Source of the DNA: Tenacibaculum tangerinum
GTDB taxonomy: Bacteria > Bacteroidota > Bacteroidia > Flavobacteriales > Flavobacteriaceae
NCBI RefSeq assembly: GCF_029853675.1
Contig: NZ_CP122539.1
Location: forward strand, 667,001 to 731,000
Length of the DNA: 64,000 nucleotides
Direction: 5' to 3'
Part shown: one piece after another, positions 1-64,000 of the stretch
Position numbering within the stretch: position 1 is the first letter of the stretch
Layout: every line of letters begins with the position of its first letter
Notes under the pieces: generated by a model
Databases searched by the model: none
What the model was told of the DNA's origin: nothing
Seen by the model: only the letters and a program-made list of their open reading frames with translations
Position numbers and translations under genes: made by a program

Positions 1-278
1 AATGCTTTGTTTTGGTACTCTTCTTTAGTAATAGAGGTCTTGATAGGGTTAATTGGATTTGTTTTATCAATCGTAACTTTACACAATAGTACTGTTAAAG
101 GTGAAATTTCTTTTAGAACTGTGGCAATTTTTTCTGCTAAAAAGAAACCATTATCGGCAATACCAGCAATAATAATCGCTGTCTCGCTACTATTACTTTC
201 GTAGATTTGAAAGGCAATTCGGCGAATTTTCTGTTCAATTTGAGTAGTATTAAGAATAATATTGTTTATTTCGGTCAT
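1..278 (-). CDS. Phosphoribosyltransferase (N-terminal part, cut by window edge)
   Basis: Reading the minus strand from the ATG at 276-278 gives an open frame that runs off the left edge after about 92 codons. It begins MTEINNIILNTTQIEQKIRR and continues with an IIIAGIADNGFFLAEKIA segment. That layout (helix, then a hydrophobic strand, then a glycine turn and a helix) matches the start of type I phosphoribosyltransferases of the PyrR/hypoxanthine type. The PRPP-binding motif would lie outside the window. It is followed 27 bases upstream by the minus-strand S4 protein gene, so the two are probably co-transcribed. The family call is inference from a partial sequence. Confidence 0.7.
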   Translation of the reverse strand, partial: MTEINNIILNTTQIEQKIRRIAFQIYESNSSETAIIIAGIADNGFFLAEKIATVLKEISPLTVLLCKVTIDKTNPINPIKTSITKEEYQNKA

Positions 279-305
279 TTTATAACAGTTTTACGTACTT
301 CTAGA

Positions 306-695
306 TTACAAATTAACATCATTTTTGTTAGAATCCTCGTAATAATCGTCAATATCACGGCGATCTTTCTTAGTAGGACGCCCCATTCCTTTTTTGCGAT
401 AGTAATCTTTAGAATATTTTAATAATTCGGTTTTTTCAAACTCTTCTTTCGGGGTTAAATCTTTTCTGTATAAATCTACCAATTTAGCACCTACACGGTT
501 CGGGGGTATATCGAGCACTTTTATTTTGTAGTTGATTTGGTTTTTTCTAACCGTAATTTCTTCATCGCCAAAGATTTCTTTTGACGGTTTGAGATTTGTT
601 CCCTGTAGCTTTACATGCCCCTTTTTACAAGCATCTGTGGCAATACTGCGGGTTTTAAATAAGCGAATGCACCACAAATATTTGTCAATTCTCAT
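306..695 (-). CDS. S4-domain RNA-binding protein (Hsp15/HslR-like)
   Basis: The 129-residue protein opens with MRIDKYLWCIRLFKTRSIAT, the classic start of the S4 RNA-binding fold in Hsp15 (HslR). A KKGHVKLQG segment and a very basic, charged C-terminal tail follow. HslR in E. coli binds 50S subunits carrying nascent chains and helps recycle stalled complexes. This homologue has the same length and domain order, so a role in binding rRNA or stalled ribosomes is plausible but not shown. A strong minus-strand promoter box lies about 35 bases upstream. The partial phosphoribosyltransferase follows downstream on the same strand. Confidence 0.88.
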   Translation of the reverse strand: MRIDKYLWCIRLFKTRSIATDACKKGHVKLQGTNLKPSKEIFGDEEITVRKNQINYKIKVLDIPPNRVGAKLVDLYRKDLTPKEEFEKTELLKYSKDYYRKKGMGRPTKKDRRDIDDYYEDSNKNDVNL

Positions 696-728
696 ATTAA
701 AAGTTAATTTTTACCAATTCATTTTTTG

Positions 729-736
729 CAAAGGTA
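729..736 (-). promoter_or_regulatory. Promoter -7 box for the S4-protein gene
   Basis: On the minus strand this reads TACCTTTG followed by C, an exact match to the Bacteroidetes -7 consensus TAnnTTTG. It lies 34 bases upstream of the S4-protein ATG. A clear -33 TTTG element is not visible. Confidence 0.6.
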
Positions 737-774
737 TAAAAATGGTAAATTGCGCGTTAAAATTTCAGAACTAA

Positions 775-1656
775 ATGATAAAATTTAAACATGTACTGTG
801 TACAGCGATTGTAAGTGTAGTATTGTATGCCTGTGGAAGTGATACGAATCCTCGGGTGGATGATTTTGACCATGAGGCCCAAGCTGTAATTGACAACGAT
901 TCTTTGGTTGTGTTTTTAAAAAACAACTATTATAATGAAGTTCTCGACTCTGTAAAACCAATTACAAACGGTGAGACTCCTTTATTTGAAGATGATAAGT
1001 TAGTAACTAAAGAAGTAACCGAAAATGATATTAACTATACACTATATTATTACGTAAATAGAGTTGGTAATCCTGCGGAAGATAAAGGTTTTCCAACCGT
1101 AATGGATTCGGTATATGCGAAATACAGAGGGCAACGAATTGTTAATAGAGATAGTTTAAGCCGTGATTTTGATAAAAACACCACTTGGTTTTCTCTAAAT
1201 AATGTAATTAGAGGCTGGACCTATAGTCTTGTTGAATTTAAAGGTGGAAACAATGTTACCGATAACGGTCCTATAACTTTTGAAGACGGAGGTAAAGGAA
1301 TATTATTTATCCCTTCTGGTTTGGCTTATAGAAATAGAGGAACGACGAATATACCTTCTAATTCAATATTGTTATTTTACGTTGAATTGTGGGATTTTGT
1401 AGAAGATACTGATGATGACGGTGATGGTGTGCCTTCTATGGATGAAGATATTGATGGAGATGGGAATGCGAGGAATGATGATACTGATAAAGATGGAATA
1501 CCTAATTATGTAGATACCGATGATGATGGTGATGGCGTTTTAACAAAAGATGAAGATAGAAATGGTGATGGAAATCCAGCAAATGATTTTAATGATCCAG
1601 ATAAACCAACTGTTCCTGATTATTTGAATAGAGATATCAGAGTAAAATCTGTATAA
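775..1656 (+). CDS. Lipoprotein with FKBP-like domain and calcium-binding aspartate repeats
   Basis: The 293-residue protein has a type II signal peptide ending at Cys20 (lipobox LYAC), so it is an anchored lipoprotein, probably in the outer membrane or facing the periplasm. Residues about 115-210 resemble FKBP peptidyl-prolyl isomerases of the kind common in flavobacteria (VIRGW near 144, [13 protein letters not shown] at 173-185, FYVELWDF near 201). Residues 211-270 form thrombospondin-type-3-like repeats rich in D-x-D-x-D-G, such as [20 protein letters not shown], which bind calcium. A divergent FKBP core may mean a structural rather than catalytic role. An intrinsic terminator follows. 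Confidence 0.85.
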
Positions 1657-1701
1657 TCCTGAATAACAGTCATAGTTTTTATTAGGATTAAAGTTAAAAA
1701 A

Positions 1702-1736
1702 TCTCTCAACAAACGGTGCTTTGTTGAGAGATTTTC
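1702..1736 (+). terminator. Intrinsic terminator after the FKBP-like lipoprotein
   Basis: A perfect 12-bp stem (TCTCTCAACAAA at 1702-1713 with TTTGTTGAGAGA at 1720-1731) with a 6-base loop is followed by TTTT. Confidence 0.85.
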
Positions 1737-1775
1737 TGTTAATTTAATTACTTTTACTCAAAAAGAAAAAGTCTA

Positions 1776-2552
1776 ATGGCCTATATAATTATTACTATTT
1801 TACTTCTATTTATCATTTACAAGATTCTTAAAAAAGAAAAAAAGCAACCAAAGATTGTCAATATAGTTGAAATTCCAGCGCATTGGTATCCATTACTAGA
1901 AGAAAATGTGTTGTTTTACAAAAAATTGAATACCAAAGATCGGTTACATTTTAAAAAGAGAATTCAATCTTTTCTGAATAGTGTTGAAATAGTCGCGGTA
2001 GATTTTGAACTCGAAGATTTAGACATACTTTTAGTCGCTTCAAGTGCCGTTATTCCAGTATTCGGATTCAACAACTGGATGTATCCAAACCTAAAAGAAG
2101 TGATTATCTATCCCGATTATTTTAACGATAACCTTGAGTTTGCATCAAAATCTAAAAATAAAATCATTGGTGGATTGGTTGGAAACGGAATGTTTGAAAA
2201 TAAAATGATTTTATCAAGAAGAGCCTTACACCATGGATTCGCTAACAAAACAGATAAAGGAAATACGGGAATTCATGAGTTTGTTCACTTGCTTGACAAA
2301 TTAGACGGTACTATCGATGGAATTCCGAAAGCCTTATTAGACAATGAAAATTTGGTGCAATGGTTAGATGTGGTACATGATAAAATGGAAGCAATTAATA
2401 AAGATAAATCTGATATAAGAAACTATGGCGGAACTTCTAAAGAAGAGTTTTTTGCAGTGGCTTCCGAATATTTTTTTGAACGTCCGATGTTGTTAAAGAG
2501 AAAACATCCTGAGCTTTATAAAATGTTAGATGATTGTTTTAACATTGATTAA
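1776..2552 (+). CDS. M90-type zinc metallopeptidase (MtfA-like)
   Basis: The 258-residue protein starts with one membrane helix (residues 3-18), then a soluble domain with the zinc motif HEFVH at 167-171 followed by LLDKLDG, the signature of the M90/MtfA family. The FxAxxSEYFFERP segment near the C-terminus is also typical, and its Glu is the likely third ligand. In E. coli MtfA is a peptidase that interacts with the glucose regulator Mlc. Flavobacteria carry this membrane-anchored version, and its substrate is unknown. It stands alone between terminators and the next unknown gene. Confidence 0.85.
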   Translation: MAYIIITILLLFIIYKILKKEKKQPKIVNIVEIPAHWYPLLEENVLFYKKLNTKDRLHFKKRIQSFLNSVEIVAVDFELEDLDILLVASSAVIPVFGFNNWMYPNLKEVIIYPDYFNDNLEFASKSKNKIIGGLVGNGMFENKMILSRRALHHGFANKTDKGNTGIHEFVHLLDKLDGTIDGIPKALLDNENLVQWLDVVHDKMEAINKDKSDIRNYGGTSKEEFFAVASEYFFERPMLLKRKHPELYKMLDDCFNID

Positions 2553-2599
2553 TGACTTATGTTAAATATAATTTTAGCATATAAACCAAATAGGTAATT

Positions 2600-3337
2600 A
2601 TGAAAATAGTTATTAGAGAACTGTATGAATTTAAAGACAGAATTTATGAAGTAGCTTCTTTAGAAGATGTGATGATTACGCTAAAGCAGATTCAGTTCTA
2701 TTCTAAATTTAATTTTATTGTATTTAAAGTAAATTCAGAGGAAGATTATGAAGGAATAAGATTGAACAAAAACGGAAAACAGTATTACATTGAGTATTTT
2801 GATCAGGATATATCAAATCTTGATAAGCATGAAATTTATTCTATTTCTGATTATTATGGTTATTTGAGAAACTTTCTAAATGAGAAAGAGAAGAAGACAA
2901 AAAATTTATTTGAAAAATTAACTTCAAAAAAGAAGGAAGAAGAGAAAGTAAAATATGAAAAATGGAAAAGGGAATATAAGAATTCAAAAAAAACTAATAT
3001 AGCAAAGATTACCAAAAGTATCATCGTTGGTTTGTCGCTAATTCTATTGGCTTGGTATGTGTTAAATTTATTGTATACTGGAAATTATAAGTTCATTGGT
3101 CAAGAGACCGAAGTCGTTCAAGCGGAAATTTATAAAACAAATAAGGCCTATGTTCCAGGTGGAGGATATTATCAAAGAATTTATTATAAATTCAAATTTG
3201 AAGGAAAGAATTACAACGATATTACAAGAATCAATAGGTTTGTAGGAAAGAGAAAAATTGGAGACAAAATGAAGTTAAAAGTTTCAAAATCGAACCCTAT
3301 GAGGTATGTGATTTTAGAATATTTACCTTCACAATAG
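2600..3337 (+). CDS. Hypothetical membrane protein, DUF3592-like C-terminus
   Basis: I do not recognise this 245-residue protein as a named family. Residues 1-95 look like a small cytoplasmic alpha/beta domain. Residues 95-135 are highly charged and probably coiled coil (many K and E). A single transmembrane helix follows at about 139-162. The extracytoplasmic C-terminus (about 170-245) contains YYKFKFEGKNYNDITRI and GDKMKLKVSKSNPM, a pattern seen in DUF3592-type domains. It lies 47 bases after the metallopeptidase on the same strand, so the two could share a transcript. Confidence 0.7.
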   Translation: MKIVIRELYEFKDRIYEVASLEDVMITLKQIQFYSKFNFIVFKVNSEEDYEGIRLNKNGKQYYIEYFDQDISNLDKHEIYSISDYYGYLRNFLNEKEKKTKNLFEKLTSKKKEEEKVKYEKWKREYKNSKKTNIAKITKSIIVGLSLILLAWYVLNLLYTGNYKFIGQETEVVQAEIYKTNKAYVPGGGYYQRIYYKFKFEGKNYNDITRINRFVGKRKIGDKMKLKVSKSNPMRYVILEYLPSQ

Positions 3338-3391
3338 CTTGAGAAACCTTAATTTATAATCAATCTAAGCACTTTACTCAAATAAAAATGG

Positions 3392-3399
3392 CATATTTG
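3392..3399 (+). promoter_or_regulatory. Candidate promoter of attenuator-like leader 1
   Basis: CATATTTG matches the Bacteroidetes -7 box TAnnTTTG at seven of eight positions. A CTTTA element lies upstream at the expected distance. Transcription would begin near 3405 and run through the short leader frame to the terminator at 3523-3559. Confidence 0.35.
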
Positions 3400-3436
3400 T
3401 CGTCAAATACATAATAAAACAATAAAATATTAACCT

Positions 3437-3499
3437 ATGATAATACTATTTGATTACATAATGGACGCACAAAAGCGATTTCTATGGTGTTACCAATAG
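3437..3499 (+). CDS. Candidate leader peptide 1 (20 residues, aromatic codons near the stop)
   Basis: The frame reads MIILFDYIMDAQKRFLWCYQ and stops at TAG. A second in-frame ATG at 3461 would give a 12-residue peptide. Phe, Trp and Tyr codons cluster just before the stop (3479-3493), as in amino-acid-sensing attenuators. The segment TGGACGC (3462-3468) inside the frame is an exact complement of GCGTCCA (3527-3533), the 5' arm of the following terminator. It could therefore form an antiterminator. No aromatic biosynthesis gene follows, so what it controls is unclear. Translation is inferred, not shown. Confidence 0.35.
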   Translation: MIILFDYIMDAQKRFLWCYQ

Positions 3500-3522
3500 G
3501 TTATTGTAGTATAAAATCACTT

Positions 3523-3559
3523 AAAAGCGTCCAAGTTGTAAAATTTGGACGCTTTTTTT
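3523..3559 (+). terminator. Intrinsic terminator / attenuator 1
   Basis: The stem AAAGCGTCCAA (3524-3534) pairs with TTGGACGCTTT (3545-3555) and is followed by a T run. The 5' arm can alternatively pair with TGGACGC at 3462-3468 in the leader frame. That mutually exclusive arrangement is typical of attenuators. Confidence 0.75.
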
Positions 3560-3711
3560 ATAAAAAATTTTCAAGCTATTGAAAACATCGTGTAAAGTAC
3601 TACATCGTTCTGCATCAGTAGATTAGTTATCTGAAGAAATTCGGACAGGAATTCTATTTCTTATATTCAGTTTAACTATTTGATTTTCAATAAAATAAAA
3701 TTAAAAAATAG

Positions 3712-3742
3712 TTGCATAATTCAAAAAAGCCTCACATCTTTG
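3712..3742 (+). promoter_or_regulatory. Promoter of attenuator-like leader 2 upstream of rtcB
   Basis: TTG (3712-3714) and CATCTTTG (3735-3742, seven of eight matches to TAnnTTTG) are spaced by 20 bases, as in flavobacterial sigma-A promoters. The start site would be near 3748, giving a leader of about 35 bases before the ATG at 3783. Confidence 0.5.
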
Positions 3743-3782
3743 CATCGCAATTATGCAAAAACAATTTTAAAAACGAAGTAAC

Positions 3783-3866
3783 ATGTTCAAATATCAATTA
3801 AACATAAGTACATCAAAAGAACTAGGTTCTTGTGTACAACTGCTTCGCGATTTTCTTCATACATAG
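3783..3866 (+). CDS. Candidate leader peptide 2 upstream of the rtcB-prfH operon
   Basis: A 27-residue frame starts at ATG 3783 (MFKYQLNISTSKELG, then SCVQLLRDFLHT) and ends at TAG. Its last codons contain TTCGCGATTTT (3843-3853), a near copy of the 3' arm of the terminator that follows (TTCGGATTTT, with one extra C). This part of the leader can pair with the terminator's 5' arm and block it. A translating ribosome would cover this segment and let the terminator form, whereas a ribosome stalled upstream would leave it free. This is inference. There is no homology support, and the peptide shows no run of a single amino acid. Confidence 0.4.
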   Translation: MFKYQLNISTSKELGSCVQLLRDFLHT

Positions 3867-3887
3867 AAATAACACAATTTATATATG

Positions 3888-3925
3888 AAAAATCCGAAGC
3901 CAAATTAAAGTTTCGGATTTTTTTT
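3888..3925 (+). terminator. Intrinsic terminator / attenuator 2, 118 bases before rtcB
   Basis: The 11-bp stem AAAAATCCGAA (3888-3898) with TTCGGATTTTT (3912-3922) and a following T run is a strong intrinsic terminator. Its 5' arm is also complementary, with one bulge, to TTCGCGATTTT at 3843-3853 in the leader frame. From here to the rtcB ATG there is only a weak promoter-like TACCTTTT at 3966-3973. Confidence 0.78.
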
Positions 3926-4042
3926 ATGCTATACATTTCCGTCTTAGTACAATTTTTCCGAAACCTACCTTTTAAAGTAATAGTCTCGAATGATTTTTGA
4001 GAAAAGAAAGCTATTACTATTGATTACAGAAAATTAGAAATA

Positions 4043-5434
4043 ATGGGGAAAAAATTAAAAGGGAAAGACCTAATCAATTTAGGATTTCCAAAGAATAATA
4101 GCATAAACATCGCCTTAGGGCAAATTAACCGATACAGAAAAAAAGAAAAGAAAGAGCGTATTTTAGAAGAAGCAAAAGACGTGTTGCTTCATCCAGAAAA
4201 CTATCAAGGAAATGCGATTTGGGGGAAAGTTGCAGAAGGTTTAACAAAACCAGTAGAAGTTAAAATGCATCAATTACGAAATACGAGAGCACCCTTTTCA
4301 ATTTACGGAGAAAACGAAATTGATGAGCAAGCAAAGTATCAATTGTACGATGCATTAAAACTACCCATAGCAGTGCAAGGCGCATTAATGCCCGACGCAC
4401 ATTCGGGTTACGGTTTGCCCATAGGAGGTGTTTTAGCAACAGAGAATGCTGTAATTCCTTACGGTGTAGGATTGGATATTGGGTGTAGAATGGCATTGAG
4501 TATTCTTCCAATGAAAGCATCGTATTTAAAAGGGAAGCAACACCAACTAGAAAATATTTTAAAAGAACACACCAAGTTTGGAATGTATGAAACACATGAT
4601 AAAAAACAAGATCATGAAATTTTTGAACGAAAGGAATTTCAAGACATTCCATTAGTAAAAAAGTTAAAAACAAAAGCATACAACCAATTAGGAACTTCTG
4701 GAGGTGGAAATCACTTTGTGGAGTTTGGAATTGTAAACATAACAGATGAGAACAATGAATTTAATGTTCCAGTAGGTGAATACGTAGGATTACTAACGCA
4801 TAGCGGATCAAGAGGTTTAGGTGCTAATATAGCGAAACACTATACCTATTTAGCAACAAAACAGTGTCCGCTACCAAAAAATGTACAGCATTTAGCGTGG
4901 TTAGATTTGAATACGCACGACGGACAAGAATATTGGTTAGCCATGAATTTAGCGGGCGATTATGCAAAAGCATGTCACGATAGTATTCATAAACGAATTA
5001 CCAAGTTGCTAGGTGTAAAACCATTAACTATGATTGAAAATCATCACAATTTTGCTTGGAAAGAACAAGTACATGGTGAAGAAAGAATTGTTCATAGAAA
5101 AGGAGCAACACCAGCAGGTAAAGGAGTTTTAGGAATAATTCCAGGTTCTATGACCGCACCAGGATTTATTGTTCGAGGTTTAGGAAACCAAGAAAGTTTG
5201 CAATCGGCATCACACGGAGCAGGTAGAAAACATTCTAGAAGAAAGTGTAAAGAGAAATTTACCAAAAGTGATATCAAACATCAATTAAAAATGAACGATG
5301 TTACGCTTATTGGAGGCGGAGTAGATGAAGCGCCCATGGCATACAAAAACATTAAAAAAATCATGGCGAATCAGCAAGAATTAGTTGAAGTTGTTGGAAC
5401 ATTTACACCAAAGATTGTACGAATGGATAGGTAA
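4043..5434 (+). CDS. rtcB: RtcB-type RNA ligase
   Basis: The 463-residue protein has the full RtcB signature. It shows PDAHSGYGLPIGG (117-129), GLDIGCRMA with metal-ligand Cys148, GGGNHFVEF (N223, H224), HSGSRGLG (H253), NHHNFAW (334-340) and HRKGATPAGKG. His351 aligns with the histidine that becomes guanylylated. RtcB joins a 2',3'-cyclic phosphate or 3'-phosphate RNA end to a 5'-OH using GTP and manganese. The short type found next to prfH is associated with repair of cleaved 16S rRNA. Here it heads a cluster with a nucleotidyltransferase and prfH. Expression may be gated by the leader and terminator at 3712-3925. The ATG at 4043 is the first in frame and gives the expected length. Confidence 0.95.
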   Translation: MGKKLKGKDLINLGFPKNNSINIALGQINRYRKKEKKERILEEAKDVLLHPENYQGNAIWGKVAEGLTKPVEVKMHQLRNTRAPFSIYGENEIDEQAKYQLYDALKLPIAVQGALMPDAHSGYGLPIGGVLATENAVIPYGVGLDIGCRMALSILPMKASYLKGKQHQLENILKEHTKFGMYETHDKKQDHEIFERKEFQDIPLVKKLKTKAYNQLGTSGGGNHFVEFGIVNITDENNEFNVPVGEYVGLLTHSGSRGLGANIAKHYTYLATKQCPLPKNVQHLAWLDLNTHDGQEYWLAMNLAGDYAKACHDSIHKRITKLLGVKPLTMIENHHNFAWKEQVHGEERIVHRKGATPAGKGVLGIIPGSMTAPGFIVRGLGNQESLQSASHGAGRKHSRRKCKEKFTKSDIKHQLKMNDVTLIGGGVDEAPMAYKNIKKIMANQQELVEVVGTFTPKIVRMDR

Positions 5435-5440
5435 AAAAAT

Positions 5441-5537
5441 CGTCATTCCGGAGGAGATAACGACTGAAGGAATCTGTTGTTTACTGAACTAAATTCAGGC
5501 TTAAACAAAAAGATTGCCTCATTTCACTCGCAATGAC
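5441..5537. repeat. Dispersed flavobacterial intergenic repeat
   Basis: The spacer between rtcB and the nucleotidyltransferase begins CGTCATTCCGGAGGAGATAA and ends CACTCGCAATGAC, so its ends are short inverted repeats (GTCATT/AATGAC). From memory, sequences of this form (CGTCATTGCGAG ... GGAATGACG) recur between genes in many Bacteroidetes genomes. It has no coding frame and no T-run terminator. It may alter mRNA stability between rtcB and the rest of the operon. Confidence 0.55.
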
Positions 5538-5552
5538 AAATAAAAGAAAACT

Positions 5553-6104
5553 ATGGGAGCAAATCATAACACAAGAAGATATGGAGAATTATGGCCTGAT
5601 TACCGAATAGAATTAGGCTTGAAAATATTAGAAAAATTAAAACAATGGATTATTGTTTCTGGAGGTTGGGCATGGCATTTTATGTCAGAAGTAAACCATA
5701 AAGAATACAAACATGCGCATGATCACAAAGACATAGACATTTTTGTAAATCCGAAAAATGTAGGAATTGTAATGCAGATTTTATTGGAAGAAGGTTTTCA
5801 AAAAGTTTGGACACGATACGATAAACTACAAAGTAATGAAAACTTTAGACGATACGAAAAAGTAGAATGGTTAGATATTGGAAGAGAAGTAAGAATTACC
5901 ATTGATTTTTTCGAATCAAAATCGCTTAAAACTATTGAAGTAAATGGGTGGAATGTTGTAGATCCTGAAACCTTATTGAGTTTCTATTCAAATATTCATT
6001 CAAGTGATAAATGTTGGGCGGTAAAAGGAGCATTACAATTAGTATCGGAACGTAAAAATCCAGTTGGTAATCCATTGTTATCTAAAAATCCTTTAGAAGG
6101 ATAG
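5553..6104 (+). CDS. Minimal nucleotidyltransferase-fold protein between rtcB and prfH
   Basis: The 183-residue protein has the core pattern of the polymerase-beta-like nucleotidyltransferase fold. It shows SGGWAWHF (Gly37-Gly38, the GG[S/W] helix-cap motif), HKDIDIFV carrying the metal-binding pair Asp60/Asp62, and a third acidic residue, Asp118, in RITIDFFE. Its length fits minimal transferases of the aminoglycoside-adenylyltransferase kind. It lies 118 bases after rtcB and 8 bases before prfH, so it most likely works in the same RNA repair or ribosome rescue process, perhaps adding or restoring a nucleotide at an RNA end. The substrate is unknown. A toxin or antibiotic-modifying role cannot be excluded. 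Confidence 0.8.
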   Translation: MGANHNTRRYGELWPDYRIELGLKILEKLKQWIIVSGGWAWHFMSEVNHKEYKHAHDHKDIDIFVNPKNVGIVMQILLEEGFQKVWTRYDKLQSNENFRRYEKVEWLDIGREVRITIDFFESKSLKTIEVNGWNVVDPETLLSFYSNIHSSDKCWAVKGALQLVSERKNPVGNPLLSKNPLEG

Positions 6105-6112
6105 TTTAATAC

Positions 6113-6799
6113 ATGGAAACAAAAACAATTCAGTTTACAGCAGGACGAGGTCCGGCAGAATGTACTTGGGTAGTTGCAAAAGTGTTAAAAAGGTTCATTC
6201 AAAATTGTAGAAATGCAGGAATAGCATACACGATTCTGCACCAAGAAAAAGGGGTTGAAAACGGAACAGTTCAATCTGTTTCGTTGCAACTCAAAGGTGA
6301 AAATTTGACAAGCTTTTTAAAAGATTGGCTTGGCACCATACAATGGATAGGAAAATCGACATTCAGAAAATACCATCAACGTAAAAACTGGTTTATTGGT
6401 TGTTTTGAATTGGAGTGCAGTAATGAGCTGAAAATGCATGAAAAGGATATCGAGTTTCAAGCGATTCGAAGTTCTGGTCCAGGGGGGCAGCATGTAAACA
6501 AAGTGAGTTCGGCAGTTCGTGCAAAACACAGCATAACAGGAATTCAAGTATTGGTTTCAGAAAGTCGTTCACAGCATCAAAATAAAAAGATAGCGATGCA
6601 GCGATTAACAGAGCAGTTGGCAAATTTTAATATACAGCAATTACAAAAGAACCTACAAAGCAAATGGGAAAATCATCTGAATTTAGAAAGAGGAAATCCA
6701 GTACAAGTATTTGTTGGAACTGATTTTAAGATGCAAAACAACAAGAAAAAATATAAAAAGACACGCAGTCAATTGAAAATGATTTGCGCAAACAATTAA
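6113..6799 (+). CDS. prfH: Peptide chain release factor homologue PrfH
   Basis: The 228-residue protein has the class I release-factor catalytic domain, with SGPGGQHVNKV containing the universal GGQ (124-126), followed by a basic C-terminal tail. It lacks the anticodon-mimic domain of RF1/RF2 and instead has a short N-terminal domain (1-105), as expected for PrfH. PrfH proteins paired with RtcB are known to release peptide from ribosomes whose 16S rRNA decoding centre has been cleaved, so that RtcB can reseal the RNA. Its position 8 bases after the nucleotidyltransferase and in the rtcB cluster fits that role. Confidence 0.93.
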   Translation: METKTIQFTAGRGPAECTWVVAKVLKRFIQNCRNAGIAYTILHQEKGVENGTVQSVSLQLKGENLTSFLKDWLGTIQWIGKSTFRKYHQRKNWFIGCFELECSNELKMHEKDIEFQAIRSSGPGGQHVNKVSSAVRAKHSITGIQVLVSESRSQHQNKKIAMQRLTEQLANFNIQQLQKNLQSKWENHLNLERGNPVQVFVGTDFKMQNNKKKYKKTRSQLKMICANN

Positions 6800-6805
6800 A
6801 CTAAA

Positions 6806-7321
6806 ATGAAAACATTAGCAAACAATTACATATTTAAGGCGTTAGACGCTTTTCCTTATGATTTAGAAGAAGCCGTAGAAGCATTGACCTATGCTTTAGC
6901 CTATGAAGAAAAAAATGTGGTAGCACTGTGCTTAATGGGACGCATTTATGCCGAACATTTGGGTGATTTTGAGAAGGCAAAGAAGTATTATACCGAAGCC
7001 TTGGCAGAAAACATGTACGCATTTAACGTATATCCACATTATATTAATGTGCTATTATGGAATGAGGATTATGAGGAAGTTAAACGATTTATTGATTTTG
7101 CACGAACTGTAAAAGGCTCTGACAAAGCAATTTTATATGTAGGAAAAGCGCAATTACATGAACAAAAGCAAGCATATAAAAAATCGCTACACTGTTTAAA
7201 ACTCGCTAAAAGATACACCTATAATGATGATTATATGCGAATTATAAAAGAGCATACAGAACGAGTGAAGGACAAACTTCCGAAGAAAAAGAAGAAAAAG
7301 AGTAAGAAAAAGCAGAAATAA
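6806..7321 (+). CDS. TPR-repeat protein in the rtcB-prfH cluster
   Basis: The 171-residue, all-helical protein contains tetratricopeptide-like repeats (for example ALCLMGRIYAEHLGDFEKAK at about 45-64 and a LYVGKAQLHEQKQAYKKSLH-type unit near 109-128). It ends in an extremely lysine-rich tail (KKKKKKSKKKQK), which suggests contact with RNA or the ribosome. It starts 6 bases after prfH stops, so it is very likely co-translated with it. No enzymatic motif is present. An adaptor role in the repair module is inference from position. Confidence 0.82.
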   Translation: MKTLANNYIFKALDAFPYDLEEAVEALTYALAYEEKNVVALCLMGRIYAEHLGDFEKAKKYYTEALAENMYAFNVYPHYINVLLWNEDYEEVKRFIDFARTVKGSDKAILYVGKAQLHEQKQAYKKSLHCLKLAKRYTYNDDYMRIIKEHTERVKDKLPKKKKKKSKKKQK

Positions 7322-7357
7322 TTTCAAACTACGCAAAAACATTACGCACTATTGTGT

Positions 7358-7365
7358 AATATTTG
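7358..7365 (+). promoter_or_regulatory. Candidate internal promoter before the exonuclease gene
   Basis: AATATTTG is close to the Bacteroidetes -7 box and lies 11 bases before ATG 7376 and 47 before ATG 7412. The exonuclease may therefore also be transcribed on its own. Confidence 0.3.
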
Positions 7366-7411
7366 TAGCGTATTTATGAAAAAGACAACTTTATTAAAAT
7401 TTTTAAAGAAA

Positions 7412-7966
7412 ATGAATACAAGTAAAATACTAGTAATAGACTTAGAAGCTACTTGTTGGAACGGAAAAATTCCTTCCGGACAAGTTAGCGAAATTATAGA
7501 AATAGGCATCTGTCTGTTAGACACAGAAGAGGGTACAATATCGAAAAACAAAGGAATTTTGATAACCCCTGAGCGATCGGAAATAAGTTCTTTTTGTACA
7601 CAACTTACAACCATTACAAAAGAGTTATTAGATCAAGAAGGAATTTCATTTAAAGAAGCATGTGAATACTTAAGAAAAGAATACAACCCCAAAGAATATG
7701 TTTGGGCCAGTTATGGTTTTTATGATTTGAAGATGATGAAAAATCAATGTAAAATCAGAAAAGTTGAATATCCTTTATCTCAAGAACATATAAATGTAAA
7801 AGAACTCTTTGCAGAAGTAAAAGGTCTTTCTAAAAAGGTTGGTATGAATGGAGCTTTACACATGCTAAATTTTGAGTTAGAAGGAACGCATCACCGTGGG
7901 GTAGATGACGCCAGAAATATTGCGAAAATTCTGAATTGGTGCCTCAAGAACAAAAAGTATGTTTAA
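7412..7966 (+). CDS. DEDDh-family 3'-5' exonuclease (ERI1/KapD-like)
   Basis: The protein (184 residues from ATG 7412; 196 from the in-frame ATG at 7376) begins KILVIDLEATCW. The acidic pair Asp10/Glu12 is in the DxExTCW context typical of ERI1-type RNA exonucleases. A central WASYGFYDLKMM supplies the next Asp, and HHRGVDDARNIAKIL supplies the His and last Asp. This is the complete DEDDh set. ERI1 relatives trim 3' ends of structured RNAs, including rRNA. Placed right after rtcB-NTase-prfH-TPR, it could prepare or quality-control RNA ends for the ligase. That link is inference. A housekeeping exonuclease with its own promoter is the alternative. Confidence 0.88.
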   Translation: MNTSKILVIDLEATCWNGKIPSGQVSEIIEIGICLLDTEEGTISKNKGILITPERSEISSFCTQLTTITKELLDQEGISFKEACEYLRKEYNPKEYVWASYGFYDLKMMKNQCKIRKVEYPLSQEHINVKELFAEVKGLSKKVGMNGALHMLNFELEGTHHRGVDDARNIAKILNWCLKNKKYV

Positions 7967-7969
7967 TAT

Positions 7970-8003
7970 AAAAGTCTCTACACCAAAAGGTGTAGAGACT
8001 TTT
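7970..8003. terminator. Bidirectional terminator between exonuclease and ccsBA
   Basis: A perfect 15-bp stem (AAAAGTCTCTACACC, 7970-7984, with GGTGTAGAGACTTTT, 7989-8003) and AAAA loop sits between convergent genes. The flanking A and T runs make it usable from both strands. Confidence 0.9.
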
Positions 8004-8028
8004 ACATTGGTAAGAAGTAACATCAAAA

Positions 8029-11000
8029 TTACTTTTTAGTTGCAGTTGTACGTTTTTTATAAATCACTAAGATGGTAAGCAAAATCATGCTAAAGAAAAT
8101 AACATATACAAAATTAGGAATCGGTATGGGATCTCCTGAAGCATAACTATGCAATCCTGATAAGTAATAATTAACACCAAAAGAAGTCATAATAATTGAC
8201 CAAAAAGCAAACATACTCGCTACATTCAATGTAAACAGGTTATTAAGCTTAGGTACAAAACGTAAGTGCAGTACTATTGCATACATAATAATACTAATCA
8301 ACGCCCAAGTTTCTTTAGGGTCCCAAGCCCAGTAACGACCCCAACTTTCATTTGCCCAAACACCACCTAAAAAAGTTCCGATAGCGAGTGTAAACAAGCC
8401 AATAGTCATTGAAAGTTCGTTGATATAAGTTAATTCTTTAATTTTTACCTCAATAATTGTTTTATTTCTCTCTGTAGTAAATAGCATTAAAATTAAAGCC
8501 ATAATTCCTAAAACTGCTGATAACGCCAAAGGAGCATAACTACTTACAATGGTAGCCACATGAATTTTTAACCAGTACGACTTTAATACAGGCATAAGGT
8601 TGGTTATTTCAGGGCTTAACCAGTCTAGATAGCTAACAAATAACAACGCCCCAGTAAATAAGGTAGCAAGCGGTAAGGCAAAATCTGACTTTCTAAAGGT
8701 TATCAAACCACTTAATAATAAACACCAAGCGACGAAAATAAGCATTTCATATCCGTTACTCCAAGGAGCATGTTGCGCAATATACCATCGTAAAATAATA
8801 TTGAAGGTAAACAGTAAAAATGCAACTAAGGTTAAAATGATCAGGATATTCCAGCATAAATTTACCAGTTTTGTATTGGTAAACATTTTTATGATAGCCA
8901 TCACTAGTAATAAAAATCCGAGTGTAAAAAATACTTGGAACAACCAGAAATTAATGTTTGCCTTGTTGTACCAAATTTCAGCTTCTAAACGCTCAGGAGT
9001 AGGTATTATGTCGGCAGCAAGAACCTCTTGGTATTTTTTGATATACAGCATTTTTTCATGTGCATCGTCAAATTTTCGTTGTCCTAAATCTTTAAAGTAA
9101 CTAGGTAAAATGGTTTTAGCAAAACGACCATCTTCTTCGGTAAAATCATTAAAATGATGGTTGTAGCTAAACCACGTATTATTTTCATCATTTTTATTGG
9201 GAAATATCTTTAGGTAGTTACCCGTAAATAAATTGTATAAGATGTTAAAGCGTTCATCTATTTTTAACACTTCTTTATCGAATTCATTACGCTCAGCAGG
9301 TTTCTTTTTATTCGCATTCTCTACCGCTTCAGATAATAAATAATTTCCGTTAGCATCTAAGAAGCTTACAAATGAATACAAACCGTTTTTACCTTGTTCT
9401 ACGGTAGATAATAATTCCCCCGTTTTTTCAGTATCTGCTTTAATAATTGGAATTCGTTGCCATAATTGAGGCATCATGTGCAGTCCTAAAAACACCTGAT
9501 TTACATCTAAACGAATCGTTTTTTCGGCAGTAGGGTAGGTAAAATTAGACTTTCTAGAAATTTTACGAATACATTCTGAAGCTAAGGTGTTGATTGGTTT
9601 GATACGCCCGTCTAAGTCTTGCACTAACAAACGACCAAAAAATTCAGCTTGCTGCTTGTCTATTTGTTGAGAGGCAACAATTTTATCAACAGGTACTTTC
9701 TTAGCAATGGTATCTTGCGGGGTATTTGCAAAAGCTGCATTTGCTCCTAACACCAATAAAGCAACTACTGCAGTTTTGGTTTTTAGCTTCTTTAATTTTT
9801 TGTTAACAGACTGAAAACGAGAAGCTTTTCCGAAGAGTGTAAAAAACATACCAATTCCCATTAACAAATATCCCAAATAGGTAACCCAAGTACCTATAAA
9901 ATCATGATTTACAGAAAGTACTGTTCCGCGTTCATCGGTATCGTAACTTGCTTGAAAGAATCGAAACCCTTTGTAATCTAATACATTATTCATAAAAATT
10001 CGGTAATCGAAAGTTTCTTCCTTGTCGAGCACGGTTACTTCGCTGGCATACGCCGACGGACTTGAAGAACCAGGGTAACGCTCTAGTTGAAAATCATTCA
10101 GCTTTATAGAAAATGGAGTTTGAATCGCCCCAGCTCCATAAGATAAGACAAGCGATGTTCCATCATCAAATTGAACTTGGTGCTTTATAGGTAAAAATCC
10201 TTGACGGTATAACAAATTAACTTCTTGTTGTTCTTCACCCACAGCAACGTTTAAAATAAGCGCATCATCTTTGGTAGCGTCATTATCTGTTTTTTCTTCC
10301 ACCGTACTTACGAGTTTAAATTTTCCTTTAGGGTGATAAGAAGTTGGTACAAAAGAAAAATCTCCTGCTCTGTATAAAGTTCTTAGTGTAATATCTTGTA
10401 AACTATCTTGCTGAACTCTACCCGCTTGTTGGCTAGACATGATAAAGAAATCAATAGGGTGGGGGGTTATCATCTTAAACTTTCCCTCATCTTCAAAAAT
10501 ATTAATAATTCCTTCCTTTTCAGCTTCAAAACCAACTTCATGTTGGTGTTGGCCGATCTTTTCAATTTCTCCTTTTTTTAAATATACCGTGTTTCTTCCT
10601 TCACCAACAGTAGTTACCATTTTTAAGAGTGGTGTACCATTTATGCTATCGTTAATCACTTCTGGAGAAGCATCTGGAATATACTCTTTAAAAGAAATAA
10701 CCACAGGTTTGTTGTTAATAGTCTCTTTTAATGTGAAACTGTTGTCTTCTATAGGTGAAAAACTAAGTTTTTTCTGAATTGTTTTTGAGTTATCACCATT
10801 TTGAATAATAGCGGTTAACAAATTGGTATCTGAAATGATAACGTTCGAGCTAGCACCTTCTCGAATTCGCATAATACCACTGTAAGAGGTATAACGTGTA
10901 ATTCCTGCTCCTAATAAAATAATAACAAAAGCAATGTGAAAAAGAAAAATAGGCCATTTTCTTTTCGTAGCTAAATTGTATTTGAAAATATGTAGGAAAA

Positions 11001-11181
11001 AACTGATGGCTAACCCTATCATAACGATTTCAAACCACCAGGCATCGTAAATACTAGACCATGCTACTGCTGTTCCATAATCATTTTCTATAAATGTTGC
11101 CACAGCCATAGCTATAGCAAAGATTAGTAATAAAATTAGCGCTAATGATGAGGATGAGAAGAACTTATAAATTTTTTGCAT
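8029..11181 (-). CDS. ccsBA: Cytochrome c biogenesis protein CcsBA (ResB-CcsA fusion)
   Basis: The 1050-residue membrane protein combines a ResB-like N-terminal half (several membrane helices in the first 110 residues, then a long periplasmic domain, then FIGTWVTYLGYLLMGIGMFF) with a CcsA half. The CcsA half carries the haem-handling WWD motif ESWGRYWAWDPKETWALIS near residue 960. Such fusions move haem to the outside and attach it to CxxCH motifs of apocytochromes c (system II). It lies downstream of nrfHA, separated by a hairpin terminator, and is presumably needed to mature these multihaem enzymes. The CWTCK haem of NrfA often requires a dedicated ligase of this family. Confidence 0.93.
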   Translation of the reverse strand: MQKIYKFFSSSSLALILLLIFAIAMAVATFIENDYGTAVAWSSIYDAWWFEIVMIGLAISFFLHIFKYNLATKRKWPIFLFHIAFVIILLGAGITRYTSYSGIMRIREGASSNVIISDTNLLTAIIQNGDNSKTIQKKLSFSPIEDNSFTLKETINNKPVVISFKEYIPDASPEVINDSINGTPLLKMVTTVGEGRNTVYLKKGEIEKIGQHQHEVGFEAEKEGIINIFEDEGKFKMITPHPIDFFIMSSQQAGRVQQDSLQDITLRTLYRAGDFSFVPTSYHPKGKFKLVSTVEEKTDNDATKDDALILNVAVGEEQQEVNLLYRQGFLPIKHQVQFDDGTSLVLSYGAGAIQTPFSIKLNDFQLERYPGSSSPSAYASEVTVLDKEETFDYRIFMNNVLDYKGFRFFQASYDTDERGTVLSVNHDFIGTWVTYLGYLLMGIGMFFTLFGKASRFQSVNKKLKKLKTKTAVVALLVLGANAAFANTPQDTIAKKVPVDKIVASQQIDKQQAEFFGRLLVQDLDGRIKPINTLASECIRKISRKSNFTYPTAEKTIRLDVNQVFLGLHMMPQLWQRIPIIKADTEKTGELLSTVEQGKNGLYSFVSFLDANGNYLLSEAVENANKKKPAERNEFDKEVLKIDERFNILYNLFTGNYLKIFPNKNDENNTWFSYNHHFNDFTEEDGRFAKTILPSYFKDLGQRKFDDAHEKMLYIKKYQEVLAADIIPTPERLEAEIWYNKANINFWLFQVFFTLGFLLLVMAIIKMFTNTKLVNLCWNILIILTLVAFLLFTFNIILRWYIAQHAPWSNGYEMLIFVAWCLLLSGLITFRKSDFALPLATLFTGALLFVSYLDWLSPEITNLMPVLKSYWLKIHVATIVSSYAPLALSAVLGIMALILMLFTTERNKTIIEVKIKELTYINELSMTIGLFTLAIGTFLGGVWANESWGRYWAWDPKETWALISIIMYAIVLHLRFVPKLNNLFTLNVASMFAFWSIIMTSFGVNYYLSGLHSYASGDPIPIPNFVYVIFFSMILLTILVIYKKRTTATKK

Positions 11182-11194
11182 CTGACTACTAGTT

Positions 11195-11234
11195 AAAAAA
11201 GATAATTTTTAGAATGTTATTTCTAAAAATTATC
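11195..11234 (-). terminator. Intrinsic terminator/attenuator between nrfA and ccsBA
   Basis: A perfect 13-bp inverted repeat (GATAATTTTTAGA at 11201-11213, TCTAAAAATTATC at 11222-11234) is followed, in the minus direction, by a run of six T. It should reduce read-through from nrfA into ccsBA. Confidence 0.7.
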
Positions 11235-11263
11235 CTTTTTGTAAATGAATTTGAATTAAGTGA

Positions 11264-12757
11264 TTATTTCATTGAAACCTTTTTGCTTCCGTAAGTAGCT
11301 TCACGTTGTTTAGCTTCTTCCATCCACTTTGGTAATAAGTTTTGTTTAAATTCTTCTTTTTCTTTTTCTAGTTTTTCTATATCTAATCCTATGTACTCTT
11401 GCGCCTTTTCTTTGGTAGAAATATCAGGCATTTCAACAGGTTTATTATGACCTAGTTCAGCTAATAAACGAGCTATTTTTACACGTCCTTCAGTAGCTTT
11501 ATCTAAGGCACTAGCTATAACTCTTCCTGTTTCTACTGGAGAGTGGAAAGAAGCACCATGAGCTGCTGCTGCGTAATCCCAACGCCATTGAGCATGACGA
11601 ATATCTAATAAAATATCTTTCATTTGCTCTTCTGTAGCTCCTAAATCCCAACATTTTTTTGCTTCAACATGCATTCTTACCAACGCATCTTCTAATCTTA
11701 ATCGAGCTTCGGTTGATTTTTGTTGACGCTCATATACATTCGCTTTTAACTTGTCTGCATCTTCACGGTGACATACTTGACATGAATTCGCTACATTGTT
11801 CATAGGCGATTGAATGTGGTGATCGGTAAACTTTTGTCCGCCTTCACTCTTGTAAGGCATGTGACAATCGGCACAAGAAACACCTCTATCGGCATGTACT
11901 CCTGTTAAATAGGTTTCGTATCCTGGATGTTGTGCTTTTAACATAGGAGCACGGCTTAATTTGTGTGTCCAATCTTTAAAGTTGATATCGTCATAATACT
12001 TTTCCATGGCTTCTACAGACATTCCATTTTTCCATGGGAATGTTAAATAAGGAACACCTTCATTACCTGCTTTTTTCTTGTCAAAATAGTATTCAACATG
12101 ACATTGAGCACACACTAACGAACGCATTTCTTGATGGGTAGCCTTGTTAATATCTTTACCCATAGCTTCAAAAGCTTCAACTAATGCAGGACGGGTAATG
12201 GTTAACTTCATTGTTTTTGAATCATGACAATCAGCACAACCAATTGGGTTTACCACCTCGTGTCCTTTATCTGCCCATTTACCTTTGTAAAACTCAGCAA
12301 TTCCTACTTCGTTCATCATTCTTGGTACATCTGGACTCTTACAGGTCCAACAAGTAGCTGGCATAGGACCGTCTCCTTTTCCTTTAGGTCCACCAGTTCT
12401 TAAAGAATTTTGTAAATCGGTTACTGCGTATTGATGACCACGACCTTGATTGTAATCTTTAGCAAATCCGTAACCTGCCCAAAGAACTACCAAACGAGTA
12501 TCTTCTTCAAGCATATCACGCATTTTTGAACCTCCTTGGAATGATTCGAAATCACTATTTTCTGTTTGTAGAAAAGATTGATATTCTGCAGGGAAGTTTT
12601 TTCCCCATTCTTCATTTCTAGGTTCGTTTTCGCTAATTTCTACTTGAGGTACGTATTTATATTTAGCTTCATTTTTTCTGTTTACAATACTAGAAGCTAG
12701 TAAGCCTAATAGAAAAACGACTACTACGGTTACTATAAATAATACTTTGTTTTTCAT
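11264..12757 (-). CDS. nrfA: Ammonia-forming cytochrome c nitrite reductase NrfA
   Basis: The 497-residue protein has an N-terminal anchor or signal (residues 4-24) and five haem sites. They are the unusual active-site CWTCK (136-140, lysine ligand) and CADCH (174-178), CAQCH (216-220), CADCH (295-299) and CQVCH (326-330). Conserved catalytic neighbours include Arg in GRGHQY (near 106), Tyr in VEYYF and His in AQHPGYE. It reduces nitrite to ammonium with six electrons on the periplasmic side, receiving electrons from menaquinol through NrfH, which is encoded 9 bases upstream. Confidence 0.97.
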   Translation of the reverse strand: MKNKVLFIVTVVVVFLLGLLASSIVNRKNEAKYKYVPQVEISENEPRNEEWGKNFPAEYQSFLQTENSDFESFQGGSKMRDMLEEDTRLVVLWAGYGFAKDYNQGRGHQYAVTDLQNSLRTGGPKGKGDGPMPATCWTCKSPDVPRMMNEVGIAEFYKGKWADKGHEVVNPIGCADCHDSKTMKLTITRPALVEAFEAMGKDINKATHQEMRSLVCAQCHVEYYFDKKKAGNEGVPYLTFPWKNGMSVEAMEKYYDDINFKDWTHKLSRAPMLKAQHPGYETYLTGVHADRGVSCADCHMPYKSEGGQKFTDHHIQSPMNNVANSCQVCHREDADKLKANVYERQQKSTEARLRLEDALVRMHVEAKKCWDLGATEEQMKDILLDIRHAQWRWDYAAAAHGASFHSPVETGRVIASALDKATEGRVKIARLLAELGHNKPVEMPDISTKEKAQEYIGLDIEKLEKEKEEFKQNLLPKWMEEAKQREATYGSKKVSMK

Positions 12758-12766
12758 TTGTTTAAT

Positions 12767-13363
12767 TTATTTTCTTATTTGTTGATTTAACCATTCGGGT
12801 ATTACTGTTTCTACATTGTCTGTAGGAATCGGAGCAATATTATTTCTAACAGTCGAAAGTCCATGAACTGTACCATGAGGTAGCTCTTGGTGACAAGACC
12901 AGCATTTGCGTTCTGTTCTACTTTCTTTGTGATCTTCAAGCCAACCGTCGTACTTTACTTGCGTAACTTGTTGCACATGACATCGTATACAGTTATTCTG
13001 AACTACTTCTTCAGATTCTTCTCGCATAAACATCACTTCGGGTTCTGCACGAGCAGTAAAAACTGATGCATGAAGCAAGCCATCTTTTGCTTTAAAGTAG
13101 TACTTGTTTAAAACATTATCATGTGGAACGTGACAATCGTTACATGAGGCTTGTTCTCTATGCGAACTATGCATCCAACTATTATACATAGGGGTCATTA
13201 CGTGGCAATTAACACATGCCAACGGATCGTCTGACATATAAGAAACTATCGAAGCTTCTTTTGCCATAAAAAAACCAAGACCTGTCAAAATTCCTATCAA
13301 AATAATAGCAACACGTCTCCATCTTGATTTTTTATTGGGTAATATTTCGCGTTTTATATTCAA
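12767..13363 (-). CDS. nrfH: Cytochrome c nitrite reductase small subunit NrfH
   Basis: The 198-residue protein has one N-terminal membrane helix (about 17-36) and four CxxCH haem motifs (CVNCH, CNDCH, CIRCH, CWSCH), the layout of the NapC/NirT/NrfH family. It is the quinol dehydrogenase that anchors NrfA to the membrane and feeds it electrons. It is 9 bases upstream of nrfA and 21 bases downstream of the RIC gene on the same strand, inside the nitrite-reduction operon. Confidence 0.96.
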   Translation of the reverse strand: MNIKREILPNKKSRWRRVAIILIGILTGLGFFMAKEASIVSYMSDDPLACVNCHVMTPMYNSWMHSSHREQASCNDCHVPHDNVLNKYYFKAKDGLLHASVFTARAEPEVMFMREESEEVVQNNCIRCHVQQVTQVKYDGWLEDHKESRTERKCWSCHQELPHGTVHGLSTVRNNIAPIPTDNVETVIPEWLNQQIRK

Positions 13364-13384
13364 CTTTGTTTTATTTAAAATTCG

Positions 13385-14107
13385 CTAATGTAAAACTTCT
13401 TTTTCTAATTCAATCGCTTTTGGATGTAAAATATTATTTTCTAAATGAAAATGATAGTATAAATCTTGCTCAAACTCTTTTAACTTATAGTACAAAACTT
13501 TTAAGCTACTACAGGCATCGGTAGAAGGGGTATAATTATTGGTTAATCTTGAAATTTCTTTAAAGATATTTCTAACATTTTTATGTTCATACTCCATCAT
13601 ACAAATCGGATTATCGATAGTTTTAAATGGTGTAGTCATCATTTTTTTTCCTTCTTTTTTAGCTGTTATTAATTGTTTTATAAAAGGAAATAAGATTTGT
13701 TCTTCTTTTTGTAAATGAGACAACAACTCGTTGGCTACTTCGTAAAATAGTTCATTTAAAATTATAAATCCCTCTTGCTTGGTTCCATGAACTTTGGCGA
13801 CCTTATTAGCGTACTGTGAAATAATGGGTAAACTTTCTTTAATATAAGTATGATGAATAGTTTCTATATAAATCATCAAAAACTGTAATTCCCATTTATC
13901 GTAATCTTCAATCAAATCTCTGATGGCATCTACTTCTGATAGTTCTTTTTCTAAAATTATTTGATTGATATTTTTTTCTATACAAACTTTCTCTATGGTC
14001 ATATGACCACTACAACAAAAATCAATTCCGTATTTGTTAAATACATCTGCCGTTTTAATATTTTCAGTCACATAATTGGCTATTGTTTTTTGTTGCAGCG
14101 GTATCAT
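13385..14107 (-). CDS. ric: Iron-sulfur cluster repair di-iron protein (RIC/ScdA/YtfE)
   Basis: The 240-residue protein starts with the ScdA N-terminal domain containing YGIDFCCSGH (about 26-35). A hemerythrin-like four-helix bundle follows, with the expected His and Glu residues (HHTY, HLQKEEQILFPF, EHKNVRNIF, HFHLENNILHP). RIC proteins repair Fe-S clusters damaged by nitric oxide or oxidants. Its place 3 bases after the porin gene and 21 bases before nrfH links it to nitrosative stress produced during nitrite reduction. Confidence 0.93.
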   Translation of the reverse strand: MIPLQQKTIANYVTENIKTADVFNKYGIDFCCSGHMTIEKVCIEKNINQIILEKELSEVDAIRDLIEDYDKWELQFLMIYIETIHHTYIKESLPIISQYANKVAKVHGTKQEGFIILNELFYEVANELLSHLQKEEQILFPFIKQLITAKKEGKKMMTTPFKTIDNPICMMEYEHKNVRNIFKEISRLTNNYTPSTDACSSLKVLYYKLKEFEQDLYYHFHLENNILHPKAIELEKEVLH

Positions 14108-14110
14108 AAC

Positions 14111-15349
14111 TTATTTTGTTTTAGAGGTAAATAGGGTAGGTTTGATAGTAACCATTGCCCAAGCCCAGTTATTCGTGTTACCATCGAAGTTGTTCTTCAA
14201 AACTTCCATTCCTTCAGATGCAAACATGTGAGAATATCCTGCTTTTAAACCAATTTCTTTCGTAAATGTATAGCTGTATACCAAATCAACTTCAGTACCT
14301 AATTGTTTAGAAACGGTATCATTGATATCTGCTGCTGCAGAAAAGTTGTGTACAGCTGCAGTTAAATTAGATTTTGGATTAAATTTAAGGTTCCCTTTCA
14401 CATAAAGATCAAGTAAACCAACACTGTTAATATGGTTACCTACATAAAAATAATCCATTAAACCGTTAAATTTGTGGTTGGTACCATAAAAAGGATTAAA
14501 AGCATTGTTTTCATCAGCAGCAATATCATAATCATTACCACTTTGTAATTCAACACCAAAGCCTAATTTCGTTTTATCTGATGTTTTAAACATAGCTTCT
14601 AAACCAAGTAAATACGCACTTAAATCTCTGTCTAAAACGTCTTTACCAAACTGATAATATAAGTTTGCAGCTAGGTTAAAGCCTTTTTGTTTACTAGTTA
14701 AATGCGTACCAACAGTTTGACTGTATTTTAAACCGCTATCAGATTGCAATCCGTTATTTAAAAACAAGAAGCTACCTGAAAAATTATTCCAGTCGTTGTG
14801 TAACCATACATATTGCATTGCTTTGTAGGTTCTTGGCGTAGTTAAATTAGTTCCTATAAGGTTTTCAGCCGATTGATTAAAAGCTAACCCCAAATCCATT
14901 TTAAATTTGTTTTCTTTGTATTTGAACATTGCTAAATCGTGACTACGAGCTTGTTGAGCCCAAGCTACATTACCAAAAAATCTACTATCATCATACACTA
15001 CTTCTTGACGACCTAACTTCAATGAAAATTCAGGAGTTAAAAATACTTCACCCCATGCTTGGTGTACAGCAAGCCCACTATTATCAGTGGTATTTAATTG
15101 AGGTACATCTCCCCAAACTCTTACATCTTGTAAACTAATAAAGAAATTTAATTTTTCAATAGTATAAGTTGTGTTTAAACGAGTTCTCTGCGAAACAAAA
15201 AGGGCAGGGGTTGCATTGTCGGGAAATAGGGTTTTGAATCCATGTCTGTACTCAGTACGTGGACGAATTTCTGCATCAATTTTTAACTGAGCGAATGTTG
15301 TTGTAATAGCAAAAAGGAAAAACGTAGTAATTATTCTGTGTGCTTTCAT
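14111..15349 (-). CDS. Outer-membrane beta-barrel protein, alginate-export/porin type
   Basis: From ATG 15349 the protein is 412 residues with a standard signal peptide (MKAHRIITTFFLFAITTTFA). An ATG ten codons upstream (15379) would spoil the signal. The mature protein begins QLKIDAEIRPRTEYRHGF and contains repeated amphipathic strands and QDVRVWGDVPQ, SLKLGRQEVVYDDSRFFG and an aromatic C-terminus. These are typical of the alginate_exp family of barrels. As the first gene of the nrf operon it probably lets nitrite or small anions cross the outer membrane. The substrate is inference from context. Confidence 0.85.
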   Translation of the reverse strand: MKAHRIITTFFLFAITTTFAQLKIDAEIRPRTEYRHGFKTLFPDNATPALFVSQRTRLNTTYTIEKLNFFISLQDVRVWGDVPQLNTTDNSGLAVHQAWGEVFLTPEFSLKLGRQEVVYDDSRFFGNVAWAQQARSHDLAMFKYKENKFKMDLGLAFNQSAENLIGTNLTTPRTYKAMQYVWLHNDWNNFSGSFLFLNNGLQSDSGLKYSQTVGTHLTSKQKGFNLAANLYYQFGKDVLDRDLSAYLLGLEAMFKTSDKTKLGFGVELQSGNDYDIAADENNAFNPFYGTNHKFNGLMDYFYVGNHINSVGLLDLYVKGNLKFNPKSNLTAAVHNFSAAADINDTVSKQLGTEVDLVYSYTFTKEIGLKAGYSHMFASEGMEVLKNNFDGNTNNWAWAMVTIKPTLFTSKTK

Positions 15350-15376
15350 AAAAATTATATATTTCATATTTCTGTA

Positions 15377-15383
15377 CAAATTA
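15377..15383 (-). promoter_or_regulatory. Candidate -7 element of the nitrite-reduction operon
   Basis: On the minus strand TAATTTG resembles TAnnTTTG with one base less. It lies 28 bases before the porin ATG and about 42 bases from the centre of the CRP/FNR-type palindrome to the inferred start site. Confidence 0.35.
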
Positions 15384-15406
15384 CTTGATTTTATACAGTG
15401 AAAAAT

Positions 15407-15420
15407 ATGACAAAGGTCAT
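15407..15420. promoter_or_regulatory. CRP/FNR-family operator upstream of the nrf operon
   Basis: ATGAC-AAAG-GTCAT is a perfect 14-bp palindrome of the TGAC-N4-GTCA class recognised by HcpR/NnrR/FNR-like regulators. Its centre is about 42 bases upstream of the inferred start site of the porin-ric-nrfHA transcript, the classic class II activator position. Oxygen-, nitrite- or NO-responsive activation is inferred. Confidence 0.55.
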
Positions 15421-15786
15421 CTTTTGAAACTATTTTGAACTTAATTAATTCTTTACAGAGGATAAGGTTTTGGTTACTAGCGTAATAAAAGCTATTTACT
15501 ATTTGTAAAAAAAAAACGATTAAAATTTAACTATTTAATAATGAGAATTTTGTTTTTCTCATAAAAAGTAAAAAATATAGAAATACCATATTTTTAAACC
15601 TTTTAACGGTCTTTTATTGGCAGGTTTTTACATTTCTAACGAACATAACTATCGGGTATGATTATACATACTATTTATGTTTCAGGTGGGGATTTTCAGT
15701 ATGACAGTTTTGCACTTATATCTAATGCAAATACTCCTAATTAGTGGCAGGAATTATATTTATCGTATAAAAAACAATACAAAAAG
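15421..15786. other. Intergenic stretch between the nrf and his operons
   Basis: This divergent AT-rich spacer has no open frame worth calling. I see no repeat or hairpin of note in it. The nrf operator lies at its left edge and the his leader promoter at its right edge. Confidence 0.6.
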
Positions 15787-15819
15787 TTTGTATAATTAAA
15801 AATAAATTACAAATATTTG
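15787..15819 (+). promoter_or_regulatory. Promoter of the histidine operon leader
   Basis: TTTG (15787-15790), a 21-base spacer and AATATTTG (15812-15819) form a flavobacterial -33/-7 pair. Only the first base of the -7 box differs from consensus. The start would be near 15825, just before the leader peptide ATG at 15838. Confidence 0.6.
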
Positions 15820-15837
15820 CGTGAAAGATAAAAACAA

Positions 15838-15894
15838 ATGAATTTTATTCAATCACATCATCATCATTTTCATACTTGCACTCAAGCGAGCTGA
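15838..15894 (+). CDS. hisL: His operon leader peptide (HisL-like)
   Basis: The 18-residue frame MNFIQSHHHHFHTCTQAS has four consecutive histidine codons plus a fifth two codons later, and it stops 124 bases before hisG. It is the sensor of a ribosome-mediated attenuator: shortage of charged tRNA-His stalls the ribosome at 15856-15873 and changes folding of the RNA. The first codons (TTTTATTCAAT, 15843-15853) pair perfectly with ATTGAATAAAA (15901-15911). ACTCAAGC (15880-15887) can pair with GTTTGAGT (15931-15938) in the terminator stem and loop as an antiterminator. It is too short for routine gene callers. Confidence 0.9.
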   Translation: MNFIQSHHHHFHTCTQAS

Positions 15895-15923
15895 GAATGT
15901 ATTGAATAAAAGAAAATATATTT

Positions 15924-15956
15924 AAAACCCGTTTGAGTAAATCAGATGGGTTTTTT
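15924..15956 (+). terminator. His operon attenuator terminator
   Basis: AAAACCCGTTTG (15924-15935) pairs with CAGATGGGTTTT (15943-15954) including two wobble pairs and is followed by T residues. In addition, GTTTGAGTAAATC (15931-15943) is a perfect 13-base complement of GATTTACTCAAAC (15990-16002) just upstream of hisG. The same segment can therefore also fold onto the hisG initiation region. Confidence 0.85.
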
Positions 15957-16018
15957 GTTTCTAAGGCGCCAGAAAAATTAACCTCCAAAGATTTACTCAA
16001 ACACATTTAAAAAACAAC

Positions 16019-16876
16019 ATGAGTAAATTAAAAATAGCCATACAAAAATCGGGAAGACTGAATGAAGATTCGTTACAAATTTTAAAAGACTGCGGAATCG
16101 CTGTTGATAACGGTAAAGACCAATTAAAAGCTTCAGCGAGTAACTTTCCTCTAGAAATATTTTATCTAAGAAATGGAGACATTCCACAGTATCTAAAAGA
16201 TGGAGTGGTAGACGCAGCCATTTTAGGAGAAAATTTATTAATTGAAAAAGGTCCAGAAATTGAGTTTATTGAAAAACTTGGATTTTCAAAATGCAAAGTA
16301 TCTTTAGCCATTCCGAAAAATGAAGAGTATACAGGAATTAGCTACTTTCAGAATAAAAAAATAGCGACTTCATACCCAAATACCGTTGTAAAATTTTTAA
16401 AAGAAAAAAATATAGAGGCACAACTCCATATTATCAATGGTTCTGTTGAAATAGCTCCAAATATAGGATTGGCTGACGGGATTTGTGATATTGTTTCGAG
16501 CGGTTCTACCTTATTTAAAAACAATTTAAAAGAAGTAGCGGTTTTATTAAAATCGGAAGCGGTATTGGCGGTTTCGCCTAAAATACAAGAGGCTCAACAA
16601 GAAATACTCAACAAGTTACAATTTAGACTTCAATCAGTTTTAAAAGCAAGACAATCAAGATACGTTTTATTGAATGCACCGAACGATAAACTCGAAAAAA
16701 TTATTGATATTTTACCCGGAATGCGTAGCCCAACAGTACTTCCTTTAGCAGAAGAAGGGTGGAGTTCTGTACACTCAGTATTGAATAAAAATCAGTTTTG
16801 GGAAATTATAGACGAGTTAAAAAACAATGGGGCAGAAGGTATTTTAGTTTGCCCGATAGAAAAAATGGTAATTTAA
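16019..16876 (+). CDS. hisG: ATP phosphoribosyltransferase HisG, long form
   Basis: At 285 residues this is the long HisG type. Its C-terminal regulatory domain (about 210-285) senses histidine, so no HisZ is needed. It condenses ATP with PRPP in the first committed step of histidine synthesis. Typical segments are KIAIQKSGRLNEDSLQILKD at the start, GVVDAAILGENLL, and GLADGICDIVSSGSTL with the PRPP loop. It is the first gene after the attenuator and starts at the ATG 16019, 17 bases after the long inverted repeat. hisD follows after 10 bases. Confidence 0.97.
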   Translation: MSKLKIAIQKSGRLNEDSLQILKDCGIAVDNGKDQLKASASNFPLEIFYLRNGDIPQYLKDGVVDAAILGENLLIEKGPEIEFIEKLGFSKCKVSLAIPKNEEYTGISYFQNKKIATSYPNTVVKFLKEKNIEAQLHIINGSVEIAPNIGLADGICDIVSSGSTLFKNNLKEVAVLLKSEAVLAVSPKIQEAQQEILNKLQFRLQSVLKARQSRYVLLNAPNDKLEKIIDILPGMRSPTVLPLAEEGWSSVHSVLNKNQFWEIIDELKNNGAEGILVCPIEKMVI

Positions 16877-16886
16877 AAAGCATCCA

Positions 16887-18176
16887 ATGAAAATCATCAA
16901 AAGACCATTACCAGAAACTTGGAGCTCATTGTGTAAAAGAGCTACCATAAATGAAAATAGCTTACAAGAAACTGTGGCATCTATACTCAAAGAGGTAAAA
17001 CAAAATAAAGATACAGCGCTAAAAAAATACACCCAATTGTTTGACGGAGTCGCTTTAGATGCTATAGAAGTTTCAGAAGAAGAGCTAAAAGAAGCAGAAA
17101 GTTTAGTAGCTAGTGAGTTAAAGTCGGCCATACAATTGGCTAAAAAGAATATTGAAACCTTTCATACTTCTCAAAAAGAAACGGCTAAAAAAGTAACTAC
17201 AACAAACGGAGTTACTTGCTGGAGAAAAAGCGTAGCTATTGAAAAGGTTGGTTTGTATATTCCTGGTGGCTCTGCACCCTTATTTTCTACCATTTTAATG
17301 TTAGGAATTCCAGCAAAAATAGCGGGCTGTAAAGAAATTGTGTTATGTACACCAACCAATAAAGAAGGGAAAATCAATCCAGCTATTTTATATACAGCTT
17401 CTTTAGTAGGAGTCACTAAAATTTTTAAAGTTGGAGGAGCACAAGCTATTGGAGCGATGGCATACGGAACAGAAACTATTCCGCAAGTATATAAAATTTT
17501 AGGACCAGGAAATCAGTATGTAACCAAAGCAAAAGAATTGGTGCAACAACAGGGTGTTGCTATTGATATGCCCGCAGGCCCTAGTGAAGTTCTCGTAATT
17601 GCCGATGAAACTTCCAATCCCGAATTTGTGGCCGCTGATTTATTATCACAAGCAGAGCACGGAGCTGATAGTCAGGCTGTTTTAGTGACCACTTCTAACG
17701 AGGTCGCTGAAAATATAGTAACCGAACTGAACCAACAATTAGACAAATTACCTAGAAAAGAATTGGCTAAAAAAGCAATTGAAAATAGTTTTGCTGTGGT
17801 GTTAAGTTCAAAAGAAGCGTGTATTGACTTTAGTAACTCTTATGCACCAGAACATTTGATTATTGCTTCGGAACAAGCGTATAAATATATTGACGGAATC
17901 ATCAATGCAGGCTCGGTATTTTTAGGAAATTATAGTTGTGAAAGTGCAGGCGATTATGCAAGTGGCACCAATCATACCTTACCTACCAACGGTTATGCAA
18001 AAAGCTACAGTGGGGTTTCATTAGATAGTTTTGTAAAAAAAATCACCTTTCAAGAAGTCACCCAAGAAGGCATAGAAAACATAGGAGAGGCGATAGAACT
18101 AATGGCGGAAGCAGAAGGTTTACAAGCTCATAAAAATGCGATTACGGTTAGATTAAAAGAAATTAGAAATGTTTAG
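16887..18176 (+). CDS. hisD: Histidinol dehydrogenase HisD
   Basis: The 429-residue protein matches HisD along its length: IPGGSAPLFSTILMLGIPAKIAGC, GAQAIGAMAYGTE, GPGNQYVTKAK, DMPAGPSEVLVIAD and LSQAEHGADSQ (zinc and catalytic histidines). It oxidises histidinol to histidine in two NAD-dependent steps, the last of the pathway. Its stop overlaps the start of hisC by 8 bases, so translation is coupled. Confidence 0.97.
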   Translation: MKIIKRPLPETWSSLCKRATINENSLQETVASILKEVKQNKDTALKKYTQLFDGVALDAIEVSEEELKEAESLVASELKSAIQLAKKNIETFHTSQKETAKKVTTTNGVTCWRKSVAIEKVGLYIPGGSAPLFSTILMLGIPAKIAGCKEIVLCTPTNKEGKINPAILYTASLVGVTKIFKVGGAQAIGAMAYGTETIPQVYKILGPGNQYVTKAKELVQQQGVAIDMPAGPSEVLVIADETSNPEFVAADLLSQAEHGADSQAVLVTTSNEVAENIVTELNQQLDKLPRKELAKKAIENSFAVVLSSKEACIDFSNSYAPEHLIIASEQAYKYIDGIINAGSVFLGNYSCESAGDYASGTNHTLPTNGYAKSYSGVSLDSFVKKITFQEVTQEGIENIGEAIELMAEAEGLQAHKNAITVRLKEIRNV

Positions 18177-19227
18177 TTTAGAAAAAATAGTACGTCCAAA
18201 CATCCAACAGTTAAAAGCATATTCTTCGGCGAGAGATGAGTTTAAAGGAACTGCCGAGGTTTATTTAGATGCCAATGAAAATCCATTCGGAACCTTAAAT
18301 CGATATCCAGATCCGCAACAGGTAACTATTAAAGAACGATTATCTGTAATCAAAGGAGTGGATAAAAACCAAATTTTTATAGGGAATGGAAGTGACGAAG
18401 TCATCGATTTAGCCTTTCGTATTTTTTGCAACCCAGGAAAAGACAAAGCGTTAACGTTTACGCCGTCTTATGGTATGTATCACGTTTCTGCAGCCGTTAA
18501 CGATGTTACGCTAATTGAATTGCCATTAACCGAAGACTTTGAGATAGATAAAAATTCTTTAGAAGACTATATAAAAGATGAGAATCTAAAGTTGATTTTT
18601 ATTTGCTCACCGAACAATCCGACAGGAAATTGTTTCAGTAAAGAAACGATTGAGTTTATTCTTGATACATTTAGAGGAATTGTAATTATTGACGAAGCCT
18701 ATATTGATTTTAGCGAAAAAGAATCTTTTGTAAGTCAGTTAACAAACTATCCTAATTTAGTTGTGAGTCAGACCTTCAGTAAAGCTTGGGGCTTGGCGAG
18801 TGTGCGAGTTGGGGTAGCGTACGCAAATTCAGCAATTATTGAGCTGTATAACAAAGTAAAACCGCCTTATAATGTAAGCGCCTTAAACCAAGAAGCAGTG
18901 CTAAAAAAGTTAGATAACCTGGCAGAGTTTGAAATCGAGAAAAATTGTATTCTGAATGAAAAAGAAAAACTAGAAAAAAAGTTACAAGAAATAACATTCA
19001 TAAAAAAAGTATATCCTTCAGAAGCTAATTTTATACTTATTAAAGTCACCAATGCAAATGAAGTGTACAACCAATTAGTACGTCAAAAAATTATTACTAG
19101 AAACAGGAATAATCTTGTAAATAATTGCATACGAATTACCATAGGAAGCGAAAAAGAAAACACAAAATTAATAGAAGCACTTCGAGAACTGAGCGTTACA
19201 CCCAGTGAAGTTGAGAACTCACTTTAA
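18169..19227 (+). CDS. hisC: Histidinol-phosphate aminotransferase HisC
   Basis: This is a 352-residue class I/II PLP aminotransferase. It has [10 protein letters not shown] near residue 31, [33 protein letters not shown] and the PLP-lysine motif [16 protein letters not shown]. It converts imidazole acetol phosphate to histidinol phosphate with glutamate as donor. It overlaps hisD by 8 bases and hisB follows after 14. Confidence 0.96.
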
Positions 19228-19241
19228 ATTTTATAACTACG

Positions 19242-20375
19242 ATGAAAAAAGTATTATTTATAGATAGAGACGGTACCCTAATTAAAGAACCCGCCGACGA
19301 ACAAACAGATTCGTTTGAGAAATTACAATTTTACCCAAAAGTTTTTCAAGGATTAAGTAAGATAGCCAAAGAACTCAATTTTGAACTGGTTCTAGTAACC
19401 AACCAAGACGGATTAGGAACAGAGGTATATCCAGAAAGCACCTTTTGGCCAGTACACAACTTTATAATGAACACCTTGAAAGAAGAAGGTATTGAGTTTT
19501 CAGAAGAGCTTATTGATCGCACTTTCGCTAAAGACAATCAACCTACTAGAAAACCGAATACAGGGTTGCTTACCAAATATTTTTCTGAAGCATACGACTT
19601 GAAGAATTCCTTTGTCATAGGAGATCGTTTAACCGATGTAGAATTGGCTAAAAACTTAGGAAGTAAGGCTATTTATATCAATGATGAAACCTTTTTAGGT
19701 GTAGATGAGATTACGGTAAAAAGAGCAGAATTAGATGAGTTTATTGCTCTTGAAAGCAACGATTGGAATGCTATTTATGAGTTTTTAAAGTTAGAAGACC
19801 GTTCTGCTTCCATAGAGAGAAACACCAATGAAACCCAAATAAAAATAGCAGTAAACTTAGATGGAACAGGAAAAAGTAATATTGATACTGGGATTGCTTT
19901 TTTCGACCACATGCTAGACCAAATAGCGCGTCATGGTCAAATGGATTTGAACATTCAAGTAACGGGCGATTTAGAAGTAGATGAACATCATACAATTGAA
20001 GATACTGCCATAGCCTTAGGAGAAGTGTTTTACAAAGCATTAGAAAACAAATTAGGAATCGAGCGTTACGGATTTTGTTTACCGATGGATGATTGTTTGG
20101 CACAAGTAGCAATTGATTTTGGCGGAAGAAACTGGTTGGTTTGGGAAGCTGATTTCAAACGAGAAATGATAGGAAAAATGCCTACGGAAATGTTTTATCA
20201 CTTCTTTAAATCGTTTACCGACGGAGCCAAATGTAATTTGAATATCAAGGCAGAAGGAACGAATGAGCACCATAAAATAGAAGCTATTTTCAAAGCATTT
20301 GCAAAAGCCATCAAAGTTGCCGTTAAAAGAGATGTTGACAAGATGATTTTACCATCGACAAAAGGACTTCTATAA
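19242..20375 (+). CDS. hisB: Bifunctional HisB (histidinol-phosphatase / imidazoleglycerol-phosphate dehydratase)
   Basis: This 377-residue fusion has an N-terminal HAD phosphatase (FIDRDGTLI at about 6-14, [17 protein letters not shown] near 126). The C-terminal dehydratase domain has [28 protein letters not shown] and [15 protein letters not shown]. It carries out steps 6 and 8 of histidine synthesis in one polypeptide, as in enterobacteria and many Bacteroidetes. hisH follows after an 85-base AT-rich spacer. Confidence 0.96.
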
Positions 20376-20460
20376 ATAATTAAGAATTTAAAATTATGAA
20401 TTACTTACTACGTGTAAAAATTTAATTCGTAATTGAAAAATCCTAATTTATAATAAAAAT
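20376..20460. repeat. AT-rich intergenic spacer with imperfect inverted repeat (hisB-hisH)
   Basis: The spacer contains TAATTAAGAATTTAAAATTA and, about 25 bases later, AATTCGTAATTG. Such self-complementary AATTcgtAATT/AATTaagAATT units are seen repeatedly between flavobacterial genes. No coding frame or terminator is visible, so the operon probably continues through it. Confidence 0.3.
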
Positions 20461-21045
20461 ATGATAGCGATTATAAAATACAATGCAGGCAACATACGAT
20501 CGGTACAAAATGCGCTCACACGTTTGGGGTATGAAAGTATAATTACCGATAATCCAGCAGAAATAACATCAGCCGATAAAGTAATATTTCCAGGAGTAGG
20601 AGAGGCGCGTTCGGCGATGGCATATTTAAGAGAAAGAAACTTGGATAAATTAATTGTTTCTTTACAACAACCAGTGCTAGGAATTTGCTTGGGATTACAA
20701 TTAATGTGCAAATCTTCTGAAGAGGGAGATACCAAATGTTTGGGAATTTTTAATGCACAAACAAAGCAATTTCCACCCAAAGAAAAAGTTCCTCACATGG
20801 GATGGAATAATTTTTCAGAATTGAAATCAGCAGCATTGCTAAAAAATATAACCCTCAATGATGATGTGTATTACGTACATGGATATTATGCCGAAGTATG
20901 TGAAAACACAGTGGCGACTTGCGATTATATCCTTCCTTTTAGTACCATTATGCAACGCGATAATTTTTACGCCATGCAATTTCATCCAGAGAAATCAGCC
21001 GATGTAGGGACGCAATTATTGAAGAATTTTTTAGAACTAAGTTAA
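20461..21045 (+). CDS. hisH: Imidazole glycerol phosphate synthase glutaminase subunit HisH
   Basis: This 194-residue class I glutamine amidotransferase has KYNAGNIRSVQNAL at the start, FPGVGEARSAM, GICLGLQLMC with the nucleophile cysteine near residue 79, and QFHPEKS with the catalytic His and Glu near 178-181. It supplies ammonia to HisF, encoded two genes downstream. Confidence 0.97.
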   Translation: MIAIIKYNAGNIRSVQNALTRLGYESIITDNPAEITSADKVIFPGVGEARSAMAYLRERNLDKLIVSLQQPVLGICLGLQLMCKSSEEGDTKCLGIFNAQTKQFPPKEKVPHMGWNNFSELKSAALLKNITLNDDVYYVHGYYAEVCENTVATCDYILPFSTIMQRDNFYAMQFHPEKSADVGTQLLKNFLELS

Positions 21046-21150
21046 TCAAGAGCCAAGAACCAAGAGTCAAGAACCAAGAAACAAGAAACAAGAAACAAGA
21101 GCTAAGAAACAAGAGCTAAGAAACAAGAGCCAAGAAACTAGAAACAACAA
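21046..21150. repeat. Short tandem purine-rich repeats between hisH and hisA
   Basis: About 100 bases consist of variants of AAGAAACAAGAGC, AAGAACCAAGAGTC and similar units, almost free of T. It is a degenerate tandem array with a period near 7 or 14. It has no start codon or terminator. Arrays like this are common spacers in flavobacteria and are prone to length change. Confidence 0.7.
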
Positions 21151-21176
21151 CCAACAGCCAAATTAGAGTAAGAGTC

Positions 21177-21893
21177 ATGAGAATTATACCCGCCATAGAT
21201 ATCATAGAAGGAAAGTGTGTACGCCTAACCAAGGGCGACTACGATACAAAAAAAATATACAATGAGAATCCGTTAGAAATAGCAAAAGAATTTGAGGCAA
21301 ACGGAATTCAATATTTGCATTTAGTTGATTTAGACGGAGCGAAGTCTAGTAGAATTATCAACCACAAAGTATTAGAACAACTAGCTACAAAAACAAATTT
21401 AAAAATCGACTTCGGTGGTGGCTTAAAGTCAGATGAAGATATTCGCATCGCTTTTGAAAGTGGTGCCTCTCAAATTACAGGAGGCAGCATTGCCGTGAAA
21501 GACCCCGATACATTTACCGGATGGCTTACCCAATACGGAAGCGATAAAATAATTTTAGGAGCCGATTGTAAGAATCGAAAAATAGCCACCAACGGATGGC
21601 TAGAAACTTCAGAAATCGACGTGGTGGACTTTATAAAAAAATATCAAAAAACAGGAGTTACGAATGTTATTTGTACAGATGTAGCCAAAGATGGCATGTT
21701 ACAAGGGGCGTCGGTAGATTTGTATTTAGAAATACTGAGTAAAACGACTGTAAATCTTATCGCTAGTGGAGGCGTAGCGCAGATGAGCGATTTACACCGC
21801 TTAAAAGAAATAGGTTGTGAAGGAGCTATAGTAGGAAAAGCCATCTATGAAGGAAATATCAGTCTAAAAGAATTACAAGAATTTATAAGCTAA
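21177..21893 (+). CDS. hisA: Phosphoribosylformimino-5-aminoimidazole carboxamide ribotide isomerase HisA
   Basis: This 238-residue TIM barrel has [19 protein letters not shown] at the N-terminus (catalytic Asp8), HLVDLDGAK, a [12 protein letters not shown] phosphate loop, [12 protein letters not shown] with the second catalytic Asp, and [12 protein letters not shown]. It performs the Amadori rearrangement of ProFAR. hisF starts 3 bases after its stop. Confidence 0.97.
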
Positions 21894-21896
21894 ACC

Positions 21897-22655
21897 ATGT
21901 TAAAAAAAAGAATCATACCCTGTTTAGATATAAAAAACGGACGAACTGTAAAAGGAGTTAATTTTGTAGATATTAGAGATGCAGGCGATCCAGTTGAGTT
22001 GGCAAAACAATATGTAAAGCAAGGAGCAGACGAGTTGGTATTTTTAGATATTACAGCGACTTTAGAGAATAGAAAAACGTTGGTAGCATTGGTTAAAAAA
22101 ATTGCTCAAGAAATTAATATTCCATTTACTGTTGGTGGAGGAATTAGTACTGTTGAAGATGCTGTAGCATTAATACAAGCAGGAGCCGATAAAGTGAGTA
22201 TCAACTCTTCCGCAGTTAAAAATCCGCAACTCATCACCGATTTAAAAAACCGATTTGGGAGTCAGTTTGTGGTAGTTGCTATAGATAGTAAATTTGTAAA
22301 CGGAAGTTGGAAAGTGTTTACCAAAGGAGGCACTTTTGAAACAGAAGTCGAAACCGTTCGTTGGGCGAAAGAAGTAGAACGATTAGGCGCAGGTGAGATT
22401 TTATTAACATCCATGAATAGTGATGGAACTAAAAACGGATTTGATATTGACGTAACCAAAGCAGTGAGTTCTGCCGTAAATATTCCTGTCATAGCCTCAG
22501 GAGGCGCTGGAAAAGTAGCCCATTTTACAGAAGTTTTTACAAAAACTGAAGCCAGTGCCGGATTGGCAGCGAGTATTTTCCACTTTGGAGAAATACCCAT
22601 ACCAACCCTAAAAAATGAATTAAAAAAACAAAACATAGCCATACGATGCATATAG
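21897..22655 (+). CDS. hisF: Imidazole glycerol phosphate synthase cyclase subunit HisF
   Basis: This 252-residue TIM barrel paralogous to HisA has [19 protein letters not shown] (catalytic Asp near 11), [26 protein letters not shown] (second Asp) and [12 protein letters not shown]. It uses ammonia channelled from HisH to form imidazole glycerol phosphate and AICAR. It overlaps the start of hisIE by 10 bases. Confidence 0.97.
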
Positions 22656-23230
22656 ATTTTACAAAAGGAAATGGACTCGTTCCAGTCGTAATTCAACACC
22701 ATACCACCTTGCAAGTGTTAATGCTAGGATACATGAATGAAGCAGCTTTTACTAAAACACAAAAAGAAGGAAAAGTTACTTTTTATAGCCGAAGTAAAAG
22801 CAGGCTGTGGACAAAAGGTGAGGAGTCTGGGAATTTTTTATGGGTAAAAGATATTCAGGTCGATTGTGATCATGATACTGTATTAATAAAAGCAACTCCT
22901 GTCGGTCCAACTTGCCACAAAGGAACCACTTCATGCTTTGCCGAAGAGACCTCTAAAGGCTTTTTATACGAGTTAGAAAGCGTTATTGCCGACCGAATAG
23001 ATAATGATATAGAAAGCTCATACACCAATAAACTCTTTAAAAGAGGGATAAATAAAGTAGCTCAAAAAGTAGGAGAGGAAGCTGTAGAAGTCGTTATTGA
23101 AGCAAAAGATAATAACGACGAACTATTTAAAAATGAAGCAGCCGATTTGTTATATCACTATTTAATTTTGTTAAAAGCCAAAGGTTTTACACTAACGGAT
23201 ATTGAAGAAGTTTTAAAAAAGCGACATTAA
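22646..23230 (+). CDS. hisI: Bifunctional phosphoribosyl-AMP cyclohydrolase / phosphoribosyl-ATP pyrophosphatase HisIE
   Basis: This is a 194-residue fusion. Residues 1-105 are the cyclohydrolase with [18 protein letters not shown] and zinc ligands in [10 protein letters not shown] and [12 protein letters not shown]. Residues 110-194 are the MazG-like pyrophosphatase with [14 protein letters not shown] and [14 protein letters not shown]. It carries out steps 2 and 3 of the pathway and is the last gene of the operon. Only a weak hairpin (AACCA-ACA-TGGTT then T run, 23305-23321) follows. Confidence 0.97.
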
Positions 23231-23349
23231 AAATAGCGAAGGCAGGTGTTTAATGATGATGTGCTAGTGTTACTAATAATAATTGATTTAGCACCTATAG
23301 ACTCAACCAACATGGTTTTTTCTGTAGATTTCAAAGTCATTTTCACAGT

Positions 23350-23383
23350 TTTGCAATAAAACAAACTCGATTGTCTATTTTTG
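23350..23383 (+). promoter_or_regulatory. Promoter of the methyltransferase gene, probably giving a near-leaderless mRNA
   Basis: TTTG (23350-23353), a 22-base spacer and TATTTTTG (23376-23383) match the flavobacterial consensus exactly. The ATG is at 23388, only 4 bases after the -7 box, so transcription should begin at or within a base or two of the start codon. Confidence 0.75.
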
Positions 23384-23387
23384 CATT

Positions 23388-24542
23388 ATGAAAGAAGCCT
23401 TACACCAATTTTTTACCGAGTTTCAAGCCAGTTTACAAAAAAATAATTTTGTTAAATTAACCTTGAGTAAACCAATTCATAAAAGTGAAGAACTCGCTAA
23501 TGTATATGTGCGTCAAATTGAATTAAGAGGAGAAAACCATTTTCAGTTTTTATATCGATACAAAACAAACGATCAAACAAAAAACTATTCATTTGAAGAA
23601 AGCGTTGAAGAATTAACCCATTTACTTTCAGAAAAGTTTCGGGCGGTAACATTATTTACGCTAGAAAACGATTTGTTAGTGTTTATTTCTAAAAAGAAAA
23701 AAGTAAGTTATAAAACTACCCAGCCTAGTTTTAAGAACAAACTCCCTGAAACCCATGATAAACCCAAGGAGAAAAGAGCTAAAAATAGCGACTATTTATA
23801 CCATTTAGGAGTAACTGATAAAGAAGGAAAAGTAATTCCTAAGATGGCAGATAAATACCGTCAAATCAACAAGTATTTAGAAATTATAGAGGCACAAATA
23901 CAAGCGGTTACCTTACCTGAACATATTAATATAGTAGATATGGGCTCAGGAAAAGGGTATTTAACCTTTGCCCTGTACGATTATTTAGTCAATCAAAAAG
24001 GATATACGGCAAGTGTAACCGGCATTGAATTGCGACAAAACTTGGTTGACTATTGCAATACGATTGCTAAAAAATGTGGGTTTAAAGGATTGCTTTTTGT
24101 AGCACAACCTATACAAGAGTATGATAGCAATAAAATAGATATTTTAATCGCACTGCATGCTTGCGATACTGCTACAGATGATGCAATTTACAAAGGCTTA
24201 GTATCAAAAGCAGCGTTGATTATTTGCGCTCCGTGTTGTCACAAACAAATTCGTCAACAAGTAAAAGGAAAAGAGCAGGAGAGTCCCTTATTAAAATATG
24301 GAATTTTTAAAGAACGTCAGTTTGAAATGGTTACAGATACTATTCGTGCACTAATTTTGGAAAAAAATAATTACACTACGAAGGTTTTTGAATTTATTAG
24401 TAATGAGCATACCCGTAAAAATGTAATGCTGATAGGTGCAAAATCCTCAAAAAAAATAGATAAAAAACGTATTGAGACTAAAATTTCAGACTTAAAAAAC
24501 AGCTATCAGATAGAAGAACATTATTTAGAAACACTACTTTAA
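23388..24542 (+). CDS. SAM-dependent methyltransferase (Methyltransf_32 type)
   Basis: The 384-residue protein has an N-terminal domain of unknown role (1-140). A class I methyltransferase follows, with VDMGSGKGYLTFALYDYL (SAM loop near 185), GIELRQNLVDYCN, and LIALHACDTATDDAIYKGL followed by ICAPCCHKQIRQQ. The HACDTATD...PCCHK pattern is typical of the family that includes eukaryotic TRM13/GSTCD relatives, which modify tRNA or unknown substrates. It stands alone after the his operon with its own promoter. Confidence 0.85.
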   Translation: MKEALHQFFTEFQASLQKNNFVKLTLSKPIHKSEELANVYVRQIELRGENHFQFLYRYKTNDQTKNYSFEESVEELTHLLSEKFRAVTLFTLENDLLVFISKKKKVSYKTTQPSFKNKLPETHDKPKEKRAKNSDYLYHLGVTDKEGKVIPKMADKYRQINKYLEIIEAQIQAVTLPEHINIVDMGSGKGYLTFALYDYLVNQKGYTASVTGIELRQNLVDYCNTIAKKCGFKGLLFVAQPIQEYDSNKIDILIALHACDTATDDAIYKGLVSKAALIICAPCCHKQIRQQVKGKEQESPLLKYGIFKERQFEMVTDTIRALILEKNNYTTKVFEFISNEHTRKNVMLIGAKSSKKIDKKRIETKISDLKNSYQIEEHYLETLL

Positions 24543-24660
24543 TATTCAATTCCCAATGTAAAAGTTTCCCTTTGTAAAGAACTTTACCTGAATAAGTAAT
24601 GAGTATAAATGCAAAAGAATACAATATAAACGGTATTCATTTGCCCTTTTTTGCCATATA

Positions 24661-24693
24661 TTGATTTTTTACAGACTTTATGTGTTAATTTTG
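24661..24693 (+). promoter_or_regulatory. Promoter of the DJ-1/PfpI gene
   Basis: TTG (24661-24663), a 22-base spacer and TAATTTTG (24686-24693) match the -33/-7 consensus. The ATG is 25 bases downstream of the box. Confidence 0.65.
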
Positions 24694-24717
24694 AGATAAC
24701 TTTAAAACAGCAATCAT

Positions 24718-25392
24718 ATGAAAAAAGTAGTATTTGTATTAACAAGTCATGGAGAACTAGGAGATACAGGAAAAAAAACAGGATTTTGGATTGAAGAATT
24801 TGCAGCTCCCTATTATTTGTTGAAGGACAAAGGAGTCGATATCACCTTAGCCTCTCCGAAAGGAGGACAACCACCAATTGACCCAAAGAGTAACGAACCA
24901 GATGCGCAAACCCCAGCTACACGTCGCTTTAATGAAGACGAAGAGTTACAAGCTATCTTGGCAAACACCATGAAGTTGAGCGAAGTTAAAGAAGCTGATT
25001 ACGACGCCATTTTTTACCCAGGAGGTCATGGTCCTTTATGGGATTTATCTGAAAGTAAAGATTCTGCGGCTTTAATTGAAGCATTTTATACAAACAATAA
25101 GGCAGTAGCAGCTGTATGCCATGCGCCTATTGTATTCAAAGAAGCGAAAATAGATGGAGAACCTCTTGTTAAAGGAAAGAAAGTAACAGGTTTTTCGAAT
25201 TCAGAAGAAAAAGCCTCGAATTTAGTATCTGTCGTACCCTTTTTAGTGGAAGATGAACTAAAAAAGGATGGAGGAATTTATAGTAAAACAGAAAATTGGC
25301 AAGAACACGTTGTTGAAGATGGTCTTCTAATTACAGGACAAAATCCAGCATCATCAGAACTAGTAGCAGAAAAATTATTGGCAAAGTTATAA
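24718..25392 (+). CDS. DJ-1/PfpI family protein (Hsp31-like type 1 glutamine amidotransferase domain)
   Basis: This 224-residue protein has the DJ-1 fold: KKVVFVLTSHGELGDTGKKTGFW, then LASPKGGQPPIDPKS, FYPGGHGPLWDL and the nucleophile elbow AAVCHAPIVF with the reactive cysteine near residue 138. Hsp31-like members act as chaperones, deglycases or glutathione-independent glyoxalases. The eight-residue GHGPLWDL segment and the early GFW motif fit the Hsp31/glyoxalase III branch. It is monocistronic, with its own promoter. The exact activity is not decided by sequence. Confidence 0.9.
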   Translation: MKKVVFVLTSHGELGDTGKKTGFWIEEFAAPYYLLKDKGVDITLASPKGGQPPIDPKSNEPDAQTPATRRFNEDEELQAILANTMKLSEVKEADYDAIFYPGGHGPLWDLSESKDSAALIEAFYTNNKAVAAVCHAPIVFKEAKIDGEPLVKGKKVTGFSNSEEKASNLVSVVPFLVEDELKKDGGIYSKTENWQEHVVEDGLLITGQNPASSELVAEKLLAKL

Positions 25393-25585
25393 TTAAGCAG
25401 TAAAGCGTCAAGTTATTAAATATGGCTAGAGGTTAATCCCAAAGCTTCGGGAGCTTGTACGCTGTTTTTAAGCATGGCATATTAGATCTTTTATGGTCTT
25501 AAGATTTGTTTATTAATTTTAGTTAAATAAGGCTTTTCCTTACTTTTTTTACGTTTTTTTTACGTTTCTTTAATTATTGAATACC

Positions 25586-25593
25586 TAGTTTTG
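25586..25593 (+). promoter_or_regulatory. Promoter -7 box of the GG-leader peptide genes
   Basis: TAGTTTTG matches TAnnTTTG and lies 21 bases upstream of the first peptide ATG. The same block is duplicated before the second peptide gene but with TAGTTTTC (25804-25811), a weakened copy. Confidence 0.5.
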
Positions 25594-25614
25594 ATAAACT
25601 TTAAATTTCAAATT

Positions 25615-25791
25615 ATGTTAAAGAACATTTCAAATCTTGGTCAGACTTTAAGTAAAGGTCAACAACAGTCTATTAATGGTGGTGGTTACTATTGTTTTAT
25701 CTACAGTTTCAGTGATTTAGTTCGTTGTAGTGAACTTGGTGGAGAAATTGTTTATTGCGCACCACATGTCGAATGTGCTGCAGAGATTTAA
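25615..25791 (+). CDS. GG-leader peptide 1 (RiPP/bacteriocin-like precursor)
   Basis: The 58-residue peptide from ATG 25615 has the leader MLKNISNLGQTLSKGQQQSI ending in NGG, then a core with four cysteines (YYC, VRC, VYC, VEC) and tyrosines. The LSKxEQxxINGG pattern is that of Bacteroidetes double-glycine precursors exported and cleaved by peptidase-containing ABC transporters. No maturation enzyme or transporter is nearby, so its fate is unknown. Upstream 60 bases are shared with the next gene, showing a tandem duplication. The ATG nine codons earlier (25591) would lie inside the promoter box, so 25615 is preferred. Confidence 0.8.
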   Translation: MLKNISNLGQTLSKGQQQSINGGGYYCFIYSFSDLVRCSELGGEIVYCAPHVECAAEI

Positions 25792-25832
25792 TTATCAAAC
25801 ACCTAGTTTTCATAAATTTTAAATTTCAAATT

Positions 25833-26018
25833 ATGTTAAAGAATATCTTAAACTTAGGAACTACTTTAAACAAAACTGAACAACTATCAATTAACGGAGG
25901 GAATACTGATCCTGAATGCCCAACACCTAACCCTGCTTTAGGTTGCTATACAGGAGGGCCTTTTTACTGTAATATTCACGGTCTTCCTATCTGTGTTCCT
26001 TTAGATGAAAACGTTTAA
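25833..26018 (+). CDS. GG-leader peptide 2 (RiPP/bacteriocin-like precursor)
   Basis: This 61-residue paralogue of the preceding gene starts MLKNILNLGTTLNKTEQLSI and has a NGG cleavage site at about residues 21-23. Its core is proline- and cysteine-rich (ECPTPNPALGCY, YCNIHGLPIC) and unrelated to that of peptide 1. Leader conservation with core divergence is the usual pattern for diversifying precursor peptides. A strong UUCG-loop terminator follows. Bacteriocin, signalling or toxin roles are all possible. Confidence 0.8.
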   Translation: MLKNILNLGTTLNKTEQLSINGGNTDPECPTPNPALGCYTGGPFYCNIHGLPICVPLDENV

Positions 26019-26023
26019 ACATT

Positions 26024-26049
26024 AAGCGAACTTCGGTTCGCTTTTTTTT
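26024..26049 (+). terminator. Intrinsic terminator with UUCG tetraloop
   Basis: AAGCGAAC (26024-26031), loop TTCG and GTTCGCTT (26036-26043) are followed by a T run. It ends the GG-peptide transcript. Confidence 0.92.
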
Positions 26050-26656
26050 CTCCTGTTTATTTCATGACTACAAATAGATATAAAACGCTAATGTGTTAAT
26101 TATATATACAACAGTTTCTTAAAAAAAATTATTCTAAAAGCTTCTTCTACAACTATAATGGAATACGCTTTTTGCTGAAAGGGCAGAGGAGTGGTAGCAA
26201 AATGTGTATGAAATGGATTAGTATGCCAAAATGCTATAGGACTGTCATTTAATGATTTTTTAACGCTTTCGTCAGTAAATATTTAGTAAAAACGCATAAA
26301 AAATGCCATAATGTCCTAAATAAGACATTTGGCATGAGTTTTGTGCTAAATTCAACTATTGTTTGTTGCAATTAAAACAAGTAAATAATTCTAATTCTAG
26401 AGGCTTAGGACCTTTATCTATTAGCGATTTATAAGTTTTAAAAGTTTATTTAAAGATAATTTTCCATGTTATCAGTGTGCAAATATAAAAATAAATTGTT
26501 AATAACAATGTTAAAATAAATATAAATTAAAAATTTCATATCCTAGAAAGTAAATTTTGAAATATCAAGAAACATAAAAAAGCAAATAAGTGCTTTTATT
26601 AAATAAGTATTAACAATAGTGTTAATGCGTAACAATTTTAAAACATATATAGAGAT
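26050..26656. other. Non-coding region with inverted repeats before the 305-residue unknown gene
   Basis: No coding frame is supported here. An imperfect long inverted repeat is visible: ATGCCAAAATG at 26222-26232 and TAGGAC just after it, mirrored by GTCCTA and CATTTGGCAT near 26308-26336. Two AT-rich palindromes lie nearer the gene: TTGTTAATAACAA around 26498-26510, and ATTAACA-ATAG-TGTTAAT about 40 bases upstream of the gene. The second pair could be operators for the gene that follows. Confidence 0.45.
26608..26625. promoter_or_regulatory. Palindromic candidate operator upstream of the unknown gene
   Basis: ATTAACA-ATAG-TGTTAAT is a perfect inverted repeat placed where a repressor could block the promoter of the gene at 26657. 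A related TTGTTAATAACAA palindrome occurs about 110 bases upstream. Confidence 0.35.
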
Positions 26657-27574
26657 ATGAATATATCAGAATATTATAAGTTAGGATATCAACAACAAAA
26701 ATTAGACTTTGTTGATATCAAATTAAATACAGACAACTTATTGTTTGTAGATCCAAGGTTGATAGAAAGCTTGGGAACACCTTTAGCGAAAAAAATGCAA
26801 AAGCATTTAGAAGTTTTCTGGGGTGAATTACTGAAAAACGTAAAACAAAAATCTTTTAGTAGTGCAGATTACTTATTATCAGGATTAAGTGAGCCTAATG
26901 AAACAAGATTGGGTTATGCGTTTAATAAGGATTATGGAAATTCAGTTGGAAATAAATTAAGACAAAGAATATCGGACACAATTTACAATAATATAGCAGT
27001 AAAAACAGGTGTTTTAAGCCACTTTGCCGATATTGAATTGTTTTTTGAAGATATTAGTTCTGACAGAATTTCTGATATTACAACTAAAATTATTAAATCT
27101 GTTTTAATTGAGTTTACTCAAGAGCAATGTAGGATTCATAAAATACCTATGAAGAACTTTGTACAGAAAGACATTTTTGATATTAATACGCTAAAATGGT
27201 TGAATAAAAAAGTTGAACTACCTGAATACTTTGGTAAGCCAATAATTTTTGTGCCTAAAAATATTGTTAGATTAGAAAATTCAGCAGGAAAAAATGTAAG
27301 TTGTTTTTATAGATATGCAATAAGACAATTTGTAAGCAACGATACCGAAATGCTAAAGGATGTGAGTCCTACAGGTAAAGATGGTAAAATACTTATAAGG
27401 GATATTAAGTCTCAATATCCTTTGTCTAAAGTATCTTTGACTAATTGGACGATCCATTTTGGTAAACTATTAGTTGATTATAAAACAGATCATTTAAATG
27501 GCAGATTAAGAGTCCTAACAGATGATAAAATAATTGAAATCATATATGATGATGGATATTCAGATGTTGGATAG
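26657..27574 (+). CDS. Unknown 305-residue protein, possible island or defence cargo
   Basis: I do not recognise a named family. The protein has no signal peptide or membrane helix. It contains NLLFVDPRLIESLGTPLAKK near 28-47, ELFFEDISSDRISDITTKII around 127-146, a QEQC segment, and WTIHFGKLLVDYKTDHLNG near 265. No catalytic motif is obvious, although conserved-looking acidic residues in the FFEDISSDRISD stretch could be functional. It lies alone behind palindromic repeats. About 110 bases downstream is a tRNA 3'-end fragment, the usual scar of an integrated element. A mobile-island or anti-phage role is therefore suspected but not shown. Confidence 0.8.
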   Translation: MNISEYYKLGYQQQKLDFVDIKLNTDNLLFVDPRLIESLGTPLAKKMQKHLEVFWGELLKNVKQKSFSSADYLLSGLSEPNETRLGYAFNKDYGNSVGNKLRQRISDTIYNNIAVKTGVLSHFADIELFFEDISSDRISDITTKIIKSVLIEFTQEQCRIHKIPMKNFVQKDIFDINTLKWLNKKVELPEYFGKPIIFVPKNIVRLENSAGKNVSCFYRYAIRQFVSNDTEMLKDVSPTGKDGKILIRDIKSQYPLSKVSLTNWTIHFGKLLVDYKTDHLNGRLRVLTDDKIIEIIYDDGYSDVG

Positions 27575-27683
27575 GTAATTGAAGTAGTTTAAGGCAGGCT
27601 TAAATGCCTGCTTTAAAACTAAAATTATTATTAAATTATAAAATATTTCCTATTGATGTTAGGAATGAAAAGACTGAACAGAA

Positions 27684-27711
27684 ACGGGTTCGATTCCTGT
27701 ATGCTCCACTA
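27684..27711 (+). repeat. tRNA 3'-end fragment (T arm plus acceptor strand), probable attachment-site scar
   Basis: ACGGG-TTCGATT-CCTGT forms a proper T stem-loop (one wobble pair) and is followed by ATGCTCC-A-CTA, like an acceptor 3' strand with discriminator base. No D arm, anticodon arm or 5' acceptor strand (which would read GGAGCAT) precedes it, so it is not a tRNA gene. Such fragments are left where tyrosine-recombinase elements integrate into tRNA or tmRNA genes. No second copy was found in the window. Confidence 0.55.
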
Positions 27712-27768
27712 GAATACAAGTTAAATGGGGCATTAGTAGATTTGGCTAGAACGGTTCTTTAATATAAC

Positions 27769-27795
27769 AAAAAACCACCATAAAGGTGGTTTTTT
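27769..27795. terminator. Intrinsic terminator downstream of the tRNA fragment
   Basis: AAAAAACCACC (27769-27779) and GGTGGTTTTTT (27785-27795) form an 11-bp stem with a 5-base loop. It resembles the terminators that follow stable RNA genes, which supports the view that the tRNA-like fragment was once transcribed here. Confidence 0.8.
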
Positions 27796-27846
27796 GCATT
27801 TACTAATGGTTTTGTTGGCCTTATAAAATTTTGGTTAAAACAATAG

Positions 27847-28038
27847 GCGAATGAGCGTGCATATTTTAGAGGGCTAGCAATAGATACTCTTAATAATCTC
27901 AGAATTTTAAAGCAAGTTCTAAGCAATCTTGAAACGTTCCAATGTTTTCTAAAATATAGCGAATGAGCCTTATATTGTTTCCAAAGGTTTGTGCAGCCTT
28001 GATTTTTTTGTTTCTTTTTGTATCAAGACAAAAAGAAA
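27847..28038. repeat. Complex non-coding repeat block left of the prophage
   Basis: GCGAATGAGC occurs as a direct repeat at 27847-27856 and 27959-27968. Between the copies, ATATTTTAGA (27861-27870) and TCTAAAATAT (27948-27957) form an inverted repeat. Immediately after lies an 11-bp perfect hairpin, TTTCTTTTTGT (28011-28021) with ACAAAAAGAAA (28028-28038). A 65-codon frame over this block (27963-28160) follows the hairpin and looks accidental. The unit resembles dispersed intergenic repeats of flavobacteria. Confidence 0.45.
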
Positions 28039-28248
28039 TGCAAACTCTAAAAATGTTTAATTATAGTTCTATAGTGAACAAGTGTATAGAAATTTTAAAG
28101 CGTGGATTTGAGCCAGGGAAAATTTTATACTCTTGTGGCAAGCTTACGAGAATCGTCTAAAATTTTTTATTACGTGCATTTTATCGAATACACGATTATC
28201 ATATGCTTAGAATAGAATTACAACTGTCAAATAGAATCTAAAACGATA

Positions 28249-28337
28249 AGCCGTAATTTCTTTTAACATAATTGTTGACGATATAGACCTAAAGGCGCTA
28301 TATCTACAATTATGTGTAAATAGCCTGAAATACGGCT
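28249..28337. repeat. Long nested hairpin next to the left att site
   Basis: AGCCGTAATTTC (28249-28260) pairs with GAAATACGGCT (28327-28337) with one bulge. Inside it ACATAATTGT (28266-28275) pairs with ACAATTATGT (28306-28315), and GATATAG (28280-28286) pairs with CTATATC (28298-28304). The whole can fold into one 89-base extended hairpin that ends 20 bases before the dif-derived repeat. It may be a structured RNA or a DNA cruciform. Confidence 0.6.
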
Positions 28338-28357
28338 ATACAGAAATTACTACATAA

Positions 28358-28385
28358 ATGTACTATAATTAATATTATAGAAATA
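28358..28385 (+). other. Left prophage attachment site (hybrid dif)
   Basis: ATGTACTATAA-TTAATA-TTATAGAAATA has the XerC arm and 6-bp centre of the dif site at 35911-35938 but a degenerate XerD arm. The 20 bases TGTACTATAATTAATATTAT (28359-28378) are identical to 35912-35931. A hybrid site of this kind is what XerC-mediated integration of a phage genome leaves at one end. Confidence 0.85.
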
Positions 28386-28461
28386 GAAATTTCCAATTAT
28401 TTAAGGTGTTAACGTATTTTTAAGACAACTTCGCCTACACCTGCCCCTTTTATTTTCCAAA

Positions 28462-28469
28462 TATCTTTG
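28462..28469 (+). promoter_or_regulatory. Promoter -7 box of the first prophage gene
   Basis: TATCTTTG matches TAnnTTTG and lies 30 bases before the ATG at 28500. A -33 element is not clear. Confidence 0.5.
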
Positions 28470-28499
28470 TAACTTTTTTCTCAAAATAGAAAGAGAAAA

Positions 28500-29075
28500 A
28501 TGTCAATTAATTTTAGTATAAAAGATTACCGTGACTACTGTCATGAGCCACACAAAAAGAAGCCTTATTTTTTAACTGTTAATTCTAACGGTGAAAGGTT
28601 TTATTTTTCTAACAAGAAAAAGGCTGAAAGATGGCTTTCAAAGTTTTCAAAAGAATCTACCGAATTATACAAAGAGCTTGGTTCTTATTTATCTTCTCTC
28701 TACGAATTAAATATCTCATGTGTTGATATTATTAGCTTTGTCAATTTTCAGAAAAAGCGAAATGATATAGATTATTATTGTGAGAGATATTGGAGGGTTT
28801 TAAGGGGTTATACTTCAGGTATTGCTGTTGAGATAGGTACAGAGCTTTACAAGCTTTTTAATTTTATCCAATCTCAACAGGAATTTTACAGAAAGTTATT
28901 AAGGTCTCATAATAGATATAACTTAAAATATCACTCAATCAGAGTTCAAATAAAGCAATTAAAAAGGTTAAAAACAGATTTTGATTTGTTGCTTACTGAT
29001 GTAGACGGTATGAAAAAGGTTACTAAAACAGATGTTGATATCATTCATTCAGAACTTATTTTAGATATAGCTTAG
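28500..29075 (+). CDS. Prophage protein of unknown function (191 residues)
   Basis: No family is recognised. The protein is mostly helical and basic, with an early KAERWLSKFSKES segment and a C-terminal helix RVQIKQLKRLKTDFDLLLTD. It is the first gene after the left att site and behind a good promoter box. In small phages this position often holds a regulator or immunity protein. That assignment is inference from position only. Confidence 0.7.
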   Translation: MSINFSIKDYRDYCHEPHKKKPYFLTVNSNGERFYFSNKKKAERWLSKFSKESTELYKELGSYLSSLYELNISCVDIISFVNFQKKRNDIDYYCERYWRVLRGYTSGIAVEIGTELYKLFNFIQSQQEFYRKLLRSHNRYNLKYHSIRVQIKQLKRLKTDFDLLLTDVDGMKKVTKTDVDIIHSELILDIA

Positions 29076-29105
29076 TTTGTGAAATGAACATAAAATAAAA
29101 ATTTT

Positions 29106-29306
29106 ATGTCATATTTCAACCCTCAACCCGAAGTCGTACCTGTACATACATTACAGCAGGGCGACACATTTGTAAAATCTCGCAATGGTATGCCATGTGC
29201 TACCATCATGAACATGGTATGTATATACGATGATGTGTGCGAAGCCGAAACCCTCGACGGTACTATCAGGACATTTAACAAACGCACTTTGGTGTATAAA
29301 TTATAG
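29106..29306 (+). CDS. Small prophage protein (66 residues)
   Basis: Starting MSYFNPQPEVVPVHTLQQGD, this looks like a small beta-rich domain with a TFVKSRNG and TLDGTIRTFNKRTLVYKL ending. No known family was identified. It follows the 191-residue gene by 30 bases and precedes the zinc-ribbon gene by 4. Confidence 0.6.
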   Translation: MSYFNPQPEVVPVHTLQQGDTFVKSRNGMPCATIMNMVCIYDDVCEAETLDGTIRTFNKRTLVYKL

Positions 29307-29310
29307 TATT

Positions 29311-29529
29311 ATGTCTCGTTCTACTTGTGTTAAATGCGGTAAAAAACGCTATAGAAAATATATGCACCAAAGCGGCAGCTTTGATAAACACTCTGGTTTA
29401 CCTCATTGGATTTGTTTACATTCTTGTTCTTATAGTTATTATAAAAATACCTTAAGTCGTTCTTCTAGATATGACAATTTTACTGCAGTAAAAATGTCAG
29501 TTCCAGGCTTAAACAAAAAACATTCTTAA
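29311..29529 (+). CDS. Small zinc-ribbon-like prophage protein (72 residues)
   Basis: From ATG 29311 the protein begins MSRSTCVKCGKKRY and has a second cysteine pair CLHSC (35-39). The resulting CxxC...CxxxC arrangement suggests a zinc-binding nucleic-acid contact. The frame is open further upstream, but that part overlaps the preceding gene and does not look coding, so the start 4 bases after the previous stop is preferred. The next gene starts 2 bases after its stop. Confidence 0.62.
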   Translation: MSRSTCVKCGKKRYRKYMHQSGSFDKHSGLPHWICLHSCSYSYYKNTLSRSSRYDNFTAVKMSVPGLNKKHS

Positions 29530-29531
29530 TT

Positions 29532-29828
29532 ATGCCTGCAAAAGACAGAATAACATGGGAAAACAGGCGTATATATATCCTAGATAGGGTAAACGACGTC
29601 TTACAAGAAATAGGTCATCCGATTACCTTTACTCTTGAAGAACTAGAAAAAGGAATGTTGAAACATCATCCCGATTTCGTTGAAGTTAAAAAACGTATCT
29701 GTGAACGTTATTTATTTTGCGATTACAGAAGCTTTGACAACATGTTAAATCCATGGCAATGTAAGGAGCAGCAAACGTCTTTATTTCAGCCTAAAACGAA
29801 CCAATTACAATTATTTAACAACAATTAA
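29532..29828 (+). CDS. Prophage protein of unknown function (98 residues), upstream of rep
   Basis: The protein begins MPAKDRITWENRRIYILDRV and has a helical central part and a glutamine/asparagine-rich tail (KTNQLQLFNNN). No family was recognised. It ends exactly where the origin-like hairpin begins, so a role in replication or its control is plausible from position. Confidence 0.6.
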   Translation: MPAKDRITWENRRIYILDRVNDVLQEIGHPITFTLEELEKGMLKHHPDFVEVKKRICERYLFCDYRSFDNMLNPWQCKEQQTSLFQPKTNQLQLFNNN

Positions 29829-29862
29829 CCGTTATCACTAGTCTAGATGTCCGTGATAACGG
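29829..29862. other. Origin-like hairpin upstream of rep
   Basis: CCGTTATCAC (29829-29838) and GTGATAACGG (29853-29862) form a perfect 10-bp stem with a 14-base loop (TAGTCTAGATGTCC). No T run follows, so it is not a terminator. A second, weaker hairpin (AGCAA...TTGCT, about 29911-29931, flanked by AAAATC/GATTTC) follows before rep. Stem-loops placed just before an HUH rep gene are typical nick or complementary-strand origins. Confidence 0.55.
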
Positions 29863-29962
29863 GCGTCTTCTATTGGCTTGGCTAAACATAACGGGAAAAT
29901 CGAAAATCCGAAGCAATCCCCTGTGGTTGCTGAGAATTTTTGATTTCACATCGCCCCCTTAA

Positions 29963-31120
29963 ATGAACGCACCTGCGACCTTTATCGTTAAAAATAACGG
30001 ACTTACACAATTCTACGATGTGAGTTACTTGTCGTTTTCAAGAAACGGAGACACTTCTTCATTGAAACAAAATGCAAAAACACCTTATTCCGAGGCTATA
30101 AAACACCTAACAAAAAAAAATAGCTTAGATGTAATTGAAACAATAGAGTTTAAACACCAATTGCACCAAATGACAATGGCTAAAAGAGGCAAGCAAATCA
30201 AAGATTTAGGTACCTTGTCGCAATCACAGGTTAAGAAATGTCGTAAAGCTGTTGAGTGCATGATATCGACCATTATTTTTTCTAGAGATAAAAATATACA
30301 TTACAAAACACAGCAATACCCTGCTTTTGTTACCCTTACACTTCCGTCAAAACAAGTGCATAGCGACAAAGTTTTAAGAAAAGCCCATACACGTTACATC
30401 GAAAATCTTCAAAAAACATACGGTGTCAAGCATTACGTTTGGAAAGCGGAAGCCCAAAAAAATGGAAATATACATTTTCATCTACTTGTAGATAGGTGGA
30501 TTGATTGGACAGTTCATAGGAAGCTTTGGAATAAACAACTTGACAAGCTGGGATATATAGACACTTTTCAAAAACAGTACGGACACCGCAACCCTAATAC
30601 CATTGATGTACATAGCTTAAAACGTGATAAGAAAGGCAGAAAACTAAAAAATATAGGCAATTATATCATTAAATACATGACGAAAAGAGAGTTCGGTAAA
30701 CGTCCTATTTTGGGTAAAATATGGGGTTGCTCTAATGCTACTAAAAAACTTGACTATCCTAGATATGCAGAGGGAGAAACCCATTTTTATAAAATAATTG
30801 ACCTTATAAATAAATACGACTTTAAGCAAGTTGTTTGTGATGATTTTTTCGCTCACTGGGTGGGTAAATCATTTGAAATAATCAGCAAACGTACACGTAA
30901 TTTATGGAAAGACGTAAAAGAATGTTTTCAGCTTCAAAATGGCAATATAGAACCCCGAACATTGATGCAAAAAGAGTATCATAGGCTCACGAGGCAATAT
31001 ACTTTCAAACAAAACGAAAAAGAGCTTGTTATATCTTCACAGGAAAAAAACCAAAAAACCCCCATAGAAAAACAGTTATCTCTTTACTTTCCAAAATATG
31101 AGAATGGATTGTTTTCTTAA
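29963..31120 (+). CDS. rep: HUH-superfamily replication initiator (Rep) of the ssDNA prophage
   Basis: The 385-residue protein contains AFVTLTLPSK (motif 1, 121-130), NIHFHLLVDRWIDW with the metal-binding HUH histidines His171 and His173, and NYIIKYMTKREFGK carrying two candidate nucleophile tyrosines, Tyr234 and Tyr238, in a YxxxY arrangement. This is the layout of rolling-circle Reps of ssDNA phages. It would nick the origin, stay bound to the 5' end and restart the cycle with the second tyrosine. No helicase domain is present. It is preceded by 134 bases of structured non-coding DNA. Confidence 0.92.
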   Translation: MNAPATFIVKNNGLTQFYDVSYLSFSRNGDTSSLKQNAKTPYSEAIKHLTKKNSLDVIETIEFKHQLHQMTMAKRGKQIKDLGTLSQSQVKKCRKAVECMISTIIFSRDKNIHYKTQQYPAFVTLTLPSKQVHSDKVLRKAHTRYIENLQKTYGVKHYVWKAEAQKNGNIHFHLLVDRWIDWTVHRKLWNKQLDKLGYIDTFQKQYGHRNPNTIDVHSLKRDKKGRKLKNIGNYIIKYMTKREFGKRPILGKIWGCSNATKKLDYPRYAEGETHFYKIIDLINKYDFKQVVCDDFFAHWVGKSFEIISKRTRNLWKDVKECFQLQNGNIEPRTLMQKEYHRLTRQYTFKQNEKELVISSQEKNQKTPIEKQLSLYFPKYENGLFS

Positions 31121-31220
31121 CTGTTAAAATATAATAACCTCAAAGAAATAGTTTCCGTTAAAAAAAACACTATAGCGGTTTATTTGTACTTCATTAATAT
31201 TAATCTATAAACCAAAACAA

Positions 31221-31988
31221 ATGAGAAAAGAACTTTTAAATGGCTTAACGCAAAAAACTCACAAAATAGAGGACACTGACCAAACACAATTCTTAGTCCT
31301 CCAAAATGTTTCGACTGCTGCCAAAATTAAAACAGAAATAAAGCGTGAAAAAGGTAGAGACGAAAGGTTATTCAATACAATGAACGTCGCATTTTTAAAC
31401 GAGGCTCAAATAAAAGTTCAATCACTCTTGACATCACATGCTCCTAAACAATTTCAGTTAGCTACTGTAGCTAACGACGATGCTGGTACTACTGTGGTTG
31501 TTAAAGAAGCCGTCATTGATTTAGCTTATGGTGGAGAATTATTACAAAATCAAAACGACGTCATTGAAAACTACTTAACAACTTTAGGTAAAGTTACTGA
31601 TAGTTCTCTATTTATATTTGAAGCTGGTAAAGTAACACCACATCCTTATGTTGTTAAGGAACAAACTTATAAATCAACAGAAATTGATAAGAAAGTAGAT
31701 TTGACTCAAACTGATTTCTTGATTTTCGATGCTACTGCATTACCTTCTGAAATAGATATAAGAGTTAACGGTGAAAAGATAAATAGAACAGCTGAATCTT
31801 TATTAATAGACCAAAAAGACAGATTTGGTGTCATAGCATTTGACGAAAATGATAAACCAATATTTGGCACATATAAATCTGTTGTTTTGGATGTTAGAAT
31901 GGCTCAAGAAGTACGATTAGAGGACAATGCAGACCCTCGTATCGACATCAAATATTATTCAATAAAAACACCCTTAAAAAATGCTTAA
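31221..31988 (+). CDS. Candidate major capsid protein of the prophage
   Basis: The 255-residue protein has no signal peptide or membrane helix and is predicted to be largely beta: alternating strands such as SLFIFEAGKVTPHPYVVK, TDFLIFDATALPSEIDIRV and YKSVVLDVRMAQEVRLED. It is the first gene after rep, behind its own 100-base leader, and heads the structural block. Its size and position fit a small icosahedral capsid subunit. I cannot decide between single and double jelly-roll folds from sequence alone. Confidence 0.6.
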   Translation: MRKELLNGLTQKTHKIEDTDQTQFLVLQNVSTAAKIKTEIKREKGRDERLFNTMNVAFLNEAQIKVQSLLTSHAPKQFQLATVANDDAGTTVVVKEAVIDLAYGGELLQNQNDVIENYLTTLGKVTDSSLFIFEAGKVTPHPYVVKEQTYKSTEIDKKVDLTQTDFLIFDATALPSEIDIRVNGEKINRTAESLLIDQKDRFGVIAFDENDKPIFGTYKSVVLDVRMAQEVRLEDNADPRIDIKYYSIKTPLKNA

Positions 31989-32820
31989 TTATTCCTTAAA
32001 CTATGAGCCTATTCAGCTTGAAAGAAGTATACTTCCCACATCTTCAAATGGTTCTTTATTGTCTTCTATAGACTTGTCTGGCGGTATAACTCCAACTACA
32101 TTGGAGGATAATTTTTACAGCACATTAGATTCTGTTTTAGGTTCTATACCCGGAGGTTCTCTAGTCTCAGGAGCTATGGACTTCATAGGTATGGGTCCTC
32201 GTGAATGGTCTGAAGTACAAGAATATGAGCAAAATGAATGGAATTTAGATTTACAGTACGCACAAGAAAAGTACTTGAATAATACTTCCATTTCTTTAGA
32301 AAACAGGCTATCGATGTTCGATATGTATCTGAATGCTTATATACAGTACAATGTAGAGCGTCAGGATGATTTTAAAAGCTCCAATTCAATTAAAGGTCGC
32401 CAGTATAGGATAACTTTAGTTAAAGAGACTTTGTCTAACTTTAGAAGTAATTTATCTTTAAATTACAATGCTTCACCTCTTACGGAAAACGTTACGAAGT
32501 ACGATATACGTAATAGGAATAAAACCAGTTTATTAAAATGGATTTCTGTGCCTATTACATACAATGTATACACTCCCAAAACATCAATGCAGCCTGTTCA
32601 ATCTGTAGATATTTCGGGTTCTCCAGTTCAAAATGTAGGTACACCTATTACATCAAATGATGTAAGTATTCCAACTGATAGCCCTTATTATGGGAATAGT
32701 AGCCAAAACAATGAAACACCATTTAATTGGCTTTTTGTAATCATTCCTGCAGTTGGTGCGGGTTTGTTTTACTTAGGTAAAGTATTATATAAAAAATTCA
32801 AAAAAAATAAACAAAAATGA
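31981..32820 (+). CDS. Prophage structural/membrane protein (279 residues, C-terminal anchor)
   Basis: The start codon overlaps the capsid gene by 8 bases. The protein has a glycine-rich hydrophobic stretch (SVLGSIPGGSLVSGAMDFIG near 60), a long helical middle (95-160), a Ser/Pro/Thr-rich linker, and a C-terminal membrane helix (NWLFVIIPAVGAGLFYLGKV) followed by a lysine-rich tail. This pattern suggests a virion-membrane, vertex or DNA-delivery protein. No homologue is named. Confidence 0.68.
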   Translation: MLNYSLNYEPIQLERSILPTSSNGSLLSSIDLSGGITPTTLEDNFYSTLDSVLGSIPGGSLVSGAMDFIGMGPREWSEVQEYEQNEWNLDLQYAQEKYLNNTSISLENRLSMFDMYLNAYIQYNVERQDDFKSSNSIKGRQYRITLVKETLSNFRSNLSLNYNASPLTENVTKYDIRNRNKTSLLKWISVPITYNVYTPKTSMQPVQSVDISGSPVQNVGTPITSNDVSIPTDSPYYGNSSQNNETPFNWLFVIIPAVGAGLFYLGKVLYKKFKKNKQK

Positions 32821-32966
32821 AACAATGGTTTGAAAATACATGGGCTAAAACAAAAGAGTTCATGACTAAAGAATACTATGGCATACCTGTATGGGGTTAT
32901 GCAACAGGTGTTGTTGCTGTGGCAGTAGTAGCAATGTTATTAATTCCAAAAAAAAGGTATAAATAA
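32817..32966 (+). CDS. 49-residue single-pass membrane protein of the prophage
   Basis: The start ATG overlaps the previous stop (ATGA), and the TAA stop overlaps the next ATG (TAATG). Both overlaps argue that it is translated. The peptide begins MKQWFENTWAKTKEFMTKEY and has one transmembrane helix (GYATGVVAVAVVAMLLIP), then KKRYK. Small proteins like this line the internal membrane of lipid-containing phages or form coat peptides of filamentous ones. Confidence 0.8.
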   Translation: MKQWFENTWAKTKEFMTKEYYGIPVWGYATGVVAVAVVAMLLIPKKRYK

Positions 32967-33331
32967 TGGCACGAAGAACGAATAAAAACAGCAATTATAC
33001 CCCAAAGAGTGGTGCTAAGCTACACCAGTCTTTCGGTAGTAAAGAAGGTTTGTTTATGACTTGTTGGAAGGTGTCCGATGGCGTCATGTGGAGTGGTAAA
33101 GTATTCCGAAGCGAAAAGCAAAGCAAAGTAGCGCCCACAGTCTCTAGAAATGGCAAGGAGTGGTGTAGTGTTACTCTAGTGTTATCAGCGCCTATGCGTG
33201 ATACGGTAGTACATTCGGGTTTAATGAATACATCTAACCACAAAGTGTATTTTAAAGACTGGAATATGATCATTAACCCTAAAGCCTCTAACGGTGGTTA
33301 TTTTGGTAAACACATCTCTAAAAATTATTAA
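32966..33331 (+). CDS. Small basic prophage protein (121 residues)
   Basis: The protein is positively charged at both ends (MARRTNKNSNYTPK at the start, GGYFGKHISKNY at the end) and has a beta-rich middle (FMTCWKVSDGVMWSGKVFRS, WCSVTLVLSAP). It may bind the ssDNA genome or be a minor structural protein. It is translationally coupled to the 49-residue gene and followed by the next gene after 2 bases. No family was recognised. Confidence 0.65.
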   Translation: MARRTNKNSNYTPKSGAKLHQSFGSKEGLFMTCWKVSDGVMWSGKVFRSEKQSKVAPTVSRNGKEWCSVTLVLSAPMRDTVVHSGLMNTSNHKVYFKDWNMIINPKASNGGYFGKHISKNY

Positions 33332-33333
33332 TC

Positions 33334-33546
33334 ATGAAAAAAATCTTATCAAAATTTTTAAACGTAGGTAGTTATTTAAAAGGATTTGGCTCAAACGTAG
33401 ATAAAGCAATAGAGTACGGTGATAGCGGTTATAAAAGTATACTTCTTTATAAATCATTTTTCAAACACTTAAAAGCTTTCCGTGCTGACTGGATTGAGAT
33501 TTATGGCGAAGAAAAAGCCCAAAATAAAGAACAAAAAACAAAATAA
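33334..33546 (+). CDS. Small prophage protein (70 residues)
   Basis: The protein is helical and basic, starting MKKILSKFLNVGSYLKGFGS and ending in a charged tail (EEKAQNKEQKTK). It lies 2 bases after the preceding gene and 1 base before the endopeptidase ATG. Function is unknown. Confidence 0.6.
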   Translation: MKKILSKFLNVGSYLKGFGSNVDKAIEYGDSGYKSILLYKSFFKHLKAFRADWIEIYGEEKAQNKEQKTK

Positions 33547-33547
33547 T

Positions 33548-34108
33548 ATGTCAAATTTTTTAAGCCCATATAGAGATAACTACCCCAGTAATGTCGAGAA
33601 ATATAACACCCATCTAGCACCTCCGTTAGATGGATATAACGACAATCAAAGACTGTCAAGAAATTTGACTTTAGGCGAAATAAGAAAGGCGTCTTCTGTT
33701 GTAGATGGTGAGGTAAATTTGTTTACTTACATACCTCTTGACAAAAGATTAATTAACGCATTTCAAGCTTTGAGAAATGCGTTAAACGCTCCAATAGTTG
33801 TTAATAGTGCATTTAGAAGTGAAAGACACGAAAAGAAGCAGGGGAGGGATGGCACTAGTCAACATACCTACGGTGCTGCTCTTGACTTACGAGGGAGTGG
33901 ACTTGTTGAACTTGTCAAAGAGGCTTTGTCTACTAAAAACAAGTTGTATCAAACTTTGCGTGCTATTGGTGTTAATGGCTTCGGTGTTTATGAGAATGAT
34001 AATTTTATCCACATAGATGTAAGACAGCCAAAGTCTGATGGTGGCTACGCTTATTGGGAGGGAGACGAGGACGATGAGTTAAAAAAAAAGGAAGCTCTAC
34101 ACCTTTAA
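33548..34108 (+). CDS. M15-family peptidoglycan endopeptidase (prophage lysis or entry enzyme)
   Basis: From ATG 33548 the protein is 186 residues. It contains the M15 zinc site: NSAFRSERHEKKQGRDGTSQ leading to SQHTYGAALDLRGSG (His and Asp ligands) and a later NFIHIDVRQ (His ligand). Enzymes of this type cut stem peptides of the cell wall and serve as lysins or entry factors in ssDNA flavophages. The gene ends in GAG TTA AAA AAA AAG, which includes the classic slippery heptamer A AAA AAG. A -1 shift there adds a transmembrane tail (see the next feature). ATGs farther upstream overlap the previous gene and are rejected. Confidence 0.88.
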   Translation: MSNFLSPYRDNYPSNVEKYNTHLAPPLDGYNDNQRLSRNLTLGEIRKASSVVDGEVNLFTYIPLDKRLINAFQALRNALNAPIVVNSAFRSERHEKKQGRDGTSQHTYGAALDLRGSGLVELVKEALSTKNKLYQTLRAIGVNGFGVYENDNFIHIDVRQPKSDGGYAYWEGDEDDELKKKEALHL

Positions 34109-34191
34109 TTCTGAAACAGATATTAACTATAATAGCTTCTGCGATGACTGTCGTAGGTTTTTACAGGCTTATTAAAAACCGTAAAAAATGA
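34078..34191 (+). CDS. Frame -1 extension encoding a membrane helix (frameshift product or small protein)
   Basis: In the -1 frame relative to the endopeptidase, reading from the A9 run at 34081-34089, there is an open frame without a stop. It encodes KKGSSTPLILKQILTIIASA, then MTVVGFYRLIKNRKK: a membrane helix with a basic end. Its TGA (34189-34191) overlaps the next gene's start as ATGA, strong evidence that this frame is translated. It has no ATG at its beginning. Either -1 frameshifting makes a membrane-anchored endopeptidase, or a 15-residue peptide starts at ATG 34144. Confidence 0.55.
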   Translation, partial: VKKKGSSTPLILKQILTIIASAMTVVGFYRLIKNRKK

Positions 34192-34619
34192 AAAATATAA
34201 TTCAAAAATACGCCCTCTTAATAGGGGGCTTATTATTACTATTTATCCTCTTTTTTCAGTATCTAAAATCTTTTTTTAATTCAAAGAAATTTGGCTTCGA
34301 TGACTATTCTAACTCCTTAGACGAGAATGGTGCGACTATAGATGATTCAAAGGCTTACCGTTTAGCCGACATTCTTCATGTGTCTATGGCTTCTATTGGT
34401 ACTGATTTCGAAAGCATAAAAATAGCCTTATCTGGTCTTTCTCCTTCTGATTATGCTAAGGTTTATAATAGATTCGGTACTCGTGGTTACATAGACATAG
34501 TTGGGGTTGGTACTAACTTACCTACCGCTACTAAGTTGAATTTAACCCAATGGTTTCAAAGTGAGTTAACTAATTATGAAATTTTGGAGCTTAAAAGACT
34601 TTATCCTCTTATCTTTTAG
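34188..34619 (+). CDS. Membrane-anchored prophage protein (143 residues)
   Basis: It has an N-terminal membrane helix (ALLIGGLLLLFILFFQYLKS, about 9-28) and then a helical domain (SKAYRLADILHVSMASIGTD, SGLSPSDYAKVYNRFGTRGY). The second part looks like the annexin-like domains found in small phage and flavobacterial proteins, although that is only a resemblance. The start overlaps the -1 frame stop (ATGA). A virion-membrane or vertex protein is plausible. Confidence 0.7.
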   Translation: MKNIIQKYALLIGGLLLLFILFFQYLKSFFNSKKFGFDDYSNSLDENGATIDDSKAYRLADILHVSMASIGTDFESIKIALSGLSPSDYAKVYNRFGTRGYIDIVGVGTNLPTATKLNLTQWFQSELTNYEILELKRLYPLIF

Positions 34620-34716
34620 ATTTTCTACCTATGAAGTAAAACAGTAAACCTACAGCAATTGTATATATGCAAGCTATTACAATTAATTCAGGTACTCCGA
34701 TAAATAAGTATTTCAT
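34609..34716 (-). CDS. 35-residue antisense membrane protein of the prophage
   Basis: On the minus strand, ATG 34716 opens a 35-codon frame: MKYLFIGVPELIVIACIYTI, then AVGLLFYFIGRKSKR and TAA. It is almost entirely one hydrophobic helix with a positively charged end, much better than chance for this AT-rich spacer. It fills the only gap in the plus-strand gene array, between 34619 and 34758. It could be an immunity, holin-like or regulatory peptide. It is the only minus-strand gene in the element. Confidence 0.45.
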   Translation of the reverse strand: MKYLFIGVPELIVIACIYTIAVGLLFYFIGRKSKR

Positions 34717-34757
34717 AAGACGAATTTTTAATTAACCTTTCAAAAATACTAAAATAA

Positions 34758-34946
34758 ATGAATAATCTAGCTATAAATGCATTAAACGGTGTTTCGGGGC
34801 TTTCTATAAGCATTGCAGAAAACACCCCAATACCAGTTATTATTTATGCGGTTGTTCTCCTTATCACGGAGATATACAAGTACAAAAAATCAAAAATAAA
34901 ACAATGCAGTGATGACTGCAAAAAAGATAAAAATAATGTTAATTAG
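34758..34946 (+). CDS. Small membrane protein of the prophage (62 residues)
   Basis: One transmembrane helix (IPVIIYAVVLLITEIYKYKK) follows a short polar N-terminus. The tail is charged with two cysteines (CSDDCKK). A holin or virion-membrane role is possible. No family was recognised. Its end overlaps the next gene by 35 bases. Confidence 0.6.
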   Translation: MNNLAINALNGVSGLSISIAENTPIPVIIYAVVLLITEIYKYKKSKIKQCSDDCKKDKNNVN

Positions 34947-35109
34947 TTTTTTTGTAATAGTGTTGATAGTTTTCGCTAGTTTCTTTTCTCTTACTTTTTT
35001 ATTGATTTTTATACTATTGAGAATAAACAAACTTAAGCATTTAAGGGAGTATAGAAGCACTTTATTAAGTGGAGATTGTCAGCTTTACGAAACAACACAA
35101 AAAAAATAA
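34912..35109 (+). CDS. Small membrane protein of the prophage (65 residues)
   Basis: From ATG 34912 (a GTG at 34909 is also possible) the peptide has two adjacent hydrophobic stretches (IMLISFFVIVLIVFASFFSL and TFLLIFILLRI), then a basic region and a polar tail. The strongly hydrophobic hairpin-like character resembles holins. The overlap with the previous gene in another frame suggests coupled translation. Confidence 0.55.
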   Translation: MTAKKIKIMLISFFVIVLIVFASFFSLTFLLIFILLRINKLKHLREYRSTLLSGDCQLYETTQKK

Positions 35110-35115
35110 AAAATT

Positions 35116-35502
35116 ATGAGTGAAACGATACAAATAGAAAAACAATACATTAAGTTAAATGGTTTAACATTTATTGCTGAACCTGTTTTTGTACAATTAT
35201 CTCTTGAAGCCACTGGCGGTGTTCCTGAGTTAAAAAAGGTATATTTATCAGAAAATGAATTTTTTTACGGTGATTTATCTTGTGATACTTATGGCTTTTC
35301 CGATACATCATTTAAAGTTGGGGTTAACGGTGAATTATATTCCTTATCTTTCCCAGAGCTTGACTTTAAACGAAAAATGTTTTTTGATAACTTGTCAACT
35401 TTTCGTCCTGTTCAGTTTTTTTTTAACGGTCTCAAGCTTCGATTGTTAGGAGAATTTGAACCAACACTTCCATTTTATGATACAATAGAGGTTTATTTAT
35501 AA
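35116..35502 (+). CDS. Last prophage gene, unknown beta-rich protein (128 residues)
   Basis: The protein starts MSETIQIEKQYIKLNGLTFI and is rich in predicted beta strands and aromatic residues, without a signal or helix. It is the last gene before the terminator and right att site. In related small phages the distal gene can encode a spike or receptor-binding protein, but there is no direct support for that here. Confidence 0.62.
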   Translation: MSETIQIEKQYIKLNGLTFIAEPVFVQLSLEATGGVPELKKVYLSENEFFYGDLSCDTYGFSDTSFKVGVNGELYSLSFPELDFKRKMFFDNLSTFRPVQFFFNGLKLRLLGEFEPTLPFYDTIEVYL

Positions 35503-35509
35503 AACAAAA

Positions 35510-35540
35510 AAACAGCACTCAAAAGGTGCTGTTTCTTTTT
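35510..35540 (+). terminator. Prophage transcription terminator
   Basis: AAACAGCAC (35510-35518) pairs with GTGCTGTTT (35526-35534), 7-base loop, followed by CTTTTT. Confidence 0.85.
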
Positions 35541-35551
35541 GCAATCAATTT

Positions 35552-35601
35552 TTTTAAAACACTTTTTTTTTACTTTTTTTTACTTTTTTTTACTTTTTTT
35601 T
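35552..35601 (+). repeat. Tandem TACTTTTTTT repeats
   Basis: Four copies of a 10-base unit TACTTTTTTT (the first with an extra C-A context) lie between the prophage terminator and the dif site. On the other strand they read AAAAAAAGTA. They have no coding content and could mark a replication or packaging signal of the ssDNA genome. Confidence 0.7.
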
Positions 35602-35910
35602 ATGCTTTAGCGCACGTAGTAATTTTTGAATTTTATTGCCTTAAAAGGTTGTTTTTTTTAATTCTTGTGTAGCGCAGCGGAACTTTTTAAAAAAAGAACC
35701 AACCTTTGCAATTTTGATTCAATAGTACGCTAATTTTCCAATACAAATAATTTTCGTTATTTTTGTGATATTATTAACCACGTTCATTTACATAAATTAT
35801 GTTTAATCATAGAAATAGTTATTGAAGATAAAAACATTTGTTATAGCGTTTTATGTCTCTTCAAATATGTTCCGTTGGCGTTATTTTAACGCTTTTTTTT
35901 GAGTATCTAT

Positions 35911-35938
35911 TTGTACTATAATTAATATTATGTTAAAT
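35911..35938 (+). other. Chromosomal dif site / right prophage attachment site
   Basis: TTGTACTATAA-TTAATA-TTATGTTAAAT has the 11-6-11 layout of XerCD dif. The right arm TTATGTTAAAT is identical to the XerD-binding arm of E. coli dif, and the left arm ends in ATAA as expected for XerC. It marks the chromosome dimer resolution site and so the replication terminus. The prophage abuts its left side and has rebuilt a complete dif. Confidence 0.9.
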
Positions 35939-36223
35939 AAGATATTTTTAAACAAAAAATAGTATTCTTTCTTATACGTCACTAAAACCTATAATTTAGG
36001 TACAAAAGCTAAAAACTTTTAAATAAGTTATAAAATTTATAAGAAAAAAGTAGGGTAAATTCAATTCTGACTGTTTAAGTATATGTAAGTCTATAAAAAA
36101 TATAAAGACGCTGTTTTAGGATAAAAAACCCTTCAATTTTTTCAGATTTTAAACTAATCCACAAACATATTCTAAGCAGCGTTTTTTTTAAAATTTACAA
36201 AATCATCACACTAATTGTTATTT
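35939..36223. other. Non-coding region right of dif
   Basis: No gene is supported. A long-loop hairpin is visible: ACGCTGTTTTAG (36109-36120) is mirrored by CTAAGCAGCGT (36172-36182) with a T run after it, which may terminate a short RNA. The rest is AT-rich without obvious repeats. Confidence 0.4.
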
Positions 36224-36247
36224 GGGCTGTTTTTACAGCCCTTTTTT
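36224..36247 (+). terminator. Intrinsic terminator upstream of the MFS gene
   Basis: GGGCTGT (36224-36230), loop TTTT and ACAGCCC (36235-36241) are followed by a T run. Confidence 0.8.
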
Positions 36248-36283
36248 ATGGGCATACAAACTCTTTAACTCAAATAAAGACAC

Positions 36284-36291
36284 TATTTTTG
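36284..36291 (+). promoter_or_regulatory. Promoter -7 box of the MFS gene, near-leaderless
   Basis: TATTTTTG is an exact -7 box and the ATG at 36296 is only 4 bases away, so the mRNA should start at or next to the start codon. Confidence 0.6.
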
Positions 36292-36295
36292 CCCA

Positions 36296-37495
36296 ATGCA
36301 AAAAAATAATCAATCAAAATTAGAGTTTATAGCTTTAATGGCATCTCTAATGTCATTGGTCGCTTTGTCTATTGATGCATTGCTGCCTGCACTACAAGAA
36401 ATCGGATTGAGTATTCATAGTTCAGAAAATTCTAATGACAATCAGCTCTTAATAACCATGATTTTTTTAGGCTTGGGTTTGGGTCAGTTAATTTCTGGAC
36501 CAATTTCTGACAGCTTAGGAAGAAAACCAGTCATTTATGGAGGTTTTTTACTTTTCGTAATAGCAAGCTTTGTTTGTGTAAATGCCACAAGTATTGAAAT
36601 AATGATTTTTGGAAGAGTTTTACAAGGTATTGGCTTATCGGCACCAAGAACGATTAGTATTGCCATGGTTCGCGATAGTTTTAGCGGAAATTACATGGCT
36701 AAAATTATGTCGTTTATCGTTGTTGTTTTTATTTTGGTTCCTGTAGTAGCTCCTGCTATTGGCAAGCTACTATTAGATTTTTACGGTTGGAAATCAATAT
36801 TTTACAGTCAATTACTATTCGGATTTATCGTTATGTTTTGGCTGTGGAAACGTCAACCCGAAACACTAAAAAAAGAAAATAGAATTCCACTATCCTTTGG
36901 TCTGTTCTTTAGTGGTTTGCAAGAATTTATACAATACAAACAAGCCGTTATTTTTACCTTGATATCAGGATTCATCACAGGGTCGTTTATGGTGTATTTA
37001 AGTGCCTCTCAACAAATTTTTCAAGAGCAATACTCTTTAGTAGATGAGTTTCCGTATATTTTTGCAGGATTGGCTATTTCAGTAGGATTCGCAACTTTTT
37101 TAAATGGCTCATTTGTAATGAAATTTGGCATGTACAAACTAGTTTCTTTCTTTTTAGTTGTATTTTCTGTAATTCCTATTATGTACATACTACTTTTTCA
37201 AAAAGGAAATCCAAGTATCGTTATCTTATTACTATTTTTTGCCTTACAATTTTTTGCTATCGGATTTTTATTTGGAAATCTTCGTGCCTTGGCAATGCAG
37301 CCTTTGGGGCATATTGCAGGAATTGGGGCTGCGATTAACGGATTTGTTTCTACAATAATGGCAGTACCTATTGCTACCTTTATTGGTAGAAATGTCGAAA
37401 CGACCACGCTCCCACTCTTTATCGGCTTTTTTGTGTGCGGGGTGGCTTCTTTACTTTTGTTAAATTTTACTAAGCTAAAAACAGTTAATGAATAA
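36296..37495 (+). CDS. MFS multidrug exporter, Bcr/CflA type
   Basis: The 399-residue protein has 12 predicted membrane helices. It carries the Bcr/CflA motifs: LSIDALLPALQEIG at the first helix, GLGLGQLISGPISDSLGRKPVIYGG (motif A between helices 2 and 3), and VPVVAPAIGKLLLDFYGWKSIFY. Members expel drugs such as bicyclomycin, chloramphenicol or sulfonamides by proton antiport. The substrate here is unknown. The truC gene overlaps or directly follows. Confidence 0.92.
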   Translation: MQKNNQSKLEFIALMASLMSLVALSIDALLPALQEIGLSIHSSENSNDNQLLITMIFLGLGLGQLISGPISDSLGRKPVIYGGFLLFVIASFVCVNATSIEIMIFGRVLQGIGLSAPRTISIAMVRDSFSGNYMAKIMSFIVVVFILVPVVAPAIGKLLLDFYGWKSIFYSQLLFGFIVMFWLWKRQPETLKKENRIPLSFGLFFSGLQEFIQYKQAVIFTLISGFITGSFMVYLSASQQIFQEQYSLVDEFPYIFAGLAISVGFATFLNGSFVMKFGMYKLVSFFLVVFSVIPIMYILLFQKGNPSIVILLLFFALQFFAIGFLFGNLRALAMQPLGHIAGIGAAINGFVSTIMAVPIATFIGRNVETTTLPLFIGFFVCGVASLLLLNFTKLKTVNE

Positions 37496-37499
37496 TACA

Positions 37500-38195
37500 A
37501 TGAAGTTAGCTATTCTTTACGAAGATGAATACATATTGTGTGTCGTAAAACCAAATAATGTGGTGGTACACCATGCGCATCATTCTAGAAATGTTGCAGA
37601 GGAAGACTCTTTACTACAAATGATTACGCAACAATTGGGTGAGAAAATGTACCCCATACACCGATTGGATAGAAAAACTTCAGGAATCATGCTACTGGCT
37701 AAAGAAACAAGGTTTGTAGCACAATTTCAAGAGTTATTTACCAACAATGAAATTCAAAAAACGTATCACGGTATTGTTAGAGGGCATGCGCCAGAATCTA
37801 AAATTATTGATTCACCTGTTAAAGGAAGAGATGCAAATGTGCATAAAGATGCAGAAACACACTTGTTTACGATGAAAACTGCCACGATTAACATCCCTGT
37901 AAAGCCGTATGACTCCTCAAGGTATAGTTTGGTAAAACTAGAACCTAAAACAGGAAGATTGCACCAGTTACGCATTCACATGAATAAAATTAGTCATCCA
38001 CTCATAGGAGATCCAAAGTATGGAGATAAAAATCATAATACGATGTTTGTAGAGAATTTTGGTTGTGAAAACTTATTCTTACACGCATACTCACTAGAGT
38101 TTATCCATCCTTTTTCAAAGAAAAAACTTTTTATTAAAGCTGATTATCCTAAAGATTGGTATGTAGTTTTAGAAAAGGTTTTTCAAATGTATTGA
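37500..38195 (+). CDS. truC: tRNA pseudouridine synthase C (RluA family)
   Basis: The protein (231 residues from ATG 37500; an in-frame ATG at 37488 overlaps the MFS stop) begins MKLAILYEDEYILCVVKPNN. It contains the catalytic HRLDRKTSGIMLLAK with the nucleophilic aspartate, plus KTYHGIVRG and GRLHQLRIHMNKISHPLIGD. Length and the lack of an S4 domain fit TruC, which makes pseudouridine 65 in tRNA. It is co-transcribed with the exporter. Confidence 0.9.
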   Translation: MKLAILYEDEYILCVVKPNNVVVHHAHHSRNVAEEDSLLQMITQQLGEKMYPIHRLDRKTSGIMLLAKETRFVAQFQELFTNNEIQKTYHGIVRGHAPESKIIDSPVKGRDANVHKDAETHLFTMKTATINIPVKPYDSSRYSLVKLEPKTGRLHQLRIHMNKISHPLIGDPKYGDKNHNTMFVENFGCENLFLHAYSLEFIHPFSKKKLFIKADYPKDWYVVLEKVFQMY

Positions 38196-38276
38196 ATACC
38201 CTTAGAATATGCGTAAAATTCAAACAAACAATTTGATGCTATTTACTTAAAAATAGCATACAATAATTAACAATAT

Positions 38277-38310
38277 AAAAGGGTAACATTTTGAATGCTA
38301 CCCTTTTTTT
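38277..38310. terminator. Bidirectional terminator between truC and the Lrp gene
   Basis: AAAAGGGTAACATT (38277-38290) and AATGCTACCCTTTT (38294-38307) form a 14-bp stem with one mismatch, with A and T runs on the two sides. It serves convergent genes. Confidence 0.85.
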
Positions 38311-38330
38311 ACCTTTATTGGGTAGTAAAT

Positions 38331-38810
38331 TTAAATATCTTTAAAAATGGCATGCATTAAACGTTTTTTATCATTAATGCTTTCTTCAAGTGCAATCATG
38401 GTTTCTGTTCTATTAACACCGTGAATTTCATCTATTCTATAAATAATATCTTTGGCATCGTTGGTGTTTTTAGCTCGTACTTTACAAAAAATATTGTATT
38501 TACCAGCAGTTACATAAGCAACCGTTACATTTGGAATTAATCTCAGGTTATCTAATACATGCTGTGTCATAGATGTTTTTTCTAAAAAAACACCCACATG
38601 AGCAATGAATGAATATCCCATTTTTTCATAGTTCAAGGTTAAAGTAGATCCCTGAATAATTCCTTCATCCTCCATTTTTTTTACACGAACATGAATTGTA
38701 CCTGCTGATACTAATAATTTTTTTGCAATGTCTGTAAAAGGGGTACGCGCATTTTCTATTAAAATGTCTAAAATTTGATGATCAATTTCATCTAATATGA
38801 ACTTCTTCAT
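38331..38810 (-). CDS. Lrp/AsnC family transcriptional regulator
   Basis: The 159-residue protein has an N-terminal winged helix-turn-helix (LDEIDHQILDILIENARTPF ... VSAGTIHVRVKKMEDEGII) and a C-terminal RAM domain (about 70-150) that binds amino acids and forms the octamer. Family members control amino-acid metabolism and transport. The neighbouring minus-strand operon (M14 peptidase and a class V PLP enzyme) and the palindromes upstream of it are possible targets. Confidence 0.93.
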   Translation of the reverse strand: MKKFILDEIDHQILDILIENARTPFTDIAKKLLVSAGTIHVRVKKMEDEGIIQGSTLTLNYEKMGYSFIAHVGVFLEKTSMTQHVLDNLRLIPNVTVAYVTAGKYNIFCKVRAKNTNDAKDIIYRIDEIHGVNRTETMIALEESINDKKRLMHAIFKDI

Positions 38811-38891
38811 TTTTTGTTATCTTCAAGTAATTATGCTAAAATATAGTTTTTTTCTAAAAAAAATAAGTTTTAGTTAATAAAAAAAGAAAGA

Positions 38892-39947
38892 TCAATTGTT
38901 TTTTTTGAATTCTTTATGTGCTAGATATAAAGATAAATCACCTTCTTTTTCCTTTGTTAAAACAAGTGCAAACTTACCATTTTCTATAGTTTCTACATAC
39001 TGATAGGCCATATCTTTTTCATTATTTTTTGAGCGGTAAATAACGTCATAGAAGTTCTTGATATTGTTCGGAATGGCTAAATATTTTTTAAATTCTGTAA
39101 AGTTTTCTGTTGATGAAATGTGATACATACCTTGTAATAAGGCATAGAAATTATATTTACGCACTTCTTCCCTATCATAATCATTTGCAAAATGACCTGC
39201 TTCTATGAGAATAGTGTTGTGTCCTAACTTTTGAAAATTATCTCCAGTTGCTGTTGGGTAAAATTCATCGGTATAACGACCAACATGATTGGGAATGATT
39301 TCTTGTAGCAAATCATTCATTGCTACAATTACATTCATCGTTTCTTTTCTTCCTTCTGTAATTGCACGTGTTTCTTCTTCAGAAGGAGCTAAAAAAGAAA
39401 TGGTTGCTGGGTTTTGAGTTCCTTCAACACCAAAAATGGTTCTTTGATCGTGTAAGTTGAAGCAAAATTCAGGATTTACTTCTTCTAAAACACTGCGTAA
39501 AAGTTTACTTTCTTTAGCCTTTAATTCTACTGCATCTCTATTTAAGTCTACACTGTTCGCATTTACACGTGTATATGCTTGTGCCCCATCTGGGTTTAAC
39601 ATAGGAACAATGGTAATGCTACAGTTTGTTAAAATAGATTGTGTTATTTCGTGAGTAGAATATTGCTGAATAAAGTTTAAAAAGTCGAAAATTGCCTTGG
39701 TACCAGTGCTCTCGTTACCGTGCATTTGACTCCAAACAAGAATTTTCTTTTTTCCTTTGCCTAATTTTAATTGGTAAATAGCTCTTCCTTGTTCAGATTC
39801 TCCAATAATTTTTGTTTGAATACCTGAGTTTTGTAAACTTAAATACAAAGGCTCTATATCTTCGAGTGTTATCCATCTACCAGATATAGAGTTTTCTTTT
39901 ATTTTTGAATAATTATCTTCTAAAAAAGAGCTATTTATGTGTGTCAT
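38892..39947 (-). CDS. M14-family zinc carboxypeptidase, cytoplasmic
   Basis: The 351-residue protein has the M14 zinc ligands: MHGNES (His76, Glu79) and FNLHDQR (His166). It also has VPMLNPDG, SVDLNRDA (substrate Arg) and ILIEAGHF (catalytic Glu region). No signal peptide is present, so it probably trims peptides or a modified amino acid in the cytoplasm. It starts 1 base after the stop of the PLP enzyme gene, so the two enzymes form an operon and may act in one pathway. Confidence 0.9.
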   Translation of the reverse strand: MTHINSSFLEDNYSKIKENSISGRWITLEDIEPLYLSLQNSGIQTKIIGESEQGRAIYQLKLGKGKKKILVWSQMHGNESTGTKAIFDFLNFIQQYSTHEITQSILTNCSITIVPMLNPDGAQAYTRVNANSVDLNRDAVELKAKESKLLRSVLEEVNPEFCFNLHDQRTIFGVEGTQNPATISFLAPSEEETRAITEGRKETMNVIVAMNDLLQEIIPNHVGRYTDEFYPTATGDNFQKLGHNTILIEAGHFANDYDREEVRKYNFYALLQGMYHISSTENFTEFKKYLAIPNNIKNFYDVIYRSKNNEKDMAYQYVETIENGKFALVLTKEKEGDLSLYLAHKEFKKNN

Positions 39948-39948
39948 A

Positions 39949-41415
39949 TTATAATAAAAACCAATCGGCTACTAACTGTTTTTCAATAGGTTCTACCGTT
40001 TTATGTATATAATCGTTTTTAGACATGTCGTACTGATAATCTTTAGACCATTCTTCAATATTGCTTGCTAATGTTTGTAATGATTCACAGATAAATTGTA
40101 CTTCTTCATTTGTTATTGTTGGATGTACCGATAAACGTATCCAGCCTGGTTTTTCTGTGTTACAGCCTTCTAAAATCTGTCCTTTTATTTCATTCGATCT
40201 TATTTGATCTACGTTTAGTAAGAAATGTCCATAGGTTCCAGCACAAGAACATCCGCCTCTTGTTTGAATTCCGAATCGATCGTTTAATAATTTCACTACA
40301 AGGTTGAAATGATATTTTTCAAAGTAGAAAGAAAAAATACTCAAACGGTCTTTATGATTCGGAGCTAATATTTTAACTCCCTCTAAATTTTCTAAACAAT
40401 TAAAAATGATTGGGTTGATTTCGTCTTCGCGTTCTTTTATCTTATCGGTCCCCATTTGGTCTTTTACCTGAATACACAAGGCTATTTTAATCGTTTGTAA
40501 GAAAGCAGGTGTACCACCATCTTCACGCGTTTCTACATCATCAAAATAGTCGTGTTGCCCCCAGGGATTTGTGTAGCTAACGGTACCACCTCCGGGGTTA
40601 TCAGGCACCATGTTTTTATACAATTTTTTATTAAAAATCAATACTCCAGAGCTCCCTGGGCCTCCTAAAAACTTATGTGGAGAAAAGAAAATAGCATCTA
40701 AATACTCGTCTTTTTTTTCTGGGTGCATATCAATATCAACATAGGGTGCAGAACAGGCAAAATCAACAAAGCACAAACCTCCATACCTATGAATTAAGGA
40801 AGCTACTTTATGATAATCTGTTTTGATTCCTGTTACATTAGATCCTGCTACTATAGAAGCTATTTTAATAGGTCTGTCTAAGTATTTCTGTATCGTTTCC
40901 TCAAACTTTTTTAAACATACCAAGCCTTCGTCATTACACGGAACAACTTCTACATCTGCAATGGTTTCAATCCACGATGTTTGATTTGAGTGATGTTCCA
41001 TATGACTTACAAAAACAATAGGTCTTTTTTCATCTGGTACCTGTGTGTTCTCCTTTAAATTTTCACTTACTTTTAAACCTAAAATACGCTGAAATTTATT
41101 TACCACCCCTGTCATACCAGAGCCTTGAGTAATTAGCACATCGTTAGAAGATGCGTTTACATGTCGTTTAATGATATTTCTTGCCTCACGATACGCCAAT
41201 GTCATCGCCGCTCCTGATGTTGAAGTTTCTGTATGTGTATTGGCTACGAAAGGTCCAAACTTATGCAAAAGTTGTTCTTCTATGGGGCGATATAGTCTTC
41301 CGCTTGCTGTCCAGTCTGTATAAATCATTTTCTTTTCACCATAGGGTGTTTGAAAAGTTTGATCGATACCTACAATATTTTTTCTAAAAGTATCAAAATA
41401 CTGCTCTAAATCCAT
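39949..41415 (-). CDS. Class V aminotransferase-fold PLP enzyme (cysteine desulfurase-like)
   Basis: The 488-residue protein has YTDWTASGRLYRPIEE, NTHTETSTSGAAMTLAYREA, FVSHMEHHSNQTSW, SNVTGIKTD and FFSPHKFLGGPGSSGV, with the PLP-binding lysine in SPHKF. RGGCSCAGTYG follows. It differs from IscS/SufS by its long N-terminus and insertions, and matches the longer class V enzymes of Bacteroidetes annotated as aminotransferases. The reaction is not decided. Pairing with an M14 peptidase suggests amino-acid or peptide catabolism. Confidence 0.88.
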   Translation of the reverse strand: MDLEQYFDTFRKNIVGIDQTFQTPYGEKKMIYTDWTASGRLYRPIEEQLLHKFGPFVANTHTETSTSGAAMTLAYREARNIIKRHVNASSNDVLITQGSGMTGVVNKFQRILGLKVSENLKENTQVPDEKRPIVFVSHMEHHSNQTSWIETIADVEVVPCNDEGLVCLKKFEETIQKYLDRPIKIASIVAGSNVTGIKTDYHKVASLIHRYGGLCFVDFACSAPYVDIDMHPEKKDEYLDAIFFSPHKFLGGPGSSGVLIFNKKLYKNMVPDNPGGGTVSYTNPWGQHDYFDDVETREDGGTPAFLQTIKIALCIQVKDQMGTDKIKEREDEINPIIFNCLENLEGVKILAPNHKDRLSIFSFYFEKYHFNLVVKLLNDRFGIQTRGGCSCAGTYGHFLLNVDQIRSNEIKGQILEGCNTEKPGWIRLSVHPTITNEEVQFICESLQTLASNIEEWSKDYQYDMSKNDYIHKTVEPIEKQLVADWFLL

Positions 41416-41879
41416 GTTTAAAATCTATAGTTGTTTGTTATGTTTTGTAAAATTAGTAGTATACTACTAGTTAGCCTAAAATACATATAATATTAACGTA
41501 TTTATAACACTTTGTAAAAGTCTAAATTTACCTCCTACTAAAACAGTATTTTAAAAAAATTGAAACTCTGTAAAACTGAATCTATAAAATTATTCGTTGT
41601 TCTACTAGTAGGTATATAAATATATCTTGATTTTACATCAGCTTGTATAGAAAAATTAAAAAAGCAATATGTAAACCAGCACCAATTGAAGGTTCGCATC
41701 CTAAAAAGTGAAAATCGTTATGTTACTTTACACCTAATAAGATGGTATTGGTTCTTCTATAAATACCCATCTTTACTCCTTCTGTTAGGCTGATTTGTAA
41801 ATTTTCTAGGTTAAACCAAAGCAGTGACTCACATGGTCAAAACGTTTTAGCTCAACATTCTATTTTTAATTTTAAAGAA
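41416..41879. other. Non-coding region with palindromes and a possible gene relic
   Basis: TAGTAGTATACTACTA (41454-41469) is a perfect 16-bp palindrome 39 bases upstream of the PLP gene, and CTACTAGTAG (41602-41611) is a shorter relative. Further right, the minus strand over roughly 41640-41830 reads, with stops and a frame change, like fragments of a coding sequence (for example LQISLTEGVKMGIYRRTNTI). No intact gene is present. Confidence 0.45.
41454..41469. promoter_or_regulatory. Palindromic operator candidate upstream of the PLP/M14 operon
   Basis: The perfect palindrome TAGTAGTATACTACTA sits at -39 relative to the start codon of the PLP enzyme gene, where a dimeric regulator could control it. 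A shortened copy lies at 41602-41611. Confidence 0.4.
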
Positions 41880-43274
41880 CTATTGTATTATTTGTTGTAT
41901 TTCGGCAATAAATCTTTCGGCTAAAGCATCTGCATTTTCTTGACTCGTACTTTCGGTATAGATTCTAATAATAGGCTCTGTATTCGATTTACGTAGGTGT
42001 ACCCATTCTTCAGCAAAATCAATTTTTACACCATCAATAGTATTCACCTCTTCATTTTTATAGGTATTAGCCATGGTTTCTAAGATCTTGTCGACATCAA
42101 TTTGTGGTGTTAACTGGATTTTATTCTTACTCATAAAGTAGCTAGGATACGAATCTCTTAACTCTTTACAAGACATTTTTTTATGTGCCAAATGTGATAA
42201 GAATAAGGCAACTCCAACTAGCGAATCACGTCCGTAGTGAGATGCAGGGTAAATAATTCCTCCGTTACCCTCTCCTCCTATCACGGTATCGGTATCTTTC
42301 ATCATTTGTACTACATTCACTTCTCCAACAGCACTAGCGGTATAAGTTCCTCCATGTTTTTCAGTAACATCACGTAATGCTCTTGAAGAAGATAGGTTAG
42401 AAACTGTATTTCCCCCTCCTAACTGTCCTAATACATAATCGGCACAAGCTACTAAGGTATATTCTTCACCAAACATCGATCCGTCTTCAGAAATTAAGGC
42501 CAAACGGTCTACATCAGGATCTACCACAATACCCAAATCGGCTTTTTTCTTAACTACTAATTCAGAAATATCGGTTAAATGCTCTTTTAAAGGTTCAGGA
42601 TTGTGCGGAAAGTGGCCGTTGGGTTCACAATACAGCTCTATACACTTAACGCCTAACTCTTTTAGTAGCGCAGGTATGGCAATTCCTCCTGTAGAATTTA
42701 CACCGTCTACCACTACTTTAAATTTTGCTTTTTTAATCGCTTTTTTATCAACCAAATCAAGTTTTAAAACTTCTTTGATATGTTTTTTAATGTAGTTTTT
42801 CTTTTTTCTATAAGAACCCAAATCATCTACTTCAGCAAACTCAATAGTGGCATCGTTTTCAGCAATTTTCAAAATTTCAGCTCCGTCTTCACCATTTAAA
42901 AATTCTCCTTTTTCGTTTAAGAGTTTCAATGCATTCCACTGTTTTGGATTATGAGAAGCGGTTAAAATAATACCTCCGTCTGCTTTTTCAAGTGGCACAG
43001 CTACTTCAACAGTAGGTGTTGTAGATAAGCCTAAATCGACTACATTAATTCCTAAACCAACTAAGGTGTTTACTACTAAGTTACTTATCATTTTACCCGA
43101 AATACGAGCATCTCTACCAATTATAATGGTTATTTTATCTTTTTGGGAGTTTTTATTTTTTATAAATGTACCGTAAGCTGCTGCGAATTTTACAGCATCT
43201 ATTGGGGTTAAATTATCCCCTGTGTTTCCGCCTATGGTACCTCGAATACCTGATATCGATTTAATAAGTGTCAT
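41880..43274 (-). CDS. glmM: Phosphoglucosamine mutase GlmM
   Basis: This 464-residue alpha-D-phosphohexomutase has ILTASHNPKQWNALK with the phosphorylated serine, VDPDVDRLALI for magnesium, GEGNGGIIYP for the sugar and RKSNTEPIIRIYTE for the phosphate. It interconverts glucosamine 6- and 1-phosphate for UDP-GlcNAc synthesis. Bacteroidetes often have this single archaeal-like form, so a phosphomannomutase role is the alternative. A TATATTTG promoter box lies on the minus strand at 43299-43292, directly upstream. Confidence 0.85.
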   Translation of the reverse strand: MTLIKSISGIRGTIGGNTGDNLTPIDAVKFAAAYGTFIKNKNSQKDKITIIIGRDARISGKMISNLVVNTLVGLGINVVDLGLSTTPTVEVAVPLEKADGGIILTASHNPKQWNALKLLNEKGEFLNGEDGAEILKIAENDATIEFAEVDDLGSYRKKKNYIKKHIKEVLKLDLVDKKAIKKAKFKVVVDGVNSTGGIAIPALLKELGVKCIELYCEPNGHFPHNPEPLKEHLTDISELVVKKKADLGIVVDPDVDRLALISEDGSMFGEEYTLVACADYVLGQLGGGNTVSNLSSSRALRDVTEKHGGTYTASAVGEVNVVQMMKDTDTVIGGEGNGGIIYPASHYGRDSLVGVALFLSHLAHKKMSCKELRDSYPSYFMSKNKIQLTPQIDVDKILETMANTYKNEEVNTIDGVKIDFAEEWVHLRKSNTEPIIRIYTESTSQENADALAERFIAEIQQIIQ

Positions 43275-43291
43275 ATTCTTTTATTTGATAG

Positions 43292-43299
43292 CAAATATA
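43292..43299 (-). promoter_or_regulatory. Promoter -7 box of glmM
   Basis: The minus strand reads TATATTTG followed by C, an exact TAnnTTTG match, 18 bases upstream of the ATG. Confidence 0.6.
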
Positions 43300-43368
43300 A
43301 AGTTATTTAAGAAAGTATCCTTTAAAAATTGAATGCTTTAAAGTTACTAGTAGCTGTATTAAAGGAAA

Positions 43369-43405
43369 AAAAACCGTTAAGCTTTATAGACTTAACGGTT
43401 TTTGA
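43369..43405 (-). terminator. Terminator of rpsA
   Basis: AAAAACCGTTAAG (43369-43381) and CTTAACGGTTTTT (43391-43403) form a perfect 13-bp stem. In the minus direction it is followed by a T run (A run at 43366-43373), so it terminates the rpsA transcript. Confidence 0.88.
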
Positions 43406-43425
43406 TTTTTAAGAAGTGATTAGGA

Positions 43426-45195
43426 TTATTTTCCTTCCATTTTCTTCTTTAACTCAGCTAATCCACCGATATCTCCTAAAGTAGTTTTTTCTACTTCTTG
43501 AGCTTTAGCAGCAGCAGCTTTGATGTTCTTTTGTTCTTCTTCTCTAAAGATAGAAGTATGAGAAACTACGATTCTGCGGTATTCTTTACTAAACTCAGTT
43601 ACTTGAAACTTAACTTCGTCTCCTTTAGCTAATTTACCTCCGTCTTCTTTTTCTAAGAAACGAGTTGGAGCGAACGCTTCAACACCATCAGCAAATACTA
43701 CAGTAGCACCTTTATCATTCTTCTCTTTGATAGTACCTTCGTGAATAGATCCGATTGAATAAGTGTCTTCATGAGCATCCCAAGGGTTGTCTTGAGTTTG
43801 CTTGTGACCTAAGTTCAATTTACGGTTCTCTACATCTAATTCTAATACTTGAACTTCTAATTGGTCACCTACAGTTACGAAATCTGATGGGTGCTTAATT
43901 TTCTTAGTCCAAGATAAATCAGAGATATATACCAATCCGTCAATACCTTCTTCTAACTCTACGAATACACCAAAGTTAGTGTAGTTACGTACCGTACCAG
44001 TGTGTTTAGAACCTACTGGGTATTTAGAAGTAATATCTGTCCATGGATCTGGGTGTAATTGCTTCATACCTAATGACATTTTACGCTCTTCGCGGTCTAA
44101 TGTTAAGATTTGAGCTTCTACTTCATCACCAACTTTTACGAAATCTTGTGCAGAACGTAAGTGTGTTGACCATGACATTTCAGATACGTGGATTAATCCT
44201 TCTACTCCTTCTTCAACCTCTACAAAGGCACCATAATCAGCTAAAACAACTACTTTACCTTTTACTTTATCACCAACTTTTAAATCAGAATTTAAAGCTT
44301 CCCATGGGTGAGCAGATAATTGTTTTAATCCTAATTGAATTCTAGACTTGTTATCATCAAAGTCTAAGATTACTACGTTTAATTTTTGATCTAATTCAAC
44401 AACTTCGTTCGGGTGGTTGATACGAGACCAAGATAAATCAGTAATGTGAATTAATCCGTCAACACCTCCTAAGTCAACAAATACACCGTACGAAGTAATG
44501 TTTTTAACTACACCTTCTAGTACTTGTCCTTTTTCTAATTGACCGATAATTTCACGTTTTTGATCTTCTAAATCAGCTTCGATTAATGCTTTATGAGATA
44601 CGACTACGTTCTTAAATTCGTGGTTAATTTTCACCACTTTGAATTCCATAGTTTTTTCTACATATTGATCGTAGTCACGGATAGGCTTCACATCGATTTG
44701 AGAACCTGGTAAGAATGCTTCAATACCAAATACGTCAACGATCATACCTCCACGAGTTCTACACTTCACAAAACCGTTAACGATTTCACCAGTTTCGTGT
44801 GCGTTGTTTACACGATCCCAAGCTTTGATTACACGTGCTTTTTTGTGAGATAATACCAATTGACCTGAAGCGTCTTCTCTTTTGTCAACCAATACTTCTA
44901 CTTTGTCTCCAACAGCTAAATTTGGGTTGTAACGGAATTCGTTTAACGAAATTACACCTTCCGACTTAGAGTTGATGTCGATAATTGCATCACGATCGGT
45001 AATACGTACTACTTCACCTTCGATAACATCGCGCTCGTTTACGAACCCTACCGTACCTTCTAAGGCTTTTTCAAATTCTTGTAATTTAGACTCATCAACT
45101 TCATCAATACCTTCTTCGTATTTATGCCAGTTAAAAGTTGCTAAAAATTGTGCTGGATTTACAGCTTCTGCTGTGTTTTTTGTTTCTTCAGACAT
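43426..45195 (-). CDS. rpsA: 30S ribosomal protein S1
   Basis: The 589-residue protein consists of repeated S1 (OB-fold) RNA-binding domains. Examples are the VVKNITSYGVFVDLGGVDGLIHITDLSW, VVVLADYGAFVEVEEGVEGL and TVRNYTNFGVFVELEEGIDG repeats (each about 85 residues apart) between residues 55 and 545. A short acidic N-terminal region and charged C-terminus complete it. S1 unfolds and delivers mRNA to the 30S subunit. Bacteroidetes rarely use Shine-Dalgarno pairing, so S1 is likely central to initiation here. It is transcribed from a strong box at 45327-45320 with a leader of about 120 bases. Confidence 0.96.
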   Translation of the reverse strand: MSEETKNTAEAVNPAQFLATFNWHKYEEGIDEVDESKLQEFEKALEGTVGFVNERDVIEGEVVRITDRDAIIDINSKSEGVISLNEFRYNPNLAVGDKVEVLVDKREDASGQLVLSHKKARVIKAWDRVNNAHETGEIVNGFVKCRTRGGMIVDVFGIEAFLPGSQIDVKPIRDYDQYVEKTMEFKVVKINHEFKNVVVSHKALIEADLEDQKREIIGQLEKGQVLEGVVKNITSYGVFVDLGGVDGLIHITDLSWSRINHPNEVVELDQKLNVVILDFDDNKSRIQLGLKQLSAHPWEALNSDLKVGDKVKGKVVVLADYGAFVEVEEGVEGLIHVSEMSWSTHLRSAQDFVKVGDEVEAQILTLDREERKMSLGMKQLHPDPWTDITSKYPVGSKHTGTVRNYTNFGVFVELEEGIDGLVYISDLSWTKKIKHPSDFVTVGDQLEVQVLELDVENRKLNLGHKQTQDNPWDAHEDTYSIGSIHEGTIKEKNDKGATVVFADGVEAFAPTRFLEKEDGGKLAKGDEVKFQVTEFSKEYRRIVVSHTSIFREEEQKNIKAAAAKAQEVEKTTLGDIGGLAELKKKMEGK

Positions 45196-45319
45196 GTCTG
45201 AAATAAATATTTGTATCTTTTTGTTAATCAGATTTTTAACGACACTAACGCCAAGAGAAATTAAACTTGATAATTATTATTTTACACCTTTTTTAAATCT
45301 GTACTCGTAAAAAGGCGTG

Positions 45320-45327
45320 CAAATTTA
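45320..45327 (-). promoter_or_regulatory. Promoter -7 box of rpsA
   Basis: The minus strand reads TAAATTTG followed by C, an exact match. The 5' leader of about 118 bases before the ATG could hold an autoregulatory structure. Confidence 0.6.
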
Positions 45328-45445
45328 CGAATATTTCTTAAAATAACCTAAAATGTTTTGATTTTAAGTGGGTTATATTTTATACATAAAATATGTTAAT
45401 GATTATCTTAAAATAAATAAATAAAAATATATGATTAATATTTCT

Positions 45446-45453
45446 CAATTTTG
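45446..45453 (+). promoter_or_regulatory. Candidate -7 box of icd
   Basis: CAATTTTG matches TAnnTTTG at seven of eight positions and lies 27 bases before the ATG. Confidence 0.4.
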
Positions 45454-45480
45454 TAACTGAAAATGATAAAATAAAGAAAT

Positions 45481-46992
45481 ATGAGCATTCAACTAAAAGA
45501 AAAACAAGAAATTACAGAAAGCACAATGACTCCTGTAAAAATTGCCATCGCCAACGGTGATGGTATTGGTCCAGAAATAATGAAAGCAACATTGCGAATA
45601 ATGGAAGCTGCTGGAGCTAGAATTGAACCCGAATTTATAGAACTTGGAAAAAAAGTATACTCATCTGGTAACACCTCTGGTATAACCAATGATGCTTGGG
45701 ATGTTATTAAAAAAAATAAGATCATTTTAAAAGCTCCTATTACTACTCCTCAAGGAAAGGGTTATAAAAGTTTGAATGTAACTTTACGCAAATCATTAGG
45801 TTTGTTTGCTAATGTTAGACCTGTACAAGCATTGTCTCCTTATGTACAAACACATTTTCCTAATTTAGATGTTGTTATTATTAGAGAAAATGAAGAAGAC
45901 TTATACGCAGGAATAGAACACAGACAAACTCAAGATGTTTATCAATGTTTAAAATTAATTACAAGACCAGGCTGTGAACGCATTATTAGATATGCTTTTG
46001 AGTATGCCAAAGCTTTTGGTAGAAAAAAAGTCACATGCATGGTTAAAGACAATATTATGAAAATCACTGATGGTTTGTTTCATCAAGTGTTTGATGAAAT
46101 AGCCAATGAGTATCCTGAAATAGAGAATAATACACAAATTATTGACATAGGATCTGCTCATTTAGCTGCCAAACCAGAAAAATATGATGTAATCGTAACA
46201 ACAAATCTTTACGGTGATATTATTTCAGATATTGCAGCGGAAATTGGTGGCTCGGTTGGCATGTGCGGTTCAGCAAATATTGGAAGTAAAGTTGCTATGT
46301 TTGAAGCCATTCATGGCTCTGCACCAGATATTGCAGGAAAAGGTATCGCTAATCCTTCAGGTTTAATTAATGCTTCTATCTCAATGCTATCTTACATAGG
46401 GCAAACTAACGTAGCCGACACAATTAAAAATGCATGGTTAACCACCTTAGAACAAGGGTATCATACTGCCGATATTTTTAATGAAACTTATAGTTTAGCA
46501 AAAGTTAGTACTGAACAATTTACTGATAAAATCATACAGAATTTGGGAAATAAACCTGTAAAACTACCGATAAGTAATCTTTCAAGCGGAACAGGAAATA
46601 TTAACATTCCAAACTATGTACGTAAACAACAAGAAAAAAAACTAGTGGGTGTTGATGTTTTTTTAGATTGGCAAGGAAATGATGCAAACAAACTAGGAGA
46701 GCTATTATCTGATGTAGATCTTTACAAGATGAAACTTAAAATGATTACAAATAGAGGTGTAAAAGTGTATCCAAAGGGTCTTGATGAAACTTTTTGCACC
46801 GATCACTGGAGGTGTAGATTTGTAGGTAAACAATCGCAAATTAATGGCGCATTGTCATACCAAAACATTGTTTATGAACAAGTAATTTCTTTATTATTCA
46901 AATTAAATGAAATAGGTTTTGATGTTATTAAAACAGAAAACTTATATGAGTTCGATGGAAATAGAGGATTTTCTTTGGGGCAAGGAGAATAA
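45481..46992 (+). CDS. icd: Isocitrate dehydrogenase (TMIIC-type, Thermus-like)
   Basis: The 503-residue protein has IAIANGDGIGPEIMKATLRI, LNVTLRKSLGLFANVRPVQ (isocitrate-binding arginines), VIIRENEEDLYAGIEHRQTQ, TNLYGDIISDIAAEIGGSVG and FEAIHGSAPDIAGKGIANPSG. A C-terminal extension of about 150 residues (EKKLVGVDVFLDWQGND...) is the hallmark of the Thermus-like subfamily. It decarboxylates isocitrate to 2-oxoglutarate in the TCA cycle, probably with NADP. It is divergent from rpsA. Confidence 0.93.
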   Translation: MSIQLKEKQEITESTMTPVKIAIANGDGIGPEIMKATLRIMEAAGARIEPEFIELGKKVYSSGNTSGITNDAWDVIKKNKIILKAPITTPQGKGYKSLNVTLRKSLGLFANVRPVQALSPYVQTHFPNLDVVIIRENEEDLYAGIEHRQTQDVYQCLKLITRPGCERIIRYAFEYAKAFGRKKVTCMVKDNIMKITDGLFHQVFDEIANEYPEIENNTQIIDIGSAHLAAKPEKYDVIVTTNLYGDIISDIAAEIGGSVGMCGSANIGSKVAMFEAIHGSAPDIAGKGIANPSGLINASISMLSYIGQTNVADTIKNAWLTTLEQGYHTADIFNETYSLAKVSTEQFTDKIIQNLGNKPVKLPISNLSSGTGNINIPNYVRKQQEKKLVGVDVFLDWQGNDANKLGELLSDVDLYKMKLKMITNRGVKVYPKGLDETFCTDHWRCRFVGKQSQINGALSYQNIVYEQVISLLFKLNEIGFDVIKTENLYEFDGNRGFSLGQGE

Positions 46993-47315
46993 AGCCTAGT
47001 AAATTTTTAGTTACCCGTTGTGCATTTTAACAATACTGATTTTAACATTCTTAATCTTCCTGCCAAAAAATAAAGTTGTTAATTTACGTTCCCTGTTTTC
47101 TCTTAATTAGTGAAGCACAACGGGTAAATTTAATGTTTTTATTGACGTTACTTCACGTCATTACCGTTTATCCTGATATTCGTGTAGAACTTATCGGTGT
47201 TGTGTAAGATTTGTTGCAGAAAATGTTCGAGCAACATTTATATTGTAACCTAAATACAGCAATAGAAATAACGTAAGATTAGAAATTGGCTTATACGTAT
47301 ATTAGAAAATTCTTT
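46993..47315. other. Non-coding region with a 117-base inverted-repeat element
   Basis: TTACCCGTTGTGC (47011-47023) and GCACAACGGGTAA (47115-47127) are perfect 13-bp inverted repeats around about 91 bases without a coding frame. The remainder to 47315 is unremarkable apart from a small ACGT-CACGTCA-like repeat near 47150. The boundary motif CGTTGTGC recurs between accessory genes of flavobacteria, from memory. Confidence 0.5.
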
Positions 47316-47768
47316 TTATTCCACCAGTATTTTGTAAATTCCTGTTTGACTGTCTAATTCAAATTCTGAATCTGTTAGAGTGATTTCATTATAATCTGTA
47401 TGACTACAACAATCTTCTATTCTTTCGGCATCAATATAAAAATTAAAAATAGGATTTTCGGAGATGTATATTCTCAAATTTACTATTTCAGTTTTCCAAC
47501 CAATTGAACCGATTTGAATTAAGTTAATATTGTTTTCAGAAATAAAAGAAAATTCTACGGAATCATTATCGTTCAAAGTATCCGTTATTTTGATGTCGTT
47601 AGCATCAAAAGTTCCGTTTGTAAATAAATTCTCCCCACTTTCTTTATCTACAATTTCAAAATAAAATGCTTCCGGTGGTGTAAAACAAGATTGGTTACAT
47701 TCATCATCTTGTTTACAGCCTTGAAATAGTATGATAAATAGCACTAGTAATAAACTATTTTTTTTCAT
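47316..47768 (-). CDS. Small hypothetical lipoprotein (150 residues)
   Basis: It has a type II signal MKKNSLLLVLFIILFQGC with the lipobox cysteine at about residue 18. The mature domain begins KQDDECNQSCFTPPEAFYFE and is beta-rich, with an internal pair of cysteines (DCCSH). No named family was recognised. It is isolated next to the inverted-repeat element, in a short accessory patch, and is probably surface- or periplasm-exposed. Confidence 0.78.
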   Translation of the reverse strand: MKKNSLLLVLFIILFQGCKQDDECNQSCFTPPEAFYFEIVDKESGENLFTNGTFDANDIKITDTLNDNDSVEFSFISENNINLIQIGSIGWKTEIVNLRIYISENPIFNFYIDAERIEDCCSHTDYNEITLTDSEFELDSQTGIYKILVE

Positions 47769-47890
47769 CTAGAATTTGTTTTTTTATGTAGATGGGGCTC
47801 TTTTGAAAAGGTTGCCTCTAAATGATTATTGATATTAAAACTTACTTCTATAACAAAGTTATTAGTTTTAAGTTTAAGAATAAACTACAC

Positions 47891-48505
47891 TCAATTTATC
47901 TTTTTTATTTCCACCTTAAACAACGTATCAAAAACCTCAAAAACACTTGCCGCTTCTTTTTTTCGAACTGAAATAGTGTACTCGCAGTCTAATTCCAATT
48001 GTTGCTTAATAATATCTATGTTTCGTTCTTTGATAATTCGCTGCACTTTATTCATCATATCGTATTGAAATTTTAGTTTATAATGAATATCAATCGTTTT
48101 CTCCACAATTTCAGAAGCTTCTAAGGCAAGTTGTGCAGAAGTACGATAGGCATTAATCAACCCTCCTACTCCGAGTTTAGTTCCTCCGAAATAACGCACC
48201 GAAACAATTAAAATATTGGTGACTTCGAAAGATTGTATTTGTCCGTAAATGGGTTGACCAGCAGAGTTACTGGGTTCTCCATCGTCATTGGCACGAAAAC
48301 GAATTTCTTCGGTGCCTAATTGCCACGCATAGCAATGGTGACGAGCGGTATGATGCTGTTTGCGAAGTTCTTCTAAGCGTTCTTTAATCTCTTCTTCTGA
48401 AAAAACGGGAAAAGCGTATCCGAAAAATTTACTATTTCGATCTTTAAACAGTGTTTCTCCAGAGGGTTTTGTGATGGTTTTATACGTATCTTTAATTTCA
48501 CTCAT
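47891..48505 (-). CDS. YigZ/IMPACT family protein
   Basis: The 204-residue protein has the IMPACT N-terminal domain (TARHHCYAWQLGTEEIRFRA, NDDGEPSNSAGQPIYGQI, IVSVRYFGGTKLGVGGLINAY) followed by the small ferredoxin-like C-terminal domain. The eukaryotic relative regulates the translation-stress kinase GCN2. Bacterial YigZ is ribosome/RNA-linked but its function is open. Its start overlaps the stop of the DMT transporter gene by one base, last in a five-gene operon. Confidence 0.92.
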   Translation of the reverse strand: MSEIKDTYKTITKPSGETLFKDRNSKFFGYAFPVFSEEEIKERLEELRKQHHTARHHCYAWQLGTEEIRFRANDDGEPSNSAGQPIYGQIQSFEVTNILIVSVRYFGGTKLGVGGLINAYRTSAQLALEASEIVEKTIDIHYKLKFQYDMMNKVQRIIKERNIDIIKQQLELDCEYTISVRKKEAASVFEVFDTLFKVEIKKIN

Positions 48506-49365
48506 TATGCAATAGTAACCAAAATAATTCCGAAAATTGCCAAGGCAATACCTATTTTGTTTTTTATGCTAAATTCTTCTTTAAATAAAAACAATCCGAC
48601 GATGGTAGAAACCACCACCACACCAACATTGTTGATTGTAAAGAGTGTAGAGCTTTCTACCCCTTTTGTTTGCAAGGCTTTAATTAAGAATACTATGGAG
48701 TAATAGTTAGGGATTCCTAAAGCAATACCGCCTAACACGCTTTTAAACGATAGCTTTTTTCTTGATACTAATTGTGTTCCTACCAAGATGAGTATGCCAA
48801 AGATTGCTGCAAATCCGAATAAACTTCCAGAGAAAAATGCAACATCGGTTACCTGTACAAAATTAGTTTCTACATATTTTAGTGTGGTATCTATAATTCC
48901 AGAACCTAAAAAAAGTAAAATAGGAAATAACAATCCGCCATTCGCCTTTTCTTTTTCTTCTTTTACTGACGATAAATAAACTGCTATGAGTGCTATACCA
49001 ATTCCAAAAGCTTTTAGTGGAGTGATACTTTCATGATACAATACGATTCCGAAAATGATGGGAATTACTACCGACATTTTTCCTGCCACAGAAGCTACCG
49101 ACACGCCATTTTCTTGAGCGGTACGAGCCATGACAAAGAAAATTACGATAAAAAGGAAACCTAAAAACATAGCGCCATATACCCATGGTTGTAAGGGAAT
49201 AGTAGCGAGTTTACCAAAAGTGTTGGCAGAAAACATACCTAAAACAAAAGCAACGATATAGTTAACTACAATGGCTTGTAAGGTATTTACTTTGTAAACT
49301 TCAAAATATTTAAAAATTACAAATAACGATGTCGAAAATAAGATACTGAGAAGTAAGTACGTCAT
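48505..49365 (-). CDS. EamA/DMT-type transporter
   Basis: The 286-residue protein consists of ten predicted membrane helices in two EamA repeats, ending in IKNKIGIALAIFGIILVTIA. Members export metabolites or take up nucleotide sugars, amino acids or vitamins. No substrate can be named. It lies 1 base from the HAD gene, in the ribD operon, so a flavin-related role is possible but only from position. Confidence 0.88.
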   Translation of the reverse strand: MTYLLLSILFSTSLFVIFKYFEVYKVNTLQAIVVNYIVAFVLGMFSANTFGKLATIPLQPWVYGAMFLGFLFIVIFFVMARTAQENGVSVASVAGKMSVVIPIIFGIVLYHESITPLKAFGIGIALIAVYLSSVKEEKEKANGGLLFPILLFLGSGIIDTTLKYVETNFVQVTDVAFFSGSLFGFAAIFGILILVGTQLVSRKKLSFKSVLGGIALGIPNYYSIVFLIKALQTKGVESSTLFTINNVGVVVVSTIVGLFLFKEEFSIKNKIGIALAIFGIILVTIA

Positions 49366-49366
49366 A

Positions 49367-49975
49367 CTATTTAAAAGCTTGTTTTGTTAACAAATCAACC
49401 ACGTCTTCTGTTTTTGGGCAATTGTTCCATACATGAATTCCTAACTGCTGTGCCGCATCAGTATTTTCTTTAGTGTCGTCTATAAAAAAGGTTTCAGAGG
49501 CTTGTAGCTTGTTTTCCTTCAAAACAAATTCAAAGATATCGGTATTTGGTTTTCTAAGATTGATTTCGTGTGATAAATAAAACTGCTCAAAGCAGTTTTT
49601 AAACTCAGTATACAACTCTTCTCCCCAGTTATCTTGAATCCAAGAAATGTGTAAATCGTTGGTATTACTCAACAAAAACAATCGGTATTGTTTACTGGCT
49701 GCCAATTCTTTTATAAAATGCAGCCTATGCTCAGGAAAGTCTAACAAAATCGCATTCCAAGAGCGGATTAAGTCTTCTTTTGAAATACTGAATTTATCGT
49801 GAAAATAAGACACAAAATCATCCGTAGTTATCAATCCCATTTCGTATTGATAATAGTGTTGCATCATGTCTTCAGAAATTTCTGTAACTCCTAATCTAGC
49901 CAGTTCTCTATACGTTGCTTCTTTGTCTAAATTGATGAATACATCACCAAAATCGAAAATGATGTTTTTAATCAT
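49367..49975 (-). CDS. HAD-superfamily hydrolase (subfamily IA)
   Basis: The 202-residue protein has motif I IIFDFGDVFINLD (nucleophile Asp near 9), motif II LFLLSNTND, motif III lysine in NLRKPNTDIFEFVL and motif IV FFIDDTKENTDAAQQLG. The cap is the four-helix C1 type. It overlaps ribD by 8 bases. A HAD phosphatase acting after RibD is needed to dephosphorylate the riboflavin precursor (ArPP), so this gene is a good candidate for that step. This is inference from context. Confidence 0.9.
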   Translation of the reverse strand: MIKNIIFDFGDVFINLDKEATYRELARLGVTEISEDMMQHYYQYEMGLITTDDFVSYFHDKFSISKEDLIRSWNAILLDFPEHRLHFIKELAASKQYRLFLLSNTNDLHISWIQDNWGEELYTEFKNCFEQFYLSHEINLRKPNTDIFEFVLKENKLQASETFFIDDTKENTDAAQQLGIHVWNNCPKTEDVVDLLTKQAFK

Positions 49976-51050
49976 TTCTATATATTCTTAAAATATCGTT
50001 CTTTATTTTTTTTTCGGAAGATAGTTTTGCCTTTAAAACAGGGCGCTTCACTCCTTCTCCAAAAGATACATCACCCATAAATACTCTGGCTTCATCCCAT
50101 AAATTTGCATCGATAAACGTTTGTAGCGTTTGTGCGCCTCCTTCAATAATTACCGATTGTATTTGATGTGTATGCAACACCTCACAAATTTGTGCTGCTA
50201 CACGAGAAGAAAAATCGATGTGTTCGTAAACGAGTACATGGGAGTTCTCACTATCGTTCGAAGTAACAGCTACAGTTTCTCCCTTATTTCCTCTTTTCTC
50301 ATTTGTATTAGCAAGAACAATCGTTTGAACCTTTCCATCAAAAACAGTTACTTCTGAAGGGATTCGCAGGCTTTTATCAATAACAACCCTTGTAGGATTG
50401 TTTCCTTTCCAACTACGAACAGTTAATGACGGATTATCAGCAATGACCGTATTTGTGCCTACTAAAATAGCCTGTTCTTCACTACGCCATTTGTGTACTA
50501 ATTGCTGAGAATAGCTGTTGGAAATCCATACGGGTTGTTGCTCCTCTTTTTGCAATGGAGCGATGAACCCATCTTTCGTTTCTGCCCATTTTAAAATGAT
50601 ATAAGGACGCTTTTTATTTTGAAAGGTAAAAAAACGTTTGTGTTGTTGTTTACAGGCTTCTTCACATACACCCACCATAACGTTTCTTCCTGCTTTTTGT
50701 AGTCGTTCTATTCCTTTTCCTGCCACCAAGCTATTCGTATCTACACAACCAATTACGATAGTGGGAATTTGTTTTTCGAGTATTAAATCGGCACAAGGGG
50801 GTGTTTTTCCATAGTGAGAGCACGGTTCTAAGGTAACATAGATTGTTGCTTCTTTTAGTAACTCCTGGTTTTGTACCGCATGTATAGCATTCACTTCTGC
50901 ATGCGAACCTCCATAAGGTGAGGTAAACCCCTCTCCTATTATGGTATTATTATGCACAATTACTGCTCCTACAGAAGGATTCGGACGTGTAGTTCCTATT
51001 CCGTTTTTTGCCAGTTGTAAGCAACGTTGTATATACTTTTTGTGGTTCAA
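49968..51050 (-). CDS. ribD: Bifunctional riboflavin biosynthesis deaminase/reductase RibD
   Basis: The 360-residue protein has an N-terminal cytidine-deaminase-like domain (GGSHAEVNAIHAV, EPCSHYGKTPPCADLIL with zinc ligands). The C-terminal reductase domain (about 150-360) contains RPYIILKWAETKDGFIAP, VGTNTVIADNPSLTVR and IIEGGAQTLQTFI. It performs the second and third steps from GTP to riboflavin. It follows the LEA-like lipoprotein gene by 4 bases and precedes the HAD gene. Confidence 0.95.
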   Translation of the reverse strand: MNHKKYIQRCLQLAKNGIGTTRPNPSVGAVIVHNNTIIGEGFTSPYGGSHAEVNAIHAVQNQELLKEATIYVTLEPCSHYGKTPPCADLILEKQIPTIVIGCVDTNSLVAGKGIERLQKAGRNVMVGVCEEACKQQHKRFFTFQNKKRPYIILKWAETKDGFIAPLQKEEQQPVWISNSYSQQLVHKWRSEEQAILVGTNTVIADNPSLTVRSWKGNNPTRVVIDKSLRIPSEVTVFDGKVQTIVLANTNEKRGNKGETVAVTSNDSENSHVLVYEHIDFSSRVAAQICEVLHTHQIQSVIIEGGAQTLQTFIDANLWDEARVFMGDVSFGEGVKRPVLKAKLSSEKKIKNDILRIYRND

Positions 51051-51054
51051 TGCC

Positions 51055-51519
51055 TTAAAATTTAATTTTTACATCTTCTACCTTATCAATTGTATATACA
51101 TGTGAAAAACCCAATACCTTGTATGTTAAATCTCCTTTAAAATGAACTTTAAAACGCTGATTCATCAAGGAGTTCAAGATTCCTCCTAAAATTCCGTTTT
51201 TATTATTTTCAAATATTGTTCTTGAAGGAATAACCACTTTTAAAGGAATGTGAAATTCTTTACGAGCCGGAACTTTAAACTCTTCTGAAGAAACTTGTGC
51301 AACGGCTACTTCATCTATAAACACCTTTATTTCGTCCGTAGCTATTTTACCTCCGATATCATTTGGGTTTTCAAAATAAGCGTTAGCCCCTAACGTAATA
51401 GTATCGGCTGAGACTGATAATAACTTAACATCATCAACCTTTAAAAAGATTGGTTTTTGTTTTACCGAGCAACTCATTGCTAGTAATAAAAAAGGTAAAA
51501 AATAAATTATTTTCTTCAT
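51055..51519 (-). CDS. LEA14-like lipoprotein
   Basis: Starting at ATG 51519 (KKIIYFLPFLLLAMSC, lipobox cysteine at about 17), the 154-residue protein has a LEA type 2/WHy-like beta-sandwich (VDDVKLLSVSADTITLGANA ... YFENPNDIGGKI). An upstream in-frame ATG at 51762 would read antisense through the neighbouring gene and is rejected. It is the first gene of the ribD operon. Such lipoproteins may protect membranes or scaffold, and the function is unknown. Confidence 0.85.
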   Translation of the reverse strand: MKKIIYFLPFLLLAMSCSVKQKPIFLKVDDVKLLSVSADTITLGANAYFENPNDIGGKIATDEIKVFIDEVAVAQVSSEEFKVPARKEFHIPLKVVIPSRTIFENNKNGILGGILNSLMNQRFKVHFKGDLTYKVLGFSHVYTIDKVEDVKIKF

Positions 51520-51552
51520 GAAAACTCGTCTTTTTTGGGTATTTTGCTCGTG

Positions 51553-51560
51553 CAAAAGTA
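51553..51560 (-). promoter_or_regulatory. Promoter -7 box of the lipoprotein-ribD-HAD-EamA-yigZ operon
   Basis: The minus strand reads TACTTTTG followed by C, an exact TAnnTTTG match, 33 bases before the lipoprotein ATG. Confidence 0.6.
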
Positions 51561-51570
51561 CTATATTCTT

Positions 51571-52062
51571 ATGACTCCTTCTGATTTTATTATTCGAGAA
51601 ATAAAACCACAAGATAATGCCGATATGGCTAAGGTAATTCGCAGTGTAATTACGGAGCTTGGTGCTCCTAAGGTGGGTACTGCTTATGAAGACAAGGCTA
51701 CCGATGAAATGTACGAAACGTATCAAAAAGAAAAGGCAAGATACTTTGTCGTTGAATATCAAGATACTGTTGTTGGTGGTGCTGGTTATGCTCAGTTAGA
51801 GAATTGCAAAGAAAATATTTGTGAATTGCAAAAAATGTACTTTTTGCCAGTAGCCAGAGGCAAAGGCTTAGGAAGTAAATTAATTAATTTTTGTTTGAAC
51901 AAAGCCAAGGAACACGGTTTTAAGCACTGTTATTTAGAAACGCTCCCCTACATGAAAGCTGCAACGGCATTGTATAGAAAAAATGGCTTTATTGATTTAG
52001 AGAAGCCGATGGGAAATACAGGACATTATTCTTGTAATGTATGGATGTTAAAGGGTTTATAA
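51571..52062 (+). CDS. GNAT-family N-acetyltransferase
   Basis: From ATG 51571 the protein is 163 residues: IIREIKPQDNADMAKVIRSV at the N-terminus, then LQKMYFLPVARGKGLGSKLI with the acetyl-CoA loop (R/Q-x-x-G-x-G/A form, RGKGLG), and LETLPYMKAATALYRKNGF. The substrate is not predictable. An ATG 12 codons upstream overlaps the divergent promoter and is unlikely. It is followed by prmC after 25 bases. Confidence 0.9.
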   Translation: MTPSDFIIREIKPQDNADMAKVIRSVITELGAPKVGTAYEDKATDEMYETYQKEKARYFVVEYQDTVVGGAGYAQLENCKENICELQKMYFLPVARGKGLGSKLINFCLNKAKEHGFKHCYLETLPYMKAATALYRKNGFIDLEKPMGNTGHYSCNVWMLKGL

Positions 52063-52087
52063 AATATACGTAAAAGTTAGTTGCAAC

Positions 52088-52978
52088 ATGCTATTAAAGC
52101 AATACAAATCTTATTTCTCTGAACAGTTAGCCACCGTCTATCCAAAAACCGAAATTGATACTTTTTTCTTTTTATTAATAGAAGAATATCTAGGACTACA
52201 ACGAATCGATGTTGCATTACAGCCTACTATGGAGCTTTCTACGGATAAAAAAACGTTATTAGACAAGGCTTTAGAGCAATTAAAAAAAGAAGAACCCATT
52301 CAGTATATCTTAGGTAAAACCGAATTTTTCGGACTCCCTTTCAATGTAACTACTAATACATTAATTCCTCGTCCTGAAACCGAAGAATTGGTGGAATGGA
52401 TATTAGATAGTATTACAAAAAACAAAGAAAATGAGGTTATTACCAACAATAGAGAGAAATCTGGAAAAAAAATAACTATTCTAGATATAGGTACAGGTAC
52501 AGGTTGTATACCTATCAGCTTAAAAAAGAACTTACCAAATGCTAGTGTTCATGCGATAGATGTTTCAAAAGAAGCTTTAATAGTTGCTAAACAAAATGCA
52601 ATACTAAACAACGTTGATGTTTCTTTTGTACAGCAAGATATTTTAACAACCGAAAAATTAAGCGGTAACTTTGATATTATTGTTTCTAATCCGCCGTATG
52701 TACGTGAATTAGAAAAAATAGCAATAAAAAAGAATGTATTAGAGAACGAACCCCATTTGGCATTGTTTGTTGAAAATGATGCTCCTTTAGTTTTTTATGA
52801 AAAGATTGCTGATTTGGCGAAGGTTCATATGAAAGAAAGAGGAATGCTATTCTTTGAAATCAATCAATATTTAGGAAAAGAAACTGTTAGAATGCTTCAG
52901 AACAAGGGTTTTAAACAAATTGAATTACGAAAAGACTTATTTGGAAATAACAGAATGATAAAAACCATTTTTAAATAA
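52088..52978 (+). CDS. prmC: Peptide chain release factor N5-glutamine methyltransferase PrmC
   Basis: The 296-residue protein has the helical N-terminal domain (QYILGKTEFFGLPFNVT), LIPRPETEELVEWIL, LDIGTGTGCIPISLKK for SAM binding and IIVSNPPYVRE, the glutamine-methyltransferase signature. It methylates the GGQ glutamine of release factors RF1 and RF2, and possibly also of PrfH, which is encoded elsewhere in this window and has the same GGQ. Confidence 0.95.
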   Translation: MLLKQYKSYFSEQLATVYPKTEIDTFFFLLIEEYLGLQRIDVALQPTMELSTDKKTLLDKALEQLKKEEPIQYILGKTEFFGLPFNVTTNTLIPRPETEELVEWILDSITKNKENEVITNNREKSGKKITILDIGTGTGCIPISLKKNLPNASVHAIDVSKEALIVAKQNAILNNVDVSFVQQDILTTEKLSGNFDIIVSNPPYVRELEKIAIKKNVLENEPHLALFVENDAPLVFYEKIADLAKVHMKERGMLFFEINQYLGKETVRMLQNKGFKQIELRKDLFGNNRMIKTIFK

Positions 52979-53440
52979 CTACTCCCATTTTCAAAAAGTG
53001 AACCTCATATTTACCTTGAATTACCAAAAAAGTCCGCTTTAAAATACAATCAGTTTCAATACTAAAAGCAAAGCGTTTGTACTTAGTCGAACAAATTGAA
53101 TCATAGATGTTAAGACGAATGCTTGATATTATGCTTATAGATTACTCTTTTCATACGAGGCAAGCCTTGGAATACTAACTATCTAACTCATATTTCACAT
53201 TACAGAGTTGGATTGTTAAGATTAAAATCACATAAAGTACTGATGTACAAATTATTGAAGTTTACTCTTCTATTACAAAGCAATAGAAACTATTTAATCA
53301 TTAAGGTATTAGGCTAATTTTAAATGCAACCAACAGTATAAAATGTTTGGGTGTATGTTAAGACTCTACTGTATAATTTAGGTTTAAGAAATAAAATTAT
53401 ATTATTTGCTTTTATCCTTTTTTTTAAACCTTTTTTTTTA
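52979..53440. other. Long non-coding stretch between prmC and the roadblock cluster
   Basis: About 460 bases contain no frame that looks coding, no clear terminator and no repeat that I can support. Poly-T tracts occur near its right end. Confidence 0.5.
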
Positions 53441-53460
53441 TAAATTTGTTTACCCCCCCC
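53441..53460 (+). promoter_or_regulatory. Promoter with a C8 tract at the start site, upstream of the roadblock/PAS cluster
   Basis: TAAATTTG (53441-53448) is an exact -7 box. Its expected start site falls at the beginning of a run of eight C (53453-53460), very unusual in this AT-rich sequence. Length change of the tract or transcript slippage could tune expression of the cluster starting at 53598. Confidence 0.5.
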
Positions 53461-53597
53461 AGTTTTGTTCTATTATTTCTATTGAAATTTTAGTTGAGAT
53501 TTTCATTTAAATTAATGTGTCTCAACTAGGAATAGTATTGAACATCTAATAAATTAAATTATGAATCTATAAACACACTACAAATCCCCCATAATCA

Positions 53598-53927
53598 ATG
53601 AAACAAACAGATTTACAAGGGCTCATACAAGAAACCAAAGCAGAAAAAGGTTTAATATTTAATTCAGAAGGTCAGCTGATAGATTCTTACGGAATGACTA
53701 AGGACAACAACGCTGCAGCAATGGCAAATATGATTGTAACCATGTCTAATGAATTTTTTCAGGATACCTTAGCGATAGAGAGCCTGAAACAGATAGTTTT
53801 AACTTCAGATCAAGGGTTAGCTATAATAAATAAATATGATGACGATCATATTGTTTGTTTGCTAACAAATGATATTTCTAAAGCGGCAATGATCAAGCTA
53901 TCATTACGGCAAATAGTACTTCAATAA
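53598..53927 (+). CDS. Roadblock/LC7-like small protein 1
   Basis: The 109-residue protein reads like a roadblock fold: a starting helix (LQGLIQETKAEKGLIFNSEG), a strand-helix-strand unit (AAAMANMIVTMSNEFFQDTL) and a final strand with helix (HIVCLLTNDISKAAMIKLSL). In Myxococcus and other gliding bacteria MglB is a roadblock GTPase-activating protein. There is no MglA-type GTPase beside it here. It is the first gene of a cluster containing two other such proteins and a PAS protein. Confidence 0.65.
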   Translation: MKQTDLQGLIQETKAEKGLIFNSEGQLIDSYGMTKDNNAAAMANMIVTMSNEFFQDTLAIESLKQIVLTSDQGLAIINKYDDDHIVCLLTNDISKAAMIKLSLRQIVLQ

Positions 53928-53962
53928 ACACAAAAACTTTTTATTAATTATGACTCTTAACC

Positions 53963-54334
53963 ATGAAAGAAATCCTGAGAGATCTTATAGAAAATCTAAA
54001 AAACAACGTTCCCGGTTTTATCGCTGTATCGATTACAGATATTAGCTCTGGAGAATCACTTGATTCGTTTACAACGGATGAAAATTTTGACCCTAATTTA
54101 GCTTCAGCTTTTAACCTAGAAGTTGTAAAAGCTAAATTAAAAGCAATTAAAGCTTTGAACCTAAATGAAGAAATCCAAGACATTACAATTACCTTATCAA
54201 GTCAGTTTCATATCATTAATGTAGCTCCTAGTGGTGCATATTTTATTTATTTAGCCGTAAGTTCAAGTGCTGACCTAAGTATGACTAAGTCTTTATTAAA
54301 CAACTATAAAGCAGAGTTAATTAATGCTTTATAA
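53963..54334 (+). CDS. Roadblock/LC7-like small protein 2
   Basis: The 123-residue protein has VPGFIAVSITDISSGESLDS followed by SAFNLEVVKAKLKAIKALNL and SGAYFIYLAVSSSADLSM, the same strand-helix-strand order as proteins 1 and 3. It shares the pattern I-S-I-T-x-x-x-G-x-x-x-D-x-x with protein 3 (55268). Likely it forms homo- or heterodimers with these. The biochemical role is unknown. Confidence 0.65.
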   Translation: MKEILRDLIENLKNNVPGFIAVSITDISSGESLDSFTTDENFDPNLASAFNLEVVKAKLKAIKALNLNEEIQDITITLSSQFHIINVAPSGAYFIYLAVSSSADLSMTKSLLNNYKAELINAL

Positions 54335-54346
54335 AAAAAACCTGTT

Positions 54347-54544
54347 ATGATGAAAAACACCAATCATTTATCTATAGACAGACCTTTAAAAAAACACCTA
54401 AACACAATTTTAAAAGAATTCAGGAAATATAGATTTTCCGAACCAGATACAGTACCCTCTAAAAGAAAGAAGAAAAAAGTTCTTTTCGACATACTGTTCG
54501 ACGAATATGACACTGTGGGAGATTTAATGAAAAGTTTCTTTTAA
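54347..54544 (+). CDS. Small basic protein of the roadblock cluster (65 residues)
   Basis: The protein is strongly basic in its middle (SKRKKKKVLFDILFDEYDT). It has a hydrophobic, acidic C-terminus. It follows protein 2 by 12 bases. No family was recognised; it may be an adaptor for the roadblock or PAS proteins. Confidence 0.6.
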   Translation: MMKNTNHLSIDRPLKKHLNTILKEFRKYRFSEPDTVPSKRKKKKVLFDILFDEYDTVGDLMKSFF

Positions 54545-54686
54545 CCATAGTTCAAAAAATAAGATTAAGCAGCAAACTTTGGTTACAAAAAAATTTAGTA
54601 ACTGTTCTCTCTATGCAATTTTTTGTTATCAGACTTCGCTTCTAATCTGTGAAACTAAATGTTTAACCCCTAATAATCAATAAATT

Positions 54687-55229
54687 ATGAGTAACACAAG
54701 ACCAGTACCAATCAATGAAGAAAGAGTTTGGGACAAAACGAAAACTATCAAAAGTAAAACCGATGAAGTAGGCACCATTACTTATGTTAACAACGTTTTT
54801 ATCGATGTAAGCGAGTATAGTAAAGAGGAACTTATGGGACAACCCCATAACATACTAAGGCATCCTGATATGCCTAAAATAATATTTAAAACCCTGTGGG
54901 ATAACCTTAAGAAAGGAAATAATTTTAACGCAGTGGTAAAGAACCTTACAAAGACAGGTAAATATTATTGGATCGTAACAAATTTTGATATCTTTAAAGA
55001 TGCATCTGGTACACCAACCTCTTTCCTAGGAGCAAGAAGTTCAGTGCCAGACCCAGTTGTAGAAGTTATTGCACCTTTATATGAAAAGCTAATTGAAGTT
55101 GAAGCTTCAGGCGGTATGGAAGAAAGCGAAAAATACTTAAAGGAATATTTAGCAGACAAAGGAGGAAACTACATCTCTTTTATTAAAAAATTATTATCTG
55201 ATCAAGGAGTAGACGTTAGTTCTTGGTAG
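54687..55229 (+). CDS. PAS-domain protein with Aer-type (FAD-binding) PAS
   Basis: The 180-residue protein begins with a PAS domain (about 20-130): GTITYVNNVFIDVSEYSKEE, GQPHNILRHPDMPKIIFKTL, WDNLKKG and GKYYWIVTNFDIFKD. The HNILRHPDMPK sequence is the signature of the FAD-binding PAS of the aerotaxis receptor Aer. Residues 130-180 form a C-terminal helical tail without a kinase, HAMP or methyl-accepting domain. It would sense redox state or energy and pass the signal by protein contact, presumably to the roadblock proteins on each side. Confidence 0.88.
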   Translation: MSNTRPVPINEERVWDKTKTIKSKTDEVGTITYVNNVFIDVSEYSKEELMGQPHNILRHPDMPKIIFKTLWDNLKKGNNFNAVVKNLTKTGKYYWIVTNFDIFKDASGTPTSFLGARSSVPDPVVEVIAPLYEKLIEVEASGGMEESEKYLKEYLADKGGNYISFIKKLLSDQGVDVSSW

Positions 55230-55267
55230 TAAAAAATTAAAATTATTAAATAAAAAAAGTAAAAATT

Positions 55268-55642
55268 ATGAACTTAGACGACATAAAAAAATATTCACGA
55301 ACAATAGGTGAACAACTTGGAGGTGTAATATCAATTTCAGTTATTACTGCAGACGATGGTATGGTGGTTGATTATTATAGTAAAGATGAAGATATTGACA
55401 ACCAATTAGCCGCTTCTTTTCAAGTAGAGGTATTAAGACAAATTACAAGAGGACTAAACTATATTGATAACCTAGAAAATAAAGAAATTTTAAGTCTTAG
55501 TTTTAGTTTGGAAGAACAAACTCATTTTGTTTTTCTTTCTGACTCTAAAGACCTTATTGTTCATTTAGTTGCAGATAGTAAAGAAACTAATATTGGTATG
55601 GTTAATCTATTTCACAAAAAGAATAAGCAATTATTAGTTTAA
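55268..55642 (+). CDS. Roadblock/LC7-like small protein 3
   Basis: The 124-residue protein has LGGVISISVITADDGMVVDY, then QLAASFQVEVLRQITRGLNY and HFVFLSDSKDLIVHLVADSK, and matches the roadblock strand-helix-strand order best of the three. It starts 38 bases after the PAS gene and ends the cluster. A hairpin terminator lies about 200 bases downstream. Confidence 0.7.
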   Translation: MNLDDIKKYSRTIGEQLGGVISISVITADDGMVVDYYSKDEDIDNQLAASFQVEVLRQITRGLNYIDNLENKEILSLSFSLEEQTHFVFLSDSKDLIVHLVADSKETNIGMVNLFHKKNKQLLV

Positions 55643-55838
55643 CTTAAAATTCTGATATTTTCTACTAAATGGTAGCGTCGAAATAAATAATGTAGTTTTT
55701 TTGTAAAAGAAAGAGTAACTCTTCTTTTTACCTCCACTTAGACGCTCAACTTTATGGGAAAACACGAGTAAAATTACACAAACTTACGCCAAACTATTTC
55801 GTTAAGTTCTGTAATTTAATTCTACCAAAACGATTTAG

Positions 55839-55863
55839 AAAAGCGCTTTATAGCGCTTTTTTT
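55839..55863. terminator. Terminator between the roadblock cluster and the MocR gene
   Basis: AAAAGCGCT (55839-55847), loop TTAT and AGCGCTTTT (55852-55860) are followed by TTT. It overlaps the end of the minus-strand MocR gene and can work in both directions. Confidence 0.8.
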
Positions 55864-57332
55864 ATGCTTTTGCATGTAGCTATTAATCGCTGTATTAAAA
55901 GCACTATTTCATCTTTGGTATAACTGGCAAAACCAATTCGTATGCCATTATGCTTTTTGTTAGCTAAATCGTAACGTTGCCACTCTCCTATTACTAACCC
56001 ATGTTTTACTGCCTCTTCTGCAACTAGCGACCAAGCGTATTGCTTATTCAAACGCAACCATACAGCCATTCCTCCTTTAGGAATCTCGAACTTAAAATAA
56101 TCTGCTAAATTCTCTTTTAACAATTTACAAAATATATCTCGTCGCTCTAAGTATACTTTCATAACCTTACGTATATGGCTGTCTAAATCTCCAGATTTAA
56201 TGAACTCTGCAAATGCTAACTCTAAAAGAGCATCGCCTTGTCGATCTACATAACCTCTTAATTTAGCTGCTTCGTTTACAAAATCTTTTGAAGCAATTAA
56301 ATACCCAACTCTAAATGCAGGGGCAACAGTTTTACAAACTGAACCAATATAAATTACATTTCCATGAGTATCATGACTTGCCAAGGGTAAAATAGGTGCA
56401 TGATTATAATTAAAATCGTAATCATAATCATCTTCAATGATTGCAAAATTGTATTTCTTGGCTAAGTTTAACAAATGAATTCTTCTCTCGGCAGATAAGG
56501 TAACAGTAGTTGGGTGATGGTGATGTGAAGTAACGTACACAGCCTTTATCGCTCGTTTTTTACATAGTTTTTCAATCTCTTTTACAACCAAACCATTATC
56601 ATCGACCAAAACCCTTTTAATACGAGCTTTTCGTTGTAAAAAAGTAATGTCTGCAGAAGCATAATTGGTTTCCCCTACAACTATGATATCATCTTTGTTT
56701 AAAAGCAGTTGCGAAGATAACCAAATACCCATTTGGCTTCCTCTAGTAATTAATATGTGTTCTTTTGAAACCTGTAAACCACGTGTTTCATTGAGATATG
56801 TCGCTAAAACCTCTCTTAATTTTTGGTTTCCATAAGTAGTACCGTAATCTAAAAAAGTAGGAATCGATTTTCTTGAAGCGATTCTGCGGTAAATTCTAGC
56901 AATTTCTTCAGCAGGAGCCAATCTCGTATCAGATACACCATCATTTATATACATAACCCCTTCTCTTTTCTCAATCTTCTTTTCTAAAAGACCATCATTT
57001 CTGTAAAAAGAAAATCCTGAATACTCCTTTTCAGAAATATAAAAGCTATCAGTTATCGCTGTTTTTTGGGTAAGTGGTAGCTTCGTATTTACAAAAGTAC
57101 CTTTCTTAGGAATACTTTCTACCCAACCTTGCAACAGCAATTCTTCGTAACAAGCTACCACTGTTTTTCTGTGAATTTTTAATAAATCCGCCAAGGTTCT
57201 AGAGCCCAACAGCTTTGTACCAGGAACTAACTTTCCATTTCTTATTAATAAAATAAACTGGTTGGCTAGCTGTAGGTATAAAGGTTCTTTAAGAGCTTTA
57301 TTCAGTTGTAAAGAAGTTTTATAAGGAAACAT
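55848..57332 (-). CDS. MocR/PdxR-type transcriptional regulator (GntR HTH plus aminotransferase fold)
   Basis: In this 494-residue protein residues 1-75 are a GntR winged helix (KEPLYLQLANQFILLIRNGK, GSRTLADLLKIHRKTVVACY). Residues 120-490 are a class I aminotransferase domain (ILITRGSQMGIWLSSQLLLN, VYVTSHHHHPTTV, IIEDDYDYDF, IYIGSVCKTVAPAFRVGYLI with the PLP lysine). Such regulators sense pyridoxal phosphate or amines (PdxR, TauR, GabR). Direct repeats ATCTGGACTATTTA and ATCTGGATTATTTA in front of its start are likely operators. The divergent operon includes a PNPOx-like flavoprotein. Confidence 0.92.
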   Translation of the reverse strand: MFPYKTSLQLNKALKEPLYLQLANQFILLIRNGKLVPGTKLLGSRTLADLLKIHRKTVVACYEELLLQGWVESIPKKGTFVNTKLPLTQKTAITDSFYISEKEYSGFSFYRNDGLLEKKIEKREGVMYINDGVSDTRLAPAEEIARIYRRIASRKSIPTFLDYGTTYGNQKLREVLATYLNETRGLQVSKEHILITRGSQMGIWLSSQLLLNKDDIIVVGETNYASADITFLQRKARIKRVLVDDNGLVVKEIEKLCKKRAIKAVYVTSHHHHPTTVTLSAERRIHLLNLAKKYNFAIIEDDYDYDFNYNHAPILPLASHDTHGNVIYIGSVCKTVAPAFRVGYLIASKDFVNEAAKLRGYVDRQGDALLELAFAEFIKSGDLDSHIRKVMKVYLERRDIFCKLLKENLADYFKFEIPKGGMAVWLRLNKQYAWSLVAEEAVKHGLVIGEWQRYDLANKKHNGIRIGFASYTKDEIVLLIQRLIATCKSIKKAL

Positions 57333-57367
57333 CTGGACTATTTAGTATTTAAAATCTGGATTATTTA
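57331..57367 (+). promoter_or_regulatory. Direct-repeat operator of the MocR-type regulator
   Basis: ATCTGGACTATTTA (57331-57344) and ATCTGGATTATTTA (57354-57367) match at 13 of 14 positions with 23-base spacing. MocR-family dimers use such direct repeats, and the core CTGGAC resembles the known TauR sites. The first copy overlaps the regulator's own start codon. The second ends 18 bases upstream of the divergent -7 box (TACATTTG at 57386-57393). Confidence 0.65.
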
Positions 57368-57385
57368 AATAGACCATAAACATAG

Positions 57386-57393
57386 TACATTTG
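57386..57393 (+). promoter_or_regulatory. Promoter -7 box of the DinB operon
   Basis: TACATTTG is an exact TAnnTTTG match, 20 bases before the ATG at 57414. Confidence 0.7.
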
Positions 57394-57413
57394 AAAAGAA
57401 AACAACACAGAAA

Positions 57414-57932
57414 ATGAAAAAAAAGCAATTAGAACCAACAGAGTATAATGAGTATTATGCAGGATACCTATCTAAAGTATCAGGCAATACAACGTTAAAA
57501 GAAGGATTTAAAAAAGATGAAGAAACTGTAATGAGATTTTTCTCATCTATTCCAAAAGAAAAATTAGCATATCGTTATCAGCCAGAAAAATGGAGTGTTA
57601 AAGAAGTATTACAGCATATTATTGATACTGAACGTATTTTTATGTATCGATTGTTACGAATAGCCAGAAAAGATACCACCCAAATCGAAGGTTTCGACCA
57701 AAACATATATATAGAACCCTCTAACGCAAATACCAAAACAATTGAAACTTTATTAGAAGAATTTACAATAACATGTTTGTACTCAGTAAACCTATTGAAC
57801 AGTATTTCTAACGATGATTTATATACAATGGGAATCGCTAACAACGCTCCTATTTCGGCAAGAGCTTGTGCTTTTATCTTGTTAGGTCATAGTAGCTGGC
57901 ATATCGATATTATAAAAGAACGTTACTTGTAA
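57414..57932 (+). CDS. DinB-family protein
   Basis: The 172-residue four-helix bundle has the DinB metal triad: a His in VKEVLQHIIDTERIFMYRLL (near 66), and two in AFILLGHSSWHIDIIKERYL (near 158-163). Members are thiol-dependent transferases or stress proteins of mostly unknown substrate. It is the first gene opposite the MocR regulator and is probably under its control. Confidence 0.9.
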   Translation: MKKKQLEPTEYNEYYAGYLSKVSGNTTLKEGFKKDEETVMRFFSSIPKEKLAYRYQPEKWSVKEVLQHIIDTERIFMYRLLRIARKDTTQIEGFDQNIYIEPSNANTKTIETLLEEFTITCLYSVNLLNSISNDDLYTMGIANNAPISARACAFILLGHSSWHIDIIKERYL

Positions 57933-58035
57933 ATTGTAGATAGTAGCATAAAAATATGATACTGAAGTGCTGACTTTATCAAGTAGAATACTATACACGA
58001 ATTCACAGTATCTGTCATATAAAAACTAATGAAAC

Positions 58036-58695
58036 ATGAAAAAATATTCAAAATCAAAAATCAATAGAATAAAAAGAGGACAAAACCGAGCCGTTTATGA
58101 GGTTGAAAAAATCAATACGATTTTAGATGCAGGATTTATCGGATTTGTAAGCTATACTTATGAAGGAAGTGCCATTTCTTTACCCATGGCATACGGAAGA
58201 AATGGTAATAAAATATACTTGCATGGCTCACAAGCCAACAGAATGCTGTTATCGCTTTTAGAAGGAGGAAAAATGAGTATGACTGTGATGCATTTAGATG
58301 CGTTAGTATTGGCTCGTTCGGGGCTGCATCACTCGGTAAACTATCGCTCTGCTACGCTGTTTGGCTCCGTAAGAAAAATAGAAAAAGCTACAGAAAAAGA
58401 AGCCGCTTTGCATTGCTTTATGGAACAAATGATGAAAGGGCGTTGGGACGGTATCAGGCCCATGAAACCTGAAGAATTAAGCAGAACGCTGGTGGTAGAA
58501 ATGGCTATTGAAACCGCTTCAGCAAAAATAAGAGATGTGGGAGTAAATGACGATTCAGAAGATTATAATTTACCTATTTGGGCAGGATTAGTTCCTTTAA
58601 AACAAGTTGCGTTAGCTCCTATTTCAGATGAAAACTTACGAGAAAATATTCCAATACCAAGTCATGTATTAGAATATTACAAATTGCATCAATAA
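58036..58695 (+). CDS. Pyridoxamine 5'-phosphate oxidase-like flavoprotein
   Basis: The 219-residue protein has the split-barrel FMN-binding fold of the PNPOx-like/NimA group: KINTILDAGFIGFVSYTYEG, SLPMAYGRNGNKIYLHGSQA, GGKMSMTVMHLDALVLARSG and YRSATLFGSVRKI. It may reduce or detoxify a nitro or B6-like compound. The divergent MocR/PdxR-type regulator supports a vitamin-B6-related role. It follows dinB by 103 bases and precedes the ATP-grasp gene by 38. Confidence 0.88.
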   Translation: MKKYSKSKINRIKRGQNRAVYEVEKINTILDAGFIGFVSYTYEGSAISLPMAYGRNGNKIYLHGSQANRMLLSLLEGGKMSMTVMHLDALVLARSGLHHSVNYRSATLFGSVRKIEKATEKEAALHCFMEQMMKGRWDGIRPMKPEELSRTLVVEMAIETASAKIRDVGVNDDSEDYNLPIWAGLVPLKQVALAPISDENLRENIPIPSHVLEYYKLHQ

Positions 58696-58733
58696 GCGTT
58701 TCATAATACTCAAAATCATAGTACATTGCAACT

Positions 58734-59636
58734 ATGAAAAAATACGATGTTGTTATCCTCACAGATAAAAGGTATGTCACTCCGAAACAAGTTACTAACT
58801 ATATTCAAAATGTATTAGATGAAGACAATTATGTAAAAATTGCTCTTGAAAACCAAGGATTGAAAGTGATTCGCCTTTCTTGGGACGATGCTACTTTTGA
58901 TTGGTCTACAACAAAATATATACTTTTTAGAACGACTTGGGACTATTTTGATCGCTTTACTGAGTTTTCCATTTGGTTGAACAACGTTAGTAAACAAACC
59001 ATCCTGTTAAATTCAGAAAAAATTATTCGTTGGAATATCGACAAACACTATTTACAAGATTTACAGCAAAATGGGGTATCTATTTGCGAATCTTACTTCA
59101 TAGAAAAAGAAACCCAAATTACCTTAAACGAACTTTCGAAAATGTATCGTTTAACAGATTTTGTTATAAAACCATGTATTTCAGGTGCTGCAAGACACAC
59201 TTATAAGATTACTTCAGAAAACCTTACAGAGCATGAAGAAATATTTTCAAAATTAATCGCTGAAGAAGCAATGATTATACAACCTTTTCAATACAATATT
59301 GTAGAAAAAGGAGAAATTTCGCTCATGGTGATGAATGGAAAGTTTACACACGCCGTTTTAAAAAGAGCAAAGTCAGGAGATTTTAGAGTACAAGACGATT
59401 TTGGAGGCTCGGTTCATAACTACACCCCTACTCCAGAAGAAATTGCATTTGCTGAAAACGCCGTAAAAGCCTGTATAGAACTTCCTATATATGCTCGAGT
59501 TGATGTTTTTACTGATAATAGTGGTAACTTAGCCATTGCAGAATTAGAACTCATAGAACCCGAATTGTGGTTTAGAAATCATCCCGCTGCTGCTAATGAA
59601 CTAGCAAAAGGAATTAAAGAATTAATGCGTAACTAA
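58734..59636 (+). CDS. ATP-grasp ligase-like protein
   Basis: In this 300-residue protein residues 1-100 form the N-terminal domain (VVILTDKRY, FRTTWDYFDRF). The ATP-grasp core follows (LTDFVIKPCISGAARHTYKI, IIQPFQYNIVEKGEISLMVM, YARVDVFTDNSGNLAIAELE, LIEPELWFRN with metal-binding Glu). The RimK-like shape suggests ligation of a carboxylate to an amine using ATP. The product is unknown. It lies in the MocR-linked cluster. Confidence 0.88.
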   Translation: MKKYDVVILTDKRYVTPKQVTNYIQNVLDEDNYVKIALENQGLKVIRLSWDDATFDWSTTKYILFRTTWDYFDRFTEFSIWLNNVSKQTILLNSEKIIRWNIDKHYLQDLQQNGVSICESYFIEKETQITLNELSKMYRLTDFVIKPCISGAARHTYKITSENLTEHEEIFSKLIAEEAMIIQPFQYNIVEKGEISLMVMNGKFTHAVLKRAKSGDFRVQDDFGGSVHNYTPTPEEIAFAENAVKACIELPIYARVDVFTDNSGNLAIAELELIEPELWFRNHPAAANELAKGIKELMRN

Positions 59637-59647
59637 AAACGCTAAAA

Positions 59648-60091
59648 ATGGCTGATGAAATTATAAAAAAGATAGAATTAACTAAGTTCAATAATGAAGT
59701 AGCACTTCAAATGGGGCTCGCCATCGTTGAGTTTGCGAAAAAACAAAATCAACATATAGCCATATCTGTTGAAAGGTTACATTACACCGTGTTTTTATTT
59801 GTTGATGATACCTTATGTTCTGACAATCTTAATTGGTTAAGAAGAAAAGCAAACGTAGCCAAACGATTCGAAGAAAGTTCGTTGCGTGTAAAACACGACT
59901 TAACTAACGGCAATATGACTCTCAAAGAAACATTTGCTTTAAATCCAAAAGATTTTCTTGCCAAAGGAGGCGCCATTCCTATTTTTGTAAAAGATGCTGG
60001 AATGATAGCGTTCATAAGTGTTTCTGGACTCAAAGATGAAGAAGACCACAAGATTATTGTCGATGCACTTAAAGGAAAATGTATTAATTAG
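59648..60091 (+). CDS. UPF0303/HbpS-like haem-binding domain protein
   Basis: The 147-residue protein has FNNEVALQMGLAIVEFAKKQ, SVERLHYTVFLFVDDTLCSD, NPKDFLAKGGAIPIFVKDAG and IAFISVSGLKDEEDHKIIVD. These match the UPF0303/GlcG-HbpS fold of single-domain haem-binding or haem-degrading proteins. It follows the ATP-grasp gene by 11 bases. The role in this cluster is unknown. Confidence 0.85.
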   Translation: MADEIIKKIELTKFNNEVALQMGLAIVEFAKKQNQHIAISVERLHYTVFLFVDDTLCSDNLNWLRRKANVAKRFEESSLRVKHDLTNGNMTLKETFALNPKDFLAKGGAIPIFVKDAGMIAFISVSGLKDEEDHKIIVDALKGKCIN

Positions 60092-60130
60092 TAAATAATA
60101 TTTTAACTGTTTTTTTTAAAAAATAAAATC

Positions 60131-60823
60131 ATGAATATAAAGAAATTATTAAAGGTATTAGCAGCCTTATTCCTCATAGGAGTTGTGGCACTTACAGCGG
60201 TGTATTTTATGAATGATGAGAGTTTACCCAAGGGAAAACAAGGAGCTGAAGCAGATGCTTTAGCCACAAAAATGCTCAAATCATTAAACTATGAAGCCTA
60301 TAAAAATACCCGTTTTATAGAATGGAGCTTTAGAGGAAAACATTTTTATAAATGGGACAAACAGGAAGACATTGTAGAAGTATCTTGGGATGCAAACAAA
60401 GTAACCTTACACACTAAAAACCCCGAAAGAAGCAGTGTTTTAGTTGATGGAGAAAAAGTAGAAAACAAAGAACTACTCCAAAATGCAATCGATTATTTTA
60501 ATAATGACAGTTTTTGGCTAATAGCCCCTTACAAAGTTTTTGAAAGCGGAATAGAAAGAAGAATAGTACTGCACGAAGGAAAAGAAGCCTTGTTAATTAC
60601 ATATACTACCGGAGGTTCGACCCCAGGAGATTCTTATTTGTGGATTTTAGACGATAACGGAATGCCTGTAAGCTATAAAATGTGGGTTTCTATAATTCCA
60701 ACTGGAGGTATAGAAGCAACTTGGAGCGATTGGACCACTACAAAATCTGGTGCCCTATTACCTACAAAACATGAAATGCCCGTTGGTGTACTCGATATGG
60801 GAGATGTAAAAGGATATAACTAA
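60131..60823 (+). CDS. Hypothetical anchored periplasmic protein (230 residues)
   Basis: One N-terminal membrane helix (KVLAALFLIGVVALTAVYFM) is followed by a soluble domain. It contains FIEWSFRGKHFYKWDKQEDI and IVLHEGKEALLITYTTGGST, a beta-rich, LolA-like appearance. No named family was identified. It is 39 bases after the HbpS-like gene and probably the last gene of that transcript. Confidence 0.75.
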   Translation: MNIKKLLKVLAALFLIGVVALTAVYFMNDESLPKGKQGAEADALATKMLKSLNYEAYKNTRFIEWSFRGKHFYKWDKQEDIVEVSWDANKVTLHTKNPERSSVLVDGEKVENKELLQNAIDYFNNDSFWLIAPYKVFESGIERRIVLHEGKEALLITYTTGGSTPGDSYLWILDDNGMPVSYKMWVSIIPTGGIEATWSDWTTTKSGALLPTKHEMPVGVLDMGDVKGYN

Positions 60824-60882
60824 ACACATCAAATACAAAACAGTATAATTGTAGCTAAAATTACCTTAAATTAACACCTTTC

Positions 60883-62064
60883 TTGAATACAAACATTTTA
60901 CATACCAACGTTCAGAACTACATAAATAACAATCTAAACACCAATATAGAACAATTGATTTTTAAAGGAAGTCCGTTTGAAGGAGTTTCAATTCAAGAAT
61001 TGGTAAATCAAATTATCGCAAAACAAAAATCAGCAAAAAAATTACCCACTTGGTTCAATACAGAAAACATCTATTATCCGCCAAAAGTAAGTATCGAGCA
61101 AACCTCGTCAGAAATAACAGCCGCCTACAAATCGAAATTAGTCTCTGGAGACTCTATTATTGACATTACTGGCGGTTTTGGGGTAGATTGTTATGAATTT
61201 GCCAAACAGTTTAAAAAAGTAGTTCATTGTGAGATAAATAAAGAATTATCAGAAATAGTTTCTCATAACTATGAACAAATGAAAGTACCAACTATTAAAA
61301 CAATAGCGATAGATGGATTGGAATATTTAAAAAATACTTCTGAAAAATTTGACTGTATTTATATCGACCCATCTAGAAGAAATGACCAAAAAGGAAAAGT
61401 ATTTTTATTAAAAGATTGTTTGCCTAATGTACCTGAAAATTTAGATTTTTTATTTGAAAAATCAGATACTATCCTAATAAAAAACTCACCTATTTTAGAT
61501 ATTACATCTACTATAAAAGAACTAAAATTCGTTAAAGAAATACATATAATTGCAGTTTATAATGAAGTAAAAGAGCTTCTTTTTATCTTGAAAAAAGGAT
61601 TTAAAGATGTTGTTGAAATAAAAACAGTTAACATACTAAAAAACAACACTGAAGAATTTTATTTTTCACGAGAGAAAACCTTGGATTTTGAATATTCACT
61701 TCCTCAAAACTATCTCTATGAACCCAATGCTGCCATTTTAAAATCAGGCGGGTTTGATGAAGTTGCGAGTCAATTAGAAGTGTATAAATTACATCGACAC
61801 TCTCACCTATATACTTCCAAAAATTTCATAGAAAACTTTCCTGGTAGAAGTTTTACAATAATGAATGTATATACTTACCACAAGAAAAAAATCAAAAAAC
61901 AAATTACTACTTCCAAAGCAAATATTACCACTCGCAATTTTCCAAAGACAGTGGCTCAAATAAGAAAAGAAACTAAAATAAAAGATGGTGGTGACGATTA
62001 CTTATTTTTTACGACAAACATTGATAATGAGCTCGTTATTATTCACTGTAAAAAAACATACTAA
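60883..62064 (+). CDS. SAM-dependent methyltransferase with THUMP-like C-terminus
   Basis: The 393-residue protein starts with TTG at 60883; the next ATG is about 130 codons later and would remove the SAM loop. The methyltransferase core has GDSIIDITGGFGVDCYEFAK, VVHCEINKELSEIVSHNYEQ and FDCIYIDPSRRNDQKGKVF, followed by a THUMP-like region (IMNVYTYHKKKIKKQITTSK). It probably modifies rRNA or tRNA. It is separated by 59 bases from the preceding gene. Confidence 0.85.
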   Translation: MNTNILHTNVQNYINNNLNTNIEQLIFKGSPFEGVSIQELVNQIIAKQKSAKKLPTWFNTENIYYPPKVSIEQTSSEITAAYKSKLVSGDSIIDITGGFGVDCYEFAKQFKKVVHCEINKELSEIVSHNYEQMKVPTIKTIAIDGLEYLKNTSEKFDCIYIDPSRRNDQKGKVFLLKDCLPNVPENLDFLFEKSDTILIKNSPILDITSTIKELKFVKEIHIIAVYNEVKELLFILKKGFKDVVEIKTVNILKNNTEEFYFSREKTLDFEYSLPQNYLYEPNAAILKSGGFDEVASQLEVYKLHRHSHLYTSKNFIENFPGRSFTIMNVYTYHKKKIKKQITTSKANITTRNFPKTVAQIRKETKIKDGGDDYLFFTTNIDNELVIIHCKKTY

Positions 62065-62108
62065 TTTATATACTACCTACCATACTTTACCGTTTAAAAT
62101 ATATCGTT

Positions 62109-62128
62109 TGACAAAGTACATTTTGTCA
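62109..62128. promoter_or_regulatory. Inverted repeat TGACAAA-N6-TTTGTCA upstream of fdhD
   Basis: A perfect 7-bp inverted repeat lies between the methyltransferase gene and the terminator before fdhD. It could be an operator or simply part of a hairpin. Confidence 0.3.
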
Positions 62129-62151
62129 TTTAGGGGAGATAAAATGTATTG

Positions 62152-62185
62152 AAAGCCTTGATTTTTATTATCAAGGCTTTTATTT
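62152..62185 (+). terminator. Intrinsic terminator upstream of fdhD
   Basis: AAAGCCTTGA (62152-62161) and TCAAGGCTTT (62171-62180) form a perfect 10-bp stem followed by TATTTT. Confidence 0.8.
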
Positions 62186-62197
62186 TACCTTTTTGTC

Positions 62198-62205
62198 TAC
62201 ATTTG
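62198..62205 (+). promoter_or_regulatory. Promoter -7 box of fdhD
   Basis: TACATTTG is an exact TAnnTTTG match, 8 bases before the ATG at 62214. Its position supports translation from that ATG rather than from the GTG at 62285. Confidence 0.6.
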
Positions 62206-62213
62206 TTGATAAT

Positions 62214-63019
62214 ATGAAACAAACACATACTTACCAAGCCGTAAAGCTGTCAGACAAATCTTCAAAAAAATTGAAGACACTCTTGTGTTAGAAGCTCCAT
62301 TGCAAATAAACATTAACAACACACCCTACACGGTTGTAATGAGAACTCCTGGCGATGACAAAGAGTTAATTAGAGGTTTATTGTATGCTGAAGACATTTA
62401 TAAAAAGCAAAAAAATATCAGTATCGAAGTAGTAAAAAGTGAAAAAGACTTTTCTACCATACTAAATGTCACAATTCCACTAAATGAATTAGGTAGCGGA
62501 TATCTAAACAAGCGAACACTTTTATCTGTTTCTTCTTGCGGAATTTGCGGAAAACAAGAACTAAAAGACCTAAATGTAAAAGGAAGTACCCTTTCGTATA
62601 ATCAAAATAAAAAACTGAATTCAGTTCTTGAATCGGTACCCAATATGTTTTTAACAATGAAAAAAAGACAATATGTATTTGAAAAAACTGGAGGAAGCCA
62701 TGCGTGTGCCATTTTTAATGAACGTCAAGAACTACTCACCATCAAAGAAGATATTGGTCGCCATAATGCTGTAGACAAATGTGTAGGTGATTTGATACAG
62801 CAAAAAAAACTGAAAGAATCTCGTTACATGCTGGTAAGTGGCAGAGTCTCTTACGAAATAGTATCAAAAGCCTTTTTAGCTAAAATACCTGTCATAGTAG
62901 CAGTTTCTGCTTGCTCTTCTTTAGCTGTCGATTTTGCAAAAGAATTTGGTATCGCCCTTATTGGCTTTAGTAGAGAGGCGAACATGACCATTTATTCAAA
63001 TCTAGAAGCGATTACATAA
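62214..63019 (+). CDS. fdhD: Formate dehydrogenase accessory sulfurtransferase FdhD, with a one-base frameshift near the 5' end
   Basis: The main frame (from GTG 62285, 244 residues) has LEAPLQININNTPYTVVMRT, PGDDKELIRGLLYAEDI, VSSCGICGKQE with the sulfur-carrying cysteines, EKTGGSHACAIFN and IKEDIGRHNAVDKCVGDLI. This is a full FdhD. The normal N-terminus lies in another frame: ATG 62214 gives MKQTHTYQAVKLSDKSSKK, and the main frame continues with IEDTLVLEAPLQ across an A7 run at 62264-62270. One extra A restores one continuous protein. FdhD passes sulfur to the molybdenum cofactor of formate dehydrogenase. Confidence 0.85.
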
Positions 63020-63125
63020 AAAGTATAAAACGTAATAACTCATGAAGTTATTTTAACAAAAACTTAAGAATTAAAAAAGATTTGTATTTTAGTGTTTTTA
63101 TAATTATTAACTAATCCACATACGT

Positions 63126-63737
63126 ATGCCTTTTATAGAAGAAGAGAAGTTTAAGTTAATGCAACAAGACTTAGACAACGCCAAATTAAAAAGAGAAGTA
63201 GCAGAAAGCGAATTAAGTAGTGCGCAAGAAAAACTTGCTGCAGTTAAGAGAAATTCGAAAGTACTGCCAATGGTCTTAGGAATTTTATTGGGGCTTGCCC
63301 TTGGAGCTACGTACTATTTTTACACTAATGGAAGCAGTTCTGTAAATGATATAGATATCGAAAAGGTAAAAAAAGAAGAAGCTTTTAGAGTTATCGACAG
63401 TATTAGTAGAGCTGAGGCTAGAGCCATGAGAAATAATAGTAACTCTTCTGATATAGATGTAGATACCGTTACTGATGAACTAACAGAAAATATTGAAGGA
63501 AAAACTATATATTCAGTACAAATAGGTGTGTTATCTGAAAATAATTACCCATTACTTTCTTCAGAAGTTATTCCTTCGACAGTTACTGCTAACAATGGAT
63601 ATTTCAAATACTCATTAGGCTTATTTTCTACCATAGAAGAAGCTAAAGATTTGCAAAAAGAATTAGTTAAATTAGGATTTAAAGATGCTTTCGTAGCCTC
63701 TTATGTAAATGGAGAACGTCAAAAAATACACAACTAA
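63126..63737 (+). CDS. Membrane protein with coiled coil and SPOR-like domain
   Basis: The 203-residue protein has an N-terminal coiled coil (residues 5-40, rich in K/E/L), a membrane helix (VLPMVLGILLGLALGATYYF) and a linker. The C-terminal domain contains TIYSVQIGVLSENNYPLLSS and YFKYSLGLFSTIEEAKDLQK, then LVKLGFKDAFVASYVNG. The second part fits a SPOR domain, which binds denuded peptidoglycan at division sites. The next gene starts 10 bases later. Confidence 0.8.
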   Translation: MPFIEEEKFKLMQQDLDNAKLKREVAESELSSAQEKLAAVKRNSKVLPMVLGILLGLALGATYYFYTNGSSSVNDIDIEKVKKEEAFRVIDSISRAEARAMRNNSNSSDIDVDTVTDELTENIEGKTIYSVQIGVLSENNYPLLSSEVIPSTVTANNGYFKYSLGLFSTIEEAKDLQKELVKLGFKDAFVASYVNGERQKIHN

Positions 63738-63747
63738 TCTAAAATTA

Positions 63748-64000
63748 ATGTTTCAAATTACTTTTAATAGAGCACTCATAGTAAGTTTATTTATGAGTGT
63801 TCATTTTTTTTATGCACAAACAAGCGAAATTCCTGAAAGAAAAACACAACTAGGCTTTGGGCAACTAGATTTTTTATCTATAAAAATGCCTGATGGAGAA
63901 CAGAATATGGATTATACTGGGGTTCACTACAACTTAAAACTAACTGATTGGAGTTATGCAGGAGTTGGTTTATATGGTGCAGTTGGTGGTATTCGAGGTG
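63748..64000 (+). CDS. Secreted protein, start only (cut by window edge)
   Basis: An ATG at 63748, 10 bases after the SPOR-like gene, opens a frame with no stop to the end of the window. It begins with a signal peptide (FNRALIVSLFMSVHFFYAQT) followed by SEIPERKTQLGFGQLDFLSI and a glycine-rich region (YAGVGLYGAVGGIRG). It may be an outer-membrane or secreted protein. The family cannot be decided from 84 codons. Confidence 0.7.
   Translation, partial: MFQITFNRALIVSLFMSVHFFYAQTSEIPERKTQLGFGQLDFLSIKMPDGEQNMDYTGVHYNLKLTDWSYAGVGLYGAVGGIRG

Follow-up and report, generated by a model that had tools for sequence, protein, structure and literature searches.

Gene content of the element

The analysed window, a stretch of 64,000 nucleotides of Tenacibaculum tangerinum DNA (contig NZ_CP122539.1, positions 667,001 to 731,000), harbours a compact element bounded by two exact copies of a 20-mer repeat that lie 7,553 bp apart. 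All the listed genes of the element are located on the + strand; its features, in positions of the window, are as follows:

28358..28385, +: attL, with the left 20-mer copy; ATGTACTATAA-TTAATA-TTATAGAAATA (XerC arm, centre, degenerate XerD arm)
28500..29075, +: first gene, 191 aa; each of the 8 Tenacibaculum elements has a protein of similar length in this slot (10-24% identical to that of the window)
29106..29306, +: conserved small protein, 66 aa
29311..29529, +: Cys-rich small protein, 72 aa, variable slot
29532..29828, +: conserved small protein, 98 aa
29829..29906, +: candidate rolling-circle origin
29963..31120, +: HUH Rep, PF23343 (REP_ORF2-G2P), with IHFH and YIIKYMTK motifs
31221..31988, +: major capsid protein (MCP), 255 aa, predicted double jelly roll of the PhiCjT23 type
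31981..32820, +: 279-aa protein with a membrane-like C-terminal segment, in the slot of PhiCjT23 gp06 by position
32817..32966, +: small protein, 49 aa, membrane-like as judged from its sequence
32966..33331, +: protein of 121 aa from a virion protein family with homologues in PhiCjT23 (gp07) and phi18:4 (gp6)
33334..33546, +: small protein, 70 aa, in the slot of PhiCjT23 gp09 by position (hhalign only 3.6%)
33548..34108, +: M15 peptidase (PF08291), candidate lysin, 186 aa
34188..34619, +: 143-aa protein with a membrane-like N-terminal segment
34758..34946, +: membrane-like protein, 62 aa
34936..35109, +: membrane-like protein, 57 aa, with an assigned counterpart in 5 of the 8 elements
35116..35502, +: all-beta protein, 128 aa, candidate penton/vertex protein
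35911..35938, +: attR, a complete dif with the right 20-mer copy; TTGTACTATAA-TTAATA-TTATGTTAAAT

The HUH Rep and the M15 endopeptidase of the original prediction were both recovered by Pfam (E 1.4e-11 and 6.6e-17, respectively). Its view that the element lacks an integrase also held, as no such family was found for the 15 ORFs in PHROGs or for 12 of those 15 in Pfam; the same scans revealed neither a Zot-type assembly protein (Inoviridae/CTX-like) nor the families typical of TLC, VGJ and CTX phages. The T. discolor homologue of the 143-aa protein contains a weak annexin-like repeat (a Pfam match below the cut-off).

The candidate lysin of the window is devoid of the C-terminal hydrophobic segment that is present in the other five M15 proteins of this group (213-216 aa). 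A similar segment is found in another frame past an A-run, and the gene has apparently undergone a frameshift near its end, at the A-run before position 34100; this copy may hence have lost some function, unless the assembly is in error at this point. In two of the 8 Tenacibaculum elements the lysin slot is occupied by a PhiCjT23 gp10-type protein.

Integration site

Within the window, the 20-mer still occurs only twice when up to 3 mismatches are tolerated (0.07 expected), and the whole 3.61-Mb single-contig genome contains no other perfect copies. Two extra genomic matches with 3 mismatches are at chance level, since a reversed-pattern control yields four at the same tolerance. The attR site is the sole match in the genome to the 28-bp dif pattern at ≤3 mismatches, while the XerD arm of attL agrees with dif at 6 of 11 positions. 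Of 20 stretches sampled for GC skew, all 9 that lie between 2.80 Mb and 0.72 Mb (across position 0) are positive, and 9 of the 11 between 0.80 and 2.52 Mb are negative; this change of sign places the skew maximum within ~0.1 Mb of the site (0.703 Mb). With the skew maximum nearby and no better dif elsewhere, the attR site is the chromosomal dif, and the originally described arrangement (a complete dif on the right, a copy with a degenerate XerD arm on the left) stands. The dnaA gene, at 0.25 Mb, does not coincide with the skew switch opposite dif and did not serve as an origin marker.

Capsid and other virion proteins

The 255-aa protein had been put forward as a candidate capsid protein to be checked for a jelly-roll fold; its structure model is a double jelly roll, closest to PhiCjT23. 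A microvirus identification of the element was abandoned once this fold was seen. The suspected link to ssDNA flavophages was likewise borne out, as the PhiCjT23 capsid is itself ~36% identical to the structural protein of three Cellulophaga phages (phi12:2, phi18:4, Omtje). Profile comparison aligned the MCP family of the elements with the phi18:4 capsid (hhalign 72.3%) and the 121-aa family with phi18:4 gp6 (93.4%), a virion protein according to the MS annotation in its record. Against a library of predicted viral structures, the best matches of the capsid model had E-values of 1.8e-7 or weaker; the top one is an entry without a name, below which archaeal, phage and giant-virus capsid proteins rank. 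Scans of viral contigs confirmed relatives of the capsid protein in 0 of 12 candidate stretches when it was used alone and in 0 of 138 with a 9-row profile, and 2 of 118 were confirmed in genome contigs.

The model of the last gene product is all-beta (pLDDT 72.5), and its first Foldseek match is the FLiP penton (E 0.0042), a weak match tied by Z-score with unrelated folds (6.0 as against 6.3 for a rotavirus spike); a PDB sequence search with this protein gave nothing informative. Profile searches of the element detected nothing homologous to gp13, the spike protein of PhiCjT23.

Replication module

The Rep differs from those of the phages with which the capsid is shared. Its alignment with PhiCjT23 gp03 (PF02486-type) scored 0.3% in hhalign, i.e. 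no similarity at the profile level, that with the FLiP Rep (Phage_CRI, a separate Pfam family) scored 0.1%, and no profile-level similarity to the phi18:4 Rep was found. In tblastn searches against named phages only weak matches were obtained (five records, 24-29% identity). Candidate Reps of two other loci (L092 and L093) were considered as PhiCjT23-type and rejected, as the comparison revealed no such similarity. The same PF23343 type of Rep extends to one further genus beyond Tenacibaculum.

Upstream of the Rep gene lies an inverted repeat (CCGTTATCAC/GTGATAACGG, 29829-29862), followed by a block of the TATTGGCTTGGC-AAACATAACGG type that is found in this position, with few substitutions, in 8 of 8 Tenacibaculum elements. 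The region is regarded as a candidate origin, flanked by a hairpin, at which the Rep may initiate rolling-circle replication.

Given that the Rep is unlike its counterparts in PhiCjT23, phi18:4 and FLiP, replication and strandedness could differ as well. Kinship with PhiCjT23 and the Cellulophaga ssDNA phages suggests that ssDNA may be packaged in the virion; base composition did not tell ssDNA and dsDNA apart.

Distribution and state of the element

The element is present in 8 of 146 genomes of the genus, its host included, and empty dif sites are found in others. This patchy spread across species answers the earlier reservation that the same 7.5 kb might be fixed in all relatives. Apart from the lysin, gene lengths are within or near the range of the relatives, and pN is lower than pS in 11 of 11 genes compared (4 of the 15 were left out), a coarse test because Ks is saturated.

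Proposed mode of integration

The element is very probably a nearly or fully intact prophage of a tailless double-jelly-roll phage akin to PhiCjT23 and the Cellulophaga ssDNA phages (Obscuriviridae), which lacks an integrase, replicates by rolling circle and integrates at dif through Xer by a TLC-type route. The predicted attP is a single site with a dif-like XerC arm and centre and a degenerate XerD arm. The XerC arm and 6-bp centre brought by the element match the host dif, and host XerC and XerD would recombine the element with the single chromosomal dif and presumably also excise it. Integration would leave a complete dif on the right, composed of the XerC arm of the element and the XerD arm of the host, and a crippled site on the left; with a complete dif rebuilt, the host would retain chromosome-dimer resolution. 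In the TLC class, integration is described as requiring both XerC and XerD, with XerD strand exchange first, an order that may apply here too. At odds with this explanation, neither an XerC arm nor a matching centre can be recognised at the left end of element L009.

The original comparison with CTX phage proved right as to the location at the XerCD dif site, although the site itself is of the TLC type, and integration as folded single-stranded DNA is accordingly unlikely. Such a route would share the dif site and the absence of an integrase, and ssDNA is made during rolling-circle replication. However, the CTX attP is described in a review as two inverted dif-like sites ~90 bp apart that form a hairpin, and a search of the 100 nt next to the predicted attP of 9 elements gave no consistent inverted second arm pair (arms with ≤2 mismatches); moreover, the centre homology is complete, unlike that reported for CTX or VGJ. 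Lone inverted sequences that resemble an arm, with 2 mismatches, do lie near the predicted attP in 4 of the 9. On this attachment-site anatomy, the double-stranded form is predicted to be the one that integrates.

Still less probable is a remnant at dif, defective or domesticated, from which phage is no longer made: the crippled left site, the apparent lysin frameshift and the absence of any direct sign of activity would fit it, but the patchy occurrence next to empty dif sites, the preserved gene lengths and the pN/pS values do not. Equally improbable is a corticovirus-like (PM2-type) dsDNA phage, which would combine the same capsid fold, rolling-circle Rep and dif integration with packaged dsDNA.

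Returning to the Xer-integrated ssDNA-type prophage, it is conceivable, if somewhat doubtful, that Xer dependence and a temperate life are common to the whole PhiCjT23/Obscuriviridae/Tenacibaculum capsid lineage, Cellulophaga isolates with no annotated integrase among them, and that this lineage swaps whole replication-plus-attachment modules. The attachment site is on the coding strand in 9 of 9 elements with the PF23343 Rep and on the opposite strand in 5 of 5 examined with PhiCjT23/phi18:4-type capsids; opposite polarities under one capsid type would mean that a dif-like site was gained independently at least twice, or was flipped. Phage phi18:4 carries a dif-like XerC arm and centre without a single mismatch over all 17 bases (≤1 mismatch in 0 of 200 shuffles), which predicts possible lysogeny at dif in a cultured phage.

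Comparison with known phages and proviruses

The temperate life at dif, called notable in the original prediction, had already been published for such viruses: Kejzar 2022 (PMC9719478) describes 57 PhiCjT23-like Flavobacterium prophages at this site. PhiCjT23-like elements are recognised by adjacent Rep and MCP genes, a length of ~6.0-8.4 kb and dif at both ends; here the MCP gene closely follows that of Rep, the length falls within the range, and dif is present at both ends, with a degenerate XerD arm in the left copy. Phages of this kind are further characterised by an ssDNA genome and an internal lipid membrane in the virion. With PhiCjT23 itself (ON067806), the member used for the comparison, the element shares the capsid fold and size class, the second virion protein gp07, a length of ~7.6 kb, flanking dif, the lack of an integrase, the broad gene order (Rep-MCP-...-lysin-...-vertex gene) and, in two Tenacibaculum relatives, the gp10-type lysin. 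It differs in the Rep (PF02486 in PhiCjT23), in its M15 lysin, in the host genus and in the attachment site, which in PhiCjT23 lies on the strand opposite to the genes; in the linearised record of this circular genome the PhiCjT23 site is divided between the two ends, and it was found by circular scans.

The Obscuriviridae (phi12:2, phi12a:1, phi18:4, Omtje) have a homologous capsid protein and the gp6 virion protein in common with the element, and differ in their Rep_trans-type Rep, glucosaminidase lysin and 6.5-kb genome, so that the Rep and lysin counted as core by ICTV 2025 are not those found here; their annotated genes include no integrase, and the literature passages on them describe no prophage state. 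FLiP (Finnlakeviridae) has a larger capsid protein, a Phage_CRI Rep and a 9.2-kb genome, and is reported not to integrate. The Microvirus-related proviruses of Bacteroidetes outlined by Krupovic and Forterre 2011 (PMC3091885) are likewise small, integrase-free and located at dif-like sites, with a microvirus-related capsid and Bacteroidales hosts as the differences. Among the Vibrio phages TLC, VGJ and CTX, with which the use of host XerCD at dif is presumably shared, TLC is described with an attP of the same anatomy as that of the element (a good XerC arm and centre, a degenerate XerD arm); these are filamentous or satellite phages, whereas the element has a double jelly-roll capsid.

Since dif integration by relatives is already known, the element represents a variant and not a new kind. 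New here is a lineage with a different replication module, by which dif-integrating, double-jelly-roll phages of the ssDNA type are extended to Tenacibaculum and one capsid type is seen to travel with differing replication modules and lysins.

Boundaries of the element and identity of the dif site

The putative prophage of Tenacibaculum tangerinum (contig NZ_CP122539.1) is delimited by two Xer-type junctions, and its main features, in window coordinates, are as follows:

28358..28385, left junction (attL), degenerate XerD arm
29963..31120, + strand, HUH Rep (PF23343)
31221..31988, + strand, double jelly-roll capsid protein
33548..34108, + strand, M15 peptidase, candidate lysin
34188..34619, + strand, 143-aa protein
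35911..35938, right junction (attR), complete dif

A 20-bp repeat bounding 7,553 bp had been noted, and searches of the window and the whole contig for TGTACTATAATTAATATTAT confirmed it: copies lie at 28359-28378 and 35912-35931 (spacing 7,553 bp), no third copy occurs in the window even with 3 mismatches (0.07 expected), and these are the only perfect copies in the 3,610,406-base contig. The right copy sits in TTGTACTATAA-TTAATA-TTATGTTAAAT. A 28-bp dif pattern, searched with up to 3 mismatches in 146 genomes of the genus, was present in 123 (once in 119, twice in 4), and the reversed pattern, used as control, matched in 6 of the 146. In the carrier genome G022 the second match is its own attL, and the 23 genomes with no match may be divergent or incomplete. 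Of 20 stretches sampled along the contig, all 9 between 2.80 Mb and 0.72 Mb (crossing 0) have positive GC skew, and 9 of the 11 between 0.80 and 2.52 Mb have negative skew; the change of sign between these ranges places dif, at 0.703 Mb, close to a skew maximum. The right copy is hence the chromosomal dif, being the single match in its genome and near that maximum.

Anatomy of the attachment sites

In nine tabulated elements the 6-bp centre, TTAATA or TTTATA, is identical at both ends, and the left XerD arm retains 5-8 of 11 dif positions (background mean 3.4). The left end of a tenth element, in locus L009 (7040-7066), has no recognisable XerC arm or matching centre and keeps the XerD-side sequence GCCTGTTAAAT, as in the T. 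discolor element. Another element (L020) has an extra perfect XerC arm in its interior, 68 nt short of the right dif when read in element orientation, and its right-junction XerC arm is degraded to 8 of 11.

A good XerC arm and centre with a poor XerD arm is the anatomy of TLC, whose attP is described as nearly identical to dif in the XerC arm and centre, degenerate in the XerD arm, and integrated as dsDNA (Das 2014, PMC4246890). According to the same source, CTX requires two inverted sites, and VGJ has no centre homology beside XerD. No consistent inverted second site was found within 100 nt of the attachment site. Judged by their anatomy, the elements fit the description of TLC; of the CTX-like architecture originally proposed, the dif junctions with a degenerate left XerD arm stand, but the anatomy of the site matches the TLC type and no consistent inverted partner lies within 100 nt.

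Distribution and mobility

The capsid profile matches 8 of the 146 genus genomes, own included, and the Rep profile matches the identical 8. Nine capsid homologues, counting its own, include three from named species: T. mesophilum, T. discolor and T. dicentrarchi. The match in genome G022 falls at the coordinates of the T. discolor DSM 18842 locus. In 7 of 30 dif neighbourhoods read, from 127 dif matches, dif adjoins the MFS gene of the right flank of the window. Five of these seven loci were fetched, the carrier G022 and G020 being left out, and each contains one dif and no capsid or Rep match. Their nucleotide similarity to the right flank is 76-90%, and in four of the five, sequence from the left flank of the window is also found to the left of dif. 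In L099 it amounts to 338 bp (90.8%) and stops 214 nt short of dif (205 nt in the window); in L096 the left-flank stretch occurs twice and may therefore be repetitive. The T. discolor element adjoins the equivalent MFS gene. With 8/146 carriers and empty dif loci in others, the element is not fixed in relatives and, judged by this distribution, is mobile. A Rep cluster named Tenacibaculum maritimum (P0055) represents 59 member sequences, so this species may frequently carry a related element.

Of 397 genomes sampled across the family, the capsid profile matched 4 and the Rep profile 3, own genome counted. Both counts are minima: the divergent capsid gene of G245, a genome of another genus, escaped the first profile, and it took a second model to recover it (E 1.7e-5). 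G245 harbours a tandem array at dif (L091 7793-17499 and L095 472-12644). Its first element (9.7 kb) encodes a PF23343 Rep, a weak MCP match and an M23-like lysin below cut-off, while the second (12.1 kb) encodes a 649-aa protein resembling the FLiP Rep (E 1.2e-11) and a 325-aa protein resembling the FLiP capsid (E 2e-6). A dif-like site closes the array, and the next gene resembles the MFS neighbour seen in the window. FLiP itself has been reported as non-integrating, though the paper that says so also mentions FLiP-like putative prophages.

Replication and putative lysis genes

The window Rep belongs to PF23343 and that of FLiP to PF05144. Three other Reps match PF02486: that of phi18:4 passes the Pfam cut-off (E 4e-7), whereas those of PhiCjT23 (E 2.9e-5) and Omtje (E 8.5e-7) fall short of it. 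In profile comparison the window Rep showed no similarity to the PhiCjT23/phi18:4 pair (33% identical to each other) or to FLiP. The loci L092 and L093, with PhiCjT23/phi18:4-like capsids (E 2e-35 or better), share a candidate Rep of another type, 57% identical. Upstream of Rep, a block TATTGGCTTGGC-AAACATAACGG recurs with few substitutions in 8 Tenacibaculum elements, in several beside inverted repeats, and is diverged in L091; by position and conservation it is the best candidate for a rolling-circle origin.

Close to the end of the M15 gene, the region 34061-34191 holds an apparent frameshift at an A-run; it detaches the hydrophobic C-terminus to which the gene is joined in 5 relatives. Members related to the 143-aa family occur in L091, in L092 and in L095, there within the FLiP-like element; the T. 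discolor homologue weakly matches the annexin repeat (PF00191, below cut-off).

Comparison with known phages

Genes run XerC-to-XerD in 8 Tenacibaculum elements and L091, all with a PF23343-type Rep. The dif-like site lies on the strand opposite the genes in PhiCjT23, phi18:4, Omtje and L092, and likewise in L093, from one recognisable site. In phi18:4 (L079 5177-5193) the XerC arm and centre are perfect, and 0/200 dinucleotide shuffles reach ≤1 mismatch. The Omtje case (L080 1132-1148) is weaker because of its 1 mismatch and the shuffle results (5/200 reach ≤2 mismatches; 1/50 plain shuffles reaches 1). The best match in FLiP has at least 4 mismatches. These sites suggest that the Cellulophaga Obscuriviridae isolates may have an unrecognised temperate state, strongly for phi18:4 and less so for Omtje.

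Kejzar et al. (2022, PMC9719478), whose main text never uses the word Tenacibaculum, describe PhiCjT23 as temperate, with a membrane in the virion and an ssDNA genome of 7,642 nt, and list 57 Flavobacterium prophages, all putative and 6,021-8,407 bp long, with a putative dif at each end. To judge by titles and abstract openings, none of the eight papers found on Tenacibaculum, prophages and ssDNA (PMC8776804 among them) describes the element. The PhiCjT23 capsid is ~36% identical (93-95% coverage) to a structural protein of Cellulophaga phi12:2, phi12a:1, phi18:4, phi48:1 and Omtje, phages of the kind for which the family Obscuriviridae, placed in no realm, was created (PMC12451628). The original prediction of an ssDNA-flavophage-like prophage at dif was right in its main lines. 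The Xer-site prophage holds, but the lifestyle regarded as notable is already published for PhiCjT23-like phages (PMC9719478), and earlier cases of dif use are reported for microvirus-related proviruses (PMC3091885) and non-tailed DJR vibriophages (PMC9966536). The element is a PhiCjT23-related, dif-integrated tailless prophage, and what sets it apart is its replaced replication module.
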